This document shows positions 1-64,000 of a stretch of DNA of 64,000 bases, piece by piece. The DNA is from Oscillospiraceae bacterium. GTDB taxonomy: Bacteria > Bacillota > Clostridia > Oscillospirales > Ruminococcaceae. The position numbers were made by a program, and so were the translations under genes. The stretch's first letter is position 1; each line of letters begins with the position of its first letter. The notes under the pieces are model-generated. The model searched no databases and was not told the origin of the DNA. It was given only the letters and a program-made list of their open reading frames with translations. The DNA is taken from NCBI GenBank assembly GCA_017847885.1, contig JAGAUA010000038.1:1-64000 (forward strand), given 5' to 3'.

Positions 1-140
1 CACCGCTTTGCGGTGGTTGCGGCGAAGCCGCAGGAAAGCCGTTCAATACTAATTCTGTCAAAACCGCAGGTTTTGACTTGCCGCCTTTTAGGCGGCTCTC
101 CTTATAGACTTTGTCTATAAGGAGATTAAGAATTAGTATT
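1..140. mobile_element. Hairpin-string repeat element (partial, runs off left edge)
   Basis: Five hairpins follow one another in 125 bases: CACCGCTTTGCGGTG, TGCGGCGAAGCCGCA, CAAAACCGCAGGTTTTG, GCCGCCTTTTAGGCGGC, and a longer one around 100-125 (CTCCTTATAGAC/GTCTATAAGGAG). A 12-base inverted repeat, AATACTAATTCT near 44-55 and AGAATTAGTATT at 129-140, brackets the last three. The right end abuts the first readable codons of the broken CDF gene. Bases 1-43 do not read as CDF protein in any frame, so the insertion extends beyond the window. The outer motif ATACTAAT also ends the MITE at 3930-4090, which suggests a related non-autonomous family. Confidence 0.55.
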
Positions 141-539
141 ATCATCGGTAGGCGCACTGATAGGCATAGCAGGCTCAAGAATGGGAATGCCTGTACTTGA
201 CTCTATTGCAAGCCTTGTTATCTGCCTTTTTATTGTGAAAGCAGCGTATGATATTTTCAAGGACGCGGTAGACAAAATGGTAGACCACTCCTGCGACAAG
301 GAGACAGAACAGTCTCTGAGGGAGTGCGTTCTGGCGCAGGAGGGCGTTATGGGTATAGATATGCTCAACACCCGTGTTTTGGAAACAAGATATATGCGGA
401 TATTGAGATAAGCGCCGACGGCAGCAGGACTCTCCGTGAAAGCCATGACATTGCCGAAAAGGTACACAGCGCAATTGAGCAGGATTTTCCCAAGGTGAAG
501 CACATTATGGTCCATGTTAATCCTGCCGATGATACATAA
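139..539 (+). pseudogene. Cation diffusion facilitator (CDF) efflux protein, 3' fragment with frameshift
   Basis: The reading frame from about 139 gives LSSVGALIG and then MGMPVLDSIASLVICL, which resembles the TM5-TM6 region of CDF/FieF-type divalent-metal exporters. It is followed by the cytoplasmic domain as far as NTRV. At the T run 377-380 the frame is lost. One extra T would give NTRVFGNKIYADIEIS and rejoin the downstream frame, which ends HVNPADDT with a stop at 539. That tail, including a HIMVHVNP-like strand, is typical of the CDF C-terminal dimerisation domain. The 5' half, with TM1-4 and the first metal-binding residues, is replaced by the hairpin element at 1-140. Two lesions in 250 bases indicate a dead gene, although the homopolymer indel could be a sequencing error. 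Confidence 0.75.
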
Positions 540-590
540 TATCAGAAACCCAAAACAGGACTTCGTTTATTTTCTTGCCGCAAATGATTA

Positions 591-1070
591 TTAATAATCA
601 CTTTCCGCGTCAAAATCAGCAGGAAGCTCATATTCATACGCTTCAATTTCCCCGTTTTCAATCAGATCCATTATATTTTCAATTGCAAGAAAATTCTTAT
701 CCTCAAAGGGATAGATCAAGGGCTTTTTCAAAATAAACAGCACCGTATCGACTATCAGGAATATAAATCCCGAATAAGCGGATACCAAGAAAACAACGCA
801 GCTTGCAAAAAAGCCTATGATAAGACCGAGCTTTTTAAACGCTTTTTTGAATAAAAACTCTGCGTGAAATAATCCGTGGATAAATCCGCCGCCGAATACC
901 GGTGCAAAAATAATATTGGAAAAGCCCTTCTCTCCGCTTTTCAGCGCATAAATAAACAGCAAAGCGGTCAGTATCCAGCCTATAAACATGGTGACTGTTC
1001 TTACGCCGTTGGTCAGATTATACCTTTTGCGGATAGCTTTGGGCAGATTTTTAACGTCGGACTTTTTCAT
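591..1070 (-). CDS. Small membrane protein of unknown function, probable TetR target
   Basis: About 159 residues, not recognised as a named family. Three or four hydrophobic segments follow a basic N-terminus (MKKSDVKNLPKAIRKRYN): roughly residues 25-42, 50-65 and two between 78 and 112. The C-terminus is acidic and soluble (EAYEYELPADFDAESDY). The start is placed at 1070 because GGAGGT lies about 8 bases before it; the in-frame ATG at 1085 overlaps that ribosome site. It is transcribed in the same direction as the TetR gene upstream (1142-1732) and carries at 1092-1106 a 15-base palindrome almost identical to the one in the TetR promoter. A drug or stress-linked membrane role controlled by that regulator is an inference. 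Confidence 0.7.
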   Translation of the reverse strand: MKKSDVKNLPKAIRKRYNLTNGVRTVTMFIGWILTALLFIYALKSGEKGFSNIIFAPVFGGGFIHGLFHAEFLFKKAFKKLGLIIGFFASCVVFLVSAYSGFIFLIVDTVLFILKKPLIYPFEDKNFLAIENIMDLIENGEIEAYEYELPADFDAESDY

Positions 1071-1091
1071 TTTGATTACCTCCATAAATTA

Positions 1092-1106
1092 AATAACATT
1101 GTTACT
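1092..1106. promoter_or_regulatory. Putative TetR operator, copy 1
   Basis: AATAACATTGTTACT: two 7-base arms around a central T with one mismatch. It lies about 22 bases upstream of the membrane-protein start. The same pattern, AATAACANTGTTAYT, recurs at 1753-1767 in front of the TetR gene, and nowhere else was noticed in the window. Confidence 0.6.
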
Positions 1107-1141
1107 TATTTGTTATTAAAAAAGAGCTTTTCAGCTCGATT

Positions 1142-1732
1142 TTATTTTAAAAGGGACAGAATGCCGTTTTTGTAGACCTTGACCGTTGTTATAAGGCGCT
1201 GTGTTACAATACGGTCGTCCGACTCTTCGGCGATTATTTTAATAATAGAATATACCATTATGTGCGCAAGGCATCTGCTGATATATTCGTCAAACTCCTG
1301 TTGAAGTCCCTTATTTTCGGGCATAGCCTTTTGTGCCATATCTATTATCTGACAGGTGAACTCGTTAGTGATAGCATTGATGTACTCTGCTATTATCGGA
1401 TTGCTCATATTGTTATAAAGGATATGATACAGCTTTCTGTTTGCGGAAAAGAATTTCTGAAATTCATCAAAAACCGTGTAGTCATCATTCAGTATTTTGT
1501 CATAATCTATTGAAATTGAACGAACCACGTTAAATATCGGGCTCATTACATTTGACAGCAGGTTCTCTTTATTATCAAAAAAGCAATAGACAGCACCTGT
1601 GGTAACTCCTGCCCTGCTGCAAATATGGCGTAATGACGCTTTTTCGTATCCGAACTCAAAAAATTCATCGGTAGCGGCAGCCAGTATAGCTTCTTTAGTT
1701 TCCTCGGAAACTGCGCCCTTTCTTTTGGTCAT
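1142..1732 (-). CDS. TetR/AcrR family transcriptional regulator
   Basis: About 196 residues, the usual TetR length. The N-terminal helix-turn-helix reads ETKEAILAAATDEFFEFGYE, then SLRHICSRAGVTTGAVYCFF and DNKENLLSNV, the standard TetR DNA-binding pattern. The C-terminal ligand and dimer domain is all-helical and diverged. The start at 1732 (second ATG) leaves about 8 bases to GGGAG; the ATG at 1738 is too close. It is probably autorepressed through the palindrome at 1753-1767 and probably also controls the membrane-protein gene 72 bases downstream, which has the same palindrome. The ligand cannot be read from sequence. Confidence 0.85.
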   Translation of the reverse strand: MTKRKGAVSEETKEAILAAATDEFFEFGYEKASLRHICSRAGVTTGAVYCFFDNKENLLSNVMSPIFNVVRSISIDYDKILNDDYTVFDEFQKFFSANRKLYHILYNNMSNPIIAEYINAITNEFTCQIIDMAQKAMPENKGLQQEFDEYISRCLAHIMVYSIIKIIAEESDDRIVTQRLITTVKVYKNGILSLLK

Positions 1733-1752
1733 TATCATTGCTCCCTAATTTA

Positions 1753-1767
1753 AATAACACTGTTATT
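1753..1767. promoter_or_regulatory. Putative TetR operator, copy 2 (autoregulatory)
   Basis: AATAACACTGTTATT is a perfect 7+1+7 palindrome about 20 bases upstream of the TetR start codon. It matches the copy at 1092-1106, as expected of a TetR dimer site used for autoregulation. Confidence 0.65.
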
Positions 1768-1844
1768 ATAACACATACAAATTTAAATGTCAAGAGTTTT
1801 TCATTTTTATTTCAATAATTCTTCCTCAAAATAAAAATTTGCTC

Positions 1845-1894
1845 TTGACAAATATGTGAATTGATGATAAAATATTAATCGACAGACAGTCGGT
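1845..1894 (+). promoter_or_regulatory. Sigma-A promoter with TetR operator, second regulator
   Basis: TTGACA (1845-1850) and TAAAAT (1868-1873) are separated by 17 bases. The imperfect palindrome CGACAGACAGTCGGT (1880-1894) covers the expected transcription start. A matching site, CGACAGGCTGACGGT, lies at 2598-2612 in front of the MFS gene, so one regulator probably represses both units. Confidence 0.75.
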
Positions 1895-1925
1895 TTATGG
1901 CTGTGCAGAGAAAGGAACGGTCAAA

Positions 1926-2552
1926 ATGCGAGTAGTAAAAGATGCGGAAGAACGCAGAAACGAGATACTTGACGTGGCGGAAAGGCTTTTCGGAAGCAAA
2001 GGCTTTGACAGCACCAGTACCAACGATATTCTGAATGAAATCGGCATCGCAAGAGGAACGCTTTACTACCATTTTAAGTCGAAAGAGGATATTCTTGACG
2101 CAATGATTGAACGTATGACGGGAAGGCTTATCAAAAAGGCGTCCGAAATCGTGGAGCAAAAGGAGCTGCCTGTTATGCAGCGCTTGACAATGGCAATGCT
2201 TTCGCTGAATGTTGACAATGACTTGGGGCAGGAAATAATGAAGCAGGTACATAAACCGCAGAATGCGCTTATGCACCAAAAAATGCAGAACAGGCTGCTG
2301 ACAGCGGTAAATCCGCTTATCACGGGGCTTATTGAGGAAGGTATAGAGCAGGGTTTGTGTCATACCGATTTTCCTGCGGAAGCAACTGAAATGACCTTGC
2401 TCTATTCTAACATTGCATTTGACGGACTTGCCGAGATCAGCGAGACGGAACGCAGTAAAAAAATAGACGCGTTTATCTATAATACGGAACGTCTTTTGGG
2501 TATGGAAAGAGGAAGTATGCGGCAGGCAATTCTTCCGATTTTTCAAAATTAA
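1926..2552 (+). CDS. TetR/AcrR family transcriptional regulator of the adjacent MFS exporter
   Basis: 208 residues. The N-terminal HTH is textbook: RRNEILDVAERLFGSKGFDS, then TSTNDILNEIGIARGTLYYH and FKSKEDILDAM. The C-terminal domain is helical and resembles the TetR_C group seen with multidrug exporters. The promoter just upstream carries a 15-base operator at 1880-1894, and the sister site at 2598-2612 precedes the MFS gene, so self-repression plus repression of the exporter is the likely circuit. The two TetR genes in this region recognise clearly different palindromes. A hairpin terminator at 2560-2586 separates it from the MFS gene. Confidence 0.88.
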   Translation: MRVVKDAEERRNEILDVAERLFGSKGFDSTSTNDILNEIGIARGTLYYHFKSKEDILDAMIERMTGRLIKKASEIVEQKELPVMQRLTMAMLSLNVDNDLGQEIMKQVHKPQNALMHQKMQNRLLTAVNPLITGLIEEGIEQGLCHTDFPAEATEMTLLYSNIAFDGLAEISETERSKKIDAFIYNTERLLGMERGSMRQAILPIFQN

Positions 2553-2559
2553 ACCAAAT

Positions 2560-2586
2560 AAAGGAACTTTTTGTTCCTTTATATTT
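2560..2586 (+). terminator. Rho-independent terminator after the TetR gene
   Basis: AAAGGAAC, a TTTTT loop and GTTCCTTT form an 8-bp stem, followed by ATATTTT. It sits 8 bases after the TetR stop. Confidence 0.7.
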
Positions 2587-2597
2587 TAGCATTTGAC

Positions 2598-2612
2598 CGA
2601 CAGGCTGACGGT
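2598..2612. promoter_or_regulatory. TetR operator in front of the MFS gene
   Basis: CGACAGGCTGACGGT, extended as GACCG...CGGTC, aligns with 1880-1894 under the shared pattern CGACAGRCWGWCGGT. It lies directly upstream of the AAAGGAGG ribosome site of the MFS gene. Confidence 0.65.
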
Positions 2613-2629
2613 CTAAAGGAGGATATATT

Positions 2630-3865
2630 ATGAGCAACAATAAAAGCAATTTTCCCAAATTTATGCTGCTTTGGGCAGGAGAACTCATTTCTTCAATAGG
2701 CGGCGGACTTACAAGCTTTGGGCTTGGGGTGTATGTTTTTGAGCAGACAGGAAGTGCCGCAAGCATGGCACTTGTTACGCTGCTTGCGTTTCTGCCCACG
2801 CTTCTGCTGAGCGTTCCTGCCGGCGTACTTGCCGACCGCCACGACAGGCGTCTGCTTATGATGATAGGCGACAGCTTCTCTGCGTTGGGTATCCTTTACA
2901 TACTTATCTGCATGATGCACGGCGGAGCTGAGCTTTATCAAATTTGTATCGGCGTATTCATCAGTTCGGCTTTTTCCGCCCTGCTTGAGCCGTCATACCG
3001 TGCTACCGTGACCGACCTGCTTACTAAAGAGGAATACTCAAAGGCAAGCGGAATGGTGAGCATTGCAGGAAGTGCAAGATACCTTATCTCCCCTTTTCTG
3101 GCAGGTGCGCTGCTTGCTGTCAGCGATATAAAACTGCTGCTGATAATTGACATATGCACGTTCTTCCCTACTGTTATCGGTGCAGCTGTGGTGAAGAAAA
3201 AAATTGCTTCCGCAAAAACGGAAACAAGAGAATCATTCTCCGAAAGCTTAAAACAAGGCTGGAAGGCTGTTACGGGCAAACGCGGAATTATCGTCCTTAT
3301 TGCGGTATCGGCGCTTATGACCTGCTTTATGGGAACCTTTCAAACCCTTGCACAGCCGCTCATACTTGATTTTGCAGACAGCGCAACTCTCGGTACAGCC
3401 GAAACGATATGCGCCTGCGGAATGTTGGTTTCGGGCTTGCTGCTCGGTGCAAAGGGAATAAAAAAAGGTTATGTAAAAATCCTCAGCGTCTCGCTTTTTA
3501 TTGCAGGAGCAGGCATGGCAGGCTTCGGAATACTCGAGAACATTTATATCATCTGCATATTCGGTTTTATATTTTTTGCAATGCTTCCTTTTGCAAACAA
3601 CTGTCTTGATTATCTAGTGAGAACGAATATCCCCGACGAGCTTCAAGGGCGTGCATGGGGGCTTATCGGATTTCTCTCGCAAATCGGATATGTTGTGGCA
3701 TATGCCGTTTCGGGTGCGTCGGCGGACGGGATTGCGGCACAGTTTGAAATGAGCGTTGGCAGAGGGGCTGCGGTCATCATTATGATATCGGGCGCACTTT
3801 TATGTTTAAGCGCGGTGTTCCTCTATTCGCTTAAAAGTGTAAGAGCGCTGGAAAGGGTATCTTAG
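2630..3865 (+). CDS. MFS transporter, macrolide-efflux/EntS-like
   Basis: 411 residues with about 12 hydrophobic segments. The loop 2-3 signature GVLADRHDRRLLMMIGD matches the MFS GxxxDRxxRR motif, and the sequence NKSNFPKFMLLWAGELISSI near the N-terminus is typical of the MFS_3/MefA-EntS branch, proton-driven drug or siderophore exporters in the cytoplasmic membrane. AAAGGAGG lies 8 bases before the ATG. Its expression is probably induced when the neighbouring TetR protein releases the operator at 2598-2612. The substrate is unknown. The stop codon is part of a small palindromic repeat relic (3862-3894). Confidence 0.88.
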   Translation: MSNNKSNFPKFMLLWAGELISSIGGGLTSFGLGVYVFEQTGSAASMALVTLLAFLPTLLLSVPAGVLADRHDRRLLMMIGDSFSALGILYILICMMHGGAELYQICIGVFISSAFSALLEPSYRATVTDLLTKEEYSKASGMVSIAGSARYLISPFLAGALLAVSDIKLLLIIDICTFFPTVIGAAVVKKKIASAKTETRESFSESLKQGWKAVTGKRGIIVLIAVSALMTCFMGTFQTLAQPLILDFADSATLGTAETICACGMLVSGLLLGAKGIKKGYVKILSVSLFIAGAGMAGFGILENIYIICIFGFIFFAMLPFANNCLDYLVRTNIPDELQGRAWGLIGFLSQIGYVVAYAVSGASADGIAAQFEMSVGRGAAVIIMISGALLCLSAVFLYSLKSVRALERVS

Positions 3866-3894
3866 GGAACGCGATTTAATCAGCGCTTCCCTAA
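3862..3894. repeat. Solo end or deletion relic of the 245-bp MITE-like family
   Basis: A 33-base palindrome, TTAGGGAA...TTCCCTAA. Its right 25 bases match the right end of the element at 39736-39980 (GATTTAATCAG followed by CTTCC-TAA) at 23 of 25 positions. It looks like the two termini of that family joined after loss of the middle. It contains the MFS stop codon. Confidence 0.5.
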
Positions 3895-3902
3895 CTCCCA
3901 AG

Positions 3903-3929
3903 GCAGAAACTAAGGCTGTTTCCGCTTTT
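3903..3929 (+). terminator. Probable terminator of the MFS gene
   Basis: GCAGAAAC and GTTTCCGC can pair with one mismatch and are followed by TTTT at 3926-3929. It lies 38 bases after the MFS stop and directly before the MITE. Confidence 0.45.
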
Positions 3930-4090
3930 ATACTAATAACCATTTGTTCTATGGATAAAGACGGTGGATAGAATACGACCAATCAAGGAAAATGACCGCA
4001 GACAGGCTGCCGCCTGTCAAGGGAGTTTGACGCAGAGTGGGCGTATTATAGCCGCCGTATTTTATCCATAGGTTAAATGGTTATTAGTAT
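3930..4090. mobile_element. MITE-like element, 161 bp with 30-bp inverted ends
   Basis: The left end (3930-3959, ATACTAATAACCATTT...TATGGATAAA) and right end (4061-4090) are inverted repeats matching at 27 of 30 positions. Inside is a nested stem (AATACG...CGTATT) and an apical hairpin GACAGGC-tgcc-GCCTGTC. No coding capacity. The final base of the element is the first base of the reverse-strand stop codon of the next gene, so the insertion may have trimmed or supplied the end of that gene. It shares the terminal ATACTAAT with the element at 1-140. Confidence 0.75.
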
Positions 4091-5016
4091 TATATATGTA
4101 TTATTTTATAAAGCACGCTTTTTTCAAATTCAAGCGGACGGTTATACCTGAAGAAAACTATTCCGTTAACGGGCGATAATATTTTTGCAATAACGTCCCC
4201 CTCCAAGGGGTCGATTATTTCACACAGCAGGTCACCGATGCGCAGCTCGTCTCCTGCGTGTACATAGCTTTTGCATATTCCTGCCGACGGAGAATGTATC
4301 TGTATCAGTCTGTTTTCGCTGATGATCTCGGTAAGGTATCCGCTGCTCACATTAGCTTTGATTATCCCCCTCCTGACCATAAAACGAACAATGGCATCAA
4401 CAGCTGTTTTGGCGGAGCTTTCGTCAACATTGTCGGTTGCGTTTGTATAAAGCGAAAAAGCTTTTGTGCCCCACACCTGCCAGTTGTAATTGAGGGTGGT
4501 TGTATCATAGGGGCGCGGTGTTCTTACAAAGGCATAGGGCAGACCAAAATCCGTCATTTCCTCATGGCTTGTAAAACCTGTTTCCATAAGCTTAACATGG
4601 GGAAGAAAATCTCCCTGCTGATAAAAGCTTGCCATCTGCACACCGTAGGTATAGCCCTGTATTTCCTTGAAAATCCCGTCGGCAATACGCTGGGTGGTTT
4701 CTCCAAGGTCATAGCCCGGAAACATTCTGTTTATATCGGTGTTGTCCATTGTCCAGAAACGCTTGCCGATATTCATGGAATAATAATTCACACAGGGAAT
4801 TATCATTATTTCCTTTCCGTCGCAGATACAGCCCTCCCGTTCAAGCTCCTTTAATCTGCTTACAAGACGGGAGCAGACGTACATCTGCTGTATCTCGTTT
4901 CCGCGCATTGCCCCAACAACGCACAACGCCTTTTCACCGCTGCCAAACTTAAATCCGACCACGTCCATGGGCTGGCGATACGGTGACTGAATGGAATAAA
5001 GCACCTGTTTACGCAT
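4090..5016 (-). CDS. Degenerate M14 AstE/AspA-type hydrolase paralog (probable pseudoenzyme)
   Basis: 308 residues with the fold of the succinylglutamate desuccinylase/aspartoacylase branch of M14: the conserved DNTDINRMFPGYD stretch (residues 91-103) and a C-terminal beta-barrel-like part. Aligned with the upstream neighbour, the zinc motif GTHGDE has become AMRGNE (His to Arg38), the second zinc His (DIHSS) falls on Ala129, and the catalytic Glu in GTKTLVVE is absent. Hydrolysis is therefore unlikely; a binding or partner role is inferred. The start at ATG 5016, behind GAGGTG, is preferred over a TTG at 5043. It is the last gene of the five-gene operon, 10 bases after the active paralog. 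Its stop touches the MITE. Confidence 0.75.
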   Translation of the reverse strand: MRKQVLYSIQSPYRQPMDVVGFKFGSGEKALCVVGAMRGNEIQQMYVCSRLVSRLKELEREGCICDGKEIMIIPCVNYYSMNIGKRFWTMDNTDINRMFPGYDLGETTQRIADGIFKEIQGYTYGVQMASFYQQGDFLPHVKLMETGFTSHEEMTDFGLPYAFVRTPRPYDTTTLNYNWQVWGTKAFSLYTNATDNVDESSAKTAVDAIVRFMVRRGIIKANVSSGYLTEIISENRLIQIHSPSAGICKSYVHAGDELRIGDLLCEIIDPLEGDVIAKILSPVNGIVFFRYNRPLEFEKSVLYKIIHI

Positions 5017-5026
5017 TGGTCTCACC

Positions 5027-5953
5027 TCACAGTATCCTTGCAATAAGCGAGCCGCCGTAAACTATCGGGAACTCTCTGAGCGTAAAAATTTTTCCGCAGC
5101 ACGGTGCTGTTACCCGCTCTGCCGTTCTTCCCGTTGCAGGGTCTATAACATCTCCGATATGCTCGCCCTTTTCAATATTTACCCAATGCTCCACACAGGG
5201 CACAAAAATACCGTCTGCGCCGCTGTTGACAAATTCCACGCTGCGTTCTCCCGAAACTATCGGCTCGCGGACCTGCTCTGTTTCACCTGACCACATTCCA
5301 AGACTTTTCAGCAGATTAAAAATACCTGCGGTAAGCTGACGGCAGTATTCCTTTGTAATTCTCATTCCCACGCCCATTTCCACAACGAGAGTTTTGGTGC
5401 CTGCCGCGTTAAGGCTGTACGCAAGAGTGCTTTCAAGCACCGTTGCCGCGGAATGTATCCAGATAAAATCGCAGTTGAGCATTTCTGCATAGGGCAGAAG
5501 CTCATCTGCGCTTATTTCGTTGATTCGTATCTGCGGTATTTCTTTAAGATAGATATTGCTTGAGTGGATATCTATACAAATATCCGCACCGCTGATATCA
5601 GAAATAATATCTGCGGCAAGGCTTTCCGCCATAGTGCCGTCGGAAGTCCCGGGGAATATCCTGTTCATATCCAAATCAAAAAGGGGTATTCCTCTTGTAA
5701 TGCTGTCTATGCCAAGAGGATTTAGAGCAGGATATATGTCAACCGTACCGTTTAGCATAGATAAATTTTCGTTTAATATCCTTGCCGTCTCGGCGCAGAC
5801 ATACTGCCCCTCCAGCTCGTCGCCGTGAGTTCCCGTAACGATACATACACGCTTGCCCGACGGGGTATCGCTGCTGCGTCCGGTTATTCTGTTCCTGCGT
5901 ATTTCTACCCTTTCGTTTACGGCAAGACCTGCGCTTGCTATAACCGTTGTCAT
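5027..5953 (-). CDS. M14-family zinc amidohydrolase/carboxypeptidase, AstE/AspA-like
   Basis: 308 residues. The zinc-binding signature GTHGDE (H43, E46), a second His in DIHSS (H130), the substrate-binding stretch LFDLDMNRIFPG (91-102) and a catalytic Glu in LVVEMGVG (E192) are all present, so an active metal-dependent deacylase or peptidase is expected, acting on a small N-acyl or amide-linked substrate in the cytosol. It sits in an operon with a permuted ATP-grasp ligase, alpha-E protein and transglutaminase-like protein; a role in trimming or recycling the product of that amide-forming system is an inference. The real substrate is unknown. The neighbour at 4090-5016 is an inactive-looking paralog. 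Confidence 0.85.
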   Translation of the reverse strand: MTTVIASAGLAVNERVEIRRNRITGRSSDTPSGKRVCIVTGTHGDELEGQYVCAETARILNENLSMLNGTVDIYPALNPLGIDSITRGIPLFDLDMNRIFPGTSDGTMAESLAADIISDISGADICIDIHSSNIYLKEIPQIRINEISADELLPYAEMLNCDFIWIHSAATVLESTLAYSLNAAGTKTLVVEMGVGMRITKEYCRQLTAGIFNLLKSLGMWSGETEQVREPIVSGERSVEFVNSGADGIFVPCVEHWVNIEKGEHIGDVIDPATGRTAERVTAPCCGKIFTLREFPIVYGGSLIARIL

Positions 5954-5969
5954 GCTGAAAACACTCCCT

Positions 5970-6746
5970 TTATATTTCTGTTATACGTGATGAGACTGTC
6001 TGAATGCTGCCTGCATTGCCGATATATATCCCCCGTTCAATGGGACAGTCGGCATAATCCCGTCCGTGGCAAAGCTTAATGTAACGGTCGCCGATAAGTC
6101 GGTTATGAGTGGGGTCTATCCCCGTCCATCTCACCCCGTCATGCACCTCGACCCACGCGTGAGTTTCGCCGAATTCAAAGGCAAGCCCCGAAACGTAACG
6201 GCAGCGTATCCCCTCAATGCGCAAAAGCGACAGCAGGATATGCGCATAATCCTGACACACGCCGCTATGCATTTCCATTGCCTGTTCCGCAGTCGTTTCC
6301 GTTCCGGTCACTCCTCTGATATAGGTCATATGCTCATACAGACTTGCTGAAAGCTCTTCCGCCCGTGAAAGCACGTCCGCAGCGGACGGTTTGTTCCGCT
6401 CATAGAAAGACAGTATCTTCTCACCCGGAAAAGTCAGAGGAGTCTGAAATCCGTAAAAAGCAGCAGCTGCTCCCGAACCTCCGCATGAATTTACTATCTG
6501 CGCCTCGCCGCTTACCTTGAATGAAAAATCCTTGTGCGGCTCGTCCATTCTTCCGCAGATAAGAATATTCCCGAAGCTGTCGCGGCTGCGCCAGACCTCG
6601 CCCAATTTCGGCGATATTTCGCAAACAGGTTCGGATATTGTCTGACGTCCGTCGGAAAACGGCGTGCAGCGCAGAGTAAAGCTGTGTCCCGTTACGCATT
6701 GTGAAAACTCCAGCTTAGTTTCATATTCAAACCGCAGCCGCTTCAA
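5970..6746 (-). CDS. Transglutaminase-like cysteine protein of the ATP-grasp/alpha-E cluster
   Basis: 258 residues, the usual size for the soluble COG1305 type: an N-terminal beta-rich domain (about 1-85) and a transglutaminase core. The triad is visible as Cys164 in GVCQDYAH, His in ETHAWVE and Asp in GIDPTHN. Such proteins cleave or transfer amide bonds and commonly accompany permuted ATP-grasp and alpha-E genes. The start is TTG at 6746, with AGAGGTG placed 7 bases before it; this makes a 20-base overlap with the alpha-E gene and suggests translational coupling. No signal peptide is seen, so a cytosolic location is likely. Confidence 0.85.
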   Translation of the reverse strand: MKRLRFEYETKLEFSQCVTGHSFTLRCTPFSDGRQTISEPVCEISPKLGEVWRSRDSFGNILICGRMDEPHKDFSFKVSGEAQIVNSCGGSGAAAAFYGFQTPLTFPGEKILSFYERNKPSAADVLSRAEELSASLYEHMTYIRGVTGTETTAEQAMEMHSGVCQDYAHILLSLLRIEGIRCRYVSGLAFEFGETHAWVEVHDGVRWTGIDPTHNRLIGDRYIKLCHGRDYADCPIERGIYIGNAGSIQTVSSRITEI

Positions 6747-7440
6747 AGAAGTTCACCTCTATAAGATTTTCTATGTTCTCCAATACCAGACTGCGGTTGC
6801 CGATAAGGTCAATGCGGCTGTCTGCCACATATTTCAGCGCTTCAAAGGTTACGCTGTTTACAATACCTGCGTCCGAATCAACAAATTCCGAAACGTGCTT
6901 TATGAGATTGTCAAGCTGTGTAAATACTTCCTCTGAGGGATAACCCAGACGAAGATACATATCAGCACGCTCCACGGATTTTCCAAGATGAATTATACGA
7001 AGGGCGTCCATGTTTGTCATATTGCTGTCCACGCTGCCCCAAAACGCGTATATCGCGTCACGGACAGGCAGCATATCGTAACGTATCTTTGTTGTTCCCT
7101 CGCAGGCCTTGAACCTGTCCATAGCCATTTGCAGATATGACAGAGACGGCGTTTTTATCTCCTCTCTGAGGACTATGCCGTTTCCCAAAGCTCTGTCAAG
7201 ATTTGAGATTATGGAGTTCGGGTCGGACAGGTCGAAAACATATCTTTTGAAAAAGTCCTCCGAATTTTCGTAAATATCGGGAACGTTAATATCTGCAAGA
7301 TATTTTTCATACGCAGCCTGTCCTCCCTCGATAAATCTGTCGGCATATTTAAAAAAGCTGTTCAGCGTTGTAAAAACTTTTTCAACATATCTTCCCAGCC
7401 AAAAAAGATTGTTGATATTTATTCCGGTAATAGCACCCAT
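6727..7440 (-). CDS. Alpha-E domain protein (DUF403)
   Basis: 237 residues, almost all helical. The opening NNLFWLGRYVEKVFTTLNSF corresponds to the characteristic alpha-E start (LFWLGRYxER), and later helices carry SVERADMYLRLGYP. The family is usually around 300 residues, so this is a short version. Alpha-E proteins are nearly always found next to circularly permuted ATP-grasp ligases and transglutaminase-like proteins and are thought to assist them in making or modifying a peptide; no enzymatic activity has been assigned from sequence. It overlaps the ATP-grasp gene by 22 bases and the transglutaminase gene by 20. Confidence 0.85.
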   Translation of the reverse strand: MGAITGININNLFWLGRYVEKVFTTLNSFFKYADRFIEGGQAAYEKYLADINVPDIYENSEDFFKRYVFDLSDPNSIISNLDRALGNGIVLREEIKTPSLSYLQMAMDRFKACEGTTKIRYDMLPVRDAIYAFWGSVDSNMTNMDALRIIHLGKSVERADMYLRLGYPSEEVFTQLDNLIKHVSEFVDSDAGIVNSVTFEALKYVADSRIDLIGNRSLVLENIENLIEVNFFEAAAV

Positions 7441-8744
7441 GTGTCTTTAAATCCTCCTCCCTGAGACGAATTCACCACAAACGAATTCGCCTTTCTTGAA
7501 AAACGTGTAAGACCGCTTGCCCAGACCTGAGTCTTTTCTCCCGAAAGGACGAAGGCTCTCAAATCAGCCTTTCGCAGAACGGTTCTGTCGTTTTCCATAA
7601 CATCAAGGTCGATAAAGTCAATGATCTCCTGCGCAATAAACCGCCGCGATTGTTCGGTTATAAGCCTACGCCAGTCGGAAAGCTGCTCCTTGGTCATATC
7701 CCTGCCGAAAACCACTCCGTAGCCTCCTGCCTCGGAAACGTCCTTTATTACAAGCTTTTCAAGATTATCCAAAACATATTTCCTGTCTTCCTCATAGAAA
7801 GGCAGATACGTAGGAGCGTTTTTCAGAACAGGCTCTTCGCCCAGATAGTATTTTATCATCTTCGGGACGAAATAATAGATGCCCTTGTCGTCGGCAACTC
7901 CGTTTCCGGGAGCATTGATTATTGCCACATTTCCCGCGCGGTAGGCGTCCATGATGTGAGGAACACCGATAAGGGACTCGGGCAGGAAGGTCATCGGGTC
8001 GAGATATTCGTCGGAAATACGGCGGTAAACAGCGCCTACTCTGGTTTTTCCGCCCTGATAATCTTTCATATAGAGAATGTTGTTCTCCACAAAAAGATCC
8101 GAATTCTGAACAAGGATCGCACCTGTTTTCTCCGCAAAATAGCTATGCTCGAAATATGCGGCGTTATATCTTCCCGGAGTAAGTATAACGTTTATTCCGC
8201 CGCAGTTCACATGATCCATTGTGCTGCGCAGAAGCGACGCATAGTTGCGGTTGTCGGCAATGCGGTTGTTTTCAAACGCACCGGGACTTGCCATTCTGCA
8301 CAGCTCTCTTGCGATAAGCGGATAGCTTGCTCCCGAAGGAATACGGAGATTATCCTCCAGTATGTACCATGTACCGTCCTGTGCCTGAACAAGGTCGATA
8401 CCTGAAATATGGCTATAAATGCCTTTTGGCGGAGTTATTTCTGCGCAAGGAGCGAGGTATCCCTTTGAGATATACACAAAAACCTCGGGAATGATCCCGT
8501 CCTTGATTATTTTGCCGTCGGAATAAATATCCTTTAAAAACAAGTTAAGCGCGTCAACACGCTGAACGAGACCCTTTTCCATAGCAGAAAAATCCTCGGC
8601 GGAAATAATACGGGGAATTGCGTCAAACGGAAAAAGCTGTTCATTGAACGTACCGTTCTTATAAATTCCGAATTTTACCCCATAACGTGCAAGCAGCTCG
8701 TTTACAGCTTTAGCGTCAGCAACAGGTGTGTTCATATAATTCAT
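7419..8744 (-). CDS. Circularly permuted ATP-grasp type 2 ligase-like protein
   Basis: 441 residues. Recognisable stretches are LEDNLRIPSGASYPLIARE, YRRISDEYLDP, NAPGNGVADDK and, near the C-terminus, VVNSSQGGGFKDTWVL; these mark the COG2308 family, ATP-dependent amide ligases with a permuted ATP-grasp fold. The protein is slightly shorter at the N-terminus than typical members of 470-490 residues. It is the first gene of a five-gene operon driven by a strong promoter at 8809-8837, with a hairpin in its leader. Joining carboxylate to amine groups of a peptide or amino acid is the family-level expectation; the substrate is unknown. Confidence 0.88.
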   Translation of the reverse strand: MNYMNTPVADAKAVNELLARYGVKFGIYKNGTFNEQLFPFDAIPRIISAEDFSAMEKGLVQRVDALNLFLKDIYSDGKIIKDGIIPEVFVYISKGYLAPCAEITPPKGIYSHISGIDLVQAQDGTWYILEDNLRIPSGASYPLIARELCRMASPGAFENNRIADNRNYASLLRSTMDHVNCGGINVILTPGRYNAAYFEHSYFAEKTGAILVQNSDLFVENNILYMKDYQGGKTRVGAVYRRISDEYLDPMTFLPESLIGVPHIMDAYRAGNVAIINAPGNGVADDKGIYYFVPKMIKYYLGEEPVLKNAPTYLPFYEEDRKYVLDNLEKLVIKDVSEAGGYGVVFGRDMTKEQLSDWRRLITEQSRRFIAQEIIDFIDLDVMENDRTVLRKADLRAFVLSGEKTQVWASGLTRFSRKANSFVVNSSQGGGFKDTWVLLPE

Positions 8745-8762
8745 CTCTTTTCCTAAAAGAAG

Positions 8763-8793
8763 AAGGCGCTTCGGGAATACTCCGAAACGCCTT
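8763..8793 (-). promoter_or_regulatory. Leader hairpin of the ATP-grasp operon
   Basis: On the minus strand AAGGCG-TTTCGG pairs with CCGAAG-CGCCTT, giving a strong stem that begins within about 15 bases of the expected transcript start and is followed by CTTCTTCTTTT just before the ribosome site. It could stabilise the 5' end or act as an attenuator; no coding or riboswitch signature is visible. Confidence 0.55.
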
Positions 8794-8808
8794 TGTTTCT
8801 ACACTCTT

Positions 8809-8837
8809 ATTATATCACCGACAGCAATTGTTGTCAA
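8809..8837 (-). promoter_or_regulatory. Sigma-A promoter of the ATP-grasp operon
   Basis: Minus strand TTGACA (8832-8837) and TATAAT (8809-8814) with exactly 17 bases between: a perfect consensus, so the five-gene operon is probably well expressed unless the leader hairpin restrains it. Confidence 0.85.
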
Positions 8838-8954
8838 TCGTAAAAATGACGGATATAACTATAAGAATTTCATTTTAATGGTACATATCAGCTAAAAAGG
8901 TATTACTCTACAAACTTTTGACATTTCAAATTAACAATCTTGCATTACAGCGTA

Positions 8955-8993
8955 CAAAAAATCCGTTCTGCTGTCACACAAAACGGATTTTTT
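8955..8993 (-). terminator. Terminator of pcrA
   Basis: AAAAAATCCGTT and AACGGATTTTTT form a symmetric stem with a 15-base loop, 15 bases past the pcrA stop. U tracts occur on both strands. Confidence 0.8.
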
Positions 8994-9008
8994 ATATTGT
9001 CTCTAAAT

Positions 9009-11381
9009 TTATATTTTTGCTATTTTGGCAAAGTTCGCCATCAGCTTTTTAGTGCCTACCGTATCAAAAGCAACCTCAAGCATTGCGTCGTTGCTGATTT
9101 TTTTCACCGATACAACAGTTCCCTCGCCGAAAACATTATGCTTTACCCTCTCGCCTACGCTGAAATCACAGCTGCGGCTCTTTTTTGCCTGCTCGATCTT
9201 TCGGTTGGCAAGCTCGTTTTGCAGGGTATATTTCGGTATATTCTGAACGATAACATCATCATCGCTGTCGTCACGCATTTTTATTGTGCTGTCAATCTTC
9301 TGAATATATTCGGGAGCAATTTCCTTTGCAAAACGTGAGATCAGATTGCGGTTTGTGGAGCCGAACAGCATACGCTGCTTTGCATGGGTAATAAACAGCT
9401 TTTTCTTTGCACGGGTTATGGCAACATACGCAAGCCTGCGCTCCTCCTCCATATCCTCCTGCGTATTCATGCTGCGTATCCCGGGGAAAATGCCCTCCTC
9501 CATGCCGACAATAAAAACAGTTGGAAACTCAAGACCCTTTGCGCTGTGCATAGTCATAAGCGAGACCACGTCATCATTTTCGTCAAGCTTGTCAATGTCG
9601 GTATAAAGACTGATTTCCTCCAAAAATCCCGAAAGCGACGCCTCATCGCCGTTTTCTTCCACATACTGCACCATGGTAGTTTTCAGCTCGCTGATGTTCT
9701 CCATGCGGGTCACGCCCTCGTCTCCGAGAGCCTTCATAGCATCTGCATACCCCGTTTTTTCAAGCAGCACGTCAAGAAGCAGGTCCAAAGGCTGATTTTC
9801 GGCAATATCCGCAAGTTCAATGAACATATCCGCTGTTTTTACAAGCGCCGCGGACTTTTTGGAAAGCAGCGGATAGCTGCCGCTGTTTTTCATAACCTCA
9901 ACGGGCGACATATTCAAATCTCCCGAAATTTGCTCTATCAAGGACACGGTCGTATCGCCTATTCCCCTTTTGGGCTCGTTTATGATACGCTTAAATCGCA
10001 GCATATCGCGGCTGTTGTTCAGCACGGCAAGGTATGCTATCATGTCTTTGACTTCCTTGCGGTCATAGAAGCGCATACCGCCGATGACCTTATAGGGAAT
10101 ACCGCTTTGAGTGAAGGTACGTTCAAGGCTGTTGGACTGTGCATTCATGCGGTACAAAACAGCGTAATCCTTATACTGACCGCCGTTTTTGATACCCTCA
10201 AGAATTTCCGACGCAACAAATCTTGACTCTGCCGACTCGTCAAAAGCCTTATAAACCGTAACCTTTTCGCCGTCCCCTGCACTCGTCCAAAGCTTCTTAT
10301 CCTTACGGGAAAGATTATTTGCAATAACGGAATTTGCAGCGCTCAAAATATTCTGGGTGGAGCGGTAATTCTGTTCGAGACGTATTACCGTTGAGTTTTC
10401 AAACTGCTCCTCAAAGCTTAGGATATTTTCGATAGTTGCGCCGCGGAACTTGTAAATGGACTGGTCGTCATCGCCCACAACACAAAGATTTTTATGTCCC
10501 TCGGAAAGCAGGGATACCAAACGGAACTGCGCCTGATTGGTGTCCTGATACTCGTCGACCATTATGTATTTGTAAAGATTGCGGTAGTGGTTCAGCACGT
10601 CCTCTTCCTTCTCGAACAGCTCAACTGTCAGACGGATTATATCATCAAAATCAAGAGCATTTGCCGCGCGCAGACGGGATTGGTACATCTTGTAAAGCTT
10701 TGCTATGCCCATTTTGCGGTAGTCGCCCTTTGCGTTTTGCTCAAACTCCTCGGGGGTGATAAGCTTATCCTTTGCGGAAGAAATTATGCCGAGCACCGAT
10801 TTGGGCGGAAAAGCCTTATCGGACAAATCAAGGGGGTCATAGCAGGATTTCAGCAGACGCTGACTGTCGTCGCTGTCGTAGATAGTAAAGTTTGACGTAT
10901 ACCCCAAATGGTGAATTTCGCGGCGCAGTATTCTCACGCAAGCAGAGTGAAAGGTTGAAGCGTTAATGCTTTCCGCGTTTGCTCCGAGCATAGTTTGGAG
11001 TCTTTCTTTAAGCTCCCCCGCCGCCTTGTTTGTAAATGTGATAGCAAGGATATTCCACGGGTTGACGCGGTCTGCCGCAACAATATCCGCAAGATGCGAA
11101 ACAACATTTTCGTCCTTGCTTCCGTCGTATTCCTCAAGAAATTTTATATCTTCATCGGACACGCCCGTACAGCAGCTTTCGTCCATATACGCGTTTCCGA
11201 ATGTAACCATGTTTGCAATTCTGTTTACAAGCACGGAGGTTTTTCCGCTTCCTGCGCCTGCAAGGATAAGAACGGGACCTTTAACGGTAAACACCGCTTT
11301 TTTCTGCATATCGTTCAGATGCTCAAAATATTTTTCAAGTGCTTTTCTTTTTGCCGTGGTAAAATCAATTTTGTTTGCCAT
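9009..11381 (-). CDS. pcrA: ATP-dependent DNA helicase PcrA/UvrD
   Basis: 790 residues, superfamily 1A 3'-5' helicase used in nucleotide excision repair and removal of RecA filaments. Walker A is AGAGSGKT (K47). Further motifs are ITFTNKAAGELKERL, VDEYQDTN, GDDDQSIYKFRGA, EQNYRST, MTMHSAKGLEFP and ERRLAYVAITRAK. Between motif I and motif Ia there is an insertion of roughly 45 acidic residues (starting near FGNAYMDESCC) compared with Bacillus PcrA. The C-terminus has the tudor-like module GERVKHNVFGEGTVVSV that binds RNA polymerase in this family. The start at ATG 11381 follows GGAGG; the longer frame to 11441 lacks a ribosome site. Confidence 0.95.
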   Translation of the reverse strand: MANKIDFTTAKRKALEKYFEHLNDMQKKAVFTVKGPVLILAGAGSGKTSVLVNRIANMVTFGNAYMDESCCTGVSDEDIKFLEEYDGSKDENVVSHLADIVAADRVNPWNILAITFTNKAAGELKERLQTMLGANAESINASTFHSACVRILRREIHHLGYTSNFTIYDSDDSQRLLKSCYDPLDLSDKAFPPKSVLGIISSAKDKLITPEEFEQNAKGDYRKMGIAKLYKMYQSRLRAANALDFDDIIRLTVELFEKEEDVLNHYRNLYKYIMVDEYQDTNQAQFRLVSLLSEGHKNLCVVGDDDQSIYKFRGATIENILSFEEQFENSTVIRLEQNYRSTQNILSAANSVIANNLSRKDKKLWTSAGDGEKVTVYKAFDESAESRFVASEILEGIKNGGQYKDYAVLYRMNAQSNSLERTFTQSGIPYKVIGGMRFYDRKEVKDMIAYLAVLNNSRDMLRFKRIINEPKRGIGDTTVSLIEQISGDLNMSPVEVMKNSGSYPLLSKKSAALVKTADMFIELADIAENQPLDLLLDVLLEKTGYADAMKALGDEGVTRMENISELKTTMVQYVEENGDEASLSGFLEEISLYTDIDKLDENDDVVSLMTMHSAKGLEFPTVFIVGMEEGIFPGIRSMNTQEDMEEERRLAYVAITRAKKKLFITHAKQRMLFGSTNRNLISRFAKEIAPEYIQKIDSTIKMRDDSDDDVIVQNIPKYTLQNELANRKIEQAKKSRSCDFSVGERVKHNVFGEGTVVSVKKISNDAMLEVAFDTVGTKKLMANFAKIAKI

Positions 11382-11503
11382 AAAAACCTCCAACATTACC
11401 CGAAGGGTCATATTTTTAGCTGTAATAATATTATAACACATTCGGCAAATTAAGAAAAGAGCATTTTACATTTTTAACACTTTTATAATAAATATCCCAA
11501 AAC

Positions 11504-11615
11504 AAAAAAGCCGCACCTTTAGGGAAGTACCGATAAAAAAATTCTATCGGTACCGAGCGACAAACTTTGAGCATTTCGCAAATTAACATACAAAATGACA
11601 AAAAAGCCGCACCTT
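11504..11615. repeat. Partial duplication of the rplL terminator arm
   Basis: AAAAAAGCCGCACCTTT occurs at 11504-11520 and again at 11599-11615, 95 bases apart. Only the second copy continues into the full terminator. Between them lies a separate palindrome GTACCGATA...TATCGGTAC (about 11527-11553). No gene was seen between rplL and pcrA. Confidence 0.55.
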
Positions 11616-11629
11616 TCGGTACGGCTTTT
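11601..11629 (-). terminator. Terminator of rplJ-rplL
   Basis: Minus strand AGCCGTACC-GAAA-GGTGCGGCT then TTTTTT: a 9-bp stem (one mismatch) with a GAAA loop and U tract, 18 bases after the rplL stop. Confidence 0.9.
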
Positions 11630-11647
11630 GATTTGCTTGTTATCGAA

Positions 11648-12019
11648 TTACTTGAGTTCGATTGTAGCGCCTGCAGCTTCGAGCTTAGCCTTGAGATCCT
11701 CAGCGTCAGCCTTGGAAGCGCCTTCCTTGAGAGCCTTAGGAGCAGCCTCAACGAGCTCCTTAGCTTCCTTAAGGGAAAGACCGCAAACGTCCTTAACAGC
11801 CTTGATAACGTCCATCTTCTTGTCGCCGAAGGAAGCAAGAATTACGTCGAATTCTGTCTTCTCAGCAGCACCAGCAGCACCGCCAGCAGCGGGAGCAGCA
11901 GCAGCTACAACTGCGGATACACCGTACTTCTCCTGGATACCCTCAACGAGCTCGGAAAGCTCAAGGATGGAAAGAGCGTCAATTAAATCAAGAATATTTG
12001 TAATTTTCTCGGATGCCAT
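11648..12019 (-). CDS. rplL: 50S ribosomal protein L7/L12
   Basis: 123 residues. The N-terminal dimerisation helix ([20 protein letters not shown]), Ala/Gly-rich hinge (about 37-53, [14 protein letters not shown]) and C-terminal factor-binding domain ([20 protein letters not shown] onwards, with [16 protein letters not shown]) are in the canonical order. It forms the flexible stalk of the large subunit and recruits elongation-factor GTPases. AAGGAG precedes the ATG. It is cotranscribed with rplJ. rpoB, which often follows rplL, is absent here; pcrA follows after the terminator. Confidence 0.98.
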
Positions 12020-12107
12020 AATAATAATCTCCTTTTTAATGTAATTTCGTGCTTATGCACATTTCAGATTTTGCGGAACTATGCCGCGTTTTTCATCAAA
12101 GCTGATG

Positions 12108-12620
12108 TTATGCAGCTTCCTCTGAGTTCTTCTTGTCCACGAGAGCCTGCAGTGTTGCAGCAAGGTTCTGCATAGGAGCCTGGAGAGAACCGAGAAGCTG
12201 TGCAAGAAGAGTTTCCTTGGAAGGGATCTTGGAAAGAGCAGTAACACCCTTTTCATCGTAGATCTCCTTACCGATGAAGCCTGCTTTGAGGTTGAACTTG
12301 TTCTCTGCGCTCTCGGCAAATTTACCGAGGATACGAGCGGGAGCAGTTTCGTCGCTGTCTGTAACAGCAATAGCACTGGTGCCCTCGAGAACGCTCTCAA
12401 GACCCTCAAGACCTGCATTCTTAACTGCAAAGCGGAGCATAGAATTCTTCTCAACGAAGTAATTTACGCCTGCCTCTCTGAGTTCCTTTCTGAGCTTGGT
12501 GTCCTCCTCAACGGTGATACCCTTGTAGTCAACGATAACACCTGCTGTTGCATTGTTGAGCATCTCGGTAAGAGCCTCAACTCTTGCTTTCTTGGATTCA
12601 AGTACCTTTGCGCTTGGCAT
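12108..12620 (-). CDS. rplJ: 50S ribosomal protein L10
   Basis: 170 residues. The start MPSAKVLESKKARVEALTEM, VIVDYKGITVEEDTKLRKEL and the C-terminal L7/L12-binding helix (LAATLQALVDKK) are typical. It anchors the L7/L12 stalk. The ATG at 12620 sits 9 bases after GGAGGT; a TTG 27 bases upstream is not needed. A long 5' leader (to about 12826) holds the L10-binding RNA and an intrinsic terminator, so synthesis is expected to be autoregulated by L10 or L10-L12 complex. rplK and rplA are not upstream; the neighbouring gene is a rhomboid-like membrane protein. Confidence 0.97.
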   Translation of the reverse strand: MPSAKVLESKKARVEALTEMLNNATAGVIVDYKGITVEEDTKLRKELREAGVNYFVEKNSMLRFAVKNAGLEGLESVLEGTSAIAVTDSDETAPARILGKFAESAENKFNLKAGFIGKEIYDEKGVTALSKIPSKETLLAQLLGSLQAPMQNLAATLQALVDKKNSEEAA

Positions 12621-12682
12621 AATAGATTTCACCTCCGAATAATTCAATAAACGCGGTAAAGCGTTTTTTGCTATACGGATTC

Positions 12683-12715
12683 AAAAAAAAGAAAACCTTT
12701 CCCATAACAGAAAAG
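12683..12715 (-). terminator. Attenuator in the rplJ leader
   Basis: Minus strand CCTTTTC-tgttat-GGGAAAGG followed by TTTTCTTTTTTTT. It lies between the L10-binding motif and the rplJ start, as expected for transcription attenuation in this operon. Confidence 0.8.
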
Positions 12716-12734
12716 GCGCAAGTACATATTAATA

Positions 12735-12790
12735 CTTACCATCTTTTCCTCGGCAGGAATTACGGCGTTTCCGCCACCTGCTGTCTTTAG
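12735..12790 (-). ncRNA. Ribosomal protein L10 leader RNA
   Basis: On the minus strand AGACAGCAGGTGGCGG...CGCC is followed by TAATTCCTGCCGAGG. The AGACAGyAGGTG and TTCCTrCCGAGG halves pair to form the L10-binding kink-turn element known from Bacillus and other bacteria. It lies 25-90 bases from the promoter at 12833-12861. Confidence 0.85.
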
Positions 12791-12832
12791 AATACGATAG
12801 CCGCCGCATGGCTATTGCCACACAACTATTGC

Positions 12833-12861
12833 ATTATAACACACAAATCAAAGCTTGTCAA
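12833..12861 (-). promoter_or_regulatory. Sigma-A promoter of rplJ-rplL
   Basis: Minus strand TTGACA (12856-12861) and TATAAT (12833-12838), 17-base spacer. It falls partly within the gap after the rhomboid-like gene, whose stop is at 12872. Confidence 0.88.
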
Positions 12862-12871
12862 GTGTTTTTTA

Positions 12872-13606
12872 TTATTTTTCTTCGTATTTTGTCATTTTTA
12901 TATTTTTCTTAAAATTGCTCCTTACCTTGCGGTACTTAAACTTGTCCCGTATCTTTATGAAAAAGTCTCCGCCGAAAAACAGCACCAAATTAAGCATGGA
13001 CATAAAAATCGCAAGGCGCTGACCGTTAAACGCGCCCATCATATTCCAGAACAAACTAAGCGGCATTTTTACGCTTATTGCATAAACCAAAAGCGAAACA
13101 GGAATAAACTCATAGATAAGCATTGCCGCGTCCAGCCATGCCAGCCATTTCATCTTTACGGGAATAAAGAAAAACAGCAGAAGCTGGGTATTGGGGAAAA
13201 TGATTGCCATAGCAAGGAACAGCGACAGGTTGATATAATAATTTGTTGCATACCCCGTTATAAAGCCGCCCACAGCCGTAAGAAGCACGCCTAAAAAATA
13301 GTACACGTTAAAATTAAAGCTTCCCCACGCGCTTTCAAGGCTGGAACCGATAAACCAGTACATATACAGCCAGAACACCATTGAGATAGGGCTGCCGCTT
13401 TGGGGTACGAAAACAAAGGTGATTACGCGCCATACCTGACCGCGGAATATTGCGTCACGGTCAAAGGTAAGGTACTGCATAAGGGGTATATCGGGGAAAA
13501 GAAACCAGAACGCAAAAACAATACCCGTTCCGATAACGATATAAAGCATAAGATTTTCAATGTAGAAGCGCCCGAATTTACGGTTGAGCTTGTTTAGTAT
13601 GCTCAA
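12872..13606 (-). CDS. Rhomboid-like integral membrane protein, catalytic motif not seen
   Basis: About 244 residues with six or so hydrophobic segments and a basic C-terminal tail (KIRDKFKYRKVRSNFKKNIK). The stretch FRGQVWRVITFVFVPQSGSP resembles the loop 1 region of rhomboids (GQxWRLxTxxFxH), but neither the GxSG serine nor the matching His is visible, so it is probably a rhomboid or derlin-type pseudoprotease or an unrelated membrane protein. The start is taken as TTG 13606, 8 bases after AAGAGGT; a TTG at 13612 overlaps that site. Single gene, upstream of rplJ. Confidence 0.65.
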   Translation of the reverse strand: MSILNKLNRKFGRFYIENLMLYIVIGTGIVFAFWFLFPDIPLMQYLTFDRDAIFRGQVWRVITFVFVPQSGSPISMVFWLYMYWFIGSSLESAWGSFNFNVYYFLGVLLTAVGGFITGYATNYYINLSLFLAMAIIFPNTQLLLFFFIPVKMKWLAWLDAAMLIYEFIPVSLLVYAISVKMPLSLFWNMMGAFNGQRLAIFMSMLNLVLFFGGDFFIKIRDKFKYRKVRSNFKKNIKMTKYEEK

Positions 13607-13685
13607 TAGCAAGACCTCTTTTCATAAATTTTGGAATTTTAATATTGATATTATACCACTCAATTGTTAAAAAAGCAATAACCTA

Positions 13686-13727
13686 TTGCAAATAATGATA
13701 AAATGGGGTATAATACTATTATAGTAT
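13686..13727 (+). promoter_or_regulatory. Promoter and palindromic site of the DUF1858 gene
   Basis: TTGCAA (13686-13691), 17 bases, TATAAT (13709-13714). The palindrome ATACTAT-T-ATAGTAT (13713-13727) begins inside the -10 and covers the start of transcription, a likely operator or the base of a 5' hairpin. Confidence 0.65.
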
Positions 13728-13747
13728 AATTTTTGGAGGAATAAAAA

Positions 13748-13954
13748 ATGGCTGCTGAAATCACAAAAGACATGATAATAGGCGAGATCCTTGACATGGA
13801 TCCCGACACGGCTCCTTACTTCCTTGAAATGGGTATGCACTGCCTTGGCTGTCCCTCGGCAAGAGGCGAAAGTCTTGAGGACGCTTGTGCTGTACACGGC
13901 ATTGAGGTCTCCGAGCTTATTGCAAAGCTGAACGCTCATTTCGCTCAAAAGTAA
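13748..13954 (+). CDS. DUF1858 domain protein (ScdA-N-like)
   Basis: 68 residues: [20 protein letters not shown], then [20 protein letters not shown] and [14 protein letters not shown]. The CxxC motif in HCLGCPSA is characteristic of DUF1858, a small helical domain found alone in anaerobes or attached to hybrid-cluster and iron-sulfur repair proteins; a redox or Fe-S-related role is suspected, not shown. It has its own promoter and a strong GGAGG site. A single-gene transcript is likely, with a long imperfect hairpin downstream (13990-14037). Confidence 0.85.
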
Positions 13955-13989
13955 GCTGTCTGCGCCTTTTAGCGGCGTATTGCGGCAAT

Positions 13990-14037
13990 ACCGTAAATTT
14001 CTGCCGTGCATAAAAATGTGCGGCAAAATTTTACGGT
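13990..14037 (+). terminator. Imperfect hairpin after the DUF1858 gene
   Basis: ACCGTAAA-TTT-TGCCG...CGGCA-AAATT-TTACGGT forms a long interrupted stem. It lacks a clean U tract, so it may be a weak terminator or an mRNA 3' stabiliser. Confidence 0.4.
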
Positions 14038-14085
14038 GTTGCCTGTATTTTTACCTTGTAATTATTGACCGGAGAATGGAAATTT

Positions 14086-15540
14086 ATGCTTGATAAAAGA
14101 CTTAAACTCTGCGCGGAGCTTGTTAAAGGAAGCCGCGTTTGCGATATAGGAACAGACCACGCATACCTTGTTGCGGAGCTTCTGTCGGAGGGAAAATGCA
14201 CCTCTGCCGTTGCCGCCGACATAAACGAGGGACCGCTTTCCGCCGCGAAAGCTACCCTTGAAAAGGCAGGGGTTCTTGATAAGACCGACCTTATTCTTTC
14301 CGACGGACTTAAAAGCGTTCCCGAAAGCGGAATTACCGACATAGTTATCGCAGGAATGGGCGGTGAACTGATATCACGGATACTCGAAGCTTGCGACTAC
14401 CTTAACGGAAAAAATCTTATTTTGCAGCCGATGACTCAAGTGCCGTATCTTATTGAGTGGCTTTACGGAAACGGCTTTGAGATAATCGGTCAGCGTGCCG
14501 TGACAGACGGAAAATTCTGCTATACCGTTATAAATGCAGTAAAAACAAGCGCTGAGCCGATAAGCATTACGCCGCTTTTTGCTCTGCTGGGAAAGCTTGA
14601 TTTTACCGATGAAAATGCAGTTATTTATGCCAAAAAGCAGGCGGATAGACTTTATTCCGCAGGGTATGCTCTGCGCGACTCGGGGCGCTCTGCGGATGCT
14701 GTAAAAAACATTGCTCTTGCCGCCGAGATCATACTTAAAACGGGAGGAAAACCGATGTATACTGTAAAAGATATTTTTGCGCTGATGGACGAAATCGCGC
14801 CCATGAAAAATCTTCATAAGGGGGACAATTCGGGGCTGCTTGTGGGCAATCCCGATACGGAAGTGAAAAAGGTGCTTTTCGCTCTTGATATAACCTGCGA
14901 CGCTGTCCGTGAGGCTGTCAAAATCGGTGCGAACGTTATCGTTGCCCATCACCCTGTAATTTTTCACCCTCTGTACACCCTTGACGACAGCAATCCTGCC
15001 TGTCTTGCGCTGAAAAACAACATTGCCTGCATATGCTTCCACTCCCCTCTTGATATGGCTGACGGCGGCATAAACGACATTATCTTTGATATGCTTGAAC
15101 CTGCGCTGAAGCTGAAAAAGCAGGCTATGCTTGAGCCCGTTCACCCCGACGGCAGAGGTTACGGCTTTGTATGTACTGTGTGTGAAGAAGTTCTCCCAGA
15201 CGAGCTGGGCAAGCTTCTCAAAAAGCTTTTCGGATGTACAATAGTGCGCTACACAAACAGCGGCAGACCTGTTAAAAAGCTTGCTTTCTGCTCGGGAGGA
15301 GCAGGCGGAAATCTGCCCCTTGCAATTTCGCAAGGCGCAGATGCATACATCACGGGAGACGTTAAACACGACCAATGGATAACCGCACGGAACAGCGGTA
15401 TTGCTCTTTACGACTGCGGACATTTCCACACGGAGGATATTGTGATACCGTATCTGATAAACCGCTTCAACACGGCGTTTCCGGGACTTGAAGCAGTTCG
15501 CGCCAAAGCCGATACCGACCCTGTTGACTACATTCTGTGA
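14086..15540 (+). CDS. Fused tRNA (adenine22-N1)-methyltransferase TrmK and NIF3-like protein
   Basis: 484 residues in one open frame. Residues 1-222 are TrmK-like: KRLKLCAELVKGSRVCDIGT, with the SAM loop DIGTDHAYL, then MGGELISRIL and LQPM. Residues 224-484 are a complete NIF3/YqfO-like protein: MYTVKDIFALMDEIAP, the metal site VAHHPVIFHP, GDVKHDQ and DCGHFHTE. In Bacillus trmK and yqfO are separate adjacent genes. Here no stop separates them, yet GGGAGG (14742-14747) is placed ideally before the in-frame ATG 14755, so a free NIF3 could also be made. The start at 14086 is preferred to the TTG at 14065. Confidence 0.85.
   Translation: MLDKRLKLCAELVKGSRVCDIGTDHAYLVAELLSEGKCTSAVAADINEGPLSAAKATLEKAGVLDKTDLILSDGLKSVPESGITDIVIAGMGGELISRILEACDYLNGKNLILQPMTQVPYLIEWLYGNGFEIIGQRAVTDGKFCYTVINAVKTSAEPISITPLFALLGKLDFTDENAVIYAKKQADRLYSAGYALRDSGRSADAVKNIALAAEIILKTGGKPMYTVKDIFALMDEIAPMKNLHKGDNSGLLVGNPDTEVKKVLFALDITCDAVREAVKIGANVIVAHHPVIFHPLYTLDDSNPACLALKNNIACICFHSPLDMADGGINDIIFDMLEPALKLKKQAMLEPVHPDGRGYGFVCTVCEEVLPDELGKLLKKLFGCTIVRYTNSGRPVKKLAFCSGGAGGNLPLAISQGADAYITGDVKHDQWITARNSGIALYDCGHFHTEDIVIPYLINRFNTAFPGLEAVRAKADTDPVDYIL
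14742..14757 (+). promoter_or_regulatory. Internal ribosome-binding site and start codon in the trmK-nif3 fusion
   Basis: GGGAGG, then 7 bases, then ATG at 14755, in frame with the upstream TrmK frame. The ATG is exactly where a free NIF3 protein would begin (MYTVKDIF). Confidence 0.65.
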
Positions 15541-15549
15541 GGTAACGAA

Positions 15550-16383
15550 ATGCTGATTTGTCCAAAGTGCAAGGAAAAACTGAACATTGAGGGGCGCTCT
15601 TATGTTTGCCCCAACAGGCATTGCTATGATATGGCAAAAAGCGGTTACGTCAACCTTTTGCTTGCCAATCAGATGAATTCGGCTCTGCCGGGTGACAACA
15701 AGCTTATGGTGCAGGCGAGAAAAGCTTTTCTCGACAAGGGGTACTACTCCCCTCTTGCGGAAAAGCTTTGCGAAACGGTTTCAAGGTACGCATTTGACGG
15801 GTGCAAGATACTTGACGCAGGCTGCGGCGAGGGGTACTATACCGAAAATGTTTCGGCAGCTTGTCCCGATGCGAAAATCATCGGGATAGACATTTCCAAA
15901 AATGCTGCGGACTATGCCGCGCGCCGTACAAAAGCGGTAAAATTCGCCGTGGCAAGCGTTTTTCATCTTCCCGTTGCCGACGAAAGCTGCGATATCGTTA
16001 CCACGCTTTTTGCGCCTTACTGCGGAGAAGAATTTCTGCGTGTGCTGAAAAAGGACGGCGTAATGGTGATGGTCATTCCGTCGGAACGGCATCTGTGGCA
16101 GCTTAAATGCGCCGTTTACGACGAGCCGTATCTGAACGAGGTCAAGGACTTTGCTCTTGACGGTTTTGAGCTGCTCAGCCGCGAAACGGTCACGGGGGAA
16201 ATAACTTTGCCCTGCACGGAGGACATAACCGCGCTTTTCTCTATGACTCCGTACTATTACAAAACGGGCATTGAGGGTCAGCAGCGGCTTTCACGGCTTG
16301 AAACGCTGACTACCGAGATAGGGTTTGAGGTGCTTGCTTACAGAAAAAAAATAACATCATGGCAAACAAAAAGGGGTACTTAA
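15550..16383 (+). CDS. 23S rRNA (guanine-N1)-methyltransferase, RlmA family
   Basis: 277 residues. An N-terminal zinc finger (C4, C7 in CPKC, then C20 and H24 in CPNRHCYDMAKSGYVNLL) precedes a Rossmann methyltransferase with SAM motif ILDAGCGEGYYTE and FAPYCGEEFLRVLKKDG. This is the layout of RlmA(I)/RlmA(II), which methylate G745 or G748 of 23S rRNA; RlmA(II) contributes to tylosin resistance in Gram-positives. It starts 9 bases after the TrmK-NIF3 stop and ends 1 base before the next ATG, so the genes are in one operon concerned with RNA methylation and quality control. Which of the two guanines is used cannot be told. Confidence 0.88.
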   Translation: MLICPKCKEKLNIEGRSYVCPNRHCYDMAKSGYVNLLLANQMNSALPGDNKLMVQARKAFLDKGYYSPLAEKLCETVSRYAFDGCKILDAGCGEGYYTENVSAACPDAKIIGIDISKNAADYAARRTKAVKFAVASVFHLPVADESCDIVTTLFAPYCGEEFLRVLKKDGVMVMVIPSERHLWQLKCAVYDEPYLNEVKDFALDGFELLSRETVTGEITLPCTEDITALFSMTPYYYKTGIEGQQRLSRLETLTTEIGFEVLAYRKKITSWQTKRGT

Positions 16384-16384
16384 T

Positions 16385-17584
16385 ATGATAAAAAAGTCGT
16401 TTAAGAAAATTTTTCTTCCGATTATTGTCGCAAATGCGGCGATTTTACTCATACGCTTTGCTCTTGAAGGTATTTACGGCTCAATATGCCGTCTGTTCAT
16501 TTCCGACGCCTCCATGGAGCTTACGAGCTTTACAGATTATATTGCGCTGATGAACAGCTCCAGCAGCAGACTTTATGATGTTATTTTTACTGTTTTAACG
16601 GCGGTTGTCATTTCTCCGCTGTATATCGGATTTTACAAATTTTGCTTTGCACGCCTTAATGACGAGCCTGCAAAATTCGGCACGATTTTTGAATTTTACC
16701 GCAGTCCGAAGAAAATTTTAGGTTCGGTTGCGGCGGAAAAGCTTTGTGCATTGATATTAGGGATAATATCATTTTTTCTTGACACTTGCATAACCGGTGC
16801 TTTGCAGTCTGCGCTGGCAAACAACGATATGGCGCAGCTTTATCCTGTTTTTGCTTTGATAACAGGCATTGCCACATTGGCAGTTTTAATTTTACTCAAC
16901 CTGTTTTTTTGGCTTACAGAGTATGTTTATGCATTTGAAAGTGAAAACGGCATAATTGCCGCTTTTAAAAATGCTGCTGAATATTCAAGGGGAAGCCGTT
17001 TGAAAATCTTCGGCATAACTTTTTTGCAGGGTACGATAGCTGTGCTGTACGCTTACTTTGTTATGAAATCGAACGGCGTACTTGCCCAAATCGGCGTGTT
17101 AAGCTTTATTCCAAATGCAATTGTTATGTGGATAGGTCTGACCTTTGCACACGGTATTTTAGTTAATACGCATACGGACGAGCAGGAGGAAAAGTGCAGC
17201 GATAATGACGACTGCTATGAAAACGACGGCGATGAACCTTTCATCAAGCCCTACGACTTTTTCATTGAAGCCGATGAACGTTTCACCGATGAGAAAGCCG
17301 TTGAAACGGAAGATATACGGGGGCTCGACCCTGTTCGTATCCTTGAGGAAATGGACCTTTGCGACGATGTAAAAAACAACTGGGGTATACGCCGCAAGCT
17401 GAAAAAGCTTTTTGACGACCTTGCTTTTGAGATTGGCGAGTATGCAAGCTATGAGGGCGGCAGGAGCATTGAAAGCTTTGTTACCGAGGAGATTGACGAG
17501 CGTGAGCTTGAAATTTCTGTGGGCATTTCAAGAAATTCAGACACCGAACCCTTTGTGGCGGTCATTTCAATAAAAGAAAATTAA
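16385..17584 (+). CDS. Membrane protein of unknown function with acidic cytosolic tail
   Basis: 399 residues. About six hydrophobic segments lie in residues 10-255, with a DUF975-like feel (large hydrophobic blocks and short charged loops such as EFYRSPKKIL). Then comes a Cys/Asp/Glu-rich linker (about 260-285, EQEEKCSDNDDCYENDGDE) and a soluble acidic domain to the end (GLDPVRILEEMDLCDDVKNN, ELEISVGISRNSDTEPFVAV). No enzymatic motif was recognised. It is embedded between the RlmA-type gene and rqcH with almost no spacing, so it is cotranscribed with translation-quality genes; that does not define its role. Confidence 0.75.
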   Translation: MIKKSFKKIFLPIIVANAAILLIRFALEGIYGSICRLFISDASMELTSFTDYIALMNSSSSRLYDVIFTVLTAVVISPLYIGFYKFCFARLNDEPAKFGTIFEFYRSPKKILGSVAAEKLCALILGIISFFLDTCITGALQSALANNDMAQLYPVFALITGIATLAVLILLNLFFWLTEYVYAFESENGIIAAFKNAAEYSRGSRLKIFGITFLQGTIAVLYAYFVMKSNGVLAQIGVLSFIPNAIVMWIGLTFAHGILVNTHTDEQEEKCSDNDDCYENDGDEPFIKPYDFFIEADERFTDEKAVETEDIRGLDPVRILEEMDLCDDVKNNWGIRRKLKKLFDDLAFEIGEYASYEGGRSIESFVTEEIDERELEISVGISRNSDTEPFVAVISIKEN

Positions 17585-17599
17585 TATTCGGAGGTCACT

Positions 17600-19342
17600 A
17601 TGGCACTTGACGGAGCATTTCTTCACACAGTAAAAAAAGAACTCGAGCCGCTTATCGGCGGCAGAGTGGACAAGATAAGCCAGCCGTCCCGTGAGGAGGT
17701 CATCATAACCTTCCGCACGCGGGGAGGAAACAGCAAGCTGCTTTTTTCCGCTTCGGCAGGCTCGGCAAGAGTACACATCACAAAAAAATCAATCGAAAAC
17801 CCCAAAGTACCGCCTATGTTCTGTATGCTTCTTCGCAAGCATCTGGGCAACGGCAGGCTGCTTGACATACGTCAGGACGGGCTTGAGCGTATTCTCTATT
17901 TCGATTTCGAGGCTATGAACGAGCTTGGCGACATGGTCAAGGTCACTCTTGCGGCGGAAATCATGGGACGCTGCTCAAACCTTGTGATAATCAATGCAGA
18001 GGGCAAAATCATTGACAGCATCAAGCGCGTTGACGCGGAAATGTCCCGTGAAAGAATGGTGCTTCCGGGAATGACCTACACATACCCCCCTCGGAACAGC
18101 AGGCTCGATTTCCGCACCTGCACCAAGGAGGATATCGTTTCTGCTGCTGAAAAGCTTCCCGATGGAGACTTAGCAAAAACGCTTATAAAAATTTTTGAGG
18201 GACTTTCCCCTATCGTTGCAAGAGAGTGGGTATACTATGCTTCACAGGGCGGCGACCCGTTAAAAAGCGACCTGCAGGGTGAGCTTCTTGAACGGCTTGT
18301 TTTCGCGGTTTCACAGACTGCTCTGGAGTGCGAAACGGGCAGGTGCAGTTTCACCGTCGTCAAAGATAAGGACGGTCTGCTGAAAGACTTTTCGTTTATT
18401 CCGATAAACCAATATGTGGGTCTGATGGAGACAAAGGAGCTGCCCTCGGCTTGCGATTTGCTGGACTATTTTTACAGCGAGCGTGACAGCGTTTCCCGAA
18501 TGAAGCAGCGCTCGCAGGATCTGTACAAGCTGCTTTTGAACGCCAACGAGCGTATTGCAAGGCGTCTTGCAAATCAGCGTGAGGAGCTGAAAGAGTCTGC
18601 AAACCGCGAGGAATTAAAGCTGAAAGGCGACCTTATCTCGGCTAATCTTTACCGCGTTGAAAAGGGTATGACAAGCGTTGCCGTGGAAAATTTCTACGAG
18701 GAGGGCTGTCCGCAGGTGGAAATAAAGCTTGACCCGAGGCTTACTCCGTCACAGAATATGCAGCACTATTATGCCGAGTACCGCAAGGCTGATACCGCCG
18801 AGAAGATACTTACCGAGCAGATAGCCAAGGGCGAGGAGGAGCTTGCTTATATCGACAGCGTTTTCGATGCGCTGACCCGTACCAACGGCGAGGACGAGGT
18901 GAACGAGCTTAGAATAGAGCTTGCCGAGCAGGGGTATCTCCGTTCGGCAAAGCTGAAAGGCAAGCCGCCGAAATCCCGTCCGCCGCTGGAGTTTACCTCT
19001 CCCGACGGATTTAAAATACTTGTGGGAAGAAATAACAAGCAGAATGATATGCTTACCACAAAGCTTGCGGATAAAACCGACATTTGGCTTCATACTAAGA
19101 ATATAACCGGCTCTCATGTTATAATACGCGCGGAGGGACGGGAAATTCCCGATGATACCGTGATGTATGCGGCAAGACTTGCAGCTTTTCACAGCAAGGC
19201 GAAGAATTCCTCGCAGGTGCCTGTGGACTATGTTCCCGTGCGCTTTGTGAAGAAGCCTTCGGGTGCAAAGCCGGGTATGGTCATCTTTACAAACAACCGC
19301 ACGCTTTATGTTACTCCCCTTGACCCCAACGGCGAACAATAA
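17600..19342 (+). CDS. rqcH: Rqc2/RqcH homolog, NFACT-family ribosome quality-control factor
   Basis: 580 residues. NFACT-N at the start (MALDGAFLHTVKKELEPLIG, GRVDKISQPSREEVIITFR), a central helix-hairpin-helix and coiled coil (about 280-430, including the pair of long charged helices around NREELKLKGDLISANLYRV), and NFACT-R at the C-terminus (DGFKILVGRNNKQNDMLT, DIWLHTKNITGSHVII) are in canonical order. RqcH binds obstructed 50S subunits and recruits tRNA-Ala to add poly-alanine tails for degradation. Older annotations call this fibronectin-binding protein. GGAGGT precedes the start, 15 bases after the previous stop. Confidence 0.93.
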   Translation: MALDGAFLHTVKKELEPLIGGRVDKISQPSREEVIITFRTRGGNSKLLFSASAGSARVHITKKSIENPKVPPMFCMLLRKHLGNGRLLDIRQDGLERILYFDFEAMNELGDMVKVTLAAEIMGRCSNLVIINAEGKIIDSIKRVDAEMSRERMVLPGMTYTYPPRNSRLDFRTCTKEDIVSAAEKLPDGDLAKTLIKIFEGLSPIVAREWVYYASQGGDPLKSDLQGELLERLVFAVSQTALECETGRCSFTVVKDKDGLLKDFSFIPINQYVGLMETKELPSACDLLDYFYSERDSVSRMKQRSQDLYKLLLNANERIARRLANQREELKESANREELKLKGDLISANLYRVEKGMTSVAVENFYEEGCPQVEIKLDPRLTPSQNMQHYYAEYRKADTAEKILTEQIAKGEEELAYIDSVFDALTRTNGEDEVNELRIELAEQGYLRSAKLKGKPPKSRPPLEFTSPDGFKILVGRNNKQNDMLTTKLADKTDIWLHTKNITGSHVIIRAEGREIPDDTVMYAARLAAFHSKAKNSSQVPVDYVPVRFVKKPSGAKPGMVIFTNNRTLYVTPLDPNGEQ

Positions 19343-19350
19343 AAAAGCTA

Positions 19351-19405
19351 TTGACAAATACCCCCGTGGAGTATATAATGTAAGTATACCCCATGGGGGT
19401 ATAGG
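19351..19405 (+). promoter_or_regulatory. Copper-responsive promoter with two CsoR sites
   Basis: TTGACA (19351-19356) and TATAAT (19374-19379), 17-base spacer. ATACCCCCGTGGAGTAT (19358-19374) fills the spacer and GTATACCCCATGGGGGTAT (19384-19402) covers the transcription start; both are the G/C-box inverted repeat bound by CsoR. Apo-CsoR should block polymerase; Cu(I) releases it. Confidence 0.9.
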
Positions 19406-19413
19406 AGGCTTAT

Positions 19414-19713
19414 ATGGAAAAAAATTGTTGCTGTCATAAAACAAAACAGCGTTCCGAAAAAGAATACAAATCGCTCATAAACCGCCTTAACCGAATTGAG
19501 GGGCAGGTCAGGGGCGTACGTAAAATGGTGGAGTCGGATACCTATTGCACGGACATTCTTGTGCAGGTAAGTGCAATTACCGCGGCGCTGAACGCCTTTA
19601 ACCGTGAATTGCTTGCCAATCATATCCGCACCTGTGTGGCGGATGACATCAGAAACGGCAAGGACGAAACCATTGACGAGCTTGTTATGACCTTACAAAA
19701 GTTAATGAAATAA
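19414..19713 (+). CDS. csoR: Copper-sensing transcriptional repressor CsoR
   Basis: 99 residues, all helical. The Cu(I) ligands of the family are present: Cys45 (DTYC), His70 and Cys74 (NHIRTC). The [17 protein letters not shown] helix is the DNA-contact signature. The N-terminus has an extra CCCH stretch (residues 5-8) that could be an additional metal site. It binds the two G/C-box sites in its own promoter at 19358-19402 and thus controls copA and copZ downstream, 17 bases apart. Tight AGGAGG ribosome site. Confidence 0.95.
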
Positions 19714-19730
19714 TCGGAGAAGGGATTTTT

Positions 19731-21944
19731 ATGAAGAAAACCTTTAAAATTTCGGGAATGACCTGCGCTGCCTGTGCGGCAAGGATTGAAAGGTTTGTCA
19801 AAAAGCTTGACGGAGTATCGGACGCAAGTGTGAATTTTGCTGCGGAAACGCTGATTGTGGATTACGAAAAAATCGGTGCAAAGGAAATCGAAGCTGCTGT
19901 TGTCAAGGCAGGCTACGCCTTTGCGGACAAAAACGCAAAGCAGAAAATGCCCCACGATAAGGTCATGCTTATCAGGCTGATTCTGTCGTTGATTTTTGCC
20001 GTTCCGCTGCTTGTGATAAGCATGGGTCATATGGTGGGAATGCCGCTTCCCGACACGATAAATCCGCACCATAACCCCATGAATTTTGCACTTGTGCAGC
20101 TTGCGCTGACAGTTCCCGTAATAATTATCGGGTGGAAATTTTTCGCGGACGGCTTTCGCAATCTTGTGCGCCTTTCCCCTAACATGGACAGCCTTATTGC
20201 TCTTGGTGCGACTTCCGCTTTGGTGTACGGATTTTTCGCAATGTACAAAATCTCCCAGGGCGAAACGGATTATGCGATGCACCTTTACTTTGAGTCGGCG
20301 GCAACAATCCTGACCCTTATCACTCTTGGAAAATACCTTGAAGCACGTTCAAAGGGCAAGACCGACGAGTCGGTGAAAAAGCTGATGAACCTTGCTCCCA
20401 AAACGGCGTTTGTAATGCGCGGCGAAAAGGAGCTTGAGGTTGCGCTAAGTCAGGTCAAGGTGGGAGACATCGTGGTTTCGCGTTCGGGCGAAAGCTTTGC
20501 CGTGGACGGCGAGATAATCGAAGGCTCGGCTGTTGTTGACGAATCCATGCTGACGGGCGAAAGCGTTCCCGTTGAGAAAAAGGTCGGTGACAAGGTGGTC
20601 GGCGCAACCCTTAACAAAAACGGCTTTGTAAAGTACCGCTCCGAAAAGGTTGGCGAGGACACGGCGCTGTCCAGGATAATCAAGTTCGTCGAGGAAGCGC
20701 AGGGCTCAAAAGCGCCCATTGCACGGCTTGCGGATATTATTTCGGCGTACTTTGTGCCTGCGGTTCTTGCTTTGGCGGTAATTGCTTCAATTGGTTGGCT
20801 TATTGCAGGCGAGAGCGGCGAATTCTGCGTGACGATACTGATAAGCGTTCTGGTTATCGCCTGCCCCTGCGCGCTGGGTCTTGCCACTCCCACGGCGATA
20901 ATGGTGGGCACGGGCAAGGGCGCCGAAAACGGCATACTCATCAAAGGCGGTCAGCCCCTTGAACAGGCGTGCAAGGTCACCGCTGTTGTGTTCGACAAGA
21001 CGGGTACGCTGACTGTGAGCAAACCGTCCCTTACCGACATAATACCCTACAACATAGATGAAACCGAGCTTCTGCGGCTTACGGCTTCGGGCGAGGCTGC
21101 TTCGGGACACCCGTTAAGCGAGGCTATCGTAGATTATGCCGTAAAAAATAAAATTGCTCTTTCCGAAACCCGGGATTACCAAAATCTTGAGGGGCGAGGA
21201 ATTTCCGTGACCGTTGAGGGAAAGAAGCTTCTTATCGGGAATATCCGTCTTATGAACGAGGAGAAAATCGCCGTTCCCGAGGAGTATATCCAAAAGGCAG
21301 AGCATATTGCGGACATGGGCAGGACGCCAATGTTTACCGCGGCAGACGGGGTATTCACGGGGATAATTGCTGCTGCGGATACTATTAAAAAAGAAAGCAT
21401 GAGCGCTGTTGCGGAGCTGCACAAAATGGGGATAAAGACTGTAATGCTCACGGGCGACAACAGCCGTACCGCAAAGGCTGTTGCAGGCGAGCTTGATATT
21501 GACAGCTTCATTGCCGAGGTCCTTCCCGAAGAAAAGGCGGAGCATATCAAAAAGCTTCAGCAGCGGGGCGAAATCGTTGCTATGGCAGGCGACGGAATAA
21601 ATGACGCTGTTGCGCTCACTCAAGCGGACGTGGGAATTGCCGTGGGACAGGGCACGGACGTTGCTATCGAGTGCGCCGATATAGTTCTGATTAAGGACGA
21701 CCTGCGCGATGTTTGCAAGGCGATACGGCTTTCAAAGGCAACTATACGCAACATCAAGCAGAATTTGTTCTGGGCGTTCGGTTACAATACTCTCGGCATA
21801 CCTATCGCAATGGGTCTGCTGCACATTTTCGGCGGACCGCTTCTCGACCCGATGATTGCTGCGGCGGCAATGAGTTTAAGCTCGGTATCCGTCGTTTCAA
21901 ACGCATTGCGCTTAAAATCGGTGAAAATCGACAATGTTAAATAA
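19731..21944 (+). CDS. copA: Copper-exporting P1B-type ATPase CopA
   Basis: 737 residues. One N-terminal heavy-metal domain with MTCAAC (C12, C15), eight predicted membrane helices, the intramembrane CPC (C378, C380), the phosphorylation site DKTGT (D422), SGHP of the nucleotide-binding domain, TGES of the actuator and GDGIND (620-625). This is a Cu(I) exporter of the PIB-1 class. Members often have two HMA domains; here there is only one, and the separate chaperone CopZ follows 15 bases downstream. A His-Asn-Pro-rich loop (NPHHNPMN) lies between the first helices. Confidence 0.96.
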
Positions 21945-21959
21945 TGGAGGACTTTTACA

Positions 21960-22160
21960 ATGAAAAAGAAAATTATGATTGACGGAATGATGTGCGAACA
22001 CTGTGTAGGTCACGTTAAGGAGGCGCTTGAAGCTCTCGGCGCAGCTGACATTGAAGTATCTCTTGAGGGCGGCTATGCGGTGTGCGATACCGACAAGTCG
22101 GTCAGCGATATCAAAGCTGCCATCGAGGACGAGGGCTATGATGTGACGGATATTCAATAA
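21960..22160 (+). CDS. copZ: Copper chaperone CopZ
   Basis: 66 residues, a single heavy-metal-associated ferredoxin-like fold. The metal site is MMCEHC (C12, C15), followed by VGHVKEALEAL. It carries Cu(I) in the cytosol to CopA and to CsoR. It is the last gene of the copper operon and is followed by a strong terminator at 22181-22219. Confidence 0.94.
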   Translation: MKKKIMIDGMMCEHCVGHVKEALEALGAADIEVSLEGGYAVCDTDKSVSDIKAAIEDEGYDVTDIQ

Positions 22161-22180
22161 TGCCGTTTCAACAAAACAAA

Positions 22181-22219
22181 AACGCGGTATCACTGCATTT
22201 TCGCAATGATACCGCGTTT
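22181..22219. terminator. Bidirectional terminator between copZ and the GH25 gene
   Basis: AACGCGGTATCA and TGATACCGCGTT form a perfect 12-bp stem followed by TT on the plus strand and TTTTTGTTTTG on the minus strand, serving the convergent genes. Confidence 0.85.
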
Positions 22220-22223
22220 TGTA

Positions 22224-23525
22224 TTAATCCCAATTGTTAAGTCCCTTTCTTCTGATAACCTCGGAGTAATCCTTGAAAGCATAGTCCAAATCAACGTCTC
22301 CGTCAATTCCGTTTACCTTGCCTGTTGAGGAATACTGCCACATTCCGTAGTGAGCGTCATAGTAAGAATTGAGCTTTGCTTCATCTCCCCAGCTTGCGAC
22401 CCATATGTCATAATCCCTAAGACGTTCAAGCTCAGTATTTTTCGTAAAGAAATTTGCCGAGCTGTATATCATTGTGTAATATCCTGCGTCCTCAACCTCT
22501 TCCATAAAGGCAATGATTATATCAGTAACCTTTTTGGGACTCATCTTTTTGAAGTATTCCTCCTCAATATCAAGAACGACGGGATAATCGGGAGAATATT
22601 TTTTTATGGTTTTCAGGAAAAATCTTGCCTCTTTCTTTGCATCGGAAACACTTTTTGCGTATGTATAATGGTAAAATCCATAGGATATCCCGTATTTTTC
22701 ACAACCCGCAACATTTTGCGCAAGGCATTTGTCAACATCTTCATTTCCGAACGAGCTGCGTATCATGGCAAAGTCCACGCCGCTTTTAGAAACCTTTTTC
22801 CAGTTAATTTTCCCCTGCCATTTTGAAACGTCTATCCCTCTGAATACATCGCTGTAAACCGTAACCTCAAATTCTGCATAAACATCATTGACGGTCGTTA
22901 CCGTAATTATGGTCGTACCTGCGTTAACGCCGGTTACTTCACCCGAAGCCGAGACCCTTGCTATATTGGGATCCTGTGAGCTGTATTCAACATCATTGTA
23001 TATTCCCAGCGGATAAAAAACGGGTTCTATCTGAAATGTCTTTCCTATCCTTATCATGGCGCTGCTGTCAACAAAATCAATGGAGTCAACATCGCCCTTA
23101 ACGGCTTCGACCTGTTCGTTTCCGTAAATATCGGTTACTACAAAATAAATATTTTCCTTTATGCCAGTTGAGGTTTTCAGCTGAACCAATGTCTCGCCGT
23201 AGCCGATAGCTTTTACCAGACCGTCTTCATCTACCTTAACAACGGCTTTGTTAAAGCTTTTATAAGAAATTATGTCATCAGACTTTTTGGGATACAGTGA
23301 ATACTCTATCTGAAATGTATCGCCAATTATTATTTTATTTGTCTGCTTTCCTTTTAATCTAATTTTCGTTGCAGGAATTGTGACCTCATAATTATCTGCG
23401 TTTTTATTGCCCGCAAACGCCGTATCCTCATTATCGGAGAAAACGGTCATGCCGCATAAACCCAACAAAACGCAAACCGAAAGCAGCAAGCTTAAAATTC
23501 CCTTAAAATTAATCTTTTTTAACAT
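22224..23525 (-). CDS. Secreted GH25 lysozyme with two Big_2 (Ig-like) domains
   Basis: 433 residues. Signal peptide at the N-terminus (ILSLLLSVCVLLGLCGM, cleavage near residue 28-36). Two bacterial Ig-like group 2 domains follow, about 48-130 and 140-222, the second with SGEVTGVNAGTTIITVT. From about 230 is a GH25 muramidase: FRGIDVSKWQGKINWKK, VVLDIEEE with the catalytic acids, and DIWVASWG. It should cleave the beta-1,4 bond of peptidoglycan outside the membrane. A promoter lies at 23555-23583. No wall-sorting signal is visible. Convergent with the copper operon. Confidence 0.92.
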   Translation of the reverse strand: MLKKINFKGILSLLLSVCVLLGLCGMTVFSDNEDTAFAGNKNADNYEVTIPATKIRLKGKQTNKIIIGDTFQIEYSLYPKKSDDIISYKSFNKAVVKVDEDGLVKAIGYGETLVQLKTSTGIKENIYFVVTDIYGNEQVEAVKGDVDSIDFVDSSAMIRIGKTFQIEPVFYPLGIYNDVEYSSQDPNIARVSASGEVTGVNAGTTIITVTTVNDVYAEFEVTVYSDVFRGIDVSKWQGKINWKKVSKSGVDFAMIRSSFGNEDVDKCLAQNVAGCEKYGISYGFYHYTYAKSVSDAKKEARFFLKTIKKYSPDYPVVLDIEEEYFKKMSPKKVTDIIIAFMEEVEDAGYYTMIYSSANFFTKNTELERLRDYDIWVASWGDEAKLNSYYDAHYGMWQYSSTGKVNGIDGDVDLDYAFKDYSEVIRRKGLNNWD

Positions 23526-23554
23526 ATTAGTTCTCCTTAAACTTCTTTTATTTT

Positions 23555-23583
23555 ATTCTATAATAATACATATATTTTGTCAA
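23555..23583 (-). promoter_or_regulatory. Promoter of the GH25 lysozyme gene
   Basis: Minus strand TTGACA (23578-23583), 17 bases, TAGAAT (23555-23560). Confidence 0.7.
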
Positions 23584-23624
23584 GCTATTTGCGGCATTTA
23601 CATATTTTTCATAGCGGCATGGCA

Positions 23625-23657
23625 TAAAAAAACAGCCTACCGTTAAACGATAGGCTG
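23625..23657 (-). terminator. Terminator of tRNA-Leu
   Basis: Minus strand CAGCCTAT-cgtttaacg-GTAGGCTG then TTTTTTT, directly after the CCA end of the tRNA. Confidence 0.88.
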
Positions 23658-23658
23658 C

Positions 23659-23745
23659 TGGTGCCGGTGGCGGGGGTCGAACCCGCACGGGGGTTAGCCC
23701 AACGGATTTTGAGTCCGTCACGTCTGCCAATTCCATCACACCGGC
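23659..23745 (-). tRNA. tRNA-Leu, anticodon CAA
   Basis: 87 nt including an encoded CCA. The acceptor stem GCCGGTG pairs with CACCGGC. The D-loop region has TTGGCAG, the anticodon arm is ACGGA-CTCAAAA-TCCGT with anticodon CAA (codon UUG), there is a long class II variable arm (TGGGCTAACCCCCG region), and the T arm has GGTTCGACC. It has its own promoter (23762-23790) and terminator. Confidence 0.96.
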
Positions 23746-23761
23746 TAAATTTTACTAAACT

Positions 23762-23790
23762 ATTTTATCACACATTCGGATTTTTGTCAA
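23762..23790 (-). promoter_or_regulatory. Promoter of tRNA-Leu
   Basis: Minus strand TTGACA (23785-23790), 17 bases, TAAAAT (23762-23767), about 17 bases before the tRNA 5' end. The left att-like repeat starts only 4 bases from the -35 box. Confidence 0.85.
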
Positions 23791-23793
23791 GGG

Positions 23794-23821
23794 ATTTTTA
23801 TAAAATGCGCTGTCTTGTAAT
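23794..23821. repeat. Left att-like direct repeat
   Basis: Identical over 28 bases to 25532-25559. It contains half of the yebC terminator stem (AAAATGCGCTGTC) without the matching second arm. Confidence 0.8.
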
Positions 23822-23826
23822 GTAGG

Positions 23827-23876
23827 ATTTCACGCCATTAACCAATATCTGTAATTTCACACAATTAACCAACATC
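23827..23876. repeat. Two 23-base direct repeats, probable integrase arm-binding sites
   Basis: ATTTCACGCCATTAACCAAT (23827-) and ATTTCACACAATTAACCAAC (23854-) recur with a 27-base period and match at 20 of 23 positions. Their place beside the att-like repeat and next to the integrase end is what is expected for arm-type recombinase sites. Confidence 0.55.
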
Positions 23877-23881
23877 CAACG

Positions 23882-23924
23882 AAAAAACAACTGCCTGTTA
23901 CAGCACACGCTGCAGCAGACAGTT
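23882..23924 (-). terminator. Terminator of the integrase gene remnant
   Basis: Minus strand AACTGTCTG...CAGGCAGTT closes a stem and is followed by GTTTTTT, 38 bases after the integrase stop. Confidence 0.75.
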
Positions 23925-23962
23925 ATTCTTATATAAAATGTCTTTATTAGACAGTAACACGT

Positions 23963-24184
23963 TTACTTGTCAGACCGACTCAACGGAAGCGCTTCAGCTA
24001 CCGCATCCATAGCCGCTGCCTGTGCTGACCGGAACGAATGAGCATAAATCTGCAAAGTAACATTATATGTGTAGTGCCCCAGCCATTCCTGTATCTCTTT
24101 CATGGATACACCGTTAGCTAGCAAAAGTGATGCACATGAATGACGGAGGTCATGGAAACGCAGAGGCTTAGCTTTGGCGCTTAT
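23963..24184 (-). pseudogene. Tyrosine recombinase (integrase), C-terminal fragment
   Basis: The minus-strand frame ending at 23963 reads AKPLRFHDLRHSCASLLLAN, then GVSMKEIQEWLGHYTYNVTL, then QIYAHSFRSAQ and ends LSRSDK. It retains the box II residues of the family: Arg in HDLRHS, His in LGH and the nucleophile Tyr in IYAH. About 72 residues remain; the N-terminal 300 or so, including the first catalytic Arg and the arm-binding domain, are gone, and the frame hits a stop at the junction with the lipoprotein gene (24181-24187). It cannot be functional. It is closest to integrases of conjugative elements and phages of Firmicutes by style. Confidence 0.85.
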
Positions 24185-25365
24185 TTAATTTCGATTTTAT
24201 GCTCCTCGCCGGTAGCCATATCAACAAGGAAGTTTCCGACATGATCACTTACTACAAAGTACTCATCACTTACAGCTTCATACCGACAGGCGGAAGAACT
24301 GCCGTCATAGATGAGTTCGCTTTCGGTTTGAGAAACATATTTCCAAAGCTTATAGTCTGTAACAAAGTAAAATGCTTTGTCTGTAATGAAATACGAATCA
24401 TATTCATTTCTGTAATCAGCAGATTCATCATACATTATGTCTTCGTAGATCTCGCCCGTTTCCATATTGTATATTCCTGTGCTTTTTAAAACAAAATACT
24501 TTCCGGTCAACTGACGAAAACTATTGTTTCGCATGAAGTCTGCATCAAATTTTTCATCAAGCTCCTTAAGATCCCTTACTTCCATTGTTGAAAGATCTAT
24601 CCACTTTGTTCCATCTTCTCCATCCATATATTCAGCAACGACAGTTTTTCCTAAACATTTAGAAACATACGTCGGCTTAATACTTTTTACTTCTCCGTGT
24701 CCGATATCAAACTCTACCTCAGGAAGTTCTGTAACATCATTAAGATCATCAAGTGAGATCTTGTAGAATCCGTCATAAAAATCACCGTTTATACGCTTAT
24801 AGCATAGTGCAAATATACCGCCTTCTTTTGAGATAGTAGAGAAATCAGGAATATGGAAATCTTTATCGCCAAGCTGTGCAACCAACTGTCCCTGTGTATC
24901 ATAAACATAAAGAACATCTTTTGCGCAAGTGTACAGCTTACCGTCAAAGTATACGGAAAAATCACCTAATATATCCAGCTCTTTTGCTTCCTTTGTATCA
25001 ATATTATAGGCAATAGTTTTATGATTAGTATTTCGGTTTTCACATAGGATAAGTGTATTTCCGTCATAATAAAATTGGTGTTCTTCGTTAGCACTATTTT
25101 TTCCGTATTCGGCAATAATATCCTCAATAAGAAGATCCTTTTCGGATTTTTCGGGTTCAGCCTCAGTTGTTACTGTCGTTTCCTCTGTTTCAGCCTCGTT
25201 TTTTTCCTGTTTTGCTTCTTCCGTCACAGCCTCGGCAGCAGCTGTGGCTTCGGCGGCTGCTGTCTGCGCAGTTGTTTCCTCTGCCGAGTCGGACGCTTTT
25301 TCTCCACAGGCTGTCATTGATGCTGCAAGAAGCAGCGCAAGAATTGCTGATGTGATTTTCTTCAT
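24181..25365 (-). CDS. Lipoprotein with acidic Thr/Ala/Glu linker, unknown function
   Basis: 394 residues. The N-terminus MKKITSAILALLLAASMTAC ends in a lipobox-like Cys20, so export and lipid anchoring are likely. Residues 24-75 are low-complexity (AEETTAQTAAAEATAAAEAV and more Glu/Thr). The rest has repeated short beta strands with aromatic residues (GDFSVYFDGKLYTCAKDVLY, TGKYFVLKSTGIYNMETGEI), suggesting a beta-propeller-like sensor or surface protein; no named family recognised. Promoter TTGTGT-17-TATAAT at 25476-25504. It lies inside the att-bounded remnant, so it may be cargo of the lost element. Its stop overlaps the end of the integrase fragment. Confidence 0.75.
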   Translation of the reverse strand: MKKITSAILALLLAASMTACGEKASDSAEETTAQTAAAEATAAAEAVTEEAKQEKNEAETEETTVTTEAEPEKSEKDLLIEDIIAEYGKNSANEEHQFYYDGNTLILCENRNTNHKTIAYNIDTKEAKELDILGDFSVYFDGKLYTCAKDVLYVYDTQGQLVAQLGDKDFHIPDFSTISKEGGIFALCYKRINGDFYDGFYKISLDDLNDVTELPEVEFDIGHGEVKSIKPTYVSKCLGKTVVAEYMDGEDGTKWIDLSTMEVRDLKELDEKFDADFMRNNSFRQLTGKYFVLKSTGIYNMETGEIYEDIMYDESADYRNEYDSYFITDKAFYFVTDYKLWKYVSQTESELIYDGSSSACRYEAVSDEYFVVSDHVGNFLVDMATGEEHKIEIK

Positions 25366-25475
25366 AGTTTAATTTCCCCTTTTTATGTTTTTTCCGCTTT
25401 TTACGGCGGATTTTTAACATATAATTATTTTTTTCTCACCAAACTACCGTTCATAGGAATAATTACATACAGCTT

Positions 25476-25504
25476 ATTATATTACACTCAAAAACAAAAC
25501 ACAA
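25476..25504 (-). promoter_or_regulatory. Promoter of the lipoprotein gene
   Basis: Minus strand TTGTGT (25499-25504), 17 bases, TATAAT (25476-25481). The leader between it and the ATG contains a further hairpin (TCCGCTTTTTACGGCGGA region, 25390-25410). Confidence 0.55.
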
Positions 25505-25531
25505 TAGATTTGTAATAATTTGTATAGGAAA

Positions 25532-25559
25532 ATTTTTATAAAATGCGCTGTCTTGTAAT
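25532..25559. repeat. Right att-like direct repeat
   Basis: Exact copy of 23794-23821; here it is continuous with the second arm of the yebC terminator. Confidence 0.8.
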
Positions 25560-25576
25560 TCTGACAGCGCATTTTA
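25539..25576 (-). terminator. Terminator of yebC (integration target)
   Basis: Minus strand TAAAATGCGCTGTC-agaattacaa-GACAGCGCATTTTA: a 14-bp perfect stem followed by TAAAAATTTT, 9 bases after the yebC stop. Confidence 0.85.
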
Positions 25577-25585
25577 TGATCAAGC

Positions 25586-26329
25586 TTAGTCCTCTTCGTC
25601 CTCTTCGGGCATATCCCAGTTGTGGTAAACATTCTGAACGTCGTCGTTATCCTCAAGCTGTTCGAGAAGCAAATTCATCTTCTTGATGGACTCCTCGTCG
25701 GTAAGCTCGGTATATGTGGACGGTATCATTTCGATATCCGCAGAAACCAGCTTGTACCCCTTTTCGGTAAGACCGTCTCTTACAGCAGCAAAATCGGCAG
25801 GCTCTGTCTCGATCTCGATAACGCCGTCCTCCATGGAAAAATCGGAAGCGCCAAGGTCGAAAACGTCGTCCATGACCTTGTCCTCGTCAAGACCTTCACC
25901 CTCGGCAACGATAATACCCTTGCTTGAGAACATGAACGATACACAGCCCGTTGTACCGAGGTTTCCGCCGAACTTGTCAAAGTAGTGACGGATATCGCCT
26001 GCGGTACGGTTCTTGTTATCGGTAAGAGTTTCAACGATTACAGCAACACCGTTAGGACCGTAGCCCTCGTAAACGTTAGCCTCATAGTTTGTCTTGTCGC
26101 CGCCGCCGGCAGCCTTTTTGATAACGCGTTCGATATTGTCGTTAGGCACGTTATTTGCCTTAGCCTTGGCAATAAGGTCGCGAAGCTTTGCGTTGTTGTT
26201 GGGGTCGCCGCCGCCCTCTTTAACGCAAACGGTGATCTCACGTCCGATCTTGGTAAAGATCTTTGCTCTTGCGCCGTCGGTAGCTTCCTTTTTTCTCTTG
26301 ATATTATTCCACTTGGAATGTCCTGACAT
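25586..26329 (-). CDS. yebC: YebC/PmpR family protein (translation or transcription factor)
   Basis: 247 residues, the family's usual length. MSGHSKWNNIKRKKEATDGA is the invariant start, followed by RAKIFTKIGREITV, NNVPNDNIERVIKKAAGG and YEGYGPNGVAVIVETLTDNK. Historically called a transcriptional regulator; recent work on relatives points to relief of ribosome stalling at proline runs. A cytosolic, three-domain protein. GGAGAG lies 9 bases before the ATG. Its terminator has been used as the integration site of a mobile element. Confidence 0.95.
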   Translation of the reverse strand: MSGHSKWNNIKRKKEATDGARAKIFTKIGREITVCVKEGGGDPNNNAKLRDLIAKAKANNVPNDNIERVIKKAAGGGDKTNYEANVYEGYGPNGVAVIVETLTDNKNRTAGDIRHYFDKFGGNLGTTGCVSFMFSSKGIIVAEGEGLDEDKVMDDVFDLGASDFSMEDGVIEIETEPADFAAVRDGLTEKGYKLVSADIEMIPSTYTELTDEESIKKMNLLLEQLEDNDDVQNVYHNWDMPEEDEED

Positions 26330-26396
26330 AAAATTTTCTCTCCTTAATATATAGTATTAATTAACATTATATAAACAGCCATTCGCTGCAAAAAAC

Positions 26397-27056
26397 TTAT
26401 CTGATGAACATTCTGCGGTACTCTTTTGTACCCGATTCAATGGGCATTCCGTGTCCGAAAAATATCCTTTTCGGCGAAATGCTCTTTATTTTTTCAAGGG
26501 ACGCCCTTGCTGCTTTCGGACTTTCGCACATTACCGGAAAGGACGGATACACAAAATTTACAGCCGCGTCACCGGCGTAAAGGTCATCGCCGCATAAAAA
26601 TCCGAAAGAGCCTCTTGTATGCCCATCAAGTCGTACAGCTTTACAGTTAATACCCAAAGAACCACCGATATCCATGCCGTCCTCAAGCAAAATGCCTGCT
26701 TCAAACGGCTCGGCTTTCTCGCTCATAAGCTTTTGGGAAGCCGCCCAAACTGCCTTGCCGACAACACCTACCGAATAAACCTTATGTAAAAGATTGTTTT
26801 CCGAAAGCTTTAAATCGTGCGCACAAATAGCAATTTCCGCGCCGTAAAGCTTTGAAAAATACGCCGCATTGCCTATGTGGTCGTTGTGACCATGTGTAAG
26901 GGCAATCAGCTTTACATTGTAATTTTGAAGCCAAGTTTCAATTTCGTCACGATATTTCGGAATACCCGTATCTATCAGGATATCCCCTGCCGCGCCCCTT
27001 ATGACGTAGCAGTTATCCATGCCGCAGGTTATCATATTTACGCCGTTTAGATCCAT
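26397..27056 (-). CDS. Metallo-beta-lactamase-fold hydrolase
   Basis: About 219 residues. The zinc motif THGHNDHIG (HxHxDH), a later His in LDGHTRGSFG, Asp in YAGDAAVNF and a terminal His in FFGHGMP fit the glyoxalase II-like branch of the MBL superfamily. It should hydrolyse a thioester or phosphoester in the cytosol; the substrate is unknown. The start is set at ATG 27056 (GAGGAG 9 bases upstream) rather than TTG 27062. It follows the mini-RNase III gene by 21 bases and is probably in its operon. Confidence 0.88.
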   Translation of the reverse strand: MDLNGVNMITCGMDNCYVIRGAAGDILIDTGIPKYRDEIETWLQNYNVKLIALTHGHNDHIGNAAYFSKLYGAEIAICAHDLKLSENNLLHKVYSVGVVGKAVWAASQKLMSEKAEPFEAGILLEDGMDIGGSLGINCKAVRLDGHTRGSFGFLCGDDLYAGDAAVNFVYPSFPVMCESPKAARASLEKIKSISPKRIFFGHGMPIESGTKEYRRMFIR

Positions 27057-27077
27057 AATCAAATTCTCCTCAGAATA

Positions 27078-27473
27078 TCACAATTCAACATTATACCATA
27101 TAATATCGAATAATTCAACTATTCTTTCCGAATTTCCCGTAAGATAAAGATATCCGAACAGCGTTTCAAGAGCGGTAGCCCGTCTGTACTCCACAGGGTT
27201 TGAGCTTTTGGGAACGGTATTGCCCGTAGCGTTCCGTCCCCGTTTCAAAACCGCCTCTTCCTCTTCGGTAAGAAGCGGAGAAATAACGTCCACCGCCTTT
27301 GACTGATACGCCGCACGTACCCTCTCAACAGCCTCCGAGTGAAGCTTTTTCACGGGCATATTTGCAGTAAGCACAAGCCGCTCGCGGACAAGCTGCTCAT
27401 AAACCGCGTCGCCGAGAAACGCCAGCGTAAGCGGACTGTACTGATTTGCGTCTTTCTTATCCAGTGTAAACAC
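27078..27473 (-). CDS. mrnC: Mini-ribonuclease III (23S rRNA maturation)
   Basis: 131 residues, an RNase III catalytic domain without a double-stranded RNA-binding domain. LTLAFLGDAVYEQLVRERLV and RRATALETLFGYLYLTG hold the acidic catalytic clusters. Mini-III trims the ends of 23S rRNA in Firmicutes. The start is uncertain: GTG 27473 overlaps the AAGGAG ribosome site, and a CTG three codons later would be better spaced. It lies 21 bases downstream of obg, whereas in Bacillus it is near cysS. Confidence 0.9.
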   Translation of the reverse strand: MFTLDKKDANQYSPLTLAFLGDAVYEQLVRERLVLTANMPVKKLHSEAVERVRAAYQSKAVDVISPLLTEEEEAVLKRGRNATGNTVPKSSNPVEYRRATALETLFGYLYLTGNSERIVELFDIIWYNVEL

Positions 27474-27494
27474 TCCTTGTCAGAACAATAAATG

Positions 27495-28775
27495 TTAAAA
27501 TACAAAATCAAATTCAAAGCCGAAGATATTGACCGTGTCGCCCTCGTCAATGCCCATCTGCTCCAGCTTGTCGATTATGCCGCTGTTGCGCAGAACACGC
27601 TGGAAATACTGGAGCGAGGAATAGTCCTCCATATCGACGGTACGCATAATATTTTCCAGCCACGCCGCTTCAACGTAGTAAACGCCGTCGTCGCCTTTGG
27701 TAATTTCAAACTTCTCGCCCATGCCTGCTTTCTCGTCAAGCTCTTTTTGGGTAAGCGGCTCTGCCTCGTACTCCTTGATTGGAGGAAGCTTGTCAAGTTC
27801 TGCGGAAATGGCGTTCACAAGCTGTTTTGTGCCCTGTGTGGTCGCCGCCGAAATCTCATAAAATTCCAGTCCAAGGTCTGTAATATATTTCCTGAAACTC
27901 TCAATTTGTTCGGGAGAAGCCATGTCGCACTTGTTTGCCGCAACTATCTGCGGACGCTCCGCCAGCTCCTCGCTGAAATTTTTCAGCTCACGGTTGATTA
28001 TTTCGAAATCCTCGGCAGGGTCTCTGCCCTCGACTCCCGAAACGTCAACAACATGAACGATAAGACGGCATCTTTCAACGTGGCGAAGGAACTCATGTCC
28101 AAGTCCCACGCCGTCGCTTGCGCCCTCGATAAGTCCGGGAATATCCGCCATAACAAAGGATTTGCCCTCGCCCATCTGCACAACGCCCAGCACGGGAGTC
28201 AGCGTGGTAAAATGGTAATTTGCAATTTTTGGCTTTGCAGCGGAAACCACGGAAATAAGCGTGGATTTTCCCACATTTGGAAATCCAACCAAACCAACGT
28301 CCGCAAGAAGTTTAAGCTCGAGAGTTACCTCGTATTCCTCACCGAGAAAGCCGGGCTTTGCAAATTTTGGTATCTGTCTTGTGGGCGTAGCAAAGCGCGC
28401 GTTGCCCTTGCCTCCTCTGCCGCCCTTGGCAAGAATTTTCGGCTCGTCGCTTGACATATCCGCCATAATCCTGCCTGTTTCGGCATCGCGTATCAGCGTT
28501 CCTCGGGGAACACGGATAACCAAATCGGGTGCATTTTTGCCCGTTCTGTTGCCCGAAGCACCGTTATCGCCGCGCTGAGCAATATATTTTCTCTTGTATC
28601 TGAAATCCTCAAGGGTCGAGAAGTTGTCGTCCACGGCGAAAATTATATCTCCGCCCTTGCCGCCGTCGCCGCCGTCGGGACCGCCCGAAGCAACGTATTT
28701 CTCACGGTGGAAGGAAACCGCACCGTCGCCGCCGTCGCCTGCTTTTATTTTAATTTTTGCCTTATCTACAAACAT
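27495..28775 (-). CDS. obg: Obg/CgtA GTPase
   Basis: 426 residues. The glycine-rich Obg fold (about 1-158; FVDKAKIKIKAGDGGDGAVS, GGPDGGDGGKGGDI), the G domain with GFPNVGKST, DIPGLIEGAS, NKCD and the SAA-like loop, and a C-terminal OCT domain (about 350-426). It associates with the 50S subunit and is essential for ribosome assembly and stress control. Promoter at 28819-28847. Genes for L21 and L27, which often precede obg, are elsewhere in this window. Confidence 0.97.
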   Translation of the reverse strand: MFVDKAKIKIKAGDGGDGAVSFHREKYVASGGPDGGDGGKGGDIIFAVDDNFSTLEDFRYKRKYIAQRGDNGASGNRTGKNAPDLVIRVPRGTLIRDAETGRIMADMSSDEPKILAKGGRGGKGNARFATPTRQIPKFAKPGFLGEEYEVTLELKLLADVGLVGFPNVGKSTLISVVSAAKPKIANYHFTTLTPVLGVVQMGEGKSFVMADIPGLIEGASDGVGLGHEFLRHVERCRLIVHVVDVSGVEGRDPAEDFEIINRELKNFSEELAERPQIVAANKCDMASPEQIESFRKYITDLGLEFYEISAATTQGTKQLVNAISAELDKLPPIKEYEAEPLTQKELDEKAGMGEKFEITKGDDGVYYVEAAWLENIMRTVDMEDYSSLQYFQRVLRNSGIIDKLEQMGIDEGDTVNIFGFEFDFVF

Positions 28776-28818
28776 TATATACCTCTCTTTTTAGTCAACA
28801 TAAATTATTACCCATAAT

Positions 28819-28847
28819 ATTATACCACAAAAAAAGCCAAACTGCAA
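28819..28847 (-). promoter_or_regulatory. Promoter of obg
   Basis: Minus strand TTGCAG (28842-28847), 17 bases, TATAAT (28819-28824). Confidence 0.75.
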
Positions 28848-28948
28848 TAGATAAACGTTAAAAAGCTGAATAACTGAATATTCCTCAAATAAGGCGCTTT
28901 AATCGTGCCATAATAATAATGGATTTGCTAAAAGAAAGGGTGATAAAC

Positions 28949-29377
28949 TTGACAGAACAGAACAAACTGTTCAATGCGTTGTACCAAAATGCGGAAATGG
29001 GAACAAGCTCAATAAAGAAAATATACCCCAAGGTCCAGAACTCAAAGCTAAGGAACGAGCTTCGTATGCAGCTTTCAAACTACAAAAATCAGACAAATAT
29101 GCTTACGGCTCAGATGAGGTCTCAGAAGCTTACTCCAACGCCGCTTCCAAAAATGACAAAGCTAATGTCGTCAATTGGTATAGCCATGAAATGCGCTAAG
29201 GACAACTCAACCGAAAATATTGCGGAAATGCTTATTCAGGGAACAAATATGGGCGTAATAAAAATCAACAAGGCGCTTAACAAATCAAACACCGCCGAGC
29301 CTAAAATTATTCAGGAAGCAAAAAATATGCTGACCCGAGAGCAGCAGTATATCGACAATCTGAAAAGCTACCTGTAA
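28949..29377 (+). CDS. Helical protein of unknown function
   Basis: About 142 residues, helix-rich throughout and without membrane segments. Long amphipathic stretches (ELRMQLSNYKNQTNMLTAQM, MTKLMSSIGIAMKCAKDNST, AKNMLTREQQYIDNLKSYL) suggest a four-helix bundle like DUF2383 or spore-associated bundle proteins. The start is placed at TTG 28949, 6 bases after AAAGGGTG; an ATG at 28919 has no ribosome site. It is divergent from obg and stands alone, with a terminator at 29398-29427. Function cannot be assigned. Confidence 0.7.
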   Translation: MTEQNKLFNALYQNAEMGTSSIKKIYPKVQNSKLRNELRMQLSNYKNQTNMLTAQMRSQKLTPTPLPKMTKLMSSIGIAMKCAKDNSTENIAEMLIQGTNMGVIKINKALNKSNTAEPKIIQEAKNMLTREQQYIDNLKSYL

Positions 29378-29397
29378 CGTTACCGCAATAAAACAAA

Positions 29398-29427
29398 ATG
29401 GCTGCACGGAAATTATTGTGCAGCCAT
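29398..29427. terminator. Terminator after the helical protein gene
   Basis: ATGGCTGCAC and GTGCAGCCAT form a perfect 10-bp stem, then TATTT; it sits between two convergent genes. Confidence 0.8.
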
Positions 29428-29440
29428 TATTTACATAAGC

Positions 29441-30205
29441 TTAGAACAAATTATTGCGTATCTCCTTTGAGGCAAAAGCGCCCTCAAGAGTCTGTCCGGG
29501 AACGTCGGGGTGAAGTCCGTCACGAAGGTACTTGCCCGTTCCGCCTATGACCTCAAACTTTTCGCATATACCGCTGCCGTGGAAGCAATCTACGACCTGT
29601 GCTGTCATTGCACCTGCGACCTTGCGCATTACCGTTGAAATCTGCTTTTCGATTTTTGCGTTATGGTCGGGCATGGCGGTTTGAATAGGCGTAAGCACAA
29701 ACACACGGCACAGCGGATATTCCTCCATTATGCGCTGAATACACCAGCGCATTGCGCCTGCTTCGGTGAAAAGGTCGATATTTTCGTTGCCTTCAAGCTC
29801 TTTTCCCGTAAGAGCCTTGTCAGCGTCGCCAAGGCAGTCCTCCGCGTCGTTCGTACCCATAGCAAAAGCAAAAACGTCTGGAACGGAATACGCGCCGCTT
29901 TTCACCTCGGCGATAAACTTCTGGATATGCACAACTGCACAGTTGTTTGCACGCTTCTGAAGCTCGTTCAAGTCCTCTGTCGGCTCCCAGCCGTCGCTTA
30001 TTCCTGCAAAGTCCGCAGCGTTATAATCCTGTGTTGTAACGCTTCCCGACTGACAGGAAAGCGTTCTTTTGTACCAAACCGCGCTGCCGACGCCAACATT
30101 ATGATGACTTGCAAAACCGAGGTTTTTGTATACGTGCCACGACCACTGCTCCCCTGCGGTTATGCTGTCTCCGTCCACTCCGAAATTAAGCTTTGAAAAA
30201 TCCAT
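29441..30205 (-). CDS. SGNH/GDSL hydrolase
   Basis: 254 residues. Block I is FGVDGDSITAGEQW with the GDS nucleophile Ser, block III is AMGTNDAED and block V is DGLHPDVPGQ with the Asp-His pair, so a serine esterase or lipase-like acyl hydrolase is expected. No signal peptide, so it is likely cytosolic and might deacetylate oligosaccharides taken up by the cell; this is an inference from similar genes in fibre-degrading gut anaerobes. It lies 21 bases downstream of an OppA-like lipoprotein gene. Confidence 0.87.
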   Translation of the reverse strand: MDFSKLNFGVDGDSITAGEQWSWHVYKNLGFASHHNVGVGSAVWYKRTLSCQSGSVTTQDYNAADFAGISDGWEPTEDLNELQKRANNCAVVHIQKFIAEVKSGAYSVPDVFAFAMGTNDAEDCLGDADKALTGKELEGNENIDLFTEAGAMRWCIQRIMEEYPLCRVFVLTPIQTAMPDHNAKIEKQISTVMRKVAGAMTAQVVDCFHGSGICEKFEVIGGTGKYLRDGLHPDVPGQTLEGAFASKEIRNNLF

Positions 30206-30226
30206 AATTACATCCCTTTCAAATTG

Positions 30227-31849
30227 TCAATCAAAATATTTTGCATCTTTAAATTGCACCGCCGACGAAAACGGATAATATATCAGGTCGGCAGTTTTGT
30301 CCTTGGTTACAAAATATTCCTTTTCATAAAAAAGAGGAATAAATATATAATCCCCGATAATTTCCTGCTCGGCATATTTATACAGCTCCGCGCCCTCGGT
30401 AAGACTTCCCGCAGTTCTGCCGCCGTTAATATGTGCCGACAGCTTCGGGTTGGAGTATCCCTTGAACCGCTCGTCGGAGATAAACACGTTGAGGAACTCA
30501 TCGGCGGAATTCTCCGAAGCCGAAAGCTCAATAAGCGCAATGTCATAATCTCCGCTTTCAAGCTTGCTGTCGTATTCGTTTTGCGAAACCACCTCGACTC
30601 CGCAGTAAAAAAGCAGCTCGCTTTGCCATTGTTCGGTTACGCCGTATATCATTTCGCTGTTTTGGAAGCTGTCGGGAACGGTTATTTTTACGCCGTCCAC
30701 CGAAACCTCCCCCACAGATTTAAGCGCATTGTCCCAAAGCCGTGACGAATCTGCGCTGTAAACCGAAAGCACCCGGTCTGAAACCAAGTCGCGGTAGCTT
30801 TTTCCCTGTATGGTCACGCTGCCGGGGATTATTCCGAATGCAGCTTCCAGATTATTCGGTAGCTTATGAATAAAATAATCTCTGTTCAGATTTTTCGCAA
30901 GAGCTTCTCTGAACTGTACCTTCCCGAAATACTCCGACTCAAGGTTGAAGATAAGTCCTGCCGTTTTGGTAAGATGCTCCGAAACCTTGCTTTCGGCAAA
31001 GACCTTTTCGTCGTAAACCTCGGAAACATAGCACTGAACATTATCCGCGGAATAGGACTCGCTGTCCTGCACAGAGCCGCCTGTGATGAAAAAGTTCAGG
31101 CTGTACGGATAGACATAATTTTCCTCGGAATAGGCTTTATTCCGCCGCATTATTATGTAGTTGTTGTCCCAGTACGGGTCATAGTTCCACTCTTTTAGAT
31201 AGAATGCGCCGTTTGAAGCGGAAGCGTCCGCAGCCATGCCGTATCTTCCCCGGGTAAATTCAAAGAACTCACGGCTGCATGGCATTGCGGCAGGCTTTGC
31301 AAGCAGCGCAAGGAAATCATAGTAAGGGTACGCCAGCGTAAACTCTACCGTATACTCGTCAACCGCCCTTACCCCAAGCTCCTGCACAGGCTTTGTTCCG
31401 TTAAGGACAGCGGCGGCATTTTTTATGCACATATAATCTCCGCTGTACGGCGAGGCGGTCTCCGCGTCAAAGATACGCTGAAAAGCGTACACAAAATCAT
31501 CTGCCGTGACTTCCGCCGAAAAATCCGCAAGGCTCTCCCACTTATGCCCTTTTTTCAAATTAAAAGTATATGTAAGACCGTCGTCCGACATGGTAAAGCT
31601 TTCCGCCGCCGCAGGCACTATCTCACCCGAAGCGCCGACCCTCATAAGTCCCTCCATCATGTTTGTAATTATCATAACCGATTCGCTATCCACCGCGATT
31701 TGAGGGTCAAGGTTGCGCGGATTGTTTTCTATATTCATTTTGAAGATGTACCCCGACCCGTCGTCCTCTCCGCATGATGGAAGCATAGTCAGAATAAACA
31801 CCGCCACAAAAAGAAAAGCTATATTACGAATATGAAATCTGCGTTTCAA
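30227..31849 (-). CDS. ABC transporter substrate-binding lipoprotein, family 5 (OppA-like)
   Basis: 540 residues. Lipobox after a hydrophobic signal (LTMLPSC, Cys26). The SBP_bac_5 pattern is clear: NNPRNLDPQIAVDSESVMII, then EGLMRVGASGEIVPAAAESF and YTFNLKKGHKWESLADFSAE, with TADDFVYAFQRI. It should bind oligopeptides or nickel-type ligands outside the membrane. No permease or ATPase genes are adjacent, so this is an orphan binding protein; its partners are elsewhere or it acts as a sensor. The next gene downstream is an SGNH hydrolase. Confidence 0.9.
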   Translation of the reverse strand: MKRRFHIRNIAFLFVAVFILTMLPSCGEDDGSGYIFKMNIENNPRNLDPQIAVDSESVMIITNMMEGLMRVGASGEIVPAAAESFTMSDDGLTYTFNLKKGHKWESLADFSAEVTADDFVYAFQRIFDAETASPYSGDYMCIKNAAAVLNGTKPVQELGVRAVDEYTVEFTLAYPYYDFLALLAKPAAMPCSREFFEFTRGRYGMAADASASNGAFYLKEWNYDPYWDNNYIIMRRNKAYSEENYVYPYSLNFFITGGSVQDSESYSADNVQCYVSEVYDEKVFAESKVSEHLTKTAGLIFNLESEYFGKVQFREALAKNLNRDYFIHKLPNNLEAAFGIIPGSVTIQGKSYRDLVSDRVLSVYSADSSRLWDNALKSVGEVSVDGVKITVPDSFQNSEMIYGVTEQWQSELLFYCGVEVVSQNEYDSKLESGDYDIALIELSASENSADEFLNVFISDERFKGYSNPKLSAHINGGRTAGSLTEGAELYKYAEQEIIGDYIFIPLFYEKEYFVTKDKTADLIYYPFSSAVQFKDAKYFD

Positions 31850-31913
31850 AGAACTGCTCCTTTGCTTTTTTTCATATTAATAATATAGCATTTTTTCTTA
31901 TTAATTGCAAGAG

Positions 31914-32426
31914 TTAAAGCTCCGCTTCAACAACTTTTTTTTCGGCAAGGCTTTTTTTCACGTCAATAATGCGCTGATTTGAGCTTCCTTTGAATTTCAG
32001 CAAAATATCGCGCTTGTCCAGCTCAAATGGGCCATCAACCAGATAATCCGTAACGGAAAGCAATTCGCCGTAATAATTGTCTGCGTCGGCATTTTCAAGC
32101 AGGTACTCAAACATATATCCCGTATAGGTAATTACGTTCATGCCCAGCTTTTTTGCCTCCGTGCCAAGCTCATAAAGCTGTTTTGCCTGACAAAACGGCT
32201 CGCCGCCGCTGAAGGTCACTCCGTCAAGCAAGGGATTTGCTTTCAGCTTTTCAAGCAGGCTTTCCAAAGTAACGTTTTCTCCGCCGTCAAAGTCGTGGGT
32301 CTGCGGATTGTGACAGCCCTCGCATCTGTGAGGACAGCCCTGGGTAAATATTGCAAACCGTATTCCCGGACCGTCAACGATAGAATCGTTAACAGTCCCG
32401 GCAATTCTCAATGTATCGGACAGCAT
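31914..32426 (-). CDS. nrdG: Anaerobic ribonucleotide reductase activating protein NrdG
   Basis: 170 residues, radical SAM. TQGCPHRCEGCHNPQTHD holds the CxxxCxxC that binds the 4Fe-4S cluster, with GGEPFCQAKQLY further on. It installs the glycyl radical on NrdD. It starts 24 bases after the nrdD stop, so both are made together under the nrdD promoter. Confidence 0.96.
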   Translation of the reverse strand: MLSDTLRIAGTVNDSIVDGPGIRFAIFTQGCPHRCEGCHNPQTHDFDGGENVTLESLLEKLKANPLLDGVTFSGGEPFCQAKQLYELGTEAKKLGMNVITYTGYMFEYLLENADADNYYGELLSVTDYLVDGPFELDKRDILLKFKGSSNQRIIDVKKSLAEKKVVEAEL

Positions 32427-32450
32427 TTTTACAGCACCTCCGACAGCTTA

Positions 32451-34775
32451 TCAGCCTTTAACGCTGTGCTTAACACGGTCGCGTACCTCAGCAAGCTTTG
32501 CGTCGTTAAATCTGTCAAGAGTACCTACAAGGTAACCCGTAATTCTTCTGATACGCTCAAAGCCTATTCCGTCGTCGCCCTCGTGACGTCCGCACTTGGG
32601 ACAGGTCTCGCCGATTATTCCCGTGTAGCCGCATACGGGGTCTCTGTCAACAGGGTGGTTTATCGAGCCGTAGCCTATGCCCGACTCCTTCATGCAGCGT
32701 ACTATCTTTTCAAATGCGGAAAGATTGTTCAGCGGGTCGCCGTCAAGCTCAACATAGCTGATATGACCTGCATTGGTAAGCTCATGGTAAGGCGCTTCGA
32801 TCTTGATCTTTTCAAACGCGCTGATAGGATAGTATACGGGAACATGGAAAGAGTTGGTATAATAATCTCTGTCGGTAACGCCCTCGATAATGCCGAACAG
32901 CTTCTTGTCCATGCGTACAAATCTTCCCGAGAGTCCCTCGGCAGGAGTCGCAAGAAGAGTATAGTTCATGCCCGAACGCTTGGTTTCCTCGTCCATACGG
33001 GCACGCATACGGCTTACGATCTCATAGCCCAGCTTTCTTGCTTCCTCGTCCTCGCCGTGGTGCTTGCCGATAAGAGCCTTGAGGCACTCTGCAAGACCGA
33101 TAAAGCCGAGGGAAAGGGTACCGTGCTTGAGTACCTCGCCGACCTCATCGTTGGGGCCCAGCTTGTCGGAGTCGATCCATATGCCCTGACCCATAAGGAA
33201 AGGATAATTTCTTACGCACTTCTGCGCCTGAATTTTGTATCTTGCCATAAGCTGCTCACATACAAGATCCATAACCTCTTCAAGGCTGTCGAAAAATGCG
33301 CCGACGTTGTGGTCTGCATTTATCGCAAGACGGGGCAGGTTTACGGAAGTAAAGCTGAGGTTTCCTCTGCCCGTAACGATCTCGCGTGAGATATCGTAAG
33401 AGTTGCCGATAACTCTTGTGCGGCAGCCCATGTAAGCGACCTCGGTGTTGTAGTCGCCGGGCTTGTAGTATTTAAGGTTGTAAGGCGCGTCGATAAAGGA
33501 GAAGTTCGGGAAAAGTCTCTTTGCCGAAACGCGGCAGGCAAGCTTGAACATATCGTAGTTGGGATCTTCGGGATTATAGTTGATGCCCTCTTTTATCTTA
33601 AAGATATGAATGGGGAAAATAGGTGTTTCGCCGTTGCCGAGACCTGCTTCGTGTGCAAGAAGCACGTTTTTGATGACCATTCTGCCCTCAAGAGAAGTGT
33701 CAAGACCGTAGTTGATGGAGCTGAACGGAACCTGCGCGCCTGCACGGCTGTTCATGGTATTGAGGTTATGGATAAGCGCTTCCATTGCCTGATATGTAGC
33801 GCGGTCAACCTCTTTAAGGGTATTTTTCGCGGTAAAGTCCTGAATTCTCTTTGCAGTTTCAGCGTCAACGTATCTGCAAAGCTTTTCAAACTCTGCTTCC
33901 TTGTAGCCGTTGTCGTTGCCGAGAATTGGGTATATTCCCTTTTCCTCAAATATCTCATCGGCAATCTTATCGCTTATTTCCTGACCGTCATCAAGCTTTG
34001 CAATCATTTCAAGGCAGCGTGCAATATTGTAAACGTACTTTTTGCGGTATGTTTTCTTTACACCCTCAGCCATTGCGTACTCAAAGTTAGGAACGCTCTG
34101 ACCACCGTGCTGGTCGTTCTGGTCGGACTGTATAGCTATACAAGCAAGCGCGGAATAGCTGTAAATATCGTTAGGCTCACGGAGGAAGCCGTGACCCGTG
34201 GAAAAACCGTCCTTGAAAAGCTTGATAAGGTCTATCTGGCAGCAGGTCGTGGTAAGGGTAAGGTAATCCAGGTCGTGAATATGGATATCGCCTTGATTAT
34301 GAGCCTTTGCGTGCCTGGGGTCGAGAACGTACATCTCATAGAACTGCTTTGCGCCCTCGGAACCGTATTTGAGCATCGTACCCATAGCGGTGTCGGCGTT
34401 GATGTTTGCATTTTCACGCTTGATGTCGCTGTCCTTAGCCGCCTTAAAGGTAAGGTCCTCGTAAACCTTCATGAGCTTTGTGTTCATTTCACGGGCACGA
34501 GTCCTGTCGGAACGGTAAAGGATGTATTTTTTGGCAGTTTTTGCGTGTCCCTCTTCAACAAGCACCTTTTCCACTATATCTTGTACCTGTTCAACCGTAG
34601 GGATACACTTGCCGTACTTTATCTCAACAGCGTCGCATACCTTGTCCGAAAGCTCAAGGGCGGTGTTGTAGTCGCTTCCTCCTGCTGCCTGAGCAGCCTT
34701 AAAAATAGCCTGAGCTATCTTTTCAACATTAAAAGGTACTGTTCTTCCGTCTCTTTTTCTTATCTGAGTAATCAT
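32451..34775 (-). CDS. nrdD: Anaerobic (class III) ribonucleoside-triphosphate reductase NrdD
   Basis: 774 residues. An N-terminal ATP-cone (MITQIRKRDGRTVPFNVEKI) for allosteric control, the glycyl-radical barrel, a C-terminal zinc site (DPVCGYTG and CPKCGR) and the radical Gly in RRITGYLVGTLD. It converts ribonucleotides to deoxyribonucleotides without oxygen, using formate as reductant in this class. The ATG at 34775 is used; a TTG-type extension to 34811 is not supported. Regulation by NrdR is likely from the paired boxes at 34869-34917. Confidence 0.96.
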   Translation of the reverse strand: MITQIRKRDGRTVPFNVEKIAQAIFKAAQAAGGSDYNTALELSDKVCDAVEIKYGKCIPTVEQVQDIVEKVLVEEGHAKTAKKYILYRSDRTRAREMNTKLMKVYEDLTFKAAKDSDIKRENANINADTAMGTMLKYGSEGAKQFYEMYVLDPRHAKAHNQGDIHIHDLDYLTLTTTCCQIDLIKLFKDGFSTGHGFLREPNDIYSYSALACIAIQSDQNDQHGGQSVPNFEYAMAEGVKKTYRKKYVYNIARCLEMIAKLDDGQEISDKIADEIFEEKGIYPILGNDNGYKEAEFEKLCRYVDAETAKRIQDFTAKNTLKEVDRATYQAMEALIHNLNTMNSRAGAQVPFSSINYGLDTSLEGRMVIKNVLLAHEAGLGNGETPIFPIHIFKIKEGINYNPEDPNYDMFKLACRVSAKRLFPNFSFIDAPYNLKYYKPGDYNTEVAYMGCRTRVIGNSYDISREIVTGRGNLSFTSVNLPRLAINADHNVGAFFDSLEEVMDLVCEQLMARYKIQAQKCVRNYPFLMGQGIWIDSDKLGPNDEVGEVLKHGTLSLGFIGLAECLKALIGKHHGEDEEARKLGYEIVSRMRARMDEETKRSGMNYTLLATPAEGLSGRFVRMDKKLFGIIEGVTDRDYYTNSFHVPVYYPISAFEKIKIEAPYHELTNAGHISYVELDGDPLNNLSAFEKIVRCMKESGIGYGSINHPVDRDPVCGYTGIIGETCPKCGRHEGDDGIGFERIRRITGYLVGTLDRFNDAKLAEVRDRVKHSVKG

Positions 34776-34868
34776 ATCGTTACCATCCTTTCCGAGATTT
34801 GAGGTATACAAAGCAGACTCCGCGCTGCGTTACTATAATTTATTCATGCACCTCAGTGTTCGGCACAA

Positions 34869-34933
34869 ACACAATATCTTGTGTTTTATTAGCCGTTGAA
34901 TACAAGTATATAGTATTTGTTGACTTTTGTCAA
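34869..34933 (-). promoter_or_regulatory. nrdD promoter with two NrdR-like boxes
   Basis: Minus strand TTGACA (34928-34933), 17 bases, TATACT (34905-34910). ACACAATATCTTGTGT (34869-34884) and ACAAGTATATAGTATT (34902-34917) resemble NrdR boxes, 33 bases apart start to start (about three helical turns), the second covering the -10. Repression at high dATP is expected. Confidence 0.65.
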
Positions 34934-35008
34934 TAGTATATCGCAAACCCGAAAAGTAAAAAAAGAGAGACTAAATTTGTGCAACATTAACCAAAAAGGC
35001 AATACACT

Positions 35009-37699
35009 TTACACCAAAATTACTGCCGCGCATATTCCTGCGCCGTTTTTGTTTTCGCTTTGAACAAGCACGGTTATGTCATAGCTGCCCTTTTTCAGCT
35101 GAACATCTAATGGTTCAGACCATTCATGGCGGCACTCGCCGACAAGCTGTCCGTCCGCATATACCTCGCACCTGCCCCATAAACCGTGAAAATGCATAAC
35201 AGGCGGCTTGCCGTTTATTTCATCGGGAACATTCACATGAGTGCGGTACAATATATACTTGCCCTCTTTTTCGTACAGCTCTCCCGTGCAGCCGTTTTCG
35301 GGACAGAAAGGCTGCCACGTATTCATGTCGCTGTCCGATATTGTCATATTCGGGTCGGGACGTTCATCAAAAACCGCGCTCATACGCCAATTTGAAATGT
35401 ATGTCTCCTTTACCGACGGAATATTTGGTGTCAAGTTTCTGTGCTTTACAGGTATTGTTACCCTCGCCTGCTTCAAGCCCTCCGCTTTTGCCTTGACCAT
35501 AACATTTTCCGCATTCTCCGCCGCCGAAACAACAGCCATCGCCTTGCCTGCAAAAAGACTCCTTGTCTTTCCGTCAAAGGCTTCATGGCAGTTGGGGTCG
35601 CCGTTGCCCGTGCCCCGTATCACACCTCCGCTGACGCTGAACTTTATCTTGTCGCAGGCGTCGGGTATGACCGTACCGTTTTCGTCGGCAATATAAGCCA
35701 TGACGGGTATCATGTCCGTTTCGCCGTCAAAAGCGTCAAAGCACGGCGCAAGAACAAGCTTTGCTCTGTCGGCAGGGGTTTTCTTTACATCGCACGCCGC
35801 CTCCGCACCGCCGTTATACCCCACAAGCTTCAGCTCGCCCGGTTCAAATTCAACGTTCCAGATGTGCTGCTCATACTTATTAATAGTATACCGCCCCTGA
35901 GATATGCCATTGATAAAGAGTTCTGCCTCCTCGCAATTTGTACAGGACATGACCTTTACAGCTTCTCCGTCCGTAAAATTCCAACTGTCGGGAAGAATTG
36001 CGGCATAAGGCTCTTTGCTCCAAATTGCTTTTGTTATATAGTATCCGCCCTTTTCAAAGCCGCAGGTGTCAAGCAAGCCGAAAAAGCTTGACACGCTGGG
36101 GTATACGTGGGGGGACGGCTCTCCGAGGTAGTCAAAGCCCGTCCACATAAACGCACCCATAATGTAGTCACGCGCGTTAACCTCGCGCCATGTATCGCGG
36201 ACGTTATTGCCCCATTCGGCAGCGTCCTCGTCATAGCAGGAGAAAACATGCCTATCGTTATCGGTAACGGTACAGCCGCGGGTTTGGAACGCAGATGTGG
36301 TTTCCGAGCCTAAAATCGGCATATCCGGGTATTTTTTATGTATAGCGTCATAGGAATACAGCTGGTAGTTTACGCCAATTGCGTCAAGCGCGCTTCCGAC
36401 TCCGCAATCTTCGAGAATACCGCCGTTCATTGCCCCCGTAACGATTCTTCCCGAATCAAGGCGGCGTATCTCGTCAAGCATATGCAGAGCGACATTTCTG
36501 CCCTGCTCGGTTGACTGGAGCGGCTCTTCATTAAAAATGGAATAAAACACCACAGACGGGTGATTTCTGTCACGTTTTACCATTGTTCGCAGCTGTTCAA
36601 GACATTCCTCCGAGGACTCAAAATTGCGGTTTTCGTCCATGAGCAGCATACCCATTTCGTCGCACACCTTTACCAAAGCATTGGGAGCCATACCGTGAGC
36701 GCTTCGGTAAGCGTTGCAGCCCATTGCTTTAAGGCGCGAGATTTTGTACCGCCAAATGCTTTCGGATACGGCAGTGCCTATGCCTGCAAAGTCCTGATGA
36801 TTGCAAGTGCCGTAAAGCTTAACAGCTTTACCGTTCAAGAAAAAGCCCTTATCTGCGTCAACCGATACAGTTCTGAACCCGAAAGTGGATGTAAAGCTGT
36901 CGGACATTACACCATTTACATACAGTTCCGACGTAAGTGTATACAGATACGGAACGTCCAAATCCCACAAAATGGGGTTTTCAATAATTTCAGCCGCGCC
37001 GTCAAACTCGGATACGACCGTTCCGTCAGCATTTTTTATGATTTTCTTAACGGTTATTGCGCTTCCGTTGGCGCCCTTTCCTGCAATTGCTCCGCTTACC
37101 GTTACCTGCCAGCGGCTTTCGTCAAGCTTGTCACAGATTATGTAAGGCTCTTCCGCAAACCGTATTTCGGGAACAACGGTCAGCCACACGGGACGGTATA
37201 TTCCTGCGCCTTCGTACCACCAGCCCTCAAAGGCTTCGCCGTTTACATATACTGCCAGGACGTTGGGCGCACCGCCGAACTTCACCCTGTCGGTAACATC
37301 AACGGAAAAGCCCGTATACCCCGAAAAATTGCGCTTTGCAACAGAGCCGTTGAAGTAAACCGTCGCTTCCGTTGCAACGCCCTCAAACTCAATTATAACA
37401 CGCTTTCCGCGCCAGCTTTCATCGGCGGCAAAGCATTTTCTGTACCACCCGTTGCCCCTCGGCTTGTATCCCCAATCGGCAGCGCCGTCCTTGTCGTTAG
37501 GCTGCCCGACCATATAGTCATGGGGAACGTCAATGTCCTGCCATTCCCGAGCGTCAAACATCAGGTCGGGAGGACCCTGCTTTGCGCCTGCTTTTGCTGC
37601 GCTGTAAACGTCGTTATGGGAAATATATTTCTTCTTGGGCAGGTCGCCGTAATGAAACGACCAGTCCTTGTTAAGCGAAAATCTGAGCCTTGTTTCCAT
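35009..37699 (-). CDS. Glycoside hydrolase family 2 (beta-galactosidase type)
   Basis: 896 residues. A GH2 sugar-binding domain at the N-terminus (METRLRFSLNKDWSFHYGDL, GNGWYRKCFAADESWRGKRV), an Ig-like domain, and a TIM barrel with the acid/base Glu391 in FNEEP and a probable nucleophile Glu466 in LGSETTS. C-terminal Ig-like and DUF4982-type domains (NLTPNIPSVKETYISNWRMS) follow. No signal peptide, so it acts on imported oligosaccharides. Start at ATG 37699 behind AAAGGAAA; the open frame to 37996 runs antiphase through the thrE gene and is not used. Confidence 0.92.
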   Translation of the reverse strand: METRLRFSLNKDWSFHYGDLPKKKYISHNDVYSAAKAGAKQGPPDLMFDAREWQDIDVPHDYMVGQPNDKDGAADWGYKPRGNGWYRKCFAADESWRGKRVIIEFEGVATEATVYFNGSVAKRNFSGYTGFSVDVTDRVKFGGAPNVLAVYVNGEAFEGWWYEGAGIYRPVWLTVVPEIRFAEEPYIICDKLDESRWQVTVSGAIAGKGANGSAITVKKIIKNADGTVVSEFDGAAEIIENPILWDLDVPYLYTLTSELYVNGVMSDSFTSTFGFRTVSVDADKGFFLNGKAVKLYGTCNHQDFAGIGTAVSESIWRYKISRLKAMGCNAYRSAHGMAPNALVKVCDEMGMLLMDENRNFESSEECLEQLRTMVKRDRNHPSVVFYSIFNEEPLQSTEQGRNVALHMLDEIRRLDSGRIVTGAMNGGILEDCGVGSALDAIGVNYQLYSYDAIHKKYPDMPILGSETTSAFQTRGCTVTDNDRHVFSCYDEDAAEWGNNVRDTWREVNARDYIMGAFMWTGFDYLGEPSPHVYPSVSSFFGLLDTCGFEKGGYYITKAIWSKEPYAAILPDSWNFTDGEAVKVMSCTNCEEAELFINGISQGRYTINKYEQHIWNVEFEPGELKLVGYNGGAEAACDVKKTPADRAKLVLAPCFDAFDGETDMIPVMAYIADENGTVIPDACDKIKFSVSGGVIRGTGNGDPNCHEAFDGKTRSLFAGKAMAVVSAAENAENVMVKAKAEGLKQARVTIPVKHRNLTPNIPSVKETYISNWRMSAVFDERPDPNMTISDSDMNTWQPFCPENGCTGELYEKEGKYILYRTHVNVPDEINGKPPVMHFHGLWGRCEVYADGQLVGECRHEWSEPLDVQLKKGSYDITVLVQSENKNGAGICAAVILV

Positions 37700-37716
37700 A
37701 CAGAAATTTCCTTTCG

Positions 37717-38178
37717 TCAAATTGCTTTTTTCATTATAAGCCGAACAAGCCGTACTATGGAGGATACCGCAAAAACTCCCATTGCTATTGCTCCTGCCAT
37801 TCCGATAGTGTTGGTAAAACGCTGCGAAAAGAGGTTTATATCGCCGCCTATCAGCGTTATCATTGTATTGTATATCGCGCCGCCCGGCACAAGCGGAATT
37901 ATGCCGATGACCAGATACATATTCACGGGAACGTGTATCCGCCTTGCCATGACCTCGGAGTACATCGAAACAGCCGCAGCCGAAAAGAAATAGCACAGCA
38001 TTTCGTTTGTTCCGCTGAATTCAAAGGCGAGAAATATAAACTGACACAGCATTCCGCCTATTCCTGCCGCTATCATATGCCGAAGCTTGATATTGAACTG
38101 TACGCCGAATGCTATTGACGCTATAAAGCTGTAAATACATGGCAAAACCACCTGCTGAAAAACATCATTTACCTGCAA
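37717..38178 (-). CDS. Threonine/serine exporter, ThrE C-terminal-half subunit (YjjB-like)
   Basis: 153 residues, four or five membrane segments. The pattern VMARRIHVPVNMYLVIGIIP followed by LVPGGAIYNTMITLIGGD is that of the second half of ThrE (ThrE_2/DUF3815). It pairs with the first-half gene, located 12 bases upstream, to form a two-part amino-acid exporter in the cytoplasmic membrane. The start is probably TTG 38178 behind GGGGGAA. The ThrE halves are fused in Corynebacterium but split in many Firmicutes and in E. coli YjjP/YjjB. Confidence 0.85.
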   Translation of the reverse strand: MQVNDVFQQVVLPCIYSFIASIAFGVQFNIKLRHMIAAGIGGMLCQFIFLAFEFSGTNEMLCYFFSAAAVSMYSEVMARRIHVPVNMYLVIGIIPLVPGGAIYNTMITLIGGDINLFSQRFTNTIGMAGAIAMGVFAVSSIVRLVRLIMKKAI

Positions 38179-38190
38179 AGCTATTCCCCC

Positions 38191-38958
38191 TTACAGCATT
38201 GTAAACAGCGCAATTGCCGAAGCTGCGCCTATTGCCATTCCTGCTGCCACAAGCAGGGCTTCGATAAGCGTATACAGACCTGCCAGAAAGTCCCCTGCAA
38301 TAAAATCCCTCATGCAGTTTGTCAGGGTAATTCCCGGAACAAGGTTCATCGACGCGCCGATTATAACCTTGTCAAAGCCGTCGGTAAGTCCCAGCCGTGA
38401 TATTATCACCGCCAGCGAAGCGCATACCACCGAGCATATCACGCTTTGGAAAAACACGCTTGGCTTGACCCTGTTGACAAAACTCGAAACTGAAAACAAA
38501 AGCATGGAGATAAGTCCCGAAAACAAAGCTTCAACCGCTCCGCCCCCGAAAAAAAGCGTAAATACCGAGCCTACAACCGCATAGCTAAGCACCTGCACAA
38601 AAACGTTGTATACCCGTCGGTTGCTTATTTCTTCCAAATGCTTGCTGATAACGCTGATATCGGGTTTTTCCGTGCATATAAACCTTGAAAGGTTGTTCAG
38701 CTTGTCAACGCGGTCAAGGTTTGTTCCGCGGTTTGTTATGCGCCTTGTCTGGGTCAGCGGAGGGTCATCCCCCTCGTTCACGGTTATGATAAGGCTTGTG
38801 GGTATGGCAAAAACCTCAATGCGGTTAGCTCCGTCCGAAAAGCCGTAGGCGGCAGCAATTCGGTTTATGCTGTCCTCAACGCGGTATATCTCCGCGCCGT
38901 ATTCTATGAGCATACTTCCAATTCTTGAGGTTACCTGTAAAAGCTCTTTTGCTGTCAT
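38191..38958 (-). CDS. Threonine/serine exporter, ThrE N-terminal-half subunit (DUF1212/YjjP-like)
   Basis: 255 residues. A soluble N-terminal part (about 1-115) with LLQVTSRIGSMLIEYGAEIY and RVEDSINRIAAAYG is followed by five membrane segments, including MNLVPGITLTNCMRDFIAGD, the family signature. It forms the exporter with the downstream gene. AAGGAG precedes the ATG at 38958. It starts 11 bases after the SDR gene stop, so the three genes may share a transcript. Confidence 0.87.
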   Translation of the reverse strand: MTAKELLQVTSRIGSMLIEYGAEIYRVEDSINRIAAAYGFSDGANRIEVFAIPTSLIITVNEGDDPPLTQTRRITNRGTNLDRVDKLNNLSRFICTEKPDISVISKHLEEISNRRVYNVFVQVLSYAVVGSVFTLFFGGGAVEALFSGLISMLLFSVSSFVNRVKPSVFFQSVICSVVCASLAVIISRLGLTDGFDKVIIGASMNLVPGITLTNCMRDFIAGDFLAGLYTLIEALLVAAGMAIGAASAIALFTML

Positions 38959-38969
38959 GGCATACTCCT

Positions 38970-39704
38970 TTACACAATAAATCCGCCGTCAACCGAAAGC
39001 ACCTGCCCCGTTATAAACGAAGCTTTATCGGAAGCAAGGAACATTATTGCCTCGGCAATGTCCTCGGGCGTGCCGATACGGTTAAGAGGCGTTTCGTTTT
39101 TCAGTTCGTCCATAATTTCCTCCGAAAGATGTCCGTTCATTTCGGTTGCGATAACTCCGGGAGCAATGCAGTTTACGGTTATTCCCGAAAGACCCGTTTC
39201 CTTGGCAAGCGCTTTGGTAAAGCCTATCAGCGCCGCCTTTGAAGCGGAGTAATGCACCTCGCATGACGCACCCGATATGCCCCACATTGACGAAATGTTG
39301 ATTATCCTGCCGTATTTGTTGTGTATCATATGGGGCAGGACCGCCTGAGTGCAGTTGTACGCGCCTTTTACGTTCACGGCGAACATTCTGTCCCACATTT
39401 CCTCGGTAATATCGGAAAAAAGCGCCTGTTCCGCTATTCCTGCGTTATTCACAAGGACGGAAATTTTCCCGAGATCCCCTTCGATTTTCCGCACCATTTC
39501 ATTTACCGCCGATTTATCCGCAACATCGGCACTAAAGCTTTTCACCTTTACGCCATATCGGCTAAGCTCTGTGCAAAGAGTTTCTGCCGCTTCCGCAGAT
39601 TTATTGTAATTTACGGCAACGTCGTACCCATTTTGGGCAAAAGCAGCCGCCGCTGCCCTGCCTATTCCTCTTGACGCGCCTGTTATAAGGACGGTTTTGT
39701 TCAT
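38970..39704 (-). CDS. Short-chain dehydrogenase/reductase, FabG-like
   Basis: 244 residues. NAD(P) motif TGASRGIG (8-15), NNAG, catalytic Ser/Tyr/Lys (NISSMWG, HYSASKAAL) and the PG motif IAPGVIATEM. This fits 3-oxoacyl-ACP reductase-type SDRs, which reduce a keto group with NADPH, but it is not in a fatty-acid gene cluster, so another keto substrate is possible. It lies at the head of the thrE transcript and downstream of a MITE-like element; its own promoter is not clear. Confidence 0.9.
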   Translation of the reverse strand: MNKTVLITGASRGIGRAAAAAFAQNGYDVAVNYNKSAEAAETLCTELSRYGVKVKSFSADVADKSAVNEMVRKIEGDLGKISVLVNNAGIAEQALFSDITEEMWDRMFAVNVKGAYNCTQAVLPHMIHNKYGRIINISSMWGISGASCEVHYSASKAALIGFTKALAKETGLSGITVNCIAPGVIATEMNGHLSEEIMDELKNETPLNRIGTPEDIAEAIMFLASDKASFITGQVLSVDGGFIV

Positions 39705-39735
39705 AGCAATACCTCTTTGTTCATACAGTTATACA

Positions 39736-39980
39736 TTAAGGAAGTGCTGATTAAATCTGGTGCGCATGAATTGCGAAATTCAATCAAGGATTGAACTGCC
39801 AGATTTTACGTCAGATTGTGCCAAAATTTTGCAATTCTTGCAAAGCAAGAATCAGCAGGCATGGCGCCTGTCAAGAAATTTTGGTGCAATATGACGGAAA
39901 TATATGCAAAATGAATTTAAAATTCATTTCGCAAGATGCGTGCCAAGCCGCAAGGCGCGATTTAATCAGTGCTTCCTTAA
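39736..39980. mobile_element. MITE-like element, 245 bp, nested hairpins
   Basis: Ends TTAAGGAAGTGCTGATTAAA... and ...TTTAATCAGTGCTTCCTTAA are inverted repeats matching at 20 of 22. Inside is a second long stem (CGTCAGATTGTGCCAAAATT near 39811 pairing with its complement ending near 39897) and apical hairpins ATTCTTGC-aaa-GCAAGAAT and CAGGC-atg-GCGCCTG. No coding capacity. A joined-end relic of the same family lies at 3862-3894. The apical GCCTGTCAAG is also present in the 161-bp element. Confidence 0.72.
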
Positions 39981-40013
39981 TATTATACCAATATCCAAAA
40001 GCAATTTCAACAA

Positions 40014-40042
40014 TTTACAGATAATATTTTATATGGTATAAT
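40014..40042 (+). promoter_or_regulatory. Promoter of the radical SAM gene
   Basis: TTTACA (40014-40019), 17 bases, TATAAT (40037-40042). Confidence 0.7.
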
Positions 40043-40059
40043 GTGAGTGAGGTGTTTTT

Positions 40060-40947
40060 ATGGATATGCACAACTGCGAACTTTGCCCCAGACAATGCGG
40101 CGCTGACAGATACAGCGGAACAGGCTTCTGCGGCTGCGGAGCGGATGTCCGTGCGGCAAAGGCGTATCTTCATATGTGGGAGGAGCCTTGCATTTCGGGA
40201 ACACGCGGTTCGGGTACGGTTTTTTTTTCGGGCTGCTGTCTGAAATGCAGATTTTGTCAGAATTACAAAATATCCTGCGAGGGCTTTGGCAAGGAAATTT
40301 CTGTAACAAGACTCGGGGAGATTTTACTTGAATTGCAGGAAAAGGGCGCCCACAACATTAATCTTGTGAGTCCGACACAGTTTGTGTCGCAAATTATTGA
40401 GGCGCTGGATTTGTGCCGCGGAAAGCTTGTCATTCCCGTGGTGTACAACACAGGCGGATATGAGCGTGCTGAAACGCTGAAAATGCTTGATGGGTATGTA
40501 GACATTTACCTGCCCGATTTCAAGTATTTCGACAACGAGCTTGCAAAGAAGTATTCCTCGGCGGAAAACTACTTTGAAACGGTTACGGCGGCGTTAAAGG
40601 AAATGCACCGTCAAGTCGGTCGGTATGTGCTTGACTCGGACGGAATAATGCAGAAAGGCTTGGTAATACGTCATCTGACCCTGCCGACCCACAGGCACGA
40701 CTCGGTGAAGGTGCTGGAGTGGATAGCGGAAAATCTTCCCAAAGATGAAGTTTTGGTCAGCCTTATGAGCCAGTACACGCCGTTTTACAGAAGCTTGGAG
40801 TTTAAGGAGCTGTCGCGGCGAATTTCCACATTTGAGTATAATTTTGTTCTGGACAAGGCACGGGAGCTTGGTTTAAACGGCTTTATGCAGGAAAAATCCT
40901 CTGCTAAGGAGGAGTATACCCCCGAGTTTGATTTGATAGGGATTTAG
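40060..40947 (+). CDS. Radical SAM protein, PflA-like (COG1313)
   Basis: 295 residues. CxxxCxxC is formed by C59, C63 and C66 in SGCCLKCRFCQNYK. An N-terminal Cys-rich stretch (C6, C9, C13, C24, C26) may bind a second cluster. Later strands LPDFKYFDN and VIRHLTLPTH are typical of this uncharacterised pyruvate formate-lyase activase-like family. It is likely to modify a protein or small molecule by SAM radical chemistry; no glycyl-radical partner is adjacent. GAGGTG precedes the ATG. First of three closely spaced plus-strand genes. Confidence 0.9.
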   Translation: MDMHNCELCPRQCGADRYSGTGFCGCGADVRAAKAYLHMWEEPCISGTRGSGTVFFSGCCLKCRFCQNYKISCEGFGKEISVTRLGEILLELQEKGAHNINLVSPTQFVSQIIEALDLCRGKLVIPVVYNTGGYERAETLKMLDGYVDIYLPDFKYFDNELAKKYSSAENYFETVTAALKEMHRQVGRYVLDSDGIMQKGLVIRHLTLPTHRHDSVKVLEWIAENLPKDEVLVSLMSQYTPFYRSLEFKELSRRISTFEYNFVLDKARELGLNGFMQEKSSAKEEYTPEFDLIGI

Positions 40948-40959
40948 GAGGATTTTATT

Positions 40960-41484
40960 ATGGTGCTGCTGGTTGTAGATACCCAAAAATTAATTACAAA
41001 TGAACAGTTATACAATTTTAATGTGTTCAAATCAAATGTAAAGCTGCTAATAGAAAAGGCTCGTGCAAACAGTGTTGAGGTAATATATGTTCGTCACGAC
41101 GATGGCGTCGGAGCGGATTTGACAAAGGGAACAGACGGCTTTGAAATTTTTGATGAGTTTAAGCCTGCCAAAAATGAAAGGATTTTTGACAAAACGGTCA
41201 ACAGCTCCTTTAAGGGTACGCAGCTGCTTGAATATCTTCATTCAAAAGCTGAAACGGAAGTTATTGTAGTCGGCTTGCAGACGGATTACTGCATTGATGC
41301 AACGGTAAAATGCGGATTTGAACACGGGTTCAGAATTATTGTGCCTGCCTATGCAAATACAACCTTTGACAATAAATTTATGAGTGCGGAGCAAAGTTAC
41401 CGTTATTACAATGAGTTTATGTGGAAGAACAGATATGCGGAATGTGTTTCGGTTGAGGAAGCTATTGAAATAATGGAGAAGTAA
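40960..41484 (+). CDS. Isochorismatase-family cysteine hydrolase
   Basis: 174 residues. Catalytic triad candidates: Asp7 (LLVVDTQK), a Lys in the ERIFDKTVNSSF region and Cys111 in QTDYCIDATVKCG. The family includes nicotinamidases and other amide hydrolases; the sequence does not decide which. It starts 12 bases after the radical SAM gene, with AGGAGG before the ATG, so cotranscription is likely. Confidence 0.9.
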   Translation: MVLLVVDTQKLITNEQLYNFNVFKSNVKLLIEKARANSVEVIYVRHDDGVGADLTKGTDGFEIFDEFKPAKNERIFDKTVNSSFKGTQLLEYLHSKAETEVIVVGLQTDYCIDATVKCGFEHGFRIIVPAYANTTFDNKFMSAEQSYRYYNEFMWKNRYAECVSVEEAIEIMEK

Positions 41485-41499
41485 TCACGGAGGAACACT

Positions 41500-41934
41500 A
41501 TGATTAGAGAAATCACAAACGCCGATTTTGACGGATTGATGACATTATATATGCAACTGCACGGCAACCCGTTTCCCGAAAAGGATGAAGCAATAACACA
41601 ATTGTGGAACAGAATTCTTGCTGACCCCGATCACCACATTATCGTTGCCGAGGAGGACGGCAATATAGTTTCTTCCTGCGTATGCGTCATTATTCCCAAC
41701 CTTACCCACAATCAGCAGCCCTACGCTTTTATCGAAAATGTTGTGACCGACGAAAATTACCGCAAAAGAGGTCTTGCAACGGCTTGCCTTAATTTTGCAA
41801 AAGAAATTGCACTGAAAGAGAATTGCTACAAGATGATGCTGCTAACAGGCTCAAAAAGCGAAAGCACACTGAAATTTTACGAGCGCGCAGGCTACAACCG
41901 AAAGGACAAGACCGCTTTTATTCAATGGATTTGA
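41500..41934 (+). CDS. GNAT-family N-acetyltransferase
   Basis: 144 residues. The acetyl-CoA loop is NYRKRGLATACLNFA and the last strand ends FYERAGYNRKDKTAF, both standard for GNAT. It transfers acetyl from acetyl-CoA to an amine; the acceptor is unknown. CGGAGG 8 bases before the ATG; 15 bases after the isochorismatase gene. Confidence 0.92.
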   Translation: MIREITNADFDGLMTLYMQLHGNPFPEKDEAITQLWNRILADPDHHIIVAEEDGNIVSSCVCVIIPNLTHNQQPYAFIENVVTDENYRKRGLATACLNFAKEIALKENCYKMMLLTGSKSESTLKFYERAGYNRKDKTAFIQWI

Positions 41935-41978
41935 CATAGTACACAAATTTTCACCGCTTTTCGGTACACATATTCTGC

Positions 41979-42007
41979 TTGACTTGCTTCGCTCAAAGGC
42001 GTAAAAT
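41979..42007 (+). promoter_or_regulatory. Promoter of the SulP transporter gene
   Basis: TTGACT (41979-41984), 17 bases, TAAAAT (42002-42007). Transcription would begin near 42014, which excludes the ATG at 42013 as start. Confidence 0.7.
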
Positions 42008-42063
42008 AAATAATGGCGTGTTTTCTTGCAAAATACGACAAAATAACAGAAAGAAGCAGGATT

Positions 42064-43698
42064 ATGTTAATTAAGGATTATGGTAGAATTGTAAAAAATG
42101 AATTCAAGGGGTACAATGCCAAGAAATTCAGTCAGGACTTGCTTGCGGGAATTACCGTTGCCGCCGTTGCTCTTCCGCTGGCTCTTGCTTTCGGTGTAAG
42201 CTCGGGTGCTACCGCTGCGGCAGGACTTATCACCGCAATTTTTGCAGGACTTATCATCGGCGGACTTTCGGGAGCTTCCTATCAGATAAGCGGTCCGACA
42301 GGCGCTATGACGGCAATACTTGTTTCCCTTGTTGCACAGTACGGTATTCAGGGCGTTTTTATCGCAAGCTTTATTGCAGGCGTACTTATGCTCCTTGCAG
42401 GCCTTTTTAAGCTGGGCGGACTGGTTTCATACCTGCCTATGCCTGTTATCACGGGCTTTACAAGCGGTATTGCGATCATTATCGCTCTCGGTCAGGTGAA
42501 CAACCTTACGGGACTTACCTCAGAGGGACTTACCACAATTGAAAAAATCGCAAGCTATTTCAGACTTGAGCAGCACCTTGACATCACAGGTCTTATTATC
42601 GGTGCCGCTGTTATCGTGTTTATGTTTGTATACCCCAAAAAGCTGGGTCAGTACTGCCCTGCTTCGCTGGTTGCTATTATCCTCGCAACTGCCGCAAACA
42701 TGATATTCAAATTTGACGTTGCCGTTGTAGGCGCAATTCCTAAGTCGGTTTTCCTGGACGACAGACTTGACTTTGCTGCTTTTGCAGATTTTGACACGGT
42801 CAAGGGACTTATTGCTCCTGCCGTTTCAATTGCTGCACTTGGACTTATCGAATCCCTGCTTTGCGGCGCTTCCGCAGGACGCATGAAAAACGAAAAGCTC
42901 AACGCCGATGTTGAGCTGGTCGCTCAAGGCGTGGGCAACATGATTCTGCCAATGTTCGGCGGCGTACCCGCAACAGCTGCAATTGCCCGTACAAGCGTTG
43001 CAATCAAATCGGGCGGTCAGACAAGACTTACTTCCGTTATCCATGCGGTAGTTCTTCTCCTTTCAATGTTCATTCTTGGCGATGTAATGTCATGTATCCC
43101 CCTTTCCGCTCTTGCAGGCGTGCTTATCGTTACGGCATGGCGCATGAACGAGTGGAGCGCTATAAAGTCCATTTTCGGCAAGAAAATCAAGACAGCAATT
43201 TCCCAGTTCCTTATAACTATGATTGCAACGGTTATTTTCGACCTTACGGCTGCAATTCTTATCGGCGTTGCATTTTCTATCATCATGTTTGTTGTCAAGG
43301 TTTCGGATATGCAGGTCACCGTTGCGGAGATAGATACCGACAAGCTTGACGAGGACAAGGTCATACCCGAAAAGCTGAAATACACCTGCGTGGTTTATAT
43401 TTCGGGTCCTCTTTATTTCGGCACCTGCAACAAGCTTGAGGAAAAGATATCCGCGCTGGGCGAAAACTACAACGTTATCTTCTCAATGCGCGGCGTAACG
43501 GTTGCGGATATTTCGGGCATCGAGGCTCTCCACGAATACTGTGAACGGCTTATTTCAAAGGGCATCATGGTATACTTCTCCTGCGTTCAGCCCCCTGTTA
43601 TGGAGATGATAGAGCGCTGCGGCCTGAAAGAACGCTTTAAAGACGATATGTTCTTCTGGAGCACAGACAAGGTTTTCGAGCATATTTCACAGCTTTAA
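42064..43698 (+). CDS. SulP-family anion transporter with STAS domain
   Basis: 544 residues. Some 10-14 membrane segments (DLLAGITVAAVALPLALAFG, GASYQISGPTGAMTAILVSL, AATAAIARTSVAIKSGGQTR) and a C-terminal STAS domain (about 430-544, with RGVTVADISGIEALHEYCER). SulP proteins carry sulfate, bicarbonate or organic anions; the substrate is not decidable. The ATG at 42064 is used because the promoter excludes the ATG at 42013. Followed by a strong bidirectional terminator. Confidence 0.93.
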   Translation: MLIKDYGRIVKNEFKGYNAKKFSQDLLAGITVAAVALPLALAFGVSSGATAAAGLITAIFAGLIIGGLSGASYQISGPTGAMTAILVSLVAQYGIQGVFIASFIAGVLMLLAGLFKLGGLVSYLPMPVITGFTSGIAIIIALGQVNNLTGLTSEGLTTIEKIASYFRLEQHLDITGLIIGAAVIVFMFVYPKKLGQYCPASLVAIILATAANMIFKFDVAVVGAIPKSVFLDDRLDFAAFADFDTVKGLIAPAVSIAALGLIESLLCGASAGRMKNEKLNADVELVAQGVGNMILPMFGGVPATAAIARTSVAIKSGGQTRLTSVIHAVVLLLSMFILGDVMSCIPLSALAGVLIVTAWRMNEWSAIKSIFGKKIKTAISQFLITMIATVIFDLTAAILIGVAFSIIMFVVKVSDMQVTVAEIDTDKLDEDKVIPEKLKYTCVVYISGPLYFGTCNKLEEKISALGENYNVIFSMRGVTVADISGIEALHEYCERLISKGIMVYFSCVQPPVMEMIERCGLKERFKDDMFFWSTDKVFEHISQL

Positions 43699-43704
43699 AA
43701 AAAG

Positions 43705-43746
43705 AACGGATACTGAAGGAAGCTTCCTTACAGTATCCGTTTTTTT
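43705..43746. terminator. Bidirectional terminator, SulP and GT2 genes
   Basis: AACGGATACTG and CAGTATCCGTT pair perfectly, with an inner AAGGAAGCTTCCTT stem; T runs lie on both sides. Confidence 0.9.
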
Positions 43747-44671
43747 AACCGTTTATAGCCTGAATGATAGTTCCGATAATTCCCTTTTTGCAGTATCCCA
43801 TGCAAATTATAGTAATAACGCGCTTGAACTTGCTTGCCGTGGAAAGAGAGCTGTATTCAGCCGCCATTTTCATCTTTTCGCCGTTCAGTATTCCTGCGCT
43901 GCATTTTTGCAGGTCCTGCGCCTGATAATAGCTTTTCTGGATCTCAAAGCGGCTCATACGGCGGTTTTTGAGGTTTTTCAGGATATCGAAGCCTCTGCCG
44001 CTGACTATTCCGGAAGTATTGCCCTCGTGCCGTCTGTACTGAACAAGGGGCTCTTTGATGTATCCAATCTTGCCCACCGCGACCGCATGAATTGCCATCC
44101 ACCAGTCATGGCTTACTGCATTTTCGGGAATATTTCTGCAAAGCATAAGCAGCGACATATTGAACATACATGAAACGCCGACAATGCTGTTCTCGCAAAG
44201 CTCGCTTTTGAGCGAAGTGTTCTCGGGATTGATATTGACATATTTTACGTATGATTTTTCTATAACGTTCAGGTTTTCGTCAACAATTTCCATGTCGCTG
44301 TGAACAAGCACCGGAGTTCTTGCGCCTGTCATTGCTTCGCACTGCTTCATCATAGTAAGCTGCTTTGAAAGCTTGTTAGGCTTCCACACGTCGTCCTGAC
44401 AGCAAAGGCAATAGTAACAATCCGGCTGGGCATTTGCAAGAAGCTGCGCAAAATTGCTCTTCTGGGAATTATACTCGGTTTCCGTTTCAAGCAAACGTAT
44501 CTTCTTTGGATTTTTTTCTATGTATTCCTCGATTATGTCAAGAGTGCCGTCCTTTGAACCGTCGTCACGGACAGTAATTACAAAATCCTGATAGTCCTGT
44601 GCAAGAATTGAGTCAAGCTGCTGTCTGAGATATTTTTCTCCGTTATATGTTGCAAGAAGAATTTCAATCAT
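43745..44671 (-). CDS. Glycosyltransferase family 2, rhamnosyltransferase-like
   Basis: 308 residues. MIEILLATYNGEKYLRQQLD, then ITVRDDGSKDGT and QDDVWKPNKLSKQL give the nucleotide-sugar and DxD-type metal motifs; HDWWMAIHAVAVGKIGYIKE and QYRRHEGNTSG are frequent in rhamnosyl and wall-polysaccharide transferases. A cytosolic enzyme, probably working on surface polysaccharide, although no other such genes are adjacent. Single gene with its own promoter at 44710-44739. Confidence 0.9.
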   Translation of the reverse strand: MIEILLATYNGEKYLRQQLDSILAQDYQDFVITVRDDGSKDGTLDIIEEYIEKNPKKIRLLETETEYNSQKSNFAQLLANAQPDCYYCLCCQDDVWKPNKLSKQLTMMKQCEAMTGARTPVLVHSDMEIVDENLNVIEKSYVKYVNINPENTSLKSELCENSIVGVSCMFNMSLLMLCRNIPENAVSHDWWMAIHAVAVGKIGYIKEPLVQYRRHEGNTSGIVSGRGFDILKNLKNRRMSRFEIQKSYYQAQDLQKCSAGILNGEKMKMAAEYSSLSTASKFKRVITIICMGYCKKGIIGTIIQAING

Positions 44672-44709
44672 TAAAAAGAACCTGCCTTTTATATAAATTG
44701 TATATTATT

Positions 44710-44739
44710 ATTATATCACCAATCGCAGTCCAAAATCAA
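44710..44739 (-). promoter_or_regulatory. Promoter of the GT2 gene
   Basis: Minus strand TTGATT (44734-44739), 18 bases, TATAAT (44710-44715). Confidence 0.65.
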
Positions 44740-44758
44740 TAGTATTTTCAAAAAATCA

Positions 44759-44787
44759 TTGCAATTTAAAAATAATTGTGGTAAAAT
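44759..44787 (+). promoter_or_regulatory. Promoter of apgM
   Basis: TTGCAA (44759-44764), 17 bases, TAAAAT (44782-44787); divergent from the GT2 promoter. Confidence 0.65.
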
Positions 44788-44823
44788 TATTAAAGTTAAT
44801 CATTTTATAAAGGAAGTAATTTT

Positions 44824-46038
44824 ATGAAGTATGTTGTTTTACTTTGCGACGGTATGGCGGACTATCCCTTGGAAGAGCTTGATGGCGGTACTCCCATGAG
44901 CAGGTCCGTTACGCCCAATATGGACGCTCTTGCAAAGGATTCCGTTATCGGTCTTGTAAAAACGGTTGCCGACGGTTTAAAGCCCGGCTCGGACGTTGCA
45001 AATCTCTCCGTTTTGGGCTATGACCCGTCCGTTTGCTATACGGGACGTTCCCCCCTTGAAGCAGGCTCTATCGGCATAGATATGCTTGCAGATGATGTTT
45101 CTTTCCGCTGCAATCTTGTTACGGTCTCCGATGAACCCAACTTTGAGGACAAAACCCTCGTTGACTACTGTGCGGACGATATATCCACCGAAGAAGCAAA
45201 GGAACTTGTTACATATCTTGCGTCACACTTCGACAACGACGAATTCAAGCTTTACAGCGGCGTAAGCTACCGCCACTGCCTTATCTGGCACGGCGGAACA
45301 CTTGACCTCGGCACCCTTACCCCTCCACATGACATCACGGGCAGAAAGGTCAAGGAATATATCCCCAACCACCCCAACGCGGCAAAGCTTTTTGATATGA
45401 TGAAAAAAAGCTGCGATTTGCTGAAAGACCACCCCGTCAACAAAGCAAGAGTGGCTCGCGGACTCCGTCCCGCAAACTCGATATGGCTTTGGGGCGAAGG
45501 CAGAAGGGCAAACCTTGAGAATTTCTACGACTCCCACAAGCTTAAAGCGTCCATGATATCTGCGGTAGACCTGCTTAAAGGTATCGGTAAATTTGCAGGA
45601 ATGAACGTTGTTAACGTTGAGGGCGCTACCGGTTACATCGACACCAACTTCAAGGGCAAGGCTGAGGCAGCATTAAAAGAGCTTGCAAGCGGTCAGGATT
45701 TTGTGTATATTCATGTTGAAGCGCCCGACGAGTGCGGTCACAGGCATGAAATCGACAACAAGGTGAAATCTCTGGAAATCATAGACAAGGAAATTTTGGG
45801 CACGATGCTTCCCGAGCTTAACAAATACGATGATTTCAAGCTTATGATACTTCCCGACCACCCCACTCCCCTTTCTCTCAAGACCCACACAAACGACGCC
45901 GTTCCTTTCCTTATTTACACCAAGAGCGTCAAGTGCGAAGGAAAGCCTGTTTTTACCGAAAAGACTGCTGCCGAGACAGGTTTGTTCATCGAAAAGGGAC
46001 CCTCAATTATGAATTATTTTATTGATCTTCACAAGTAA
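44824..46038 (+). CDS. apgM: Cofactor-independent phosphoglycerate mutase, archaeal-type (ApgM)
   Basis: 404 residues, alkaline-phosphatase fold. Metal Asp9 (LLCDGMAD), phospho-acceptor Ser62 (SDVANLSVLGYDP), HVEAPDECGHRHE, and LPDHPTPLSLKTHTND near the C-terminus. It interconverts 3- and 2-phosphoglycerate in glycolysis. This branch is found in archaea and many Clostridia; the equally possible phosphonopyruvate-related function is less likely without phosphonate genes nearby. AAGGAAG before the ATG; followed by two terminators. Confidence 0.92.
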   Translation: MKYVVLLCDGMADYPLEELDGGTPMSRSVTPNMDALAKDSVIGLVKTVADGLKPGSDVANLSVLGYDPSVCYTGRSPLEAGSIGIDMLADDVSFRCNLVTVSDEPNFEDKTLVDYCADDISTEEAKELVTYLASHFDNDEFKLYSGVSYRHCLIWHGGTLDLGTLTPPHDITGRKVKEYIPNHPNAAKLFDMMKKSCDLLKDHPVNKARVARGLRPANSIWLWGEGRRANLENFYDSHKLKASMISAVDLLKGIGKFAGMNVVNVEGATGYIDTNFKGKAEAALKELASGQDFVYIHVEAPDECGHRHEIDNKVKSLEIIDKEILGTMLPELNKYDDFKLMILPDHPTPLSLKTHTNDAVPFLIYTKSVKCEGKPVFTEKTAAETGLFIEKGPSIMNYFIDLHK

Positions 46039-46046
46039 TACAAACA

Positions 46047-46070
46047 AAACCGCAGTTTTTACTGCGGTTT
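46047..46070 (+). terminator. Terminator of apgM
   Basis: AAACCGCAGT-tttt-ACTGCGGTTT, then AATTTTT. Confidence 0.85.
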
Positions 46071-46085
46071 AATTTTTCATATAAC

Positions 46086-46118
46086 GCAAAAAACCGCAGT
46101 ACAAACTGCGGTTTTTTT
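46086..46118 (-). terminator. Terminator of rplU-rpmA
   Basis: AAAAAACCGCAGT-acaa-ACTGCGGTTTTTT: a perfect stem with T runs on both strands. The same ACCGCAGT stem is used by the apgM terminator 16 bases away. Confidence 0.88.
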
Positions 46119-46130
46119 ATAGCTGTTCAA

Positions 46131-46385
46131 TTAGTCAGCGTATACGCTAACCTTTTTACGGTCACGGCCTACGCGCTCAAACTTAACCTTTCCGCTGATC
46201 ATAGCAAAAAGTGTATCGTCGGAACCCTTGCCTACACCCTCACCGGGATGAATGTGTGTACCTCTCTGGCGAACGATAATGTTGCCTGCAAGTACGTGCT
46301 GACCGTCGGCTTTCTTCACACCAAGACGTTTCGATTCGGAATCACGACCGTTTTTGGTGGAGCCCATACCTTTTTTATGTGCCAT
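46131..46385 (-). CDS. rpmA: 50S ribosomal protein L27, no N-terminal extension
   Basis: 84 residues, [20 protein letters not shown] onwards, with [16 protein letters not shown]. In many Firmicutes L27 starts with an extra 9-12 residues (ending FF or LF before AHKKG) that the protease Prp removes. Here the frame begins directly at MAHKKG, as in Proteobacteria, and no prp gene lies between rplU and rpmA (41 bases only). It stabilises tRNA ends at the peptidyl-transferase centre. Confidence 0.97.
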
Positions 46386-46426
46386 TCAATTACACCTCCA
46401 GTAACGGAAAAATCATGCTAACTAAC

Positions 46427-46741
46427 TTATGCCTTGATAGCGTCGATACGAACCTTAGTATAAGGCTGTCTGTGACCCTGCTTCTTATGAGAAGAACCCT
46501 TCTTGGGCTTGTAGGTGAAAACAGTGATCTTCTTAGCCTTACCGTTCTTAAGAACCTTAGCTTCAACTGCTGCACCACCAACATAAGGAGCTCCGACATC
46601 AAGACCGCTGTCCTTACCGACAGCAATAACCTTGTCGAAAGTTACAGTATCATCGGAGTTAACATCAAGCTTCTCGATAAAAATCTCGTCGCCTTCCTTG
46701 ACCTGATACTGCTTTCCGCCTGTTTCAATAATTGCGTACAT
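46427..46741 (-). CDS. rplU: 50S ribosomal protein L21
   Basis: 104 residues from [20 protein letters not shown], the standard start, to KVRIDAIKA; the basic stretch [18 protein letters not shown] contacts 23S rRNA. The ATG 46741 is used; the longer frame to 46819 is leader sequence. It is first in a two-gene unit with rpmA. Its 5' leader (46745-46825) is folded and probably carries the L21 autoregulatory element. Confidence 0.97.
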
Positions 46742-46744
46742 CTT

Positions 46745-46825
46745 TTCGGCACCTGCCTTTTCCATAAAACTCGCTGTAGATGGGCGATGCGCAAGCATAC
46801 TTAACAGAGCCCAAAACATGCGGCT
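46745..46825 (-). ncRNA. Probable L21 leader RNA
   Basis: About 80 bases between the promoter and rplU that can form AAGCC...GGGCT and CTTGC...GCGAG stems and end AGGTGCCGAAAAGATG. Position and size fit the ribosomal protein L21 leader of Firmicutes; the exact consensus could not be checked. Confidence 0.5.
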
Positions 46826-46830
46826 TAATT

Positions 46831-46859
46831 ATTATAGCACATACCAAATCAAATGTCAA
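46831..46859 (-). promoter_or_regulatory. Promoter of rplU-rpmA
   Basis: Minus strand TTGACA (46854-46859), 17 bases, TATAAT (46831-46836): perfect consensus. Confidence 0.88.
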
Positions 46860-46865
46860 GCATTT

Positions 46866-48098
46866 TTATTCAATTTCTTCATTTGCACTTGTAAGACCGT
46901 TCCAAATGCTGTTTACGCTCTCAACACATTCGAAATACTTCTGAGCGATCATGGTCTGGGGTATTCCCAGTTCAGCCGCACATGATGACATTGTTTTCCA
47001 ATCCGCCTTTTCATAGGAAAGGATAAGCTTATACAGCAGACCTGTTCTTCCCTCCTGCTTCAAAAGCGCGTCCTTTATCTCATCGCATATCGGAAGCTGC
47101 TCCAGCACCTCTTCAAGGGGCATCTGCATAAGCTTGCCAAGCGTTGAGAACATACCCATCAGATAAGCCTCGGAACGGGATATCGGCATATTGACAGCAT
47201 TTTCGATAAGCGCGCTTGCAAAGGTTGCGCGGAGGAATGATATCTTTATAAGCTCGTCGGGCATAGAGCCGTCGTCCTGCTTGAAGCTGAGGAGGTATAT
47301 CCACTGTTTAAGCTGTCCGAGACCGAGAATGACCAGCGCCTGCTTAACGGAACGGGCTCTGTTTCTCAAAGCAAAGTATGCCGAATTGACCAGTCGCAGA
47401 AGCGAGAACGTAAGGGAAACGTCACGGGAAATTATCGACTCTATCTCGTCAATATCGGGTTCGTCCTTTGTAACAGCTACCATGAGCAGGAAGAAGTTAC
47501 TCTGGAGATAATTGACCTTTTTAATTGTTGTAGGCATTTTTTCCGAAACAAAGGAGCCTTGGAAGTATGTACAGCCGTAAGCCTTTGCCCTATCGTATGC
47601 CTCTTGAGTTTCCACATTATAGGCGATGACCTTTTTGCCGAAGGATTTGCCTATATTTACAATATTTTCGACTGAGGGGTTATCCACAGCGAAATTTACC
47701 TTGATGTAATCCACAATATCAAGCACGCCGAAAAATCTCGGTGCAAACTCAAAATCCACAACCGCGATCTTGTAGCCGTCCTGCTTATATTTGGTAATCA
47801 AATTTTGAGCAATGGGGTTTGTAATAAGCGAATCCTCGATTTGAATGACCAGCTTGTTGGTCTGGAACATTTTAGGAATATTCTTTTCAAGCAAATTTGA
47901 AGTAAATGTCAGAAAAGCGGTTTTTCCGTCCAAAAATTTCTCGCTGTCCATTGAAGACAAAAAATTTTCGATAGCGTTTGCAGCCGTTGTGTCATCGGTA
48001 TAACCCGTCTGAAACTGATTGTCGGTATAAAGGATCTCATATCCAAGGCTTTCCTGCTTGTCATTTACGAGAGCTTGGCGAACTATGTAAGAATCCAT
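46866..48098 (-). CDS. EAL-HDOD protein (YuxH family), degenerate EAL
   Basis: 410 residues. Residues 1-200 have the EAL fold in reduced form: the EAL signature reads EIL (SLGYEILYTDN), and KLVIQIEDS, KIAVVDFEF and VDYIKVNFAV mark the strands, but most catalytic acids are missing, so c-di-GMP hydrolysis is doubtful. Residues 200-400 are an HDOD domain (RDVSLTFSLLRLVNSAYFAL, KQALVILGLGQLKQWIYLLS). Such proteins are signalling scaffolds. Promoter at 48148-48176; strong AGGAGG site. A c-di-GMP riboswitch occurs 15 kb away, so the cell does use this messenger. Confidence 0.85.
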   Translation of the reverse strand: MDSYIVRQALVNDKQESLGYEILYTDNQFQTGYTDDTTAANAIENFLSSMDSEKFLDGKTAFLTFTSNLLEKNIPKMFQTNKLVIQIEDSLITNPIAQNLITKYKQDGYKIAVVDFEFAPRFFGVLDIVDYIKVNFAVDNPSVENIVNIGKSFGKKVIAYNVETQEAYDRAKAYGCTYFQGSFVSEKMPTTIKKVNYLQSNFFLLMVAVTKDEPDIDEIESIISRDVSLTFSLLRLVNSAYFALRNRARSVKQALVILGLGQLKQWIYLLSFKQDDGSMPDELIKISFLRATFASALIENAVNMPISRSEAYLMGMFSTLGKLMQMPLEEVLEQLPICDEIKDALLKQEGRTGLLYKLILSYEKADWKTMSSCAAELGIPQTMIAQKYFECVESVNSIWNGLTSANEEIE

Positions 48099-48147
48099 AT
48101 ACACACCTCCTCATATTAATTACCATACGTCGGGTGACATTAATATT

Positions 48148-48176
48148 ATTATACAATAATAATTATCCGTTTTCAA
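48148..48176 (-). promoter_or_regulatory. Promoter of the EAL-HDOD gene
   Basis: Minus strand TTGAAA (48171-48176), 17 bases, TATAAT (48148-48153). Confidence 0.7.
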
Positions 48177-48192
48177 TAGATTTTGTAAAATT

Positions 48193-48828
48193 TCACATCA
48201 TTTCCGAAAAATTCATAATAAACTTATCCGCAGCAGATCTTATAGTAACGATATCCTCGGAGGAATATCTGTCATACACCCCTACTGTCTGCATTCCGGC
48301 ATTTTTCGCGCTTATTATCCCTTTAAGCACATCCTCAAACACAACGCAGTTTTCGGGAGCCGCACCCAGCTTTGAAGCGGCATACAAATATATGTCGGGG
48401 TGATCCTTGCTTTTTCCCACATCATCGGTGGTACAGAACGCGTCAAAGTATCCGTAAATGTGGTTATTCCTCAGAACAGGCTCATAAAGCGCTTTTGGGG
48501 AAGCTGTCGCAAGTGCAATTTTTACACCCTTTCCGCGCAAGATATCCAGATATTCCCGAACGTAGTCCTTTACAAAGATGTTATAGCGGTACTCGTTTGC
48601 CGCAAGCTTATTGCTTTCCTCGATAAGCTCTTCCGTGGATTCCTTTACCCCAAGCTTATGCATTTCCTCCGCCGCTTCCTCGTAAGTCATGGCTGCAAGG
48701 CTGTGTATCGTTTTGTCGGTGCAGCGTATCCCTCTTTTTTGAAGAATGATACGGTTTATCTTCTCCCACACGGAATTGGAGTCAACTAAAGTTCCGTCCA
48801 AATCAAAAATTGCAGCTGTAAAATCCAT
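48193..48828 (-). CDS. HAD-superfamily hydrolase, beta-phosphoglucomutase-like
   Basis: 211 residues. Motif I FDLDGTLVDSN (nucleophile D9, acid D11), motif II LATASPKALY, motif III/IV KSKDHPDIYLYAASKLG and VFEDVLKGI. The helical cap at residues 20-85 fits subfamily I phosphatases or phosphomutases of the PGMB/YhcW kind acting on sugar phosphates. It starts 9 bases after the transglutaminase-like gene stop and ends the long minus-strand operon. Confidence 0.9.
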   Translation of the reverse strand: MDFTAAIFDLDGTLVDSNSVWEKINRIILQKRGIRCTDKTIHSLAAMTYEEAAEEMHKLGVKESTEELIEESNKLAANEYRYNIFVKDYVREYLDILRGKGVKIALATASPKALYEPVLRNNHIYGYFDAFCTTDDVGKSKDHPDIYLYAASKLGAAPENCVVFEDVLKGIISAKNAGMQTVGVYDRYSSEDIVTIRSAADKFIMNFSEMM

Positions 48829-48837
48829 GTCAACACC

Positions 48838-49629
48838 TCATTTCAGTGCATTTATTGCAGATTTGAAATCTCTGTGATCCACCAGATCTATTCGATGCTC
48901 ATGGCTCATTTCCTCAAATGTCATATCAAAATAATTTTCATTAATTAAGTCAACGTGAGAATATCCATTTTCATAATACGCATTGCCCGACATCCACGTT
49001 GTGTCAACGTAAACCCACTTTCCGTCTGCCATAACGGCATTCCACTCATGATTTATCGGCGCTGTCATAAGATATTCTGCCGAATCCGAAACTATGTATG
49101 TTCCTCCGCGCATATTCACACAGTACAGGTCCTGCATATTGCAAAGGGCGGAAAACATATTTGAATAACCTGCGCAGGTCGTGGCTTTAAGCTCAAGCAC
49201 GGTCTCAAGACTTATGGTATCGGGATTTACCTCGCTTTCGGAAGCGACAAAATTATAGTATATATTGTCGGCGACCCAATAAGCGATTCTCTTAACCTTT
49301 TCATAATCATTTTCCGCGCCGTCGCATATCGTATCCGACAGCTCTTTAAGCTGCGCCAAAATTTGGGTATCCAGCTCCAGATCGTCTTTTGTGGATATAT
49401 ATGCCACACAGAATTTATCGCCGTAATCAGCTGCATTTTCAAACTTTTTACGGTTATTTTCGATAACCTGCGAATATATCACATCAAGCTCCGATTTTGG
49501 CAGAGAAGTTTCATAATCCGTGTCAATAAACACATTAAACCTAAGCAAAACGCTTACCGCCAAAACCAATACCACAGGTATTATTAATATTTTTAGAATT
49601 TTGGAATTAAAACGCCTTTTGCTTTCCAT
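48838..49629 (-). CDS. Membrane-anchored transglutaminase-like protein
   Basis: 263 residues. One membrane anchor near the N-terminus (ILKILIIPVVLVLAVSVLLR), then an extracellular transglutaminase core with Cys152 (LKATTCAGYSN), His in INHEWNAV and Asp in VYVDTTWM. It resembles secreted cysteine peptidases such as the CYK3/transglutaminase group acting on wall-linked substrates; the target is unknown. The start is ATG 49629 (a GTG at 49647 also fits the frame). It is distinct from the cytosolic transglutaminase-like gene at 5970-6746. Confidence 0.82.
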   Translation of the reverse strand: MESKRRFNSKILKILIIPVVLVLAVSVLLRFNVFIDTDYETSLPKSELDVIYSQVIENNRKKFENAADYGDKFCVAYISTKDDLELDTQILAQLKELSDTICDGAENDYEKVKRIAYWVADNIYYNFVASESEVNPDTISLETVLELKATTCAGYSNMFSALCNMQDLYCVNMRGGTYIVSDSAEYLMTAPINHEWNAVMADGKWVYVDTTWMSGNAYYENGYSHVDLINENYFDMTFEEMSHEHRIDLVDHRDFKSAINALK

Positions 49630-49653
49630 AAATATGCTCACGCTCACTATGTC

Positions 49654-52029
49654 TTATTTCAGCTCAATTATTGTTACGCCGTCCTCGCCCTCTCCGAAAA
49701 GTCCAAGCCTGAAGCTTTTTACCGACGGGTGGGATTTAAGGTGCTTATGGATACCCTGACGAAGCGCGCCCGTGCCCTTGCCATGAATGACGGTCACCAA
49801 GCCTGCACCCGTAAGAACAGCATTGTCCAGGAACATATCAAGCTCGTGTATGCCCTCGTCTACCGCATGGCCGCGGATATCCAATTCAAGAGAGGAGGAA
49901 CGCTCCAGCTTTCCGCGGACATTTTTTGTGGAGACCTTTTTGTTTTGGTACGTAACCTTTTCAGCCTCAATAAGACGAAGCTTTTTAACGCTTATCTTGG
50001 TTTTCATTATGCCCGACTGAACGAACACCATGCCCGAAGAATCGGGGTCGCTGGCAAGAATTCCGTTTTTGTTTATATCCACAATGGCAACGTGGTCGCC
50101 GCGCTTGAACGGACGGGGCGGCGTATACTCCTTATGCTCCGCCGCAAGAATGGGATTAGCGGTATCAAACATTTTGTTGAGCGCCGACTTGTTCTTTGAA
50201 CGCGCTCCTGAAGCAAGCTGGGAAAAATTCTCCTTATCCTTCTGCTTCTTTATATCGTTAAGCTCGTCAATAAGCGCGTCAGCCTGCATACGGCAGCTTT
50301 CCACGATACGCATTGCCTGGGTGCGCGCCTTTTCAATTTCGTCCTCCTTGCGCTTGTTAAGCTCTTCTATCTCCTTTTCAAGAGCGGCAAGCTTTTCTTC
50401 ATGCTCCCGTTTAAGTCTGGTTACTTCCTTTTCCTGCTCTTCAAGCTGTATTCTTGATTTTTCAAGCTGCTCTATGACCTCTTCAAACCGCTGATTCTCT
50501 GTGGAAACAAGCTCGTTTGCCTTGGCAATTATCCTGTCGGGCACTCCAAGCTTTGAGGATATGGAAAACGCATTCGACTTTCCGGGAGAGCCGATTATAA
50601 GCCTGTAAGTCGGGCGCATTGTTGCAACGTCAAATTCGCAGGAAGCGTTTTCTATGTCTTCACGCTCCAGCGCGTAAAGCTTAAGCTCCTGATAGTGGGT
50701 CGTAACAAGAAGCCTGCACCCTTTGCTTTTCAGGTCCTCGATAATGGATACCGCCAGCGCCGCACCCTCGATAGGGTCTGTACCCGAGCCAAGCTCGTCG
50801 AAAAGAATAAGCGATTTCGAGTCGGCAATATCAAGTATTTCAACCACATTGCTCATATGGGAAGAGAACGTGGAAAGGCTGTCCTCAATGCTCTGACGGT
50901 CGCCGATATCCACGAGAATATTATCAAAAACTGAAATATGGCTGCCATCTCCCGCAGGAATAAGCATACCGCACATTGTCATTGCAGTAAGCAGACCCGT
51001 TGTTTTGAGCAGCACCGTCTTACCGCCCGTGTTGGGACCCGTCACGATAAGCGCGCTGTAATCATAGCCTATCTTTATATCCACGGGAACGACCTTGTTC
51101 TTGTCAATAAGCGGATGACGCGCCTTTTTCAGATCTATGCGGCCGTCATCGGATATTTCCGGCTCGCTTGCGCGCATTTTCGCCGCAAGGTTTGATTTTG
51201 CAAAATAAAGGTTAAGCTCCGCGCAGGTGAGGTAATCCTCTGCAATTGCGTCTGCATAATCAGCGCAGTCCGCGCTAAGCTCTGCAATAATGCGCTCTAT
51301 CTCGTCCTGCTCCTCGCCCTGCAATACGCGTATCTCGTTATTGGCTTCAACAACGGAGATCGGCTCTACAAAATATGTTGCGCCGCTTGAGGACGTGGCA
51401 TGGACAAGACCTTGTATATTGCCCTTATGCTCGGCTTTTACGGGGAGTACGTATCTTCCGTCACGCATTGTAACGATATTTTCCTGGAGCGACTTCTGCA
51501 CCTCGGTGTTCTTTACAAGCTTATCCAGACTTTCGCGTATCTTCACCCCTGCCTGAGCGATTTTTCTTCGGATATTCGCCAGCGCAGGACTTGCCATATC
51601 GGATATTTCGTCCTCGGAAATTATCGCATTTTTGATTTTGTCTTCAAGGTATTTGTTGGGCGAAAGAGATACGAAAAGGTATCCTATCGAGGATTCCGTA
51701 CCCTCGCAGGATATATGCCAATCGGAAAGCATCCTTATCTGATAAAGCATCTGCGCAATATCAAGCAGCTCACGCAGAGTAAGGCTTGCGCCCGATTTTG
51801 CACGGTTAAGTGCGCCGCGCACGTCCTTAAAGCCGATAAACGCAGGAGTTCCATACTTTGCCGACAGGTCAAAAGCGTCGGAAGTCTTTCTCACCTCCCG
51901 TTTGACGGCGTCAACATCTGTCTGCGGCTCAAGAGCAAGCGCCATTTCCTTTGTGCGCTCGTTTGACGCTTCATTTGCCAGCAAATCAAGTATTTTATGT
52001 AATTCAAGTGAAGTGTAGTATTTATTCAT
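49654..52029 (-). CDS. mutS2: MutS2 (RqcU) ATPase/endonuclease
   Basis: 791 residues. Core and clamp helices, Walker A GPNTGGKT, Walker B LILFDELGSGTDP, a long coiled coil (about 510-610), a KOW-like segment and the C-terminal Smr domain (LDIRGHAVDEGIHELDMFLD, HGKGTGALRQGIHKHL). MutS2 suppresses recombination and, in Bacillus, splits collided ribosomes to feed the RqcH pathway, whose factor is also encoded in this window. ATG 52029 behind GGAGG; 16 bases after recO. Confidence 0.95.
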   Translation of the reverse strand: MNKYYTSLELHKILDLLANEASNERTKEMALALEPQTDVDAVKREVRKTSDAFDLSAKYGTPAFIGFKDVRGALNRAKSGASLTLRELLDIAQMLYQIRMLSDWHISCEGTESSIGYLFVSLSPNKYLEDKIKNAIISEDEISDMASPALANIRRKIAQAGVKIRESLDKLVKNTEVQKSLQENIVTMRDGRYVLPVKAEHKGNIQGLVHATSSSGATYFVEPISVVEANNEIRVLQGEEQDEIERIIAELSADCADYADAIAEDYLTCAELNLYFAKSNLAAKMRASEPEISDDGRIDLKKARHPLIDKNKVVPVDIKIGYDYSALIVTGPNTGGKTVLLKTTGLLTAMTMCGMLIPAGDGSHISVFDNILVDIGDRQSIEDSLSTFSSHMSNVVEILDIADSKSLILFDELGSGTDPIEGAALAVSIIEDLKSKGCRLLVTTHYQELKLYALEREDIENASCEFDVATMRPTYRLIIGSPGKSNAFSISSKLGVPDRIIAKANELVSTENQRFEEVIEQLEKSRIQLEEQEKEVTRLKREHEEKLAALEKEIEELNKRKEDEIEKARTQAMRIVESCRMQADALIDELNDIKKQKDKENFSQLASGARSKNKSALNKMFDTANPILAAEHKEYTPPRPFKRGDHVAIVDINKNGILASDPDSSGMVFVQSGIMKTKISVKKLRLIEAEKVTYQNKKVSTKNVRGKLERSSSLELDIRGHAVDEGIHELDMFLDNAVLTGAGLVTVIHGKGTGALRQGIHKHLKSHPSVKSFRLGLFGEGEDGVTIIELK

Positions 52030-52045
52030 AGTTTCCTCCAAAAAT

Positions 52046-52819
52046 TTACGTCATGGTTTCTTCTTCGCATATTTGTTTGTAAAAATCAAGGGTCTTAAAG
52101 CTTCTGGACAAATGGGCAAGGATATACTTCTCCGTTATCTCATTAAGCAGCCTTTGGGACTCCTCGCCTATTTTAAAGTTAAACAGCCTGTTCATGTCCG
52201 AAAGGCAGATAAATCTCAGCGTATGCAGCACGGTTTTGGTCAGCCTTATATGGTAGTAGTTTTCCTCGTAACCCTTATATTCAAAGTCGTCACCGCAGAT
52301 AAGGCACGCCCTATCCACCATAAAGTACATCTCGTCCGCTTCGTATTTATAGCAGTCACGGCAGCCGATAAGCTGGGGAAGCATACCTATTTCCGACATA
52401 AAGCGAAGCTCGAAAACGCTTTTCAGGAACTCGCAGCTGCGCAGGTCTTCCGAAAGGAAATGCAGGCAGTTGAGCAAAAGGCTCATGGCGTCCTTGGCAG
52501 ACTGCCCCGTTGTAACGCAGTACCGCGATATTTCCGCAAAATAGCTTGCCAGAGCCAGCTTCTTCATGTCGAGCCTAAGCTTGAAAAACACACGCTCAGG
52601 CTCGCTGCTGTTCAGGTAAAAACGGTCATTCCGCTTTCTTATGCAGAATTTTGAGTACGCAAAAAGCTGGGTAGAGGAATTGTTCTTTCCCGTAATTTTC
52701 TGCGCGCCCTTTACGCATACCTCGATAACGCCGTATTCAGCGGTGAGAATGTCGATAAAACGGTCGTTTTCACCCGTATTTCGCTCCGCTATCACCAAGC
52801 CCATTACCGTTACCAGCAT
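52046..52819 (-). CDS. recO: DNA repair protein RecO
   Basis: 257 residues. An N-terminal OB fold (VMGLVIAERNTGENDRFIDI), and a zinc-finger region with CRDCYKYEADEMYFMV and CLICGDDFEY (Cys pairs). RecO loads RecA with RecR at gaps. Its 5' 50 bases overlap the yqzL frame. GGGGAA lies 9 bases before the ATG. It is followed by mutS2 at 16 bases. Confidence 0.93.
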   Translation of the reverse strand: MLVTVMGLVIAERNTGENDRFIDILTAEYGVIEVCVKGAQKITGKNNSSTQLFAYSKFCIRKRNDRFYLNSSEPERVFFKLRLDMKKLALASYFAEISRYCVTTGQSAKDAMSLLLNCLHFLSEDLRSCEFLKSVFELRFMSEIGMLPQLIGCRDCYKYEADEMYFMVDRACLICGDDFEYKGYEENYYHIRLTKTVLHTLRFICLSDMNRLFNFKIGEESQRLLNEITEKYILAHLSRSFKTLDFYKQICEEETMT

Positions 52820-52943
52820 CAGCGTGTTCCCCTTTTATATTGGAAAAATACTTTGTCGGTATCCCCATATATTCAAGGTAATCCGATATTTTTCCGCTTA
52901 ATTCAAATTTATCCCACTTGCTCTCATCATAGCTATCTATCAT
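52770..52943 (-). CDS. yqzL: YqzL-family small protein between era and recO
   Basis: 57 residues, short enough to be missed. It reads MIDSYDESKWDKFELSGKIS then DYLEYMGIPTKYFSNIKGEH and continues in another frame of recO to a TGA at 52770. The W..FE.SG.I..YL.Y core fits YqzL, the tiny protein encoded between era and recO in Bacillus. GGAGGG sits 8 bases before the ATG. Its last 17 codons overlap the recO start, so translation is probably coupled. Function unknown in the family. Confidence 0.75.
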   Translation of the reverse strand: MIDSYDESKWDKFELSGKISDYLEYMGIPTKYFSNIKGEHADAGNGNGLGDSGAKYG

Positions 52944-52995
52944 AGTAAAGCCCTCCGTATCTGAAGCTTATACTACAATTATCTCCGCGCAGAAG

Positions 52996-53910
52996 TTACA
53001 TATTAGTGGAATTATTTGATAAACCGAAATTGCGGATAAGACCTTCCTTATTCCGCCAGTCTTCCTTTACCTTTACCCAGCACTGGAGGTTGACCTTTAT
53101 CTCGAAAAAGCTCTCCAGATCCTCACGGGCAAGCTTGCCTATCTGCTTTAGCATAGTGCCGTTTTTGCCGATAACCATACCCTTGTGGGAGTCTCGCTCG
53201 CAGTATATTACCGCGGAAATATCGAGAATGTCCTCGCCGTTTCTGTTCACGCGCTCGCTCATTTCTTCGACTGTTACGGCAATTCCGTGAGGAACCTCTT
53301 CGTGCATAAGGTTAAGTATCTTTTCGCGGATAATTTCCCCTGCAAGCACCCTTTCGGGCTGGTCGGTGAATTTATCATCGGGGAAATAATGGGGACCCTC
53401 CACAGCATATTTCTTTATCTCGTCCCATACGATGTCAACGCCGTCGTTTTCCAGAACGCTTATGGGAATTATCGCCTTGAAGTCGTACAGTGCACTCATC
53501 TCCGCAATGCGAAGGGCGATCTGCTCCTTATCCTGAACCAGATCTATCTTGTTAAGTATGAGAATAACGTTATCCTTTTTCTTAAAGCCGCCGATAAGAG
53601 ACATATCTATTTCATTTGTATTTTTTGTTACATCGACAACCATAAGTATAACGTCAACGTCGGTAACGGACTCCTTCACCGTTTTGTTCATATGCTCACC
53701 AAGCTTGTTTTTCGCCTTATGAACGCCGGGAGTATCCATAAAAACATACTGGGTCTCATTTTCGGTAACAAGACCCGTAATTCTTGTTCGTGTAGTCTGG
53801 GGCTTGCTGCTGACCATAGCTATCTTCTCGCCCACAAGGTTGTTGAGGAGCGAGGATTTGCCTGCGTTTGCACGTCCCACAATAGCTATAAATTCAATTT
53901 TAGTATTCAT
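52996..53910 (-). CDS. era: GTPase Era
   Basis: 304 residues. G domain with GRANAGKSS, DTPGVHKA, NKID and the SVL-type loop, and a C-terminal KH domain with VIGKNGTMLKQIGKLARED. It binds the 3' end of 16S rRNA during 30S assembly. It overlaps dgkA by 4 bases (ATGA-type coupling). No cdd gene lies between dgkA and era, unlike Bacillus. Confidence 0.97.
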   Translation of the reverse strand: MNTKIEFIAIVGRANAGKSSLLNNLVGEKIAMVSSKPQTTRTRITGLVTENETQYVFMDTPGVHKAKNKLGEHMNKTVKESVTDVDVILMVVDVTKNTNEIDMSLIGGFKKKDNVILILNKIDLVQDKEQIALRIAEMSALYDFKAIIPISVLENDGVDIVWDEIKKYAVEGPHYFPDDKFTDQPERVLAGEIIREKILNLMHEEVPHGIAVTVEEMSERVNRNGEDILDISAVIYCERDSHKGMVIGKNGTMLKQIGKLAREDLESFFEIKVNLQCWVKVKEDWRNKEGLIRNFGLSNNSTNM

Positions 53911-54371
53911 TTTTGTTCCTTTCTTTTTGACGGATATATAATAAAAACGGCTGCCAATACGGCAGACAAAACAAGCCCTGCCAGCGCAGGGATATTCCTG
54001 CCGTAATACTCAAATATGCTTTTTATTACCTCAATATCTCCGAACAGAATTATTCCTACAATAATGGAAAATATCGCGGCAATCAGCACCGCTCCTGCCG
54101 CCGCGTCCTTTGCAAGCTTTGCGGTTTTGCTGTATTCGGGCGAGCATAGGTCAACGGCTGCTTCAATTGCGGTATTCACCGCCTCGCAGGACATTACAAG
54201 CGCAAACACGACAGCAAGCAGCGCGTACTCGGTTTTGGTAAGCTCATAAAAAAGTGAAAAGCCCGTTACATACACCGCCGCCGTGATGTGTATTCTGAAA
54301 TTGCGCTGGGTCTTTACCGCTGCGGCAATTCCCTCAGCCGCATACACAAAGGCTTTCAAAAACGCTTTCAT
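53907..54371 (-). CDS. dgkA: Diacylglycerol/undecaprenol kinase DgkA
   Basis: 154 residues with an N-terminal amphipathic part and three membrane helices. SCEAVNTAIEAAVDLCSPEY contains the conserved Glu and Asn-Thr-Ala-Ile-Glu active site. In Gram-positives this family phosphorylates undecaprenol for wall synthesis. A fourth hydrophobic stretch and basic tail (IYPSKRKEQK) extend the usual C-terminus. It overlaps ybeY and era by 4 bases each. Confidence 0.92.
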   Translation of the reverse strand: MKAFLKAFVYAAEGIAAAVKTQRNFRIHITAAVYVTGFSLFYELTKTEYALLAVVFALVMSCEAVNTAIEAAVDLCSPEYSKTAKLAKDAAAGAVLIAAIFSIIVGIILFGDIEVIKSIFEYYGRNIPALAGLVLSAVLAAVFIIYPSKRKEQK

Positions 54372-54868
54372 AGAATTTCGCTGTATTTTTCATCACGGGT
54401 TATGCCGAGTCTCTCAAGAACTATCTCTTCCTTTTCGTGCATTCTCGCCGCGTCGGCAGGCGAGGTCTCGTGGTCGTACCCCAAAAGGTGCAGCATTGAA
54501 TGTACGGTCAGAAAGCCCACTTCCCTTTCAAGTGAATGTTCGTATATCTTAGCCTGCTTGACAGCGGTCTCCATTGAAATTACCACATCGCCCAGCAGGT
54601 ATGCTCCCGTTTCGTTGTTCACATCGTAAACGCCGTTTTCGCCCAAGGGGAAGGAAAGCACGTCCGTAGACTTGTCCTTGTTGCGGTAAAACTTATTCAG
54701 CCTGCGTATCTCATCGTTGTCCACAAAAGAAACGCTGACCTCTGCGCTGCCGTCAAAGTTTTCCATGGTAAGCACCGCCTGACAGCACTTGCGGACAAGC
54801 AGCCTAAGTCCCGTGGGAAGCTTTATTTTTTTCTGATTGTTCCTTATCATTACCTTTAACCTTGACAT
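54368..54868 (-). CDS. ybeY: Endoribonuclease YbeY
   Basis: 166 residues. The metal-binding motif HSMLHLLGYDHETS has three His in H-x3-H-x5-H order; RLNKFYRNKDKSTDVLSFPL is the preceding conserved block. It matures 16S rRNA and helps with ribosome quality. ATG 54868 is used; the frame upstream to 54943 overlaps phoH and lacks a ribosome site. It overlaps dgkA by 4 bases. Confidence 0.95.
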   Translation of the reverse strand: MSRLKVMIRNNQKKIKLPTGLRLLVRKCCQAVLTMENFDGSAEVSVSFVDNDEIRRLNKFYRNKDKSTDVLSFPLGENGVYDVNNETGAYLLGDVVISMETAVKQAKIYEHSLEREVGFLTVHSMLHLLGYDHETSPADAARMHEKEEIVLERLGITRDEKYSEIL

Positions 54869-54872
54869 ATTA

Positions 54873-55835
54873 TCAGCCCTTTCTTTCACTGTACGCCTTT
54901 TCGTAAGCCTTGATAATATCCTGAACAAGCTTGTGGCGCACAACGTCCTTTTCAGTAAATCTTGTTATGCATATATCGTCAACATTTTTAAGTACGTGCA
55001 TCGCGTCGATAAGACCCGACTTCCTGCTGTCGGGAAGGTCTATCTGCGTTATATCACCCGTAATGACCATCTTGCTGTTAAAGCCGAGACGGGTAAGGAA
55101 CATCTTTATCTGCTCACGGGTAGTATTCTGCGCCTCGTCGAGAATAATAAAGGAGTCGTCAAGTGTACGTCCTCTCATGTACGCAAGGGGCGCAACTTCG
55201 ATGCTTCCGCGCTCCATATGCTTTGCAAAGGTCTCCGCACCGAACATATCAAACAGCGCGTCGTAAAGCGGACGAAGATACGGGTCGACCTTATTTTGCA
55301 GGTCTCCGGGAAGAAAGCCCAGCTTTTCGCCTGCTTCCACCGCAGGACGGGTAAGGATAATCTTGTTTATCTCATGCGCCTTGAACGCCTTTACCGCCAT
55401 TGCAACAGCAAGATAGGTCTTGCCCGTTCCGGCAGGACCCACACCCATTACAATAGTATTCTTTGCAATAGCGTCAACATATTTCTTCTGACCCAGAGTT
55501 TTTGCCTTTACGACCTTGCCCCCCGTGGTCACGCATATTCCCCCGTCGGCAAGCTGTGTTACCTGCTCCTGAGTACCCTCGTCGACCATTGAATTGACGT
55601 AGCGGATATTCTGCTCGTTAATGACCTCGCCCTTTCTGATAAGCTCAAGCAGGGCTTCTATTGCGGAACGCGCCTTTGCCGTTTCAGCCTCTCCTCCGCT
55701 TATTCTTATATCGCTTCCGCGGTTCAGCACGGCAACGTTATACTGCCTTTGAAGCAGGTTGATATTTTCATCATAATTACCGAAAAGAGCAATTGCCTGT
55801 TCAATATTGTCGATTTTGATTATAGCTTCAGCCAT
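54873..55835 (-). CDS. phoH: PhoH-like ATPase
   Basis: 320 residues. Walker A GPAGTGKTYLA and Walker B SFIILDEAQNTTREQIKMFL, with MVITGDITQIDLP; a small N-terminal KH-like part with IDNIEQAIALFGNYDENINL. An RNA-related ATPase often linked with ybeY. ATG 55835 behind AGAGGTG. The 131-base gap to yqfD contains a palindrome, ATACGG-aattta-CCGTAT (55886-55903), a possible separate control point, so phoH may start its own transcript. Confidence 0.94.
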   Translation of the reverse strand: MAEAIIKIDNIEQAIALFGNYDENINLLQRQYNVAVLNRGSDIRISGGEAETAKARSAIEALLELIRKGEVINEQNIRYVNSMVDEGTQEQVTQLADGGICVTTGGKVVKAKTLGQKKYVDAIAKNTIVMGVGPAGTGKTYLAVAMAVKAFKAHEINKIILTRPAVEAGEKLGFLPGDLQNKVDPYLRPLYDALFDMFGAETFAKHMERGSIEVAPLAYMRGRTLDDSFIILDEAQNTTREQIKMFLTRLGFNSKMVITGDITQIDLPDSRKSGLIDAMHVLKNVDDICITRFTEKDVVRHKLVQDIIKAYEKAYSERKG

Positions 55836-55966
55836 CGGTACACCTCTATACATTCCTAAAATTTATACAAACTAAAATATATCGGATACGGAATTTACCG
55901 TATATTTCAAGACCCACAAAGTTATTATAACACATTTCTTTCAAGAATAAAAGGGGGAAATGATAA

Positions 55967-57136
55967 TTATTTTGCCATAATTTCCTGAGTAATTCCTATA
56001 TTACTTTCCAGAGTATACCTTATCACCGCCGTCATTCCCTCGGCATTTTCCGAAAAATACACCTCTTTATCCACAATAGCTGTACCCTCGTCCGAAAGGA
56101 AGTTATGCTCATAAAGCTTGATTTTCTCCTCCAGGATTTCTTTCGCTTGCTCGGGAGAATAGCTGACCTGCTCCGTGCTGTAACAGCGATACTCCGAAGT
56201 GATTATCCCCATGGGAAGCTGCAAGCCCAAAAGCTCAAAATATTCTGTATTTTCGTCATATTCATACTGTTCAAAATCATTTTTGCCGATATATAACGGT
56301 ATCTTTGCTCCGAAAAAGTAAAAATACTTCCTTGTTGTCTTTCCCGTGTAATTCTGCCTCTCGTCGGAAAAAGGCTGGTAAAAGGTTTGCTTTTCGTCGT
56401 ATCTTCCGATTATTTCGCCCATTGAGTGGGCATAGTATACTCCGCCCTTTCCGTCCTCGACGGTACCGCTTATAAGCAGGTCGCCTTTTTTTACGCCGTC
56501 ATACAGCATTGGCACAAGCATTCCCATGTATACGTTTTTTACCGCAACTATCTGGGCGTCCCTTGCCGAGACGATATTGCACGGAACAGAACTTGGGACT
56601 ATTTCCTCATGTGTGACAAGCTCGCTTATTTCCGCCTGAATAAAGCAGCCCGAAGAGCGTATTCCTATCCACGCTATCCCCCCCGAAGAGGAAACCACGC
56701 GCCGCTCCACCTCTCTAAGGTCAATGCTCGGAATAAACGCGCCTATTTTTATTCCGTAATCATTCAGAATGGAAACCACCTGCTCGTCGGTCATGCTTTC
56801 ATTGCCGTATATCTCGATGCCCATAACAACGTTGGAAAGATATGCTATCATAAGAAACGCGAGGAAAAATCCTGCGGCAAGTCCCAGCCTGCGCTTATAC
56901 CTGCGCACGGTAAAAACGCCGCCCCGTCTGCCAACGATACCCACCTGCGCACCGTCTGCCGCAGCGACCCTCTGCAATTCCCCGAAGGAGGATTTGTATA
57001 TGTCTCCCCTAATTTTCCCTTTTTCGTACTTTAAGTCCGTAACCGACACAATACTGCTTTTTATGTGATTTATAAAAACCGACGGTTCGGGGGCAACCGC
57101 TTCAAAGGTTATTACTCCCCTTATATTATTGAACAT
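55967..57136 (-). CDS. yqfD: Sporulation protein YqfD
   Basis: 389 residues. One transmembrane helix (about 85-107, LGLAAGFFLAFLMIAYLSNV) follows an RRYKRR stretch, then a large extracytoplasmic part that begins IEIYGNESMTDEQVVSIL, a POTRA-like start. YqfD is produced under sigma-E in the mother cell and is needed for late sporulation in Bacillus. It follows yqfC by 15 bases. Confidence 0.93.
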   Translation of the reverse strand: MFNNIRGVITFEAVAPEPSVFINHIKSSIVSVTDLKYEKGKIRGDIYKSSFGELQRVAAADGAQVGIVGRRGGVFTVRRYKRRLGLAAGFFLAFLMIAYLSNVVMGIEIYGNESMTDEQVVSILNDYGIKIGAFIPSIDLREVERRVVSSSGGIAWIGIRSSGCFIQAEISELVTHEEIVPSSVPCNIVSARDAQIVAVKNVYMGMLVPMLYDGVKKGDLLISGTVEDGKGGVYYAHSMGEIIGRYDEKQTFYQPFSDERQNYTGKTTRKYFYFFGAKIPLYIGKNDFEQYEYDENTEYFELLGLQLPMGIITSEYRCYSTEQVSYSPEQAKEILEEKIKLYEHNFLSDEGTAIVDKEVYFSENAEGMTAVIRYTLESNIGITQEIMAK

Positions 57137-57151
57137 AAAACTGACCAGCCT

Positions 57152-57421
57152 TTACTCAAATTCAATTGAAGAAAATTTCCCGTCAACAACGATACCCTCG
57201 TTATTGTAATCCGAAATGCGGATATTTTCGCCCCATATGCTTACCGTCAGCGTGGAGGTCTGTATCTTAACGTATATGTCGTTGTATTCGAGTATTTTCC
57301 TGCAATTTTCTATCTCCATATGAGTATTGTCGCACAACGACATAAAGGTATTGATGTAAAGCTTTTTTTTCACGAATTTTGATACCGTTTCGTTGTACTT
57401 TGCCTTAATTCCGCCGCTCAC
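57152..57421 (-). CDS. yqfC: Sporulation protein YqfC
   Basis: 89 residues, beta-rich (EIENCRKILEYNDIYVKIQT, TVSIWGENIRISDYNNEGIV), the normal YqfC size and partner of YqfD. The start is GTG 57421, 9 bases after GGAGGT. First gene of the long minus-strand unit, divergent from ylbJ. Sigma-E control is inferred from the family. Confidence 0.9.
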   Translation of the reverse strand: MSGGIKAKYNETVSKFVKKKLYINTFMSLCDNTHMEIENCRKILEYNDIYVKIQTSTLTVSIWGENIRISDYNNEGIVVDGKFSSIEFE

Positions 57422-57521
57422 CCGATTTACACCTCCAAAGGAAAACTAATACATTTAATTATATTGCCGCGTTCATTTTCATATACTTTAATCGGACAAA
57501 AAACTGTATTTGGAGGCAAAT

Positions 57522-58610
57522 ATGAGCAGGATAAAAAATATTGCTGCCGGAATATTCGTTATTGCCTACACCGTTCTTCTAATTATTTTTATCAAGGACG
57601 TGGGCGCCGCAGTCTCAGCCTCGGTAAAAAACTGCCTTGAAGTGATAATCCCGTCCCTGTACGCATTTATGGTGATATCGGGCTTTATCGTATCAAGCAA
57701 TCTTTACTGCGTTTTAAGCAGACCCTTCGGTCTTATTTCAAGGTACATATTCCGCATACCCGAGGAATATTTCTCGATTTTCATCATCTCCAGCATAGGC
57801 GGATACCCTGTGGGTGCAAGGCTGCTTGCGGATATGTGCAGGAAAAACAAGCTTGACAAGGACACCGCGGAGCATATGCTGGATTACTGCTATCTGTCAG
57901 GACCTGCGTTCATATGCAGTATTGTGGGCATACGGCTGTTTTCGAGCCTAAAAACGGGAATTGTCATTTTTCTGTCAATACTTTCGGCAAACCTTATTTA
58001 CGCATTTATAAGCGGTCTCGGCAGGAAAGTTCCCCCTCCGCGCAAAGGCAAGGCAAAGCTTGAGCTGTCGTTCATAAACCTGCTGCGCTCCGTAACGGAC
58101 GGCGCGGAAGCCATGCTTTCGGTATGCGCGGTAATTGTTTTTTTCTCGTCATTCATATGTATTCTTGAAAAGCTGAACGTTATTCAATATGCGGCACGGC
58201 TGATATCATACCTTTTCGGAACAAGCTATGCCGACAGCATAAGCGCCGTGAAATCCCTGCTGGAAATAAGCAATATCGCGTCATTTACTGCAAACAATTA
58301 TTCTTCCGTACCCCTTATCGCCGCGCTGCTTTCCTTCGGGGGAGTCTGCGTGCTTATGCAGAACGAAAGCTTTATTTCGGGCGCGTTCAAAACAAAGCGC
58401 TTTTACATTGCCAGAATAGCCGCCGCGTTTTTGTCGTATATTTTGTGCAAAGCCTTTATGGGCATATTTGGCATAAGCGCGGTGTACACATCGGTTTCGT
58501 ACGGTTTGGGATACCGTCAAAACTCACCAATTCCGTCACTTTTTTTGTTGATTATGACAATTTTACTGCTATTATCAAATAACCCTATGGTCAAAAAAGA
58601 AAAAATGTGA
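57522..58610 (+). CDS. ylbJ: Sporulation integral membrane protein YlbJ
   Basis: 362 residues with eight or more membrane segments. IIPSLYAFMVISGFIVSSNL, SSIGGYPVGARLLADMCRKN and YCYLSGPAFICSIVG follow the YlbJ/nucleoside-recognition (gate) domain pattern. In Bacillus it is a sigma-E gene needed for spore resistance. Upstream, TTATATT-14-CATATACT (about 57458-57490) faintly resembles a sigma-E promoter. ATG 57522 follows GGAGG by 5 bases; the TTG 12 bases earlier is part of that site. Confidence 0.9.
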   Translation: MSRIKNIAAGIFVIAYTVLLIIFIKDVGAAVSASVKNCLEVIIPSLYAFMVISGFIVSSNLYCVLSRPFGLISRYIFRIPEEYFSIFIISSIGGYPVGARLLADMCRKNKLDKDTAEHMLDYCYLSGPAFICSIVGIRLFSSLKTGIVIFLSILSANLIYAFISGLGRKVPPPRKGKAKLELSFINLLRSVTDGAEAMLSVCAVIVFFSSFICILEKLNVIQYAARLISYLFGTSYADSISAVKSLLEISNIASFTANNYSSVPLIAALLSFGGVCVLMQNESFISGAFKTKRFYIARIAAAFLSYILCKAFMGIFGISAVYTSVSYGLGYRQNSPIPSLFLLIMTILLLLSNNPMVKKEKM

Positions 58611-58653
58611 TATAATGATTAAAACCAATCTTATTAAAGAAAGGAATGTTACT

Positions 58654-58863
58654 ATGGCTAAAAAGAAGTATTTCGGTAATGATATTCCCCCCCAGTGCCA
58701 GTACTGTCATTTCGGTACAAGAGCTAAGGACGGCGGCAAGGTTCTTTGTGAAAAAAGAGGTTTGGTCAACGGAGATTCTTCATGTCCCAAATATGTTTAC
58801 TCTCCTTTGAAGAGAATTCCCGTTAAGCAGCTTCATATTCCCGGAAATTTTGACGATGAGTAA
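58654..58863 (+). CDS. Four-cysteine zinc-ribbon-like small protein
   Basis: 69 residues: DIPPQCQYCHFGTRAKDGGK and VLCEKRGLVNGDSSCPKYVY. The CxxC and two later Cys are spaced as in small zinc ribbons and the protein is basic near the end (SPLKRIPVKQL). It is not a named family to this reader. The start is ATG 58654 behind AAAGGAA; the ATG at 58615 lacks a site and lies 4 bases after ylbJ. A terminator follows at 58908-58956. Confidence 0.75.
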   Translation: MAKKKYFGNDIPPQCQYCHFGTRAKDGGKVLCEKRGLVNGDSSCPKYVYSPLKRIPVKQLHIPGNFDDE

Positions 58864-58907
58864 TTACATAATTACGGGGCGTAAAAATATTACTTAAAAC
58901 AACTAAA

Positions 58908-58956
58908 AGGGCTGTTGCAGGGCATTGGTATGATGTCCCGCAAAGCCCTGTTTTGC
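58908..58956 (+). terminator. Terminator after the four-Cys protein gene
   Basis: AGGGCT-gTTGC...GCAA-aGCCCT stem, then GTTTTGC. Confidence 0.7.
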
Positions 58957-58961
58957 ATAAT

Positions 58962-58983
58962 TTACGGGCAAGCTTGCCCGTAA
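58962..58983. promoter_or_regulatory. Perfect 22-bp palindrome before the TPR-nucleotidyltransferase gene
   Basis: TTACGGGCAAG and its exact complement CTTGCCCGTAA meet without a loop, 21 bases before the ATG. It may be an operator for a dimeric repressor. Confidence 0.5.
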
Positions 58984-59004
58984 GGATAATAAGGAACGGT
59001 ATTT

Positions 59005-61314
59005 ATGATGGATACAACGCTTATTTTACAGCAGCTTGACCTGCTTTTGAAAGCCTGCAAGCTTGACGAAGCGGAAGATTTTCTCCGCAGGAATATTGAA
59101 AATGCCCATGATATGCAGGATACCGACTGCGAAAAAACGCTTCTCAACGAGCAGATAGGCTTTTTCCGCGACTGCGGACGCTTTGACGAGGCTCTTGCCG
59201 CCGCAGAAAGGGTGCGCCGACTTTTTGAGGAGCATGGCGAAACTGCGGATATTTCCTATGCGACCACGCTTCTGAACTGCGCAAACGCTTACCGTGCCGC
59301 CGGAAAGCACCAAGCCGCGTTTGAAGCTTACGATACGGTAAGCAGGCTGTATTCGGAGCTTCTGCCCGAAAATCACAGCCTTGTTTCAAGCCTTTACAAT
59401 AACCTTGCCCTGCTTTATCAGGAAACGGGCGAATGGGAAAAAGCCTGCGGATACCTGAACGACGCGCTTAAAATTGTACGAAGCAGCGGAGATGAGATAA
59501 AAACGGCGATTTCCTGCACAAATCTTGCGGTGTCGCTGATAAAGCTGTGCCGCGGTGACGAAGCCGAGCCGCTCCTGCGTGAAGCGGACGAAATTCTGGG
59601 CGGACACTCACCCTCGGATTTCCATTACAGCGCGGTGCTTGCAGGCTTGGGAGACCTATGCTTCCTGCGCAAGGAATATGCTTCCGCAGCCGAATACTAC
59701 GAACGCGCGCTTTCGGAGATTGCTCTGCACATGGGACGCAACAACTTCTATGAGACGGTTACGGAAAATCTTATGCGCTCATATGAAGCAGCAGGAACAA
59801 GCCGTCCCGAATTAAGCGGCATAGAGCTTTCACGGAAATATTTTGAAGCCTTCGGAGCGCCCGTTCTGAAGCGCTGTTTTCCCGAAATATTTAAATGCGC
59901 CGCTGTGGGTATCATGGGTGAAGGCTCGGAGTGTCTCGGCTTTGACGATGCTTTGTCCCGTGACCATGATTTCGGCTGCCGCTTTTCGGTATGGCTTCCC
60001 GACAGCATTTCCGATGAAACGGTAAAAACGGTAAATGATGCGTATAACGCTCTGCCGAGGGAATTTTACGGCGTTGAAAGAGTTGATACCGCAGAAGCGC
60101 ACGGGCGCAGCGGTGCGGTAAAGATAGGTGAATATTTTGAGCGGCTGATAGATATGCCCCATATTCCCCAAACGGAAACGGAATGGCTCTCGGCTGACGA
60201 AGCTATGCTCGCGGCGGCTTCAAGCGGCGAGATTTTTATGGACAATAACGGCGAATTTACGGGGCATATCAACGCCCTTCGCCGCGGATATCCCGATGCG
60301 GTGCGGCTAAGGCGTCTTGCGCAGGCTCTTTCGCTAATGGCGCAGAGCGGTCAGTATAATTACCCCAGAATTAGGAAGCGCGGCGATATCGGTACGGCGC
60401 AGCTTTACCTTGCCAAATTCTGCATAAATGCCGCAGCTGCGGCGCACCTTTGCAGGAACACCTATGCGCCATACGAAAAATGGCTGCTGAAAAGCACCAA
60501 ACGGCTTGAGGGATTTTCGGAGTATGCCGATTTGCTGTATGCTCTTCTTACCATGCCGCCCGAAAATGACGGCAGCGAACTCATAAGCAAAGTATGCGAT
60601 AAAATTGCGTTGGAGGCGTCTATGAACGGTAACTATGAATACAAGCCAGATATGTACCTTGACGAGGCGGCGCAAAGCCTTGCACAAAAGGCGGAAGATA
60701 CCGAGCGCCATAAGCGGCTTGTAAAGCGCATAACCGAACTTGAATGGAGCAGCTTTGACAAGGTGCAAAACATTGGCGGAAGAGCCTCCTGTCAGGACGA
60801 TTTCGAGACGTTTTCGATAATGAGGGGCAGCCAATATTCGGTATGGACGGACGCTCTGCTTGAAAGGTGGATAGAAGCCTTTGAGGAGGCGGTATGCGAG
60901 GGAAGAAATCTTATTACGGAGAAATATGCCCGAATGATGGAAACCACCGACCCCGAGGAATTCGAAAAGCTAAAGGACAAGCTTCCCCCTCTTGCCGATG
61001 ATTTTATCGCCATAAGAGAAGCTGTGGTGGGTATCCAGCTTCAATGGATGCAGGAGCTTTCCGAAAGATACCCTGCTGTGGCGGCAAAGGCGAGAAGCCT
61101 TTCCACAGGCAGCGATACTGTTTACAACACCTCCTATGAGACCTATTTGAGGGGCGAGCTTTCGACCTATCCCCCCGACCTGCTTTACGGCTACGGAAGA
61201 TGGGTAGTGGAGCTTCACCGCAATGGTAAAAATCTTGCCGAAATGATAATGGAAAACACTGTTCATGCTTACGGATACCAAAGCTTTGAGGATGTTCCCG
61301 ATACGACATATTGA
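59005..61314 (+). CDS. TPR - DUF4037 nucleotidyltransferase - DUF4125 fusion protein
   Basis: 769 residues in three parts. Residues 1-285 are helical repeats of TPR type (SLYNNLALLYQETGEWEKAC, LAGLGDLCFLRKEYASAAEY). Around 305-330 a polymerase-beta-type nucleotidyltransferase signature appears, GSECLGFDDALSRDHDFG, with the G-S and D-x-D pattern typical of DUF4037. About 570-769 is DUF4125: ELEWSSFDKVQNIGGRASCQ, then DDFETFSIMRGSQYSVWTDA. Such proteins are unstudied; nucleotide transfer to RNA, protein or an antibiotic is possible. AAGGA precedes the ATG, and a perfect palindrome stands upstream. Confidence 0.8.
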   Translation: MMDTTLILQQLDLLLKACKLDEAEDFLRRNIENAHDMQDTDCEKTLLNEQIGFFRDCGRFDEALAAAERVRRLFEEHGETADISYATTLLNCANAYRAAGKHQAAFEAYDTVSRLYSELLPENHSLVSSLYNNLALLYQETGEWEKACGYLNDALKIVRSSGDEIKTAISCTNLAVSLIKLCRGDEAEPLLREADEILGGHSPSDFHYSAVLAGLGDLCFLRKEYASAAEYYERALSEIALHMGRNNFYETVTENLMRSYEAAGTSRPELSGIELSRKYFEAFGAPVLKRCFPEIFKCAAVGIMGEGSECLGFDDALSRDHDFGCRFSVWLPDSISDETVKTVNDAYNALPREFYGVERVDTAEAHGRSGAVKIGEYFERLIDMPHIPQTETEWLSADEAMLAAASSGEIFMDNNGEFTGHINALRRGYPDAVRLRRLAQALSLMAQSGQYNYPRIRKRGDIGTAQLYLAKFCINAAAAAHLCRNTYAPYEKWLLKSTKRLEGFSEYADLLYALLTMPPENDGSELISKVCDKIALEASMNGNYEYKPDMYLDEAAQSLAQKAEDTERHKRLVKRITELEWSSFDKVQNIGGRASCQDDFETFSIMRGSQYSVWTDALLERWIEAFEEAVCEGRNLITEKYARMMETTDPEEFEKLKDKLPPLADDFIAIREAVVGIQLQWMQELSERYPAVAAKARSLSTGSDTVYNTSYETYLRGELSTYPPDLLYGYGRWVVELHRNGKNLAEMIMENTVHAYGYQSFEDVPDTTY

Positions 61315-61327
61315 CGCATAAGCAAAA

Positions 61328-61359
61328 GCCCCTCTTTGGCGTGATTACCAAAGAGGGGC
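61328..61359. terminator. Bidirectional terminator between the TPR fusion and the FecR gene
   Basis: GCCCCTCTTTGG-cgtgatta-CCAAAGAGGGGC: a perfect 12-bp stem between convergent genes. Confidence 0.85.
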
Positions 61360-61396
61360 GTTGATTTGTGCAAGCCTAAGCAGTTTCTGTGGCAGT

Positions 61397-63010
61397 TTAT
61401 GAGGTTGCTGTCGGAACTGCAGACGGTGTGGGAGTTTCTGTCGGAACTGCAGACGGTGTGGGAATTTCTGTCGGAACTGCAGACGGTGTGGGAATTTCTG
61501 TCGGAACTGCAGACGGTGTGGGAATTTCTGTAGGAACTGCAGACGGTGTGGGAATTTCTGTCGGAACTGCAGACGGTGTAGGAATTTCTGTCGGAACGGC
61601 AGACGGTGTAGGAATTTCTGTCGGAACGGCAGACGGTGTGGGAATTTCTGTCGGAACGGCAGACGGTGTGGGAATTTCTGTCGGAACTGCAGACGGTGTG
61701 GGAATTTCTGTCGGAACAGGTGAAGGGTCTTCCGACGGAACAGGTGTTGGTGTGGGAATTTCTGTCGGGAAAGTAATTCCCGAAGGAGGTCCTGTCGGAA
61801 CAGAAGGTCCATGAGTTATTCTTGTAGTTGTAGTTGTTTCTGTTTCTGTCGGTACTGTTGTTACTGTAGTTGTTTTGGTAGTTGTTTCAGTCTCTGTCGG
61901 TACGGTTGTTACGGTAGTTTTTTTAGTAGTTTTCGGAGTAGTTACAGTAGTTGCCTTTGTAGTTGTTTCAGTCGGAACTGTTGTTACGGTTGTTGCTTTT
62001 GTGGTCGTTTCAGCTTCCGTCATCACAATCGTTACGGTAGTTGCTTCGGTAGTTGTTTCAGGTTCGGTTGTGACAGTTGTTTCGGCAGTTGTTTCCGGCT
62101 CTGTGGTAACCGTTGTAACTGTAGCTGCTGTTGTTTCAGAAGTTACTGAAGATTCGGACGCTCCGCCTCTAAGCTTGTTAAGGACATCATCTTCAAGAGG
62201 CATGAGTTTTTCATCATTGGAACGGAGAGCGTTGCCTCTTACCGAATCGGAAATTAACCCGTATCTTATCTCATGCAGGGGGTCTTGACCCTCATCAAGA
62301 TTGGAAATATTGCCGTTCATATCCTCCATGACAAATCTGGAGGTTCCGTCCACTTCCGCAGGATTTCCGCTGCTTGCATCGGGCTCGGTGCAGACAGTAA
62401 CGCCATTGTCGGGGGGGACAAGCACCGTGTTACCCGTGCGTTTGCCATTTTTGTCGATAAGCTCAACTTCGACATTGCCTTGGAAGGTGTTATCTCTGAT
62501 TATAAATGTACCATTTGAATCTTCCTCAACGGAAACCATGAAGCTTGTTCCTCTGACTGCCATTGTTGACTTTGGCGTTGAGACCTCATAGGAAGAATTC
62601 GCCGAGAGAGGGTTGGTTATCTCATTTAAAATAGTACCCGTTTTAAGGTCGATAGATGTTCTGCTGTCGGTGGAATTGCCCGTTGCTGTAAGTGCAAGGA
62701 CAGTTCCGCTGTCAAGAAGGATATATTTATCGCTGTCCAATGAGATGCGGAGTGTGCTGTCCTCGCCTACTGTCAGCGTATCTCCGCTTTCAAGGTTCAT
62801 TCCGACATAAGCGTCAAGGTCTCCCGAATCGGCTCTTGAAACAACAGCATTTCCTGTAAGCTCAAAAACCTTCAGCACTCGATATGTTTCCTCTCTTGTC
62901 ACTGCAATGCCTACCGCCGCAGCTGTTCCGCCTGCTACAACAACAGCAGCGCATATTACCAAAACTTTGACCTTTAATGTCATGGCTGCAAAAAATGCTT
63001 TAATGCTCAT
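61397..63010 (-). CDS. FecR-domain surface protein with Thr-rich and PTEIPTPSAV-repeat tail
   Basis: 537 residues. A membrane anchor (KVKVLVICAAVVVAGGTAAA) is followed by a FecR domain of about 150 residues (DTLTVGEDSTLRISLDSDKY, TPKSTMAVRGTSFMVSVEED). From about residue 290 the chain is Thr/Pro/Val-rich (TTVTTVPTETETTTKTTTV), and the last 110 residues are ten tandem copies of PTEIPTPSAV coded by 30-bp repeats. There is no LPXTG or other sorting motif, and no sigma factor is adjacent. A wall-spanning or adhesion-related role is inferred. ATG 63010 behind CGGAGG. It is under a cyclic-di-GMP-I riboswitch. Confidence 0.85.
   Translation of the reverse strand: MSIKAFFAAMTLKVKVLVICAAVVVAGGTAAAVGIAVTREETYRVLKVFELTGNAVVSRADSGDLDAYVGMNLESGDTLTVGEDSTLRISLDSDKYILLDSGTVLALTATGNSTDSRTSIDLKTGTILNEITNPLSANSSYEVSTPKSTMAVRGTSFMVSVEEDSNGTFIIRDNTFQGNVEVELIDKNGKRTGNTVLVPPDNGVTVCTEPDASSGNPAEVDGTSRFVMEDMNGNISNLDEGQDPLHEIRYGLISDSVRGNALRSNDEKLMPLEDDVLNKLRGGASESSVTSETTAATVTTVTTEPETTAETTVTTEPETTTEATTVTIVMTEAETTTKATTVTTVPTETTTKATTVTTPKTTKKTTVTTVPTETETTTKTTTVTTVPTETETTTTTRITHGPSVPTGPPSGITFPTEIPTPTPVPSEDPSPVPTEIPTPSAVPTEIPTPSAVPTEIPTPSAVPTEIPTPSAVPTEIPTPSAVPTEIPTPSAVPTEIPTPSAVPTEIPTPSAVPTEIPTPSAVPTETPTPSAVPTATS
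61411..61710. repeat. Ten 30-bp tandem repeats in the FecR gene
   Basis: Ten head-to-tail units (consensus TCGGAACTGCAGACGGTGTG then GGAATTTCTG) lie inside the minus-strand CDS. Units differ at a few positions (CTGC/CGGC, GTGTG/GTGTA, GGAGTT once). There are no spacers, so this is not CRISPR. The unit length is a multiple of three, so copy number changes keep the frame. Confidence 0.95.
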
Positions 63011-63079
63011 AAAATTCGCCTCCGTATAAATGAAAAGGGAGCATACGACCAAACCGCACCCTCGGGTGATACCCTTACA

Positions 63080-63165
63080 AATGCAGCCCGACCACCATAC
63101 TCCCGAAAATCGTTTTGCTTAGGCTCGTGCTTTGCGCCATCGGCTTTCACCGACTTTGCCTTTTA
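63080..63165 (-). promoter_or_regulatory. Cyclic-di-GMP-I (GEMM) riboswitch
   Basis: Minus strand AAAGGCAAAG, then a GAAA-capped stem (TCGGT-GAAA-GCCGA), then GGCGCAAAGC, CACGAGCCTAAG, a small AAAACGATTTT stem and GGTGGTCGGGCTGC. These are the landmarks of the GEMM-I aptamer in order, including the tetraloop and its receptor. Downstream, GGGTATCACCC and CACCCGAGGGTG form competing stems before the CGGAGG site of the FecR gene. Whether it is an on or off switch cannot be told. Confidence 0.85.
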
Positions 63166-63177
63166 TTTGTTGGCAAT

Positions 63178-63206
63178 ATTATACCATAGCCTGCAATTTG
63201 TTTCAA
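63178..63206 (-). promoter_or_regulatory. Promoter of the riboswitch-FecR transcript
   Basis: Minus strand TTGAAA (63201-63206), 17 bases, TATAAT (63178-63183), about 13 bases before the aptamer. Confidence 0.78.
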
Positions 63207-63311
63207 TACATTTTATACATATTCGTAACAAATGTCAAAAAAAATTTAATTTTACAGCTTCTAAAAGTAATAATCCACAACGTTTAATTACTATATTATC
63301 ATAGTAAATCG

Positions 63312-64000
63312 TCATAAGATACCCATTTTTGAAAGGAATTCGGCAGAACTCCGCTGTTTTTCTATTAAAGATGTTTCTATCAGCACAGATCTTGCTGCGG
63401 ACAAACGCTCGTCAAAGCTTTTCTTAAAGTGCTTCCAGTCGATTTTTCCGTCGCCGACTGCAAGGTGAAGGTCGTTTTTCAGGTCGTTATCGTTAATGTG
63501 CATATGCTTAACATACGGCGCAAGGGCTTCTACCCAGCCGTCAATATCCGTGCCGAAAATTACCGCATGGGCATAATCGAGGCAAACCCCGAAATTTTTC
63601 ATATCCGAAAGACGGCTTGCAAGCTCCCGAAGCAAATGGGGCGAGCTGTCAAACATATTCTCAATGTAAATTTCCAAATCAGGGTATTCGCAGGCAATGC
63701 TCCGCCAGAATTTTTCGTTGCGCTCAAGCCAGTGATTTACATAGAAATCCGCGGTCAGGCTTGGGTTATGGTTTGTGTGGAACACCACTCCGCGGACTCC
63801 GATTTTACGCGCGGTATCAAGGCTCATTCTCACGCGCTGCTCGGATATCTCGCGTATCTTTCTGTCGTCGCTGAAAATCAGCACATCGAAAAAAGCGCCG
63901 TGCATGGTGCAGTATTCGGGCAGCTCATGTCCCTTATACCGTGCAATAATTTCATCGGTAAGGCGTTTGTCGTCCATAACGTCGGGCAGAAAAAAATCGT
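63312..64000 (-). CDS. Sugar phosphate isomerase/epimerase-like TIM-barrel protein (5' part outside window)
   Basis: The frame is open from its stop at 63312 to the window edge and upstream codons read DFFLPDV before the first internal ATG at 63977, so the true start probably lies beyond 64000. About 229 residues are visible: FHTNHNPSLTADFY, LEIYIENMFDSSPHLLRELA, FGVCLDYAHAVIFG and HMHINDNDLKNDLHLAVGDG are the strands with metal-binding Glu, Asp, His and His of the xylose-isomerase-like/AP endonuclease 2 family. The substrate is unknown. No terminator is seen in the A/T-rich 130 bases that follow. Confidence 0.85.
   Translation of the reverse strand, partial: DFFLPDVMDDKRLTDEIIARYKGHELPEYCTMHGAFFDVLIFSDDRKIREISEQRVRMSLDTARKIGVRGVVFHTNHNPSLTADFYVNHWLERNEKFWRSIACEYPDLEIYIENMFDSSPHLLRELASRLSDMKNFGVCLDYAHAVIFGTDIDGWVEALAPYVKHMHINDNDLKNDLHLAVGDGKIDWKHFKKSFDERLSAARSVLIETSLIEKQRSSAEFLSKMGIL

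Follow-up and report, generated by a model that had tools for sequence, protein, structure and literature searches.

What is the role of a protein that keeps the fold of a zinc hydrolase, has lost its catalytic residues and is encoded beside an intact paralog? The question is raised by two adjacent genes, hereafter live and dead, in a stretch of 64,000 nt (the window; coordinates are positions within it). They lie next to three further genes on the same strand.

4090..5016 (-): dead AstE/AspA paralog, 308 aa (PF24827, 41 bits; ortholog motif tally; AF2 fold)
5027..5953 (-): live AstE/AspA-type zinc amidohydrolase, 308 aa (PF24827, 90.3 bits; four residues in 97/97 orthologs)
5970..6746 (-): transglutaminase-like protein, Cys164-His196-Asp211 triad intact (PF01841 and PF08379)
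6727..7440 (-): Alpha-E protein, sole copy in the genome (PF04168, 65.3 bits)
7419..8744 (-): circularly permuted ATP-grasp type 2, putative amide/peptide ligase (PF14403, 456.6 bits)

The live gene is upstream and the dead gene downstream. We placed the dead start at a conserved ATG (5016), from which homologs align; the mechanical open reading frame begins at a TTG (5043). The two proteins are homologous (21% identity, E 9e-16) and are the sole PF24827 members of the genome. Genes for a TetR-type regulator and an MFS transporter (1926-3865) adjoin the operon on the opposite strand. Between these and the dead gene is a MITE-like element of ~161 bp (3930-4090), with 30-nt terminal inverted repeats that are 90% complementary. 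About six more full or partial copies, 75-97% identical, are found across the genome. The end of the element abuts the dead stop codon. Hence, the extreme C-terminus of the dead protein may have been reset.

One paralog has an intact catalytic centre

The live protein contains the motifs GTHGDE, DIHSS and VVEMG. The key residues are His43 (codon 5825-5827), Glu46, His130 (5564-5566) and the catalytic Glu192 (5378-5380). All four are kept in 97 of 97 live orthologs, in line with the first-pass annotation, which had read GTHGDE, DIHSS and the catalytic Glu as preserved. Glu192 was assigned from its family-wide invariance and from alignment to 2qj8. The position is Glu in 19 of 20 other family members, and the remaining row is gapped. 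In the profile alignment, Glu192 is out of register with Glu251 of CphZ, the residue mutated in 8eip, and we do not equate the two.

The live protein clears the PF24827 (AstE_AspA_cat) cut-off with 90.3 against 25 bits. None of the NCBIfam equivalog cut-offs for DoeB, AstE, AspA or MpaA is reached; the best score is 60.8 against 402.7 bits, for DoeB, and the others are lower. Because the scores fall well under the DoeB and AstE cut-offs, the substrate of neither enzyme can be carried over. An earlier label of M14 for both proteins is right for the clan and fold. At the family level, both belong to AstE/AspA (DoeB/CphZ-like) and not to the M14 carboxypeptidases of PF00246. The live AF2 model (pLDDT 79.1) is weaker than the dead one, and its nearest solved structures are 3cdx, 6twm and 2qj8.

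The second paralog has lost both zinc His and the catalytic Glu

In the dead protein, Arg38 (codon 4903-4905, within GAMRGNE) and Ala129 (4630-4632, VQMASFY) replace the zinc His residues. Tyr190 (4447-4449, FSLYTN) replaces the catalytic Glu. Retained are Glu41 of the zinc triad, Arg86, Asn96, Arg97 and the DINRMFPG stretch. The PF24827 cut-off is passed (41 against 25 bits), and AF2 predicts a confident AstE/AspA fold (pLDDT 85.8), with low confidence at residues 81-97, the stretch that covers the carboxylate-binding residues. The best structural matches (Foldseek/VIA) are 3fmc, 3cdx, DoeB 6twm and CphZ 8eip, at Z 26-27. Both the open reading frame motifs and the model agree with the initial description of a second protein that has the fold and D-x-NR-x-FPG, carries Arg and Ala for both zinc His and lacks the Glu. 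The combination of HxxE...H zinc ligands and catalytic Glu is absent from the dead protein in every ortholog with letters at these positions. Judged by sequence, the dead protein is a member of the AstE/AspA family by descent, not a catalytic member. Presumably, it holds no zinc.

Known AstE/AspA structures (DoeB/EutE 6twm, CphZ 8ein/8eip, 3cdx and 2qj8) match the fold over the full length, with VIA Z of 25-27 and Foldseek E down to 1e-19. Known family members share their motifs with the live protein. CphZ (8ein/8eip) is a cyanophycin dipeptide hydrolase. The pair described here differs in that identity to these structures is only ~14-27% and that the second paralog has no catalytic centre.

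The loss is ancient and the dead gene is conserved

We scanned contigs with the profile of the dead protein and with peptide patterns from which all three replaced positions were left out; at least 558 related loci were returned. The best 80 of these, together with whole-genome searches, gave ~97 distinct orthologs of the dead protein and 97 of the live one. The first zinc-His position is Arg in 96 of the 96 dead orthologs with letters there (one row is without the stretch). The second is Ala, Thr, Val or Ser in 97 of 97, and never His. At the catalytic Glu position, 93 have Tyr and 4 have Phe. Recurrence of the same three replacements in ~97 distinct orthologs is a pattern beyond chance.

Against close relatives where dS was computable, dN/dS of the dead gene is 0.067-0.083, a rough figure with dS above 1. 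That of the live gene is comparable (0.035-0.087), and the dead values are lower than those of the Alpha-E and transglutaminase genes. The dead gene is under strong purifying selection. The ortholog tally, the dN/dS of ~0.07-0.08 and the co-occurrence of the two genes thus point to an ancient loss and not to local decay. The first-pass annotation had called for an ortholog alignment; the loss proved to be conserved, with intact His in 0 of 97 close orthologs.

The catalytic Glu was probably lost before the zinc ligands

Second paralogs with both zinc His are present in one deep lineage of the same phylum (family f155, six genomes). These have Met in place of the catalytic Glu (ILMLG), in 7 of 7 rows. 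Hence, with regard to the proposal that His-intact second genes would signal local decay, no close ortholog is of this kind; such genes do exist in the deep lineage, but they are Glu-less. In each of the six genomes, the second paralog adjoins the live gene. In one (G739), the order is ATP-grasp, Alpha-E, transglutaminase, live and second paralog.

We built a tree with the active-site columns removed and rooted it on other family members. The dead proteins and the Glu-less, His-containing f155 lineage form one clade (99/93). All live proteins, those of f155 included, form a separate clade (100/97). Since the f155 proteins keep His and have Met for Glu, the active site was probably lost in steps, first the Glu and later the zinc ligands, and the f155 second paralogs represent an earlier stage of this process. 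The simplest reading of the alignment and tree would be one duplication, after which the ancestral second paralog lost its Glu and, in the larger branch only, both His disappeared later. Alternatively, Glu may have been lost independently in the two branches, to Met in one and Tyr in the other. With this half-way state, in which the zinc site is kept and the Glu lost, it can be tested directly in what order an enzyme turned into a pseudoenzyme.

Conservation of the dead protein is concentrated in the pocket loops

In the M14 clan, the oxyanion and the substrate carboxylate are bound by Arg127, Asn144 and Arg145 of carboxypeptidase A and by Arg63, Asn70 and Arg71 of aspartoacylase. We equate Arg86 and Asn96-Arg97 of the dead protein with these residues. 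All three are kept in 97 of 97 dead orthologs. Hence, ligand binding has probably been retained in the dead pocket. Invariant dead columns are enriched in the active-site loops, whose limits we set by hand (50 of 85, against 24 of 109 elsewhere in the domain, p 3e-7). Many invariant polar residues in these loops are specific to the dead protein, among them RPYDTTTLNYNWQ, H140 and Y190. In the C-terminal domain, 7 of 114 dead positions are invariant, against 20 of 113 in the live protein. Concentration of invariant positions in the loops and their sparsity towards the C-terminus argues for a ligand-binding pocket rather than a bare scaffold.

The live and dead genes are inherited together

Among 382 genomes of the class, 14 contain the live gene (above 400 bits) and all 14 contain the dead gene. 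No genome searched for both had one without the other. In most related loci, the start of dead overlaps the end of live; of 90 loci, 42 have an overlap of 4 nt, 23 of 8 nt and 8 of 1 nt. The window, with its 10-nt gap, is an exception. Overlapping frames suggest translational coupling and matched amounts of the two proteins. Together with strict co-inheritance, they favour a complex. The partial distance correlation is 0.40 for live and dead, slightly above the 0.35 for live and ATP-grasp. We rejected mirror-tree correlations as evidence of contact; they are confounded by shared descent and hold no special contact signal.

Given the loss in all close relatives and the constant joint inheritance, the inactive protein most likely has a real role as partner of the live one. 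The conserved inactive partner suggested by the first-pass annotation is upheld by the tally of intact His (0 of 97), by purifying selection and by the presence of the live gene in every tested genome that has the dead one.

The pair mostly occupies the last slot of an Anbu-type operon

Most related loci preserve the order ATP-grasp, Alpha-E, transglutaminase, live and dead, with the pair normally last. In the class sample, 11 of 11 Alpha-E-positive genomes have the pair. The transglutaminase triad is conserved in 72-73 of 73 orthologs. The locus shares with Anbu-type amidoligase operons an ordered trio of genes, for circularly permuted ATP-grasp, Alpha-E and a transglutaminase-like protein. 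A search of the whole genome for proteasome-fold proteins, Anbu included, gave no PF00227 match. According to two papers that cite Iyer et al. 2009, the Anbu operon comprises ATP-grasp, Alpha-E, transglutaminase and Anbu; a role in peptide synthesis is proposed for it, in which Anbu would be the peptidase (PMC5666114, PMC6376114). The first three genes and their order are common to both operons, and a hydrolase follows. However, the Anbu operon ends in Anbu, whereas here the live/dead pair fills the last slot. The pair is a concrete hydrolase candidate for an ATP-grasp/Alpha-E/transglutaminase peptide-ligase operon. A role of the locus in anti-phage defence was considered and set aside; PADLOC gave a single weak match (16.7 bits), between the transglutaminase and DruB.

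In three genomes (G035, G224 and G299; loci L131, L132 and L133) the pair stands alone, and no such ATP-grasp scores above cut-off genome-wide. The neighbours are unrelated: a sugar epimerase, a class-III aminotransferase with a PucR regulator, and DUF1062. In a Chitinispirillales MAG (L081), the pair is present apart from the ATP-grasp gene. The link to the operon is therefore not obligatory, and the substrate may differ from the operon product. In the L131-L133 genomes, it is probably independent of the ATP-grasp operon. Persistence of the pair without the operon indicates that the unit constantly kept is live plus dead, not the whole operon.

A probable non-catalytic partner for the live hydrolase

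The best explanation, and one that we regard as reasonably probable, is that the dead protein, after stepwise loss of its active site, came to bind a ligand without catalysis and to serve the live hydrolase as an obligate partner. We infer the physical live/dead heterodimer, the binding of a ligand and the substrate as follows. Both genes would descend from an AstE/AspA-type zinc amidohydrolase that was duplicated once, long ago. The upstream copy would have remained an enzyme that hydrolyses an amide bond, probably an isopeptide or N-acyl-amino-acid bond. Its downstream sister would have abandoned catalysis stepwise, giving up the catalytic Glu and then both zinc His, while keeping the fold, the Arg/Asn-Arg residues that bind carboxylate and a pocket that is strongly conserved. 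Arg38, in the former zinc-ligand position, may substitute for the charge of zinc. Made together with the live enzyme through coupled translation, and bound to it in a heteromer, the dead protein would be its obligate partner. The dead subunit could hold a negatively charged substrate, product or effector and so tune or target the live subunit. The product of the ATP-grasp/Alpha-E/transglutaminase operon would probably be what the pair acts on in most hosts, with the pair in the hydrolase slot that is filled by Anbu in other bacteria. The most specific version combines an obligate heteromer, an Arg that replaces the zinc charge, a pocket able to bind but not to cleave what the ATP-grasp ligase makes, and intermediates surviving in the sister lineage; we offer it tentatively and doubt that it holds in full.

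Alternatively, the dead protein could be a free-standing sensor or carrier for a metabolite of the operon, making no complex with the live hydrolase. The conserved pocket and the retained carboxylate-binding Arg/Asn-Arg residues would fit such a role, but the dead gene never occurs without the live gene and the frames overlap. We think this unlikely. The dead protein might also not be dead, and could use invariant Glu41, His140, Asp171, Tyr190 and Arg38 for other chemistry or another metal site. The number of dead-specific invariant polar residues in the active-site loops is consistent with this. However, all three replaced positions belong to the known catalytic core, and the deep sister lineage, in which the Glu alone is gone, fits loss better than a switch of chemistry. 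Such a protein is hence rather improbable. Poorer still are the chances of a scaffold tying the live hydrolase to a complex of ATP-grasp, Alpha-E and transglutaminase; gene order is conserved and dead is the last gene, but the pair survives in genomes with no ATP-grasp gene, and conservation sits in the pocket loops with few invariants in the C-terminal domain (7/114). Nothing beyond the missing residues speaks for recent local decay of a second, redundant gene. Such decay is refuted by the ortholog tally and can practically be dismissed: the replacements are shared by ~97 orthologs from many families and two phyla, and dN/dS is 0.07-0.08.

A non-catalytic partner is not without precedent; pseudoenzyme partners are already known for M16 peptidases and as the AdoMetDC prozyme (PMC11266112, PMC5201418). 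Heterodimers with one inactive subunit are formed by mitochondrial processing peptidase and by the products of bacterial M16B two-gene operons (PMC11266112). As here, the M16 pairs are adjacent active and inactive zinc-hydrolase paralogs. However, the fold is unrelated, and the heterodimer is proven for M16 and proposed for the AstE/AspA pair. In Trypanosoma, a conserved dead paralog, prozyme, activates live AdoMetDC (PMC5201418). The likeness is in the conservation of a dead paralog alongside a live enzyme, but AdoMetDC is a different enzyme, from a eukaryote, and its mechanism has been demonstrated. M14 pseudopeptidases such as Ecm14 have lost zinc and catalytic residues (PMC7706225). These share the clan and the kind of residue loss with the dead protein; however, they are eukaryotic and carboxypeptidase-like, and are described without an obligate live partner encoded alongside. 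In the literature searched, which did not extend to Iyer et al. 2009, we found no report of a conserved live/dead pair in the AstE/AspA family.

Distribution of the pair

Among Clostridia of the gut and rumen the pair is widespread, and the cultured species Ruminococcus flavefaciens and R. albus have it. It is also carried by Fibrobacterota MAGs (L081, 5061-6942; L093, 2790-4695). The L081 and L093 sequences nest among those of Clostridia in the tree, which suggests either horizontal transfer between gut bacteria or mis-binning of the MAGs. In one relative (G061; locus L138, 5669-7204), the dead protein carries an extra C-terminal domain, an S-adenosylmethionine methyltransferase (PF08241, 81 bits), as a fusion.
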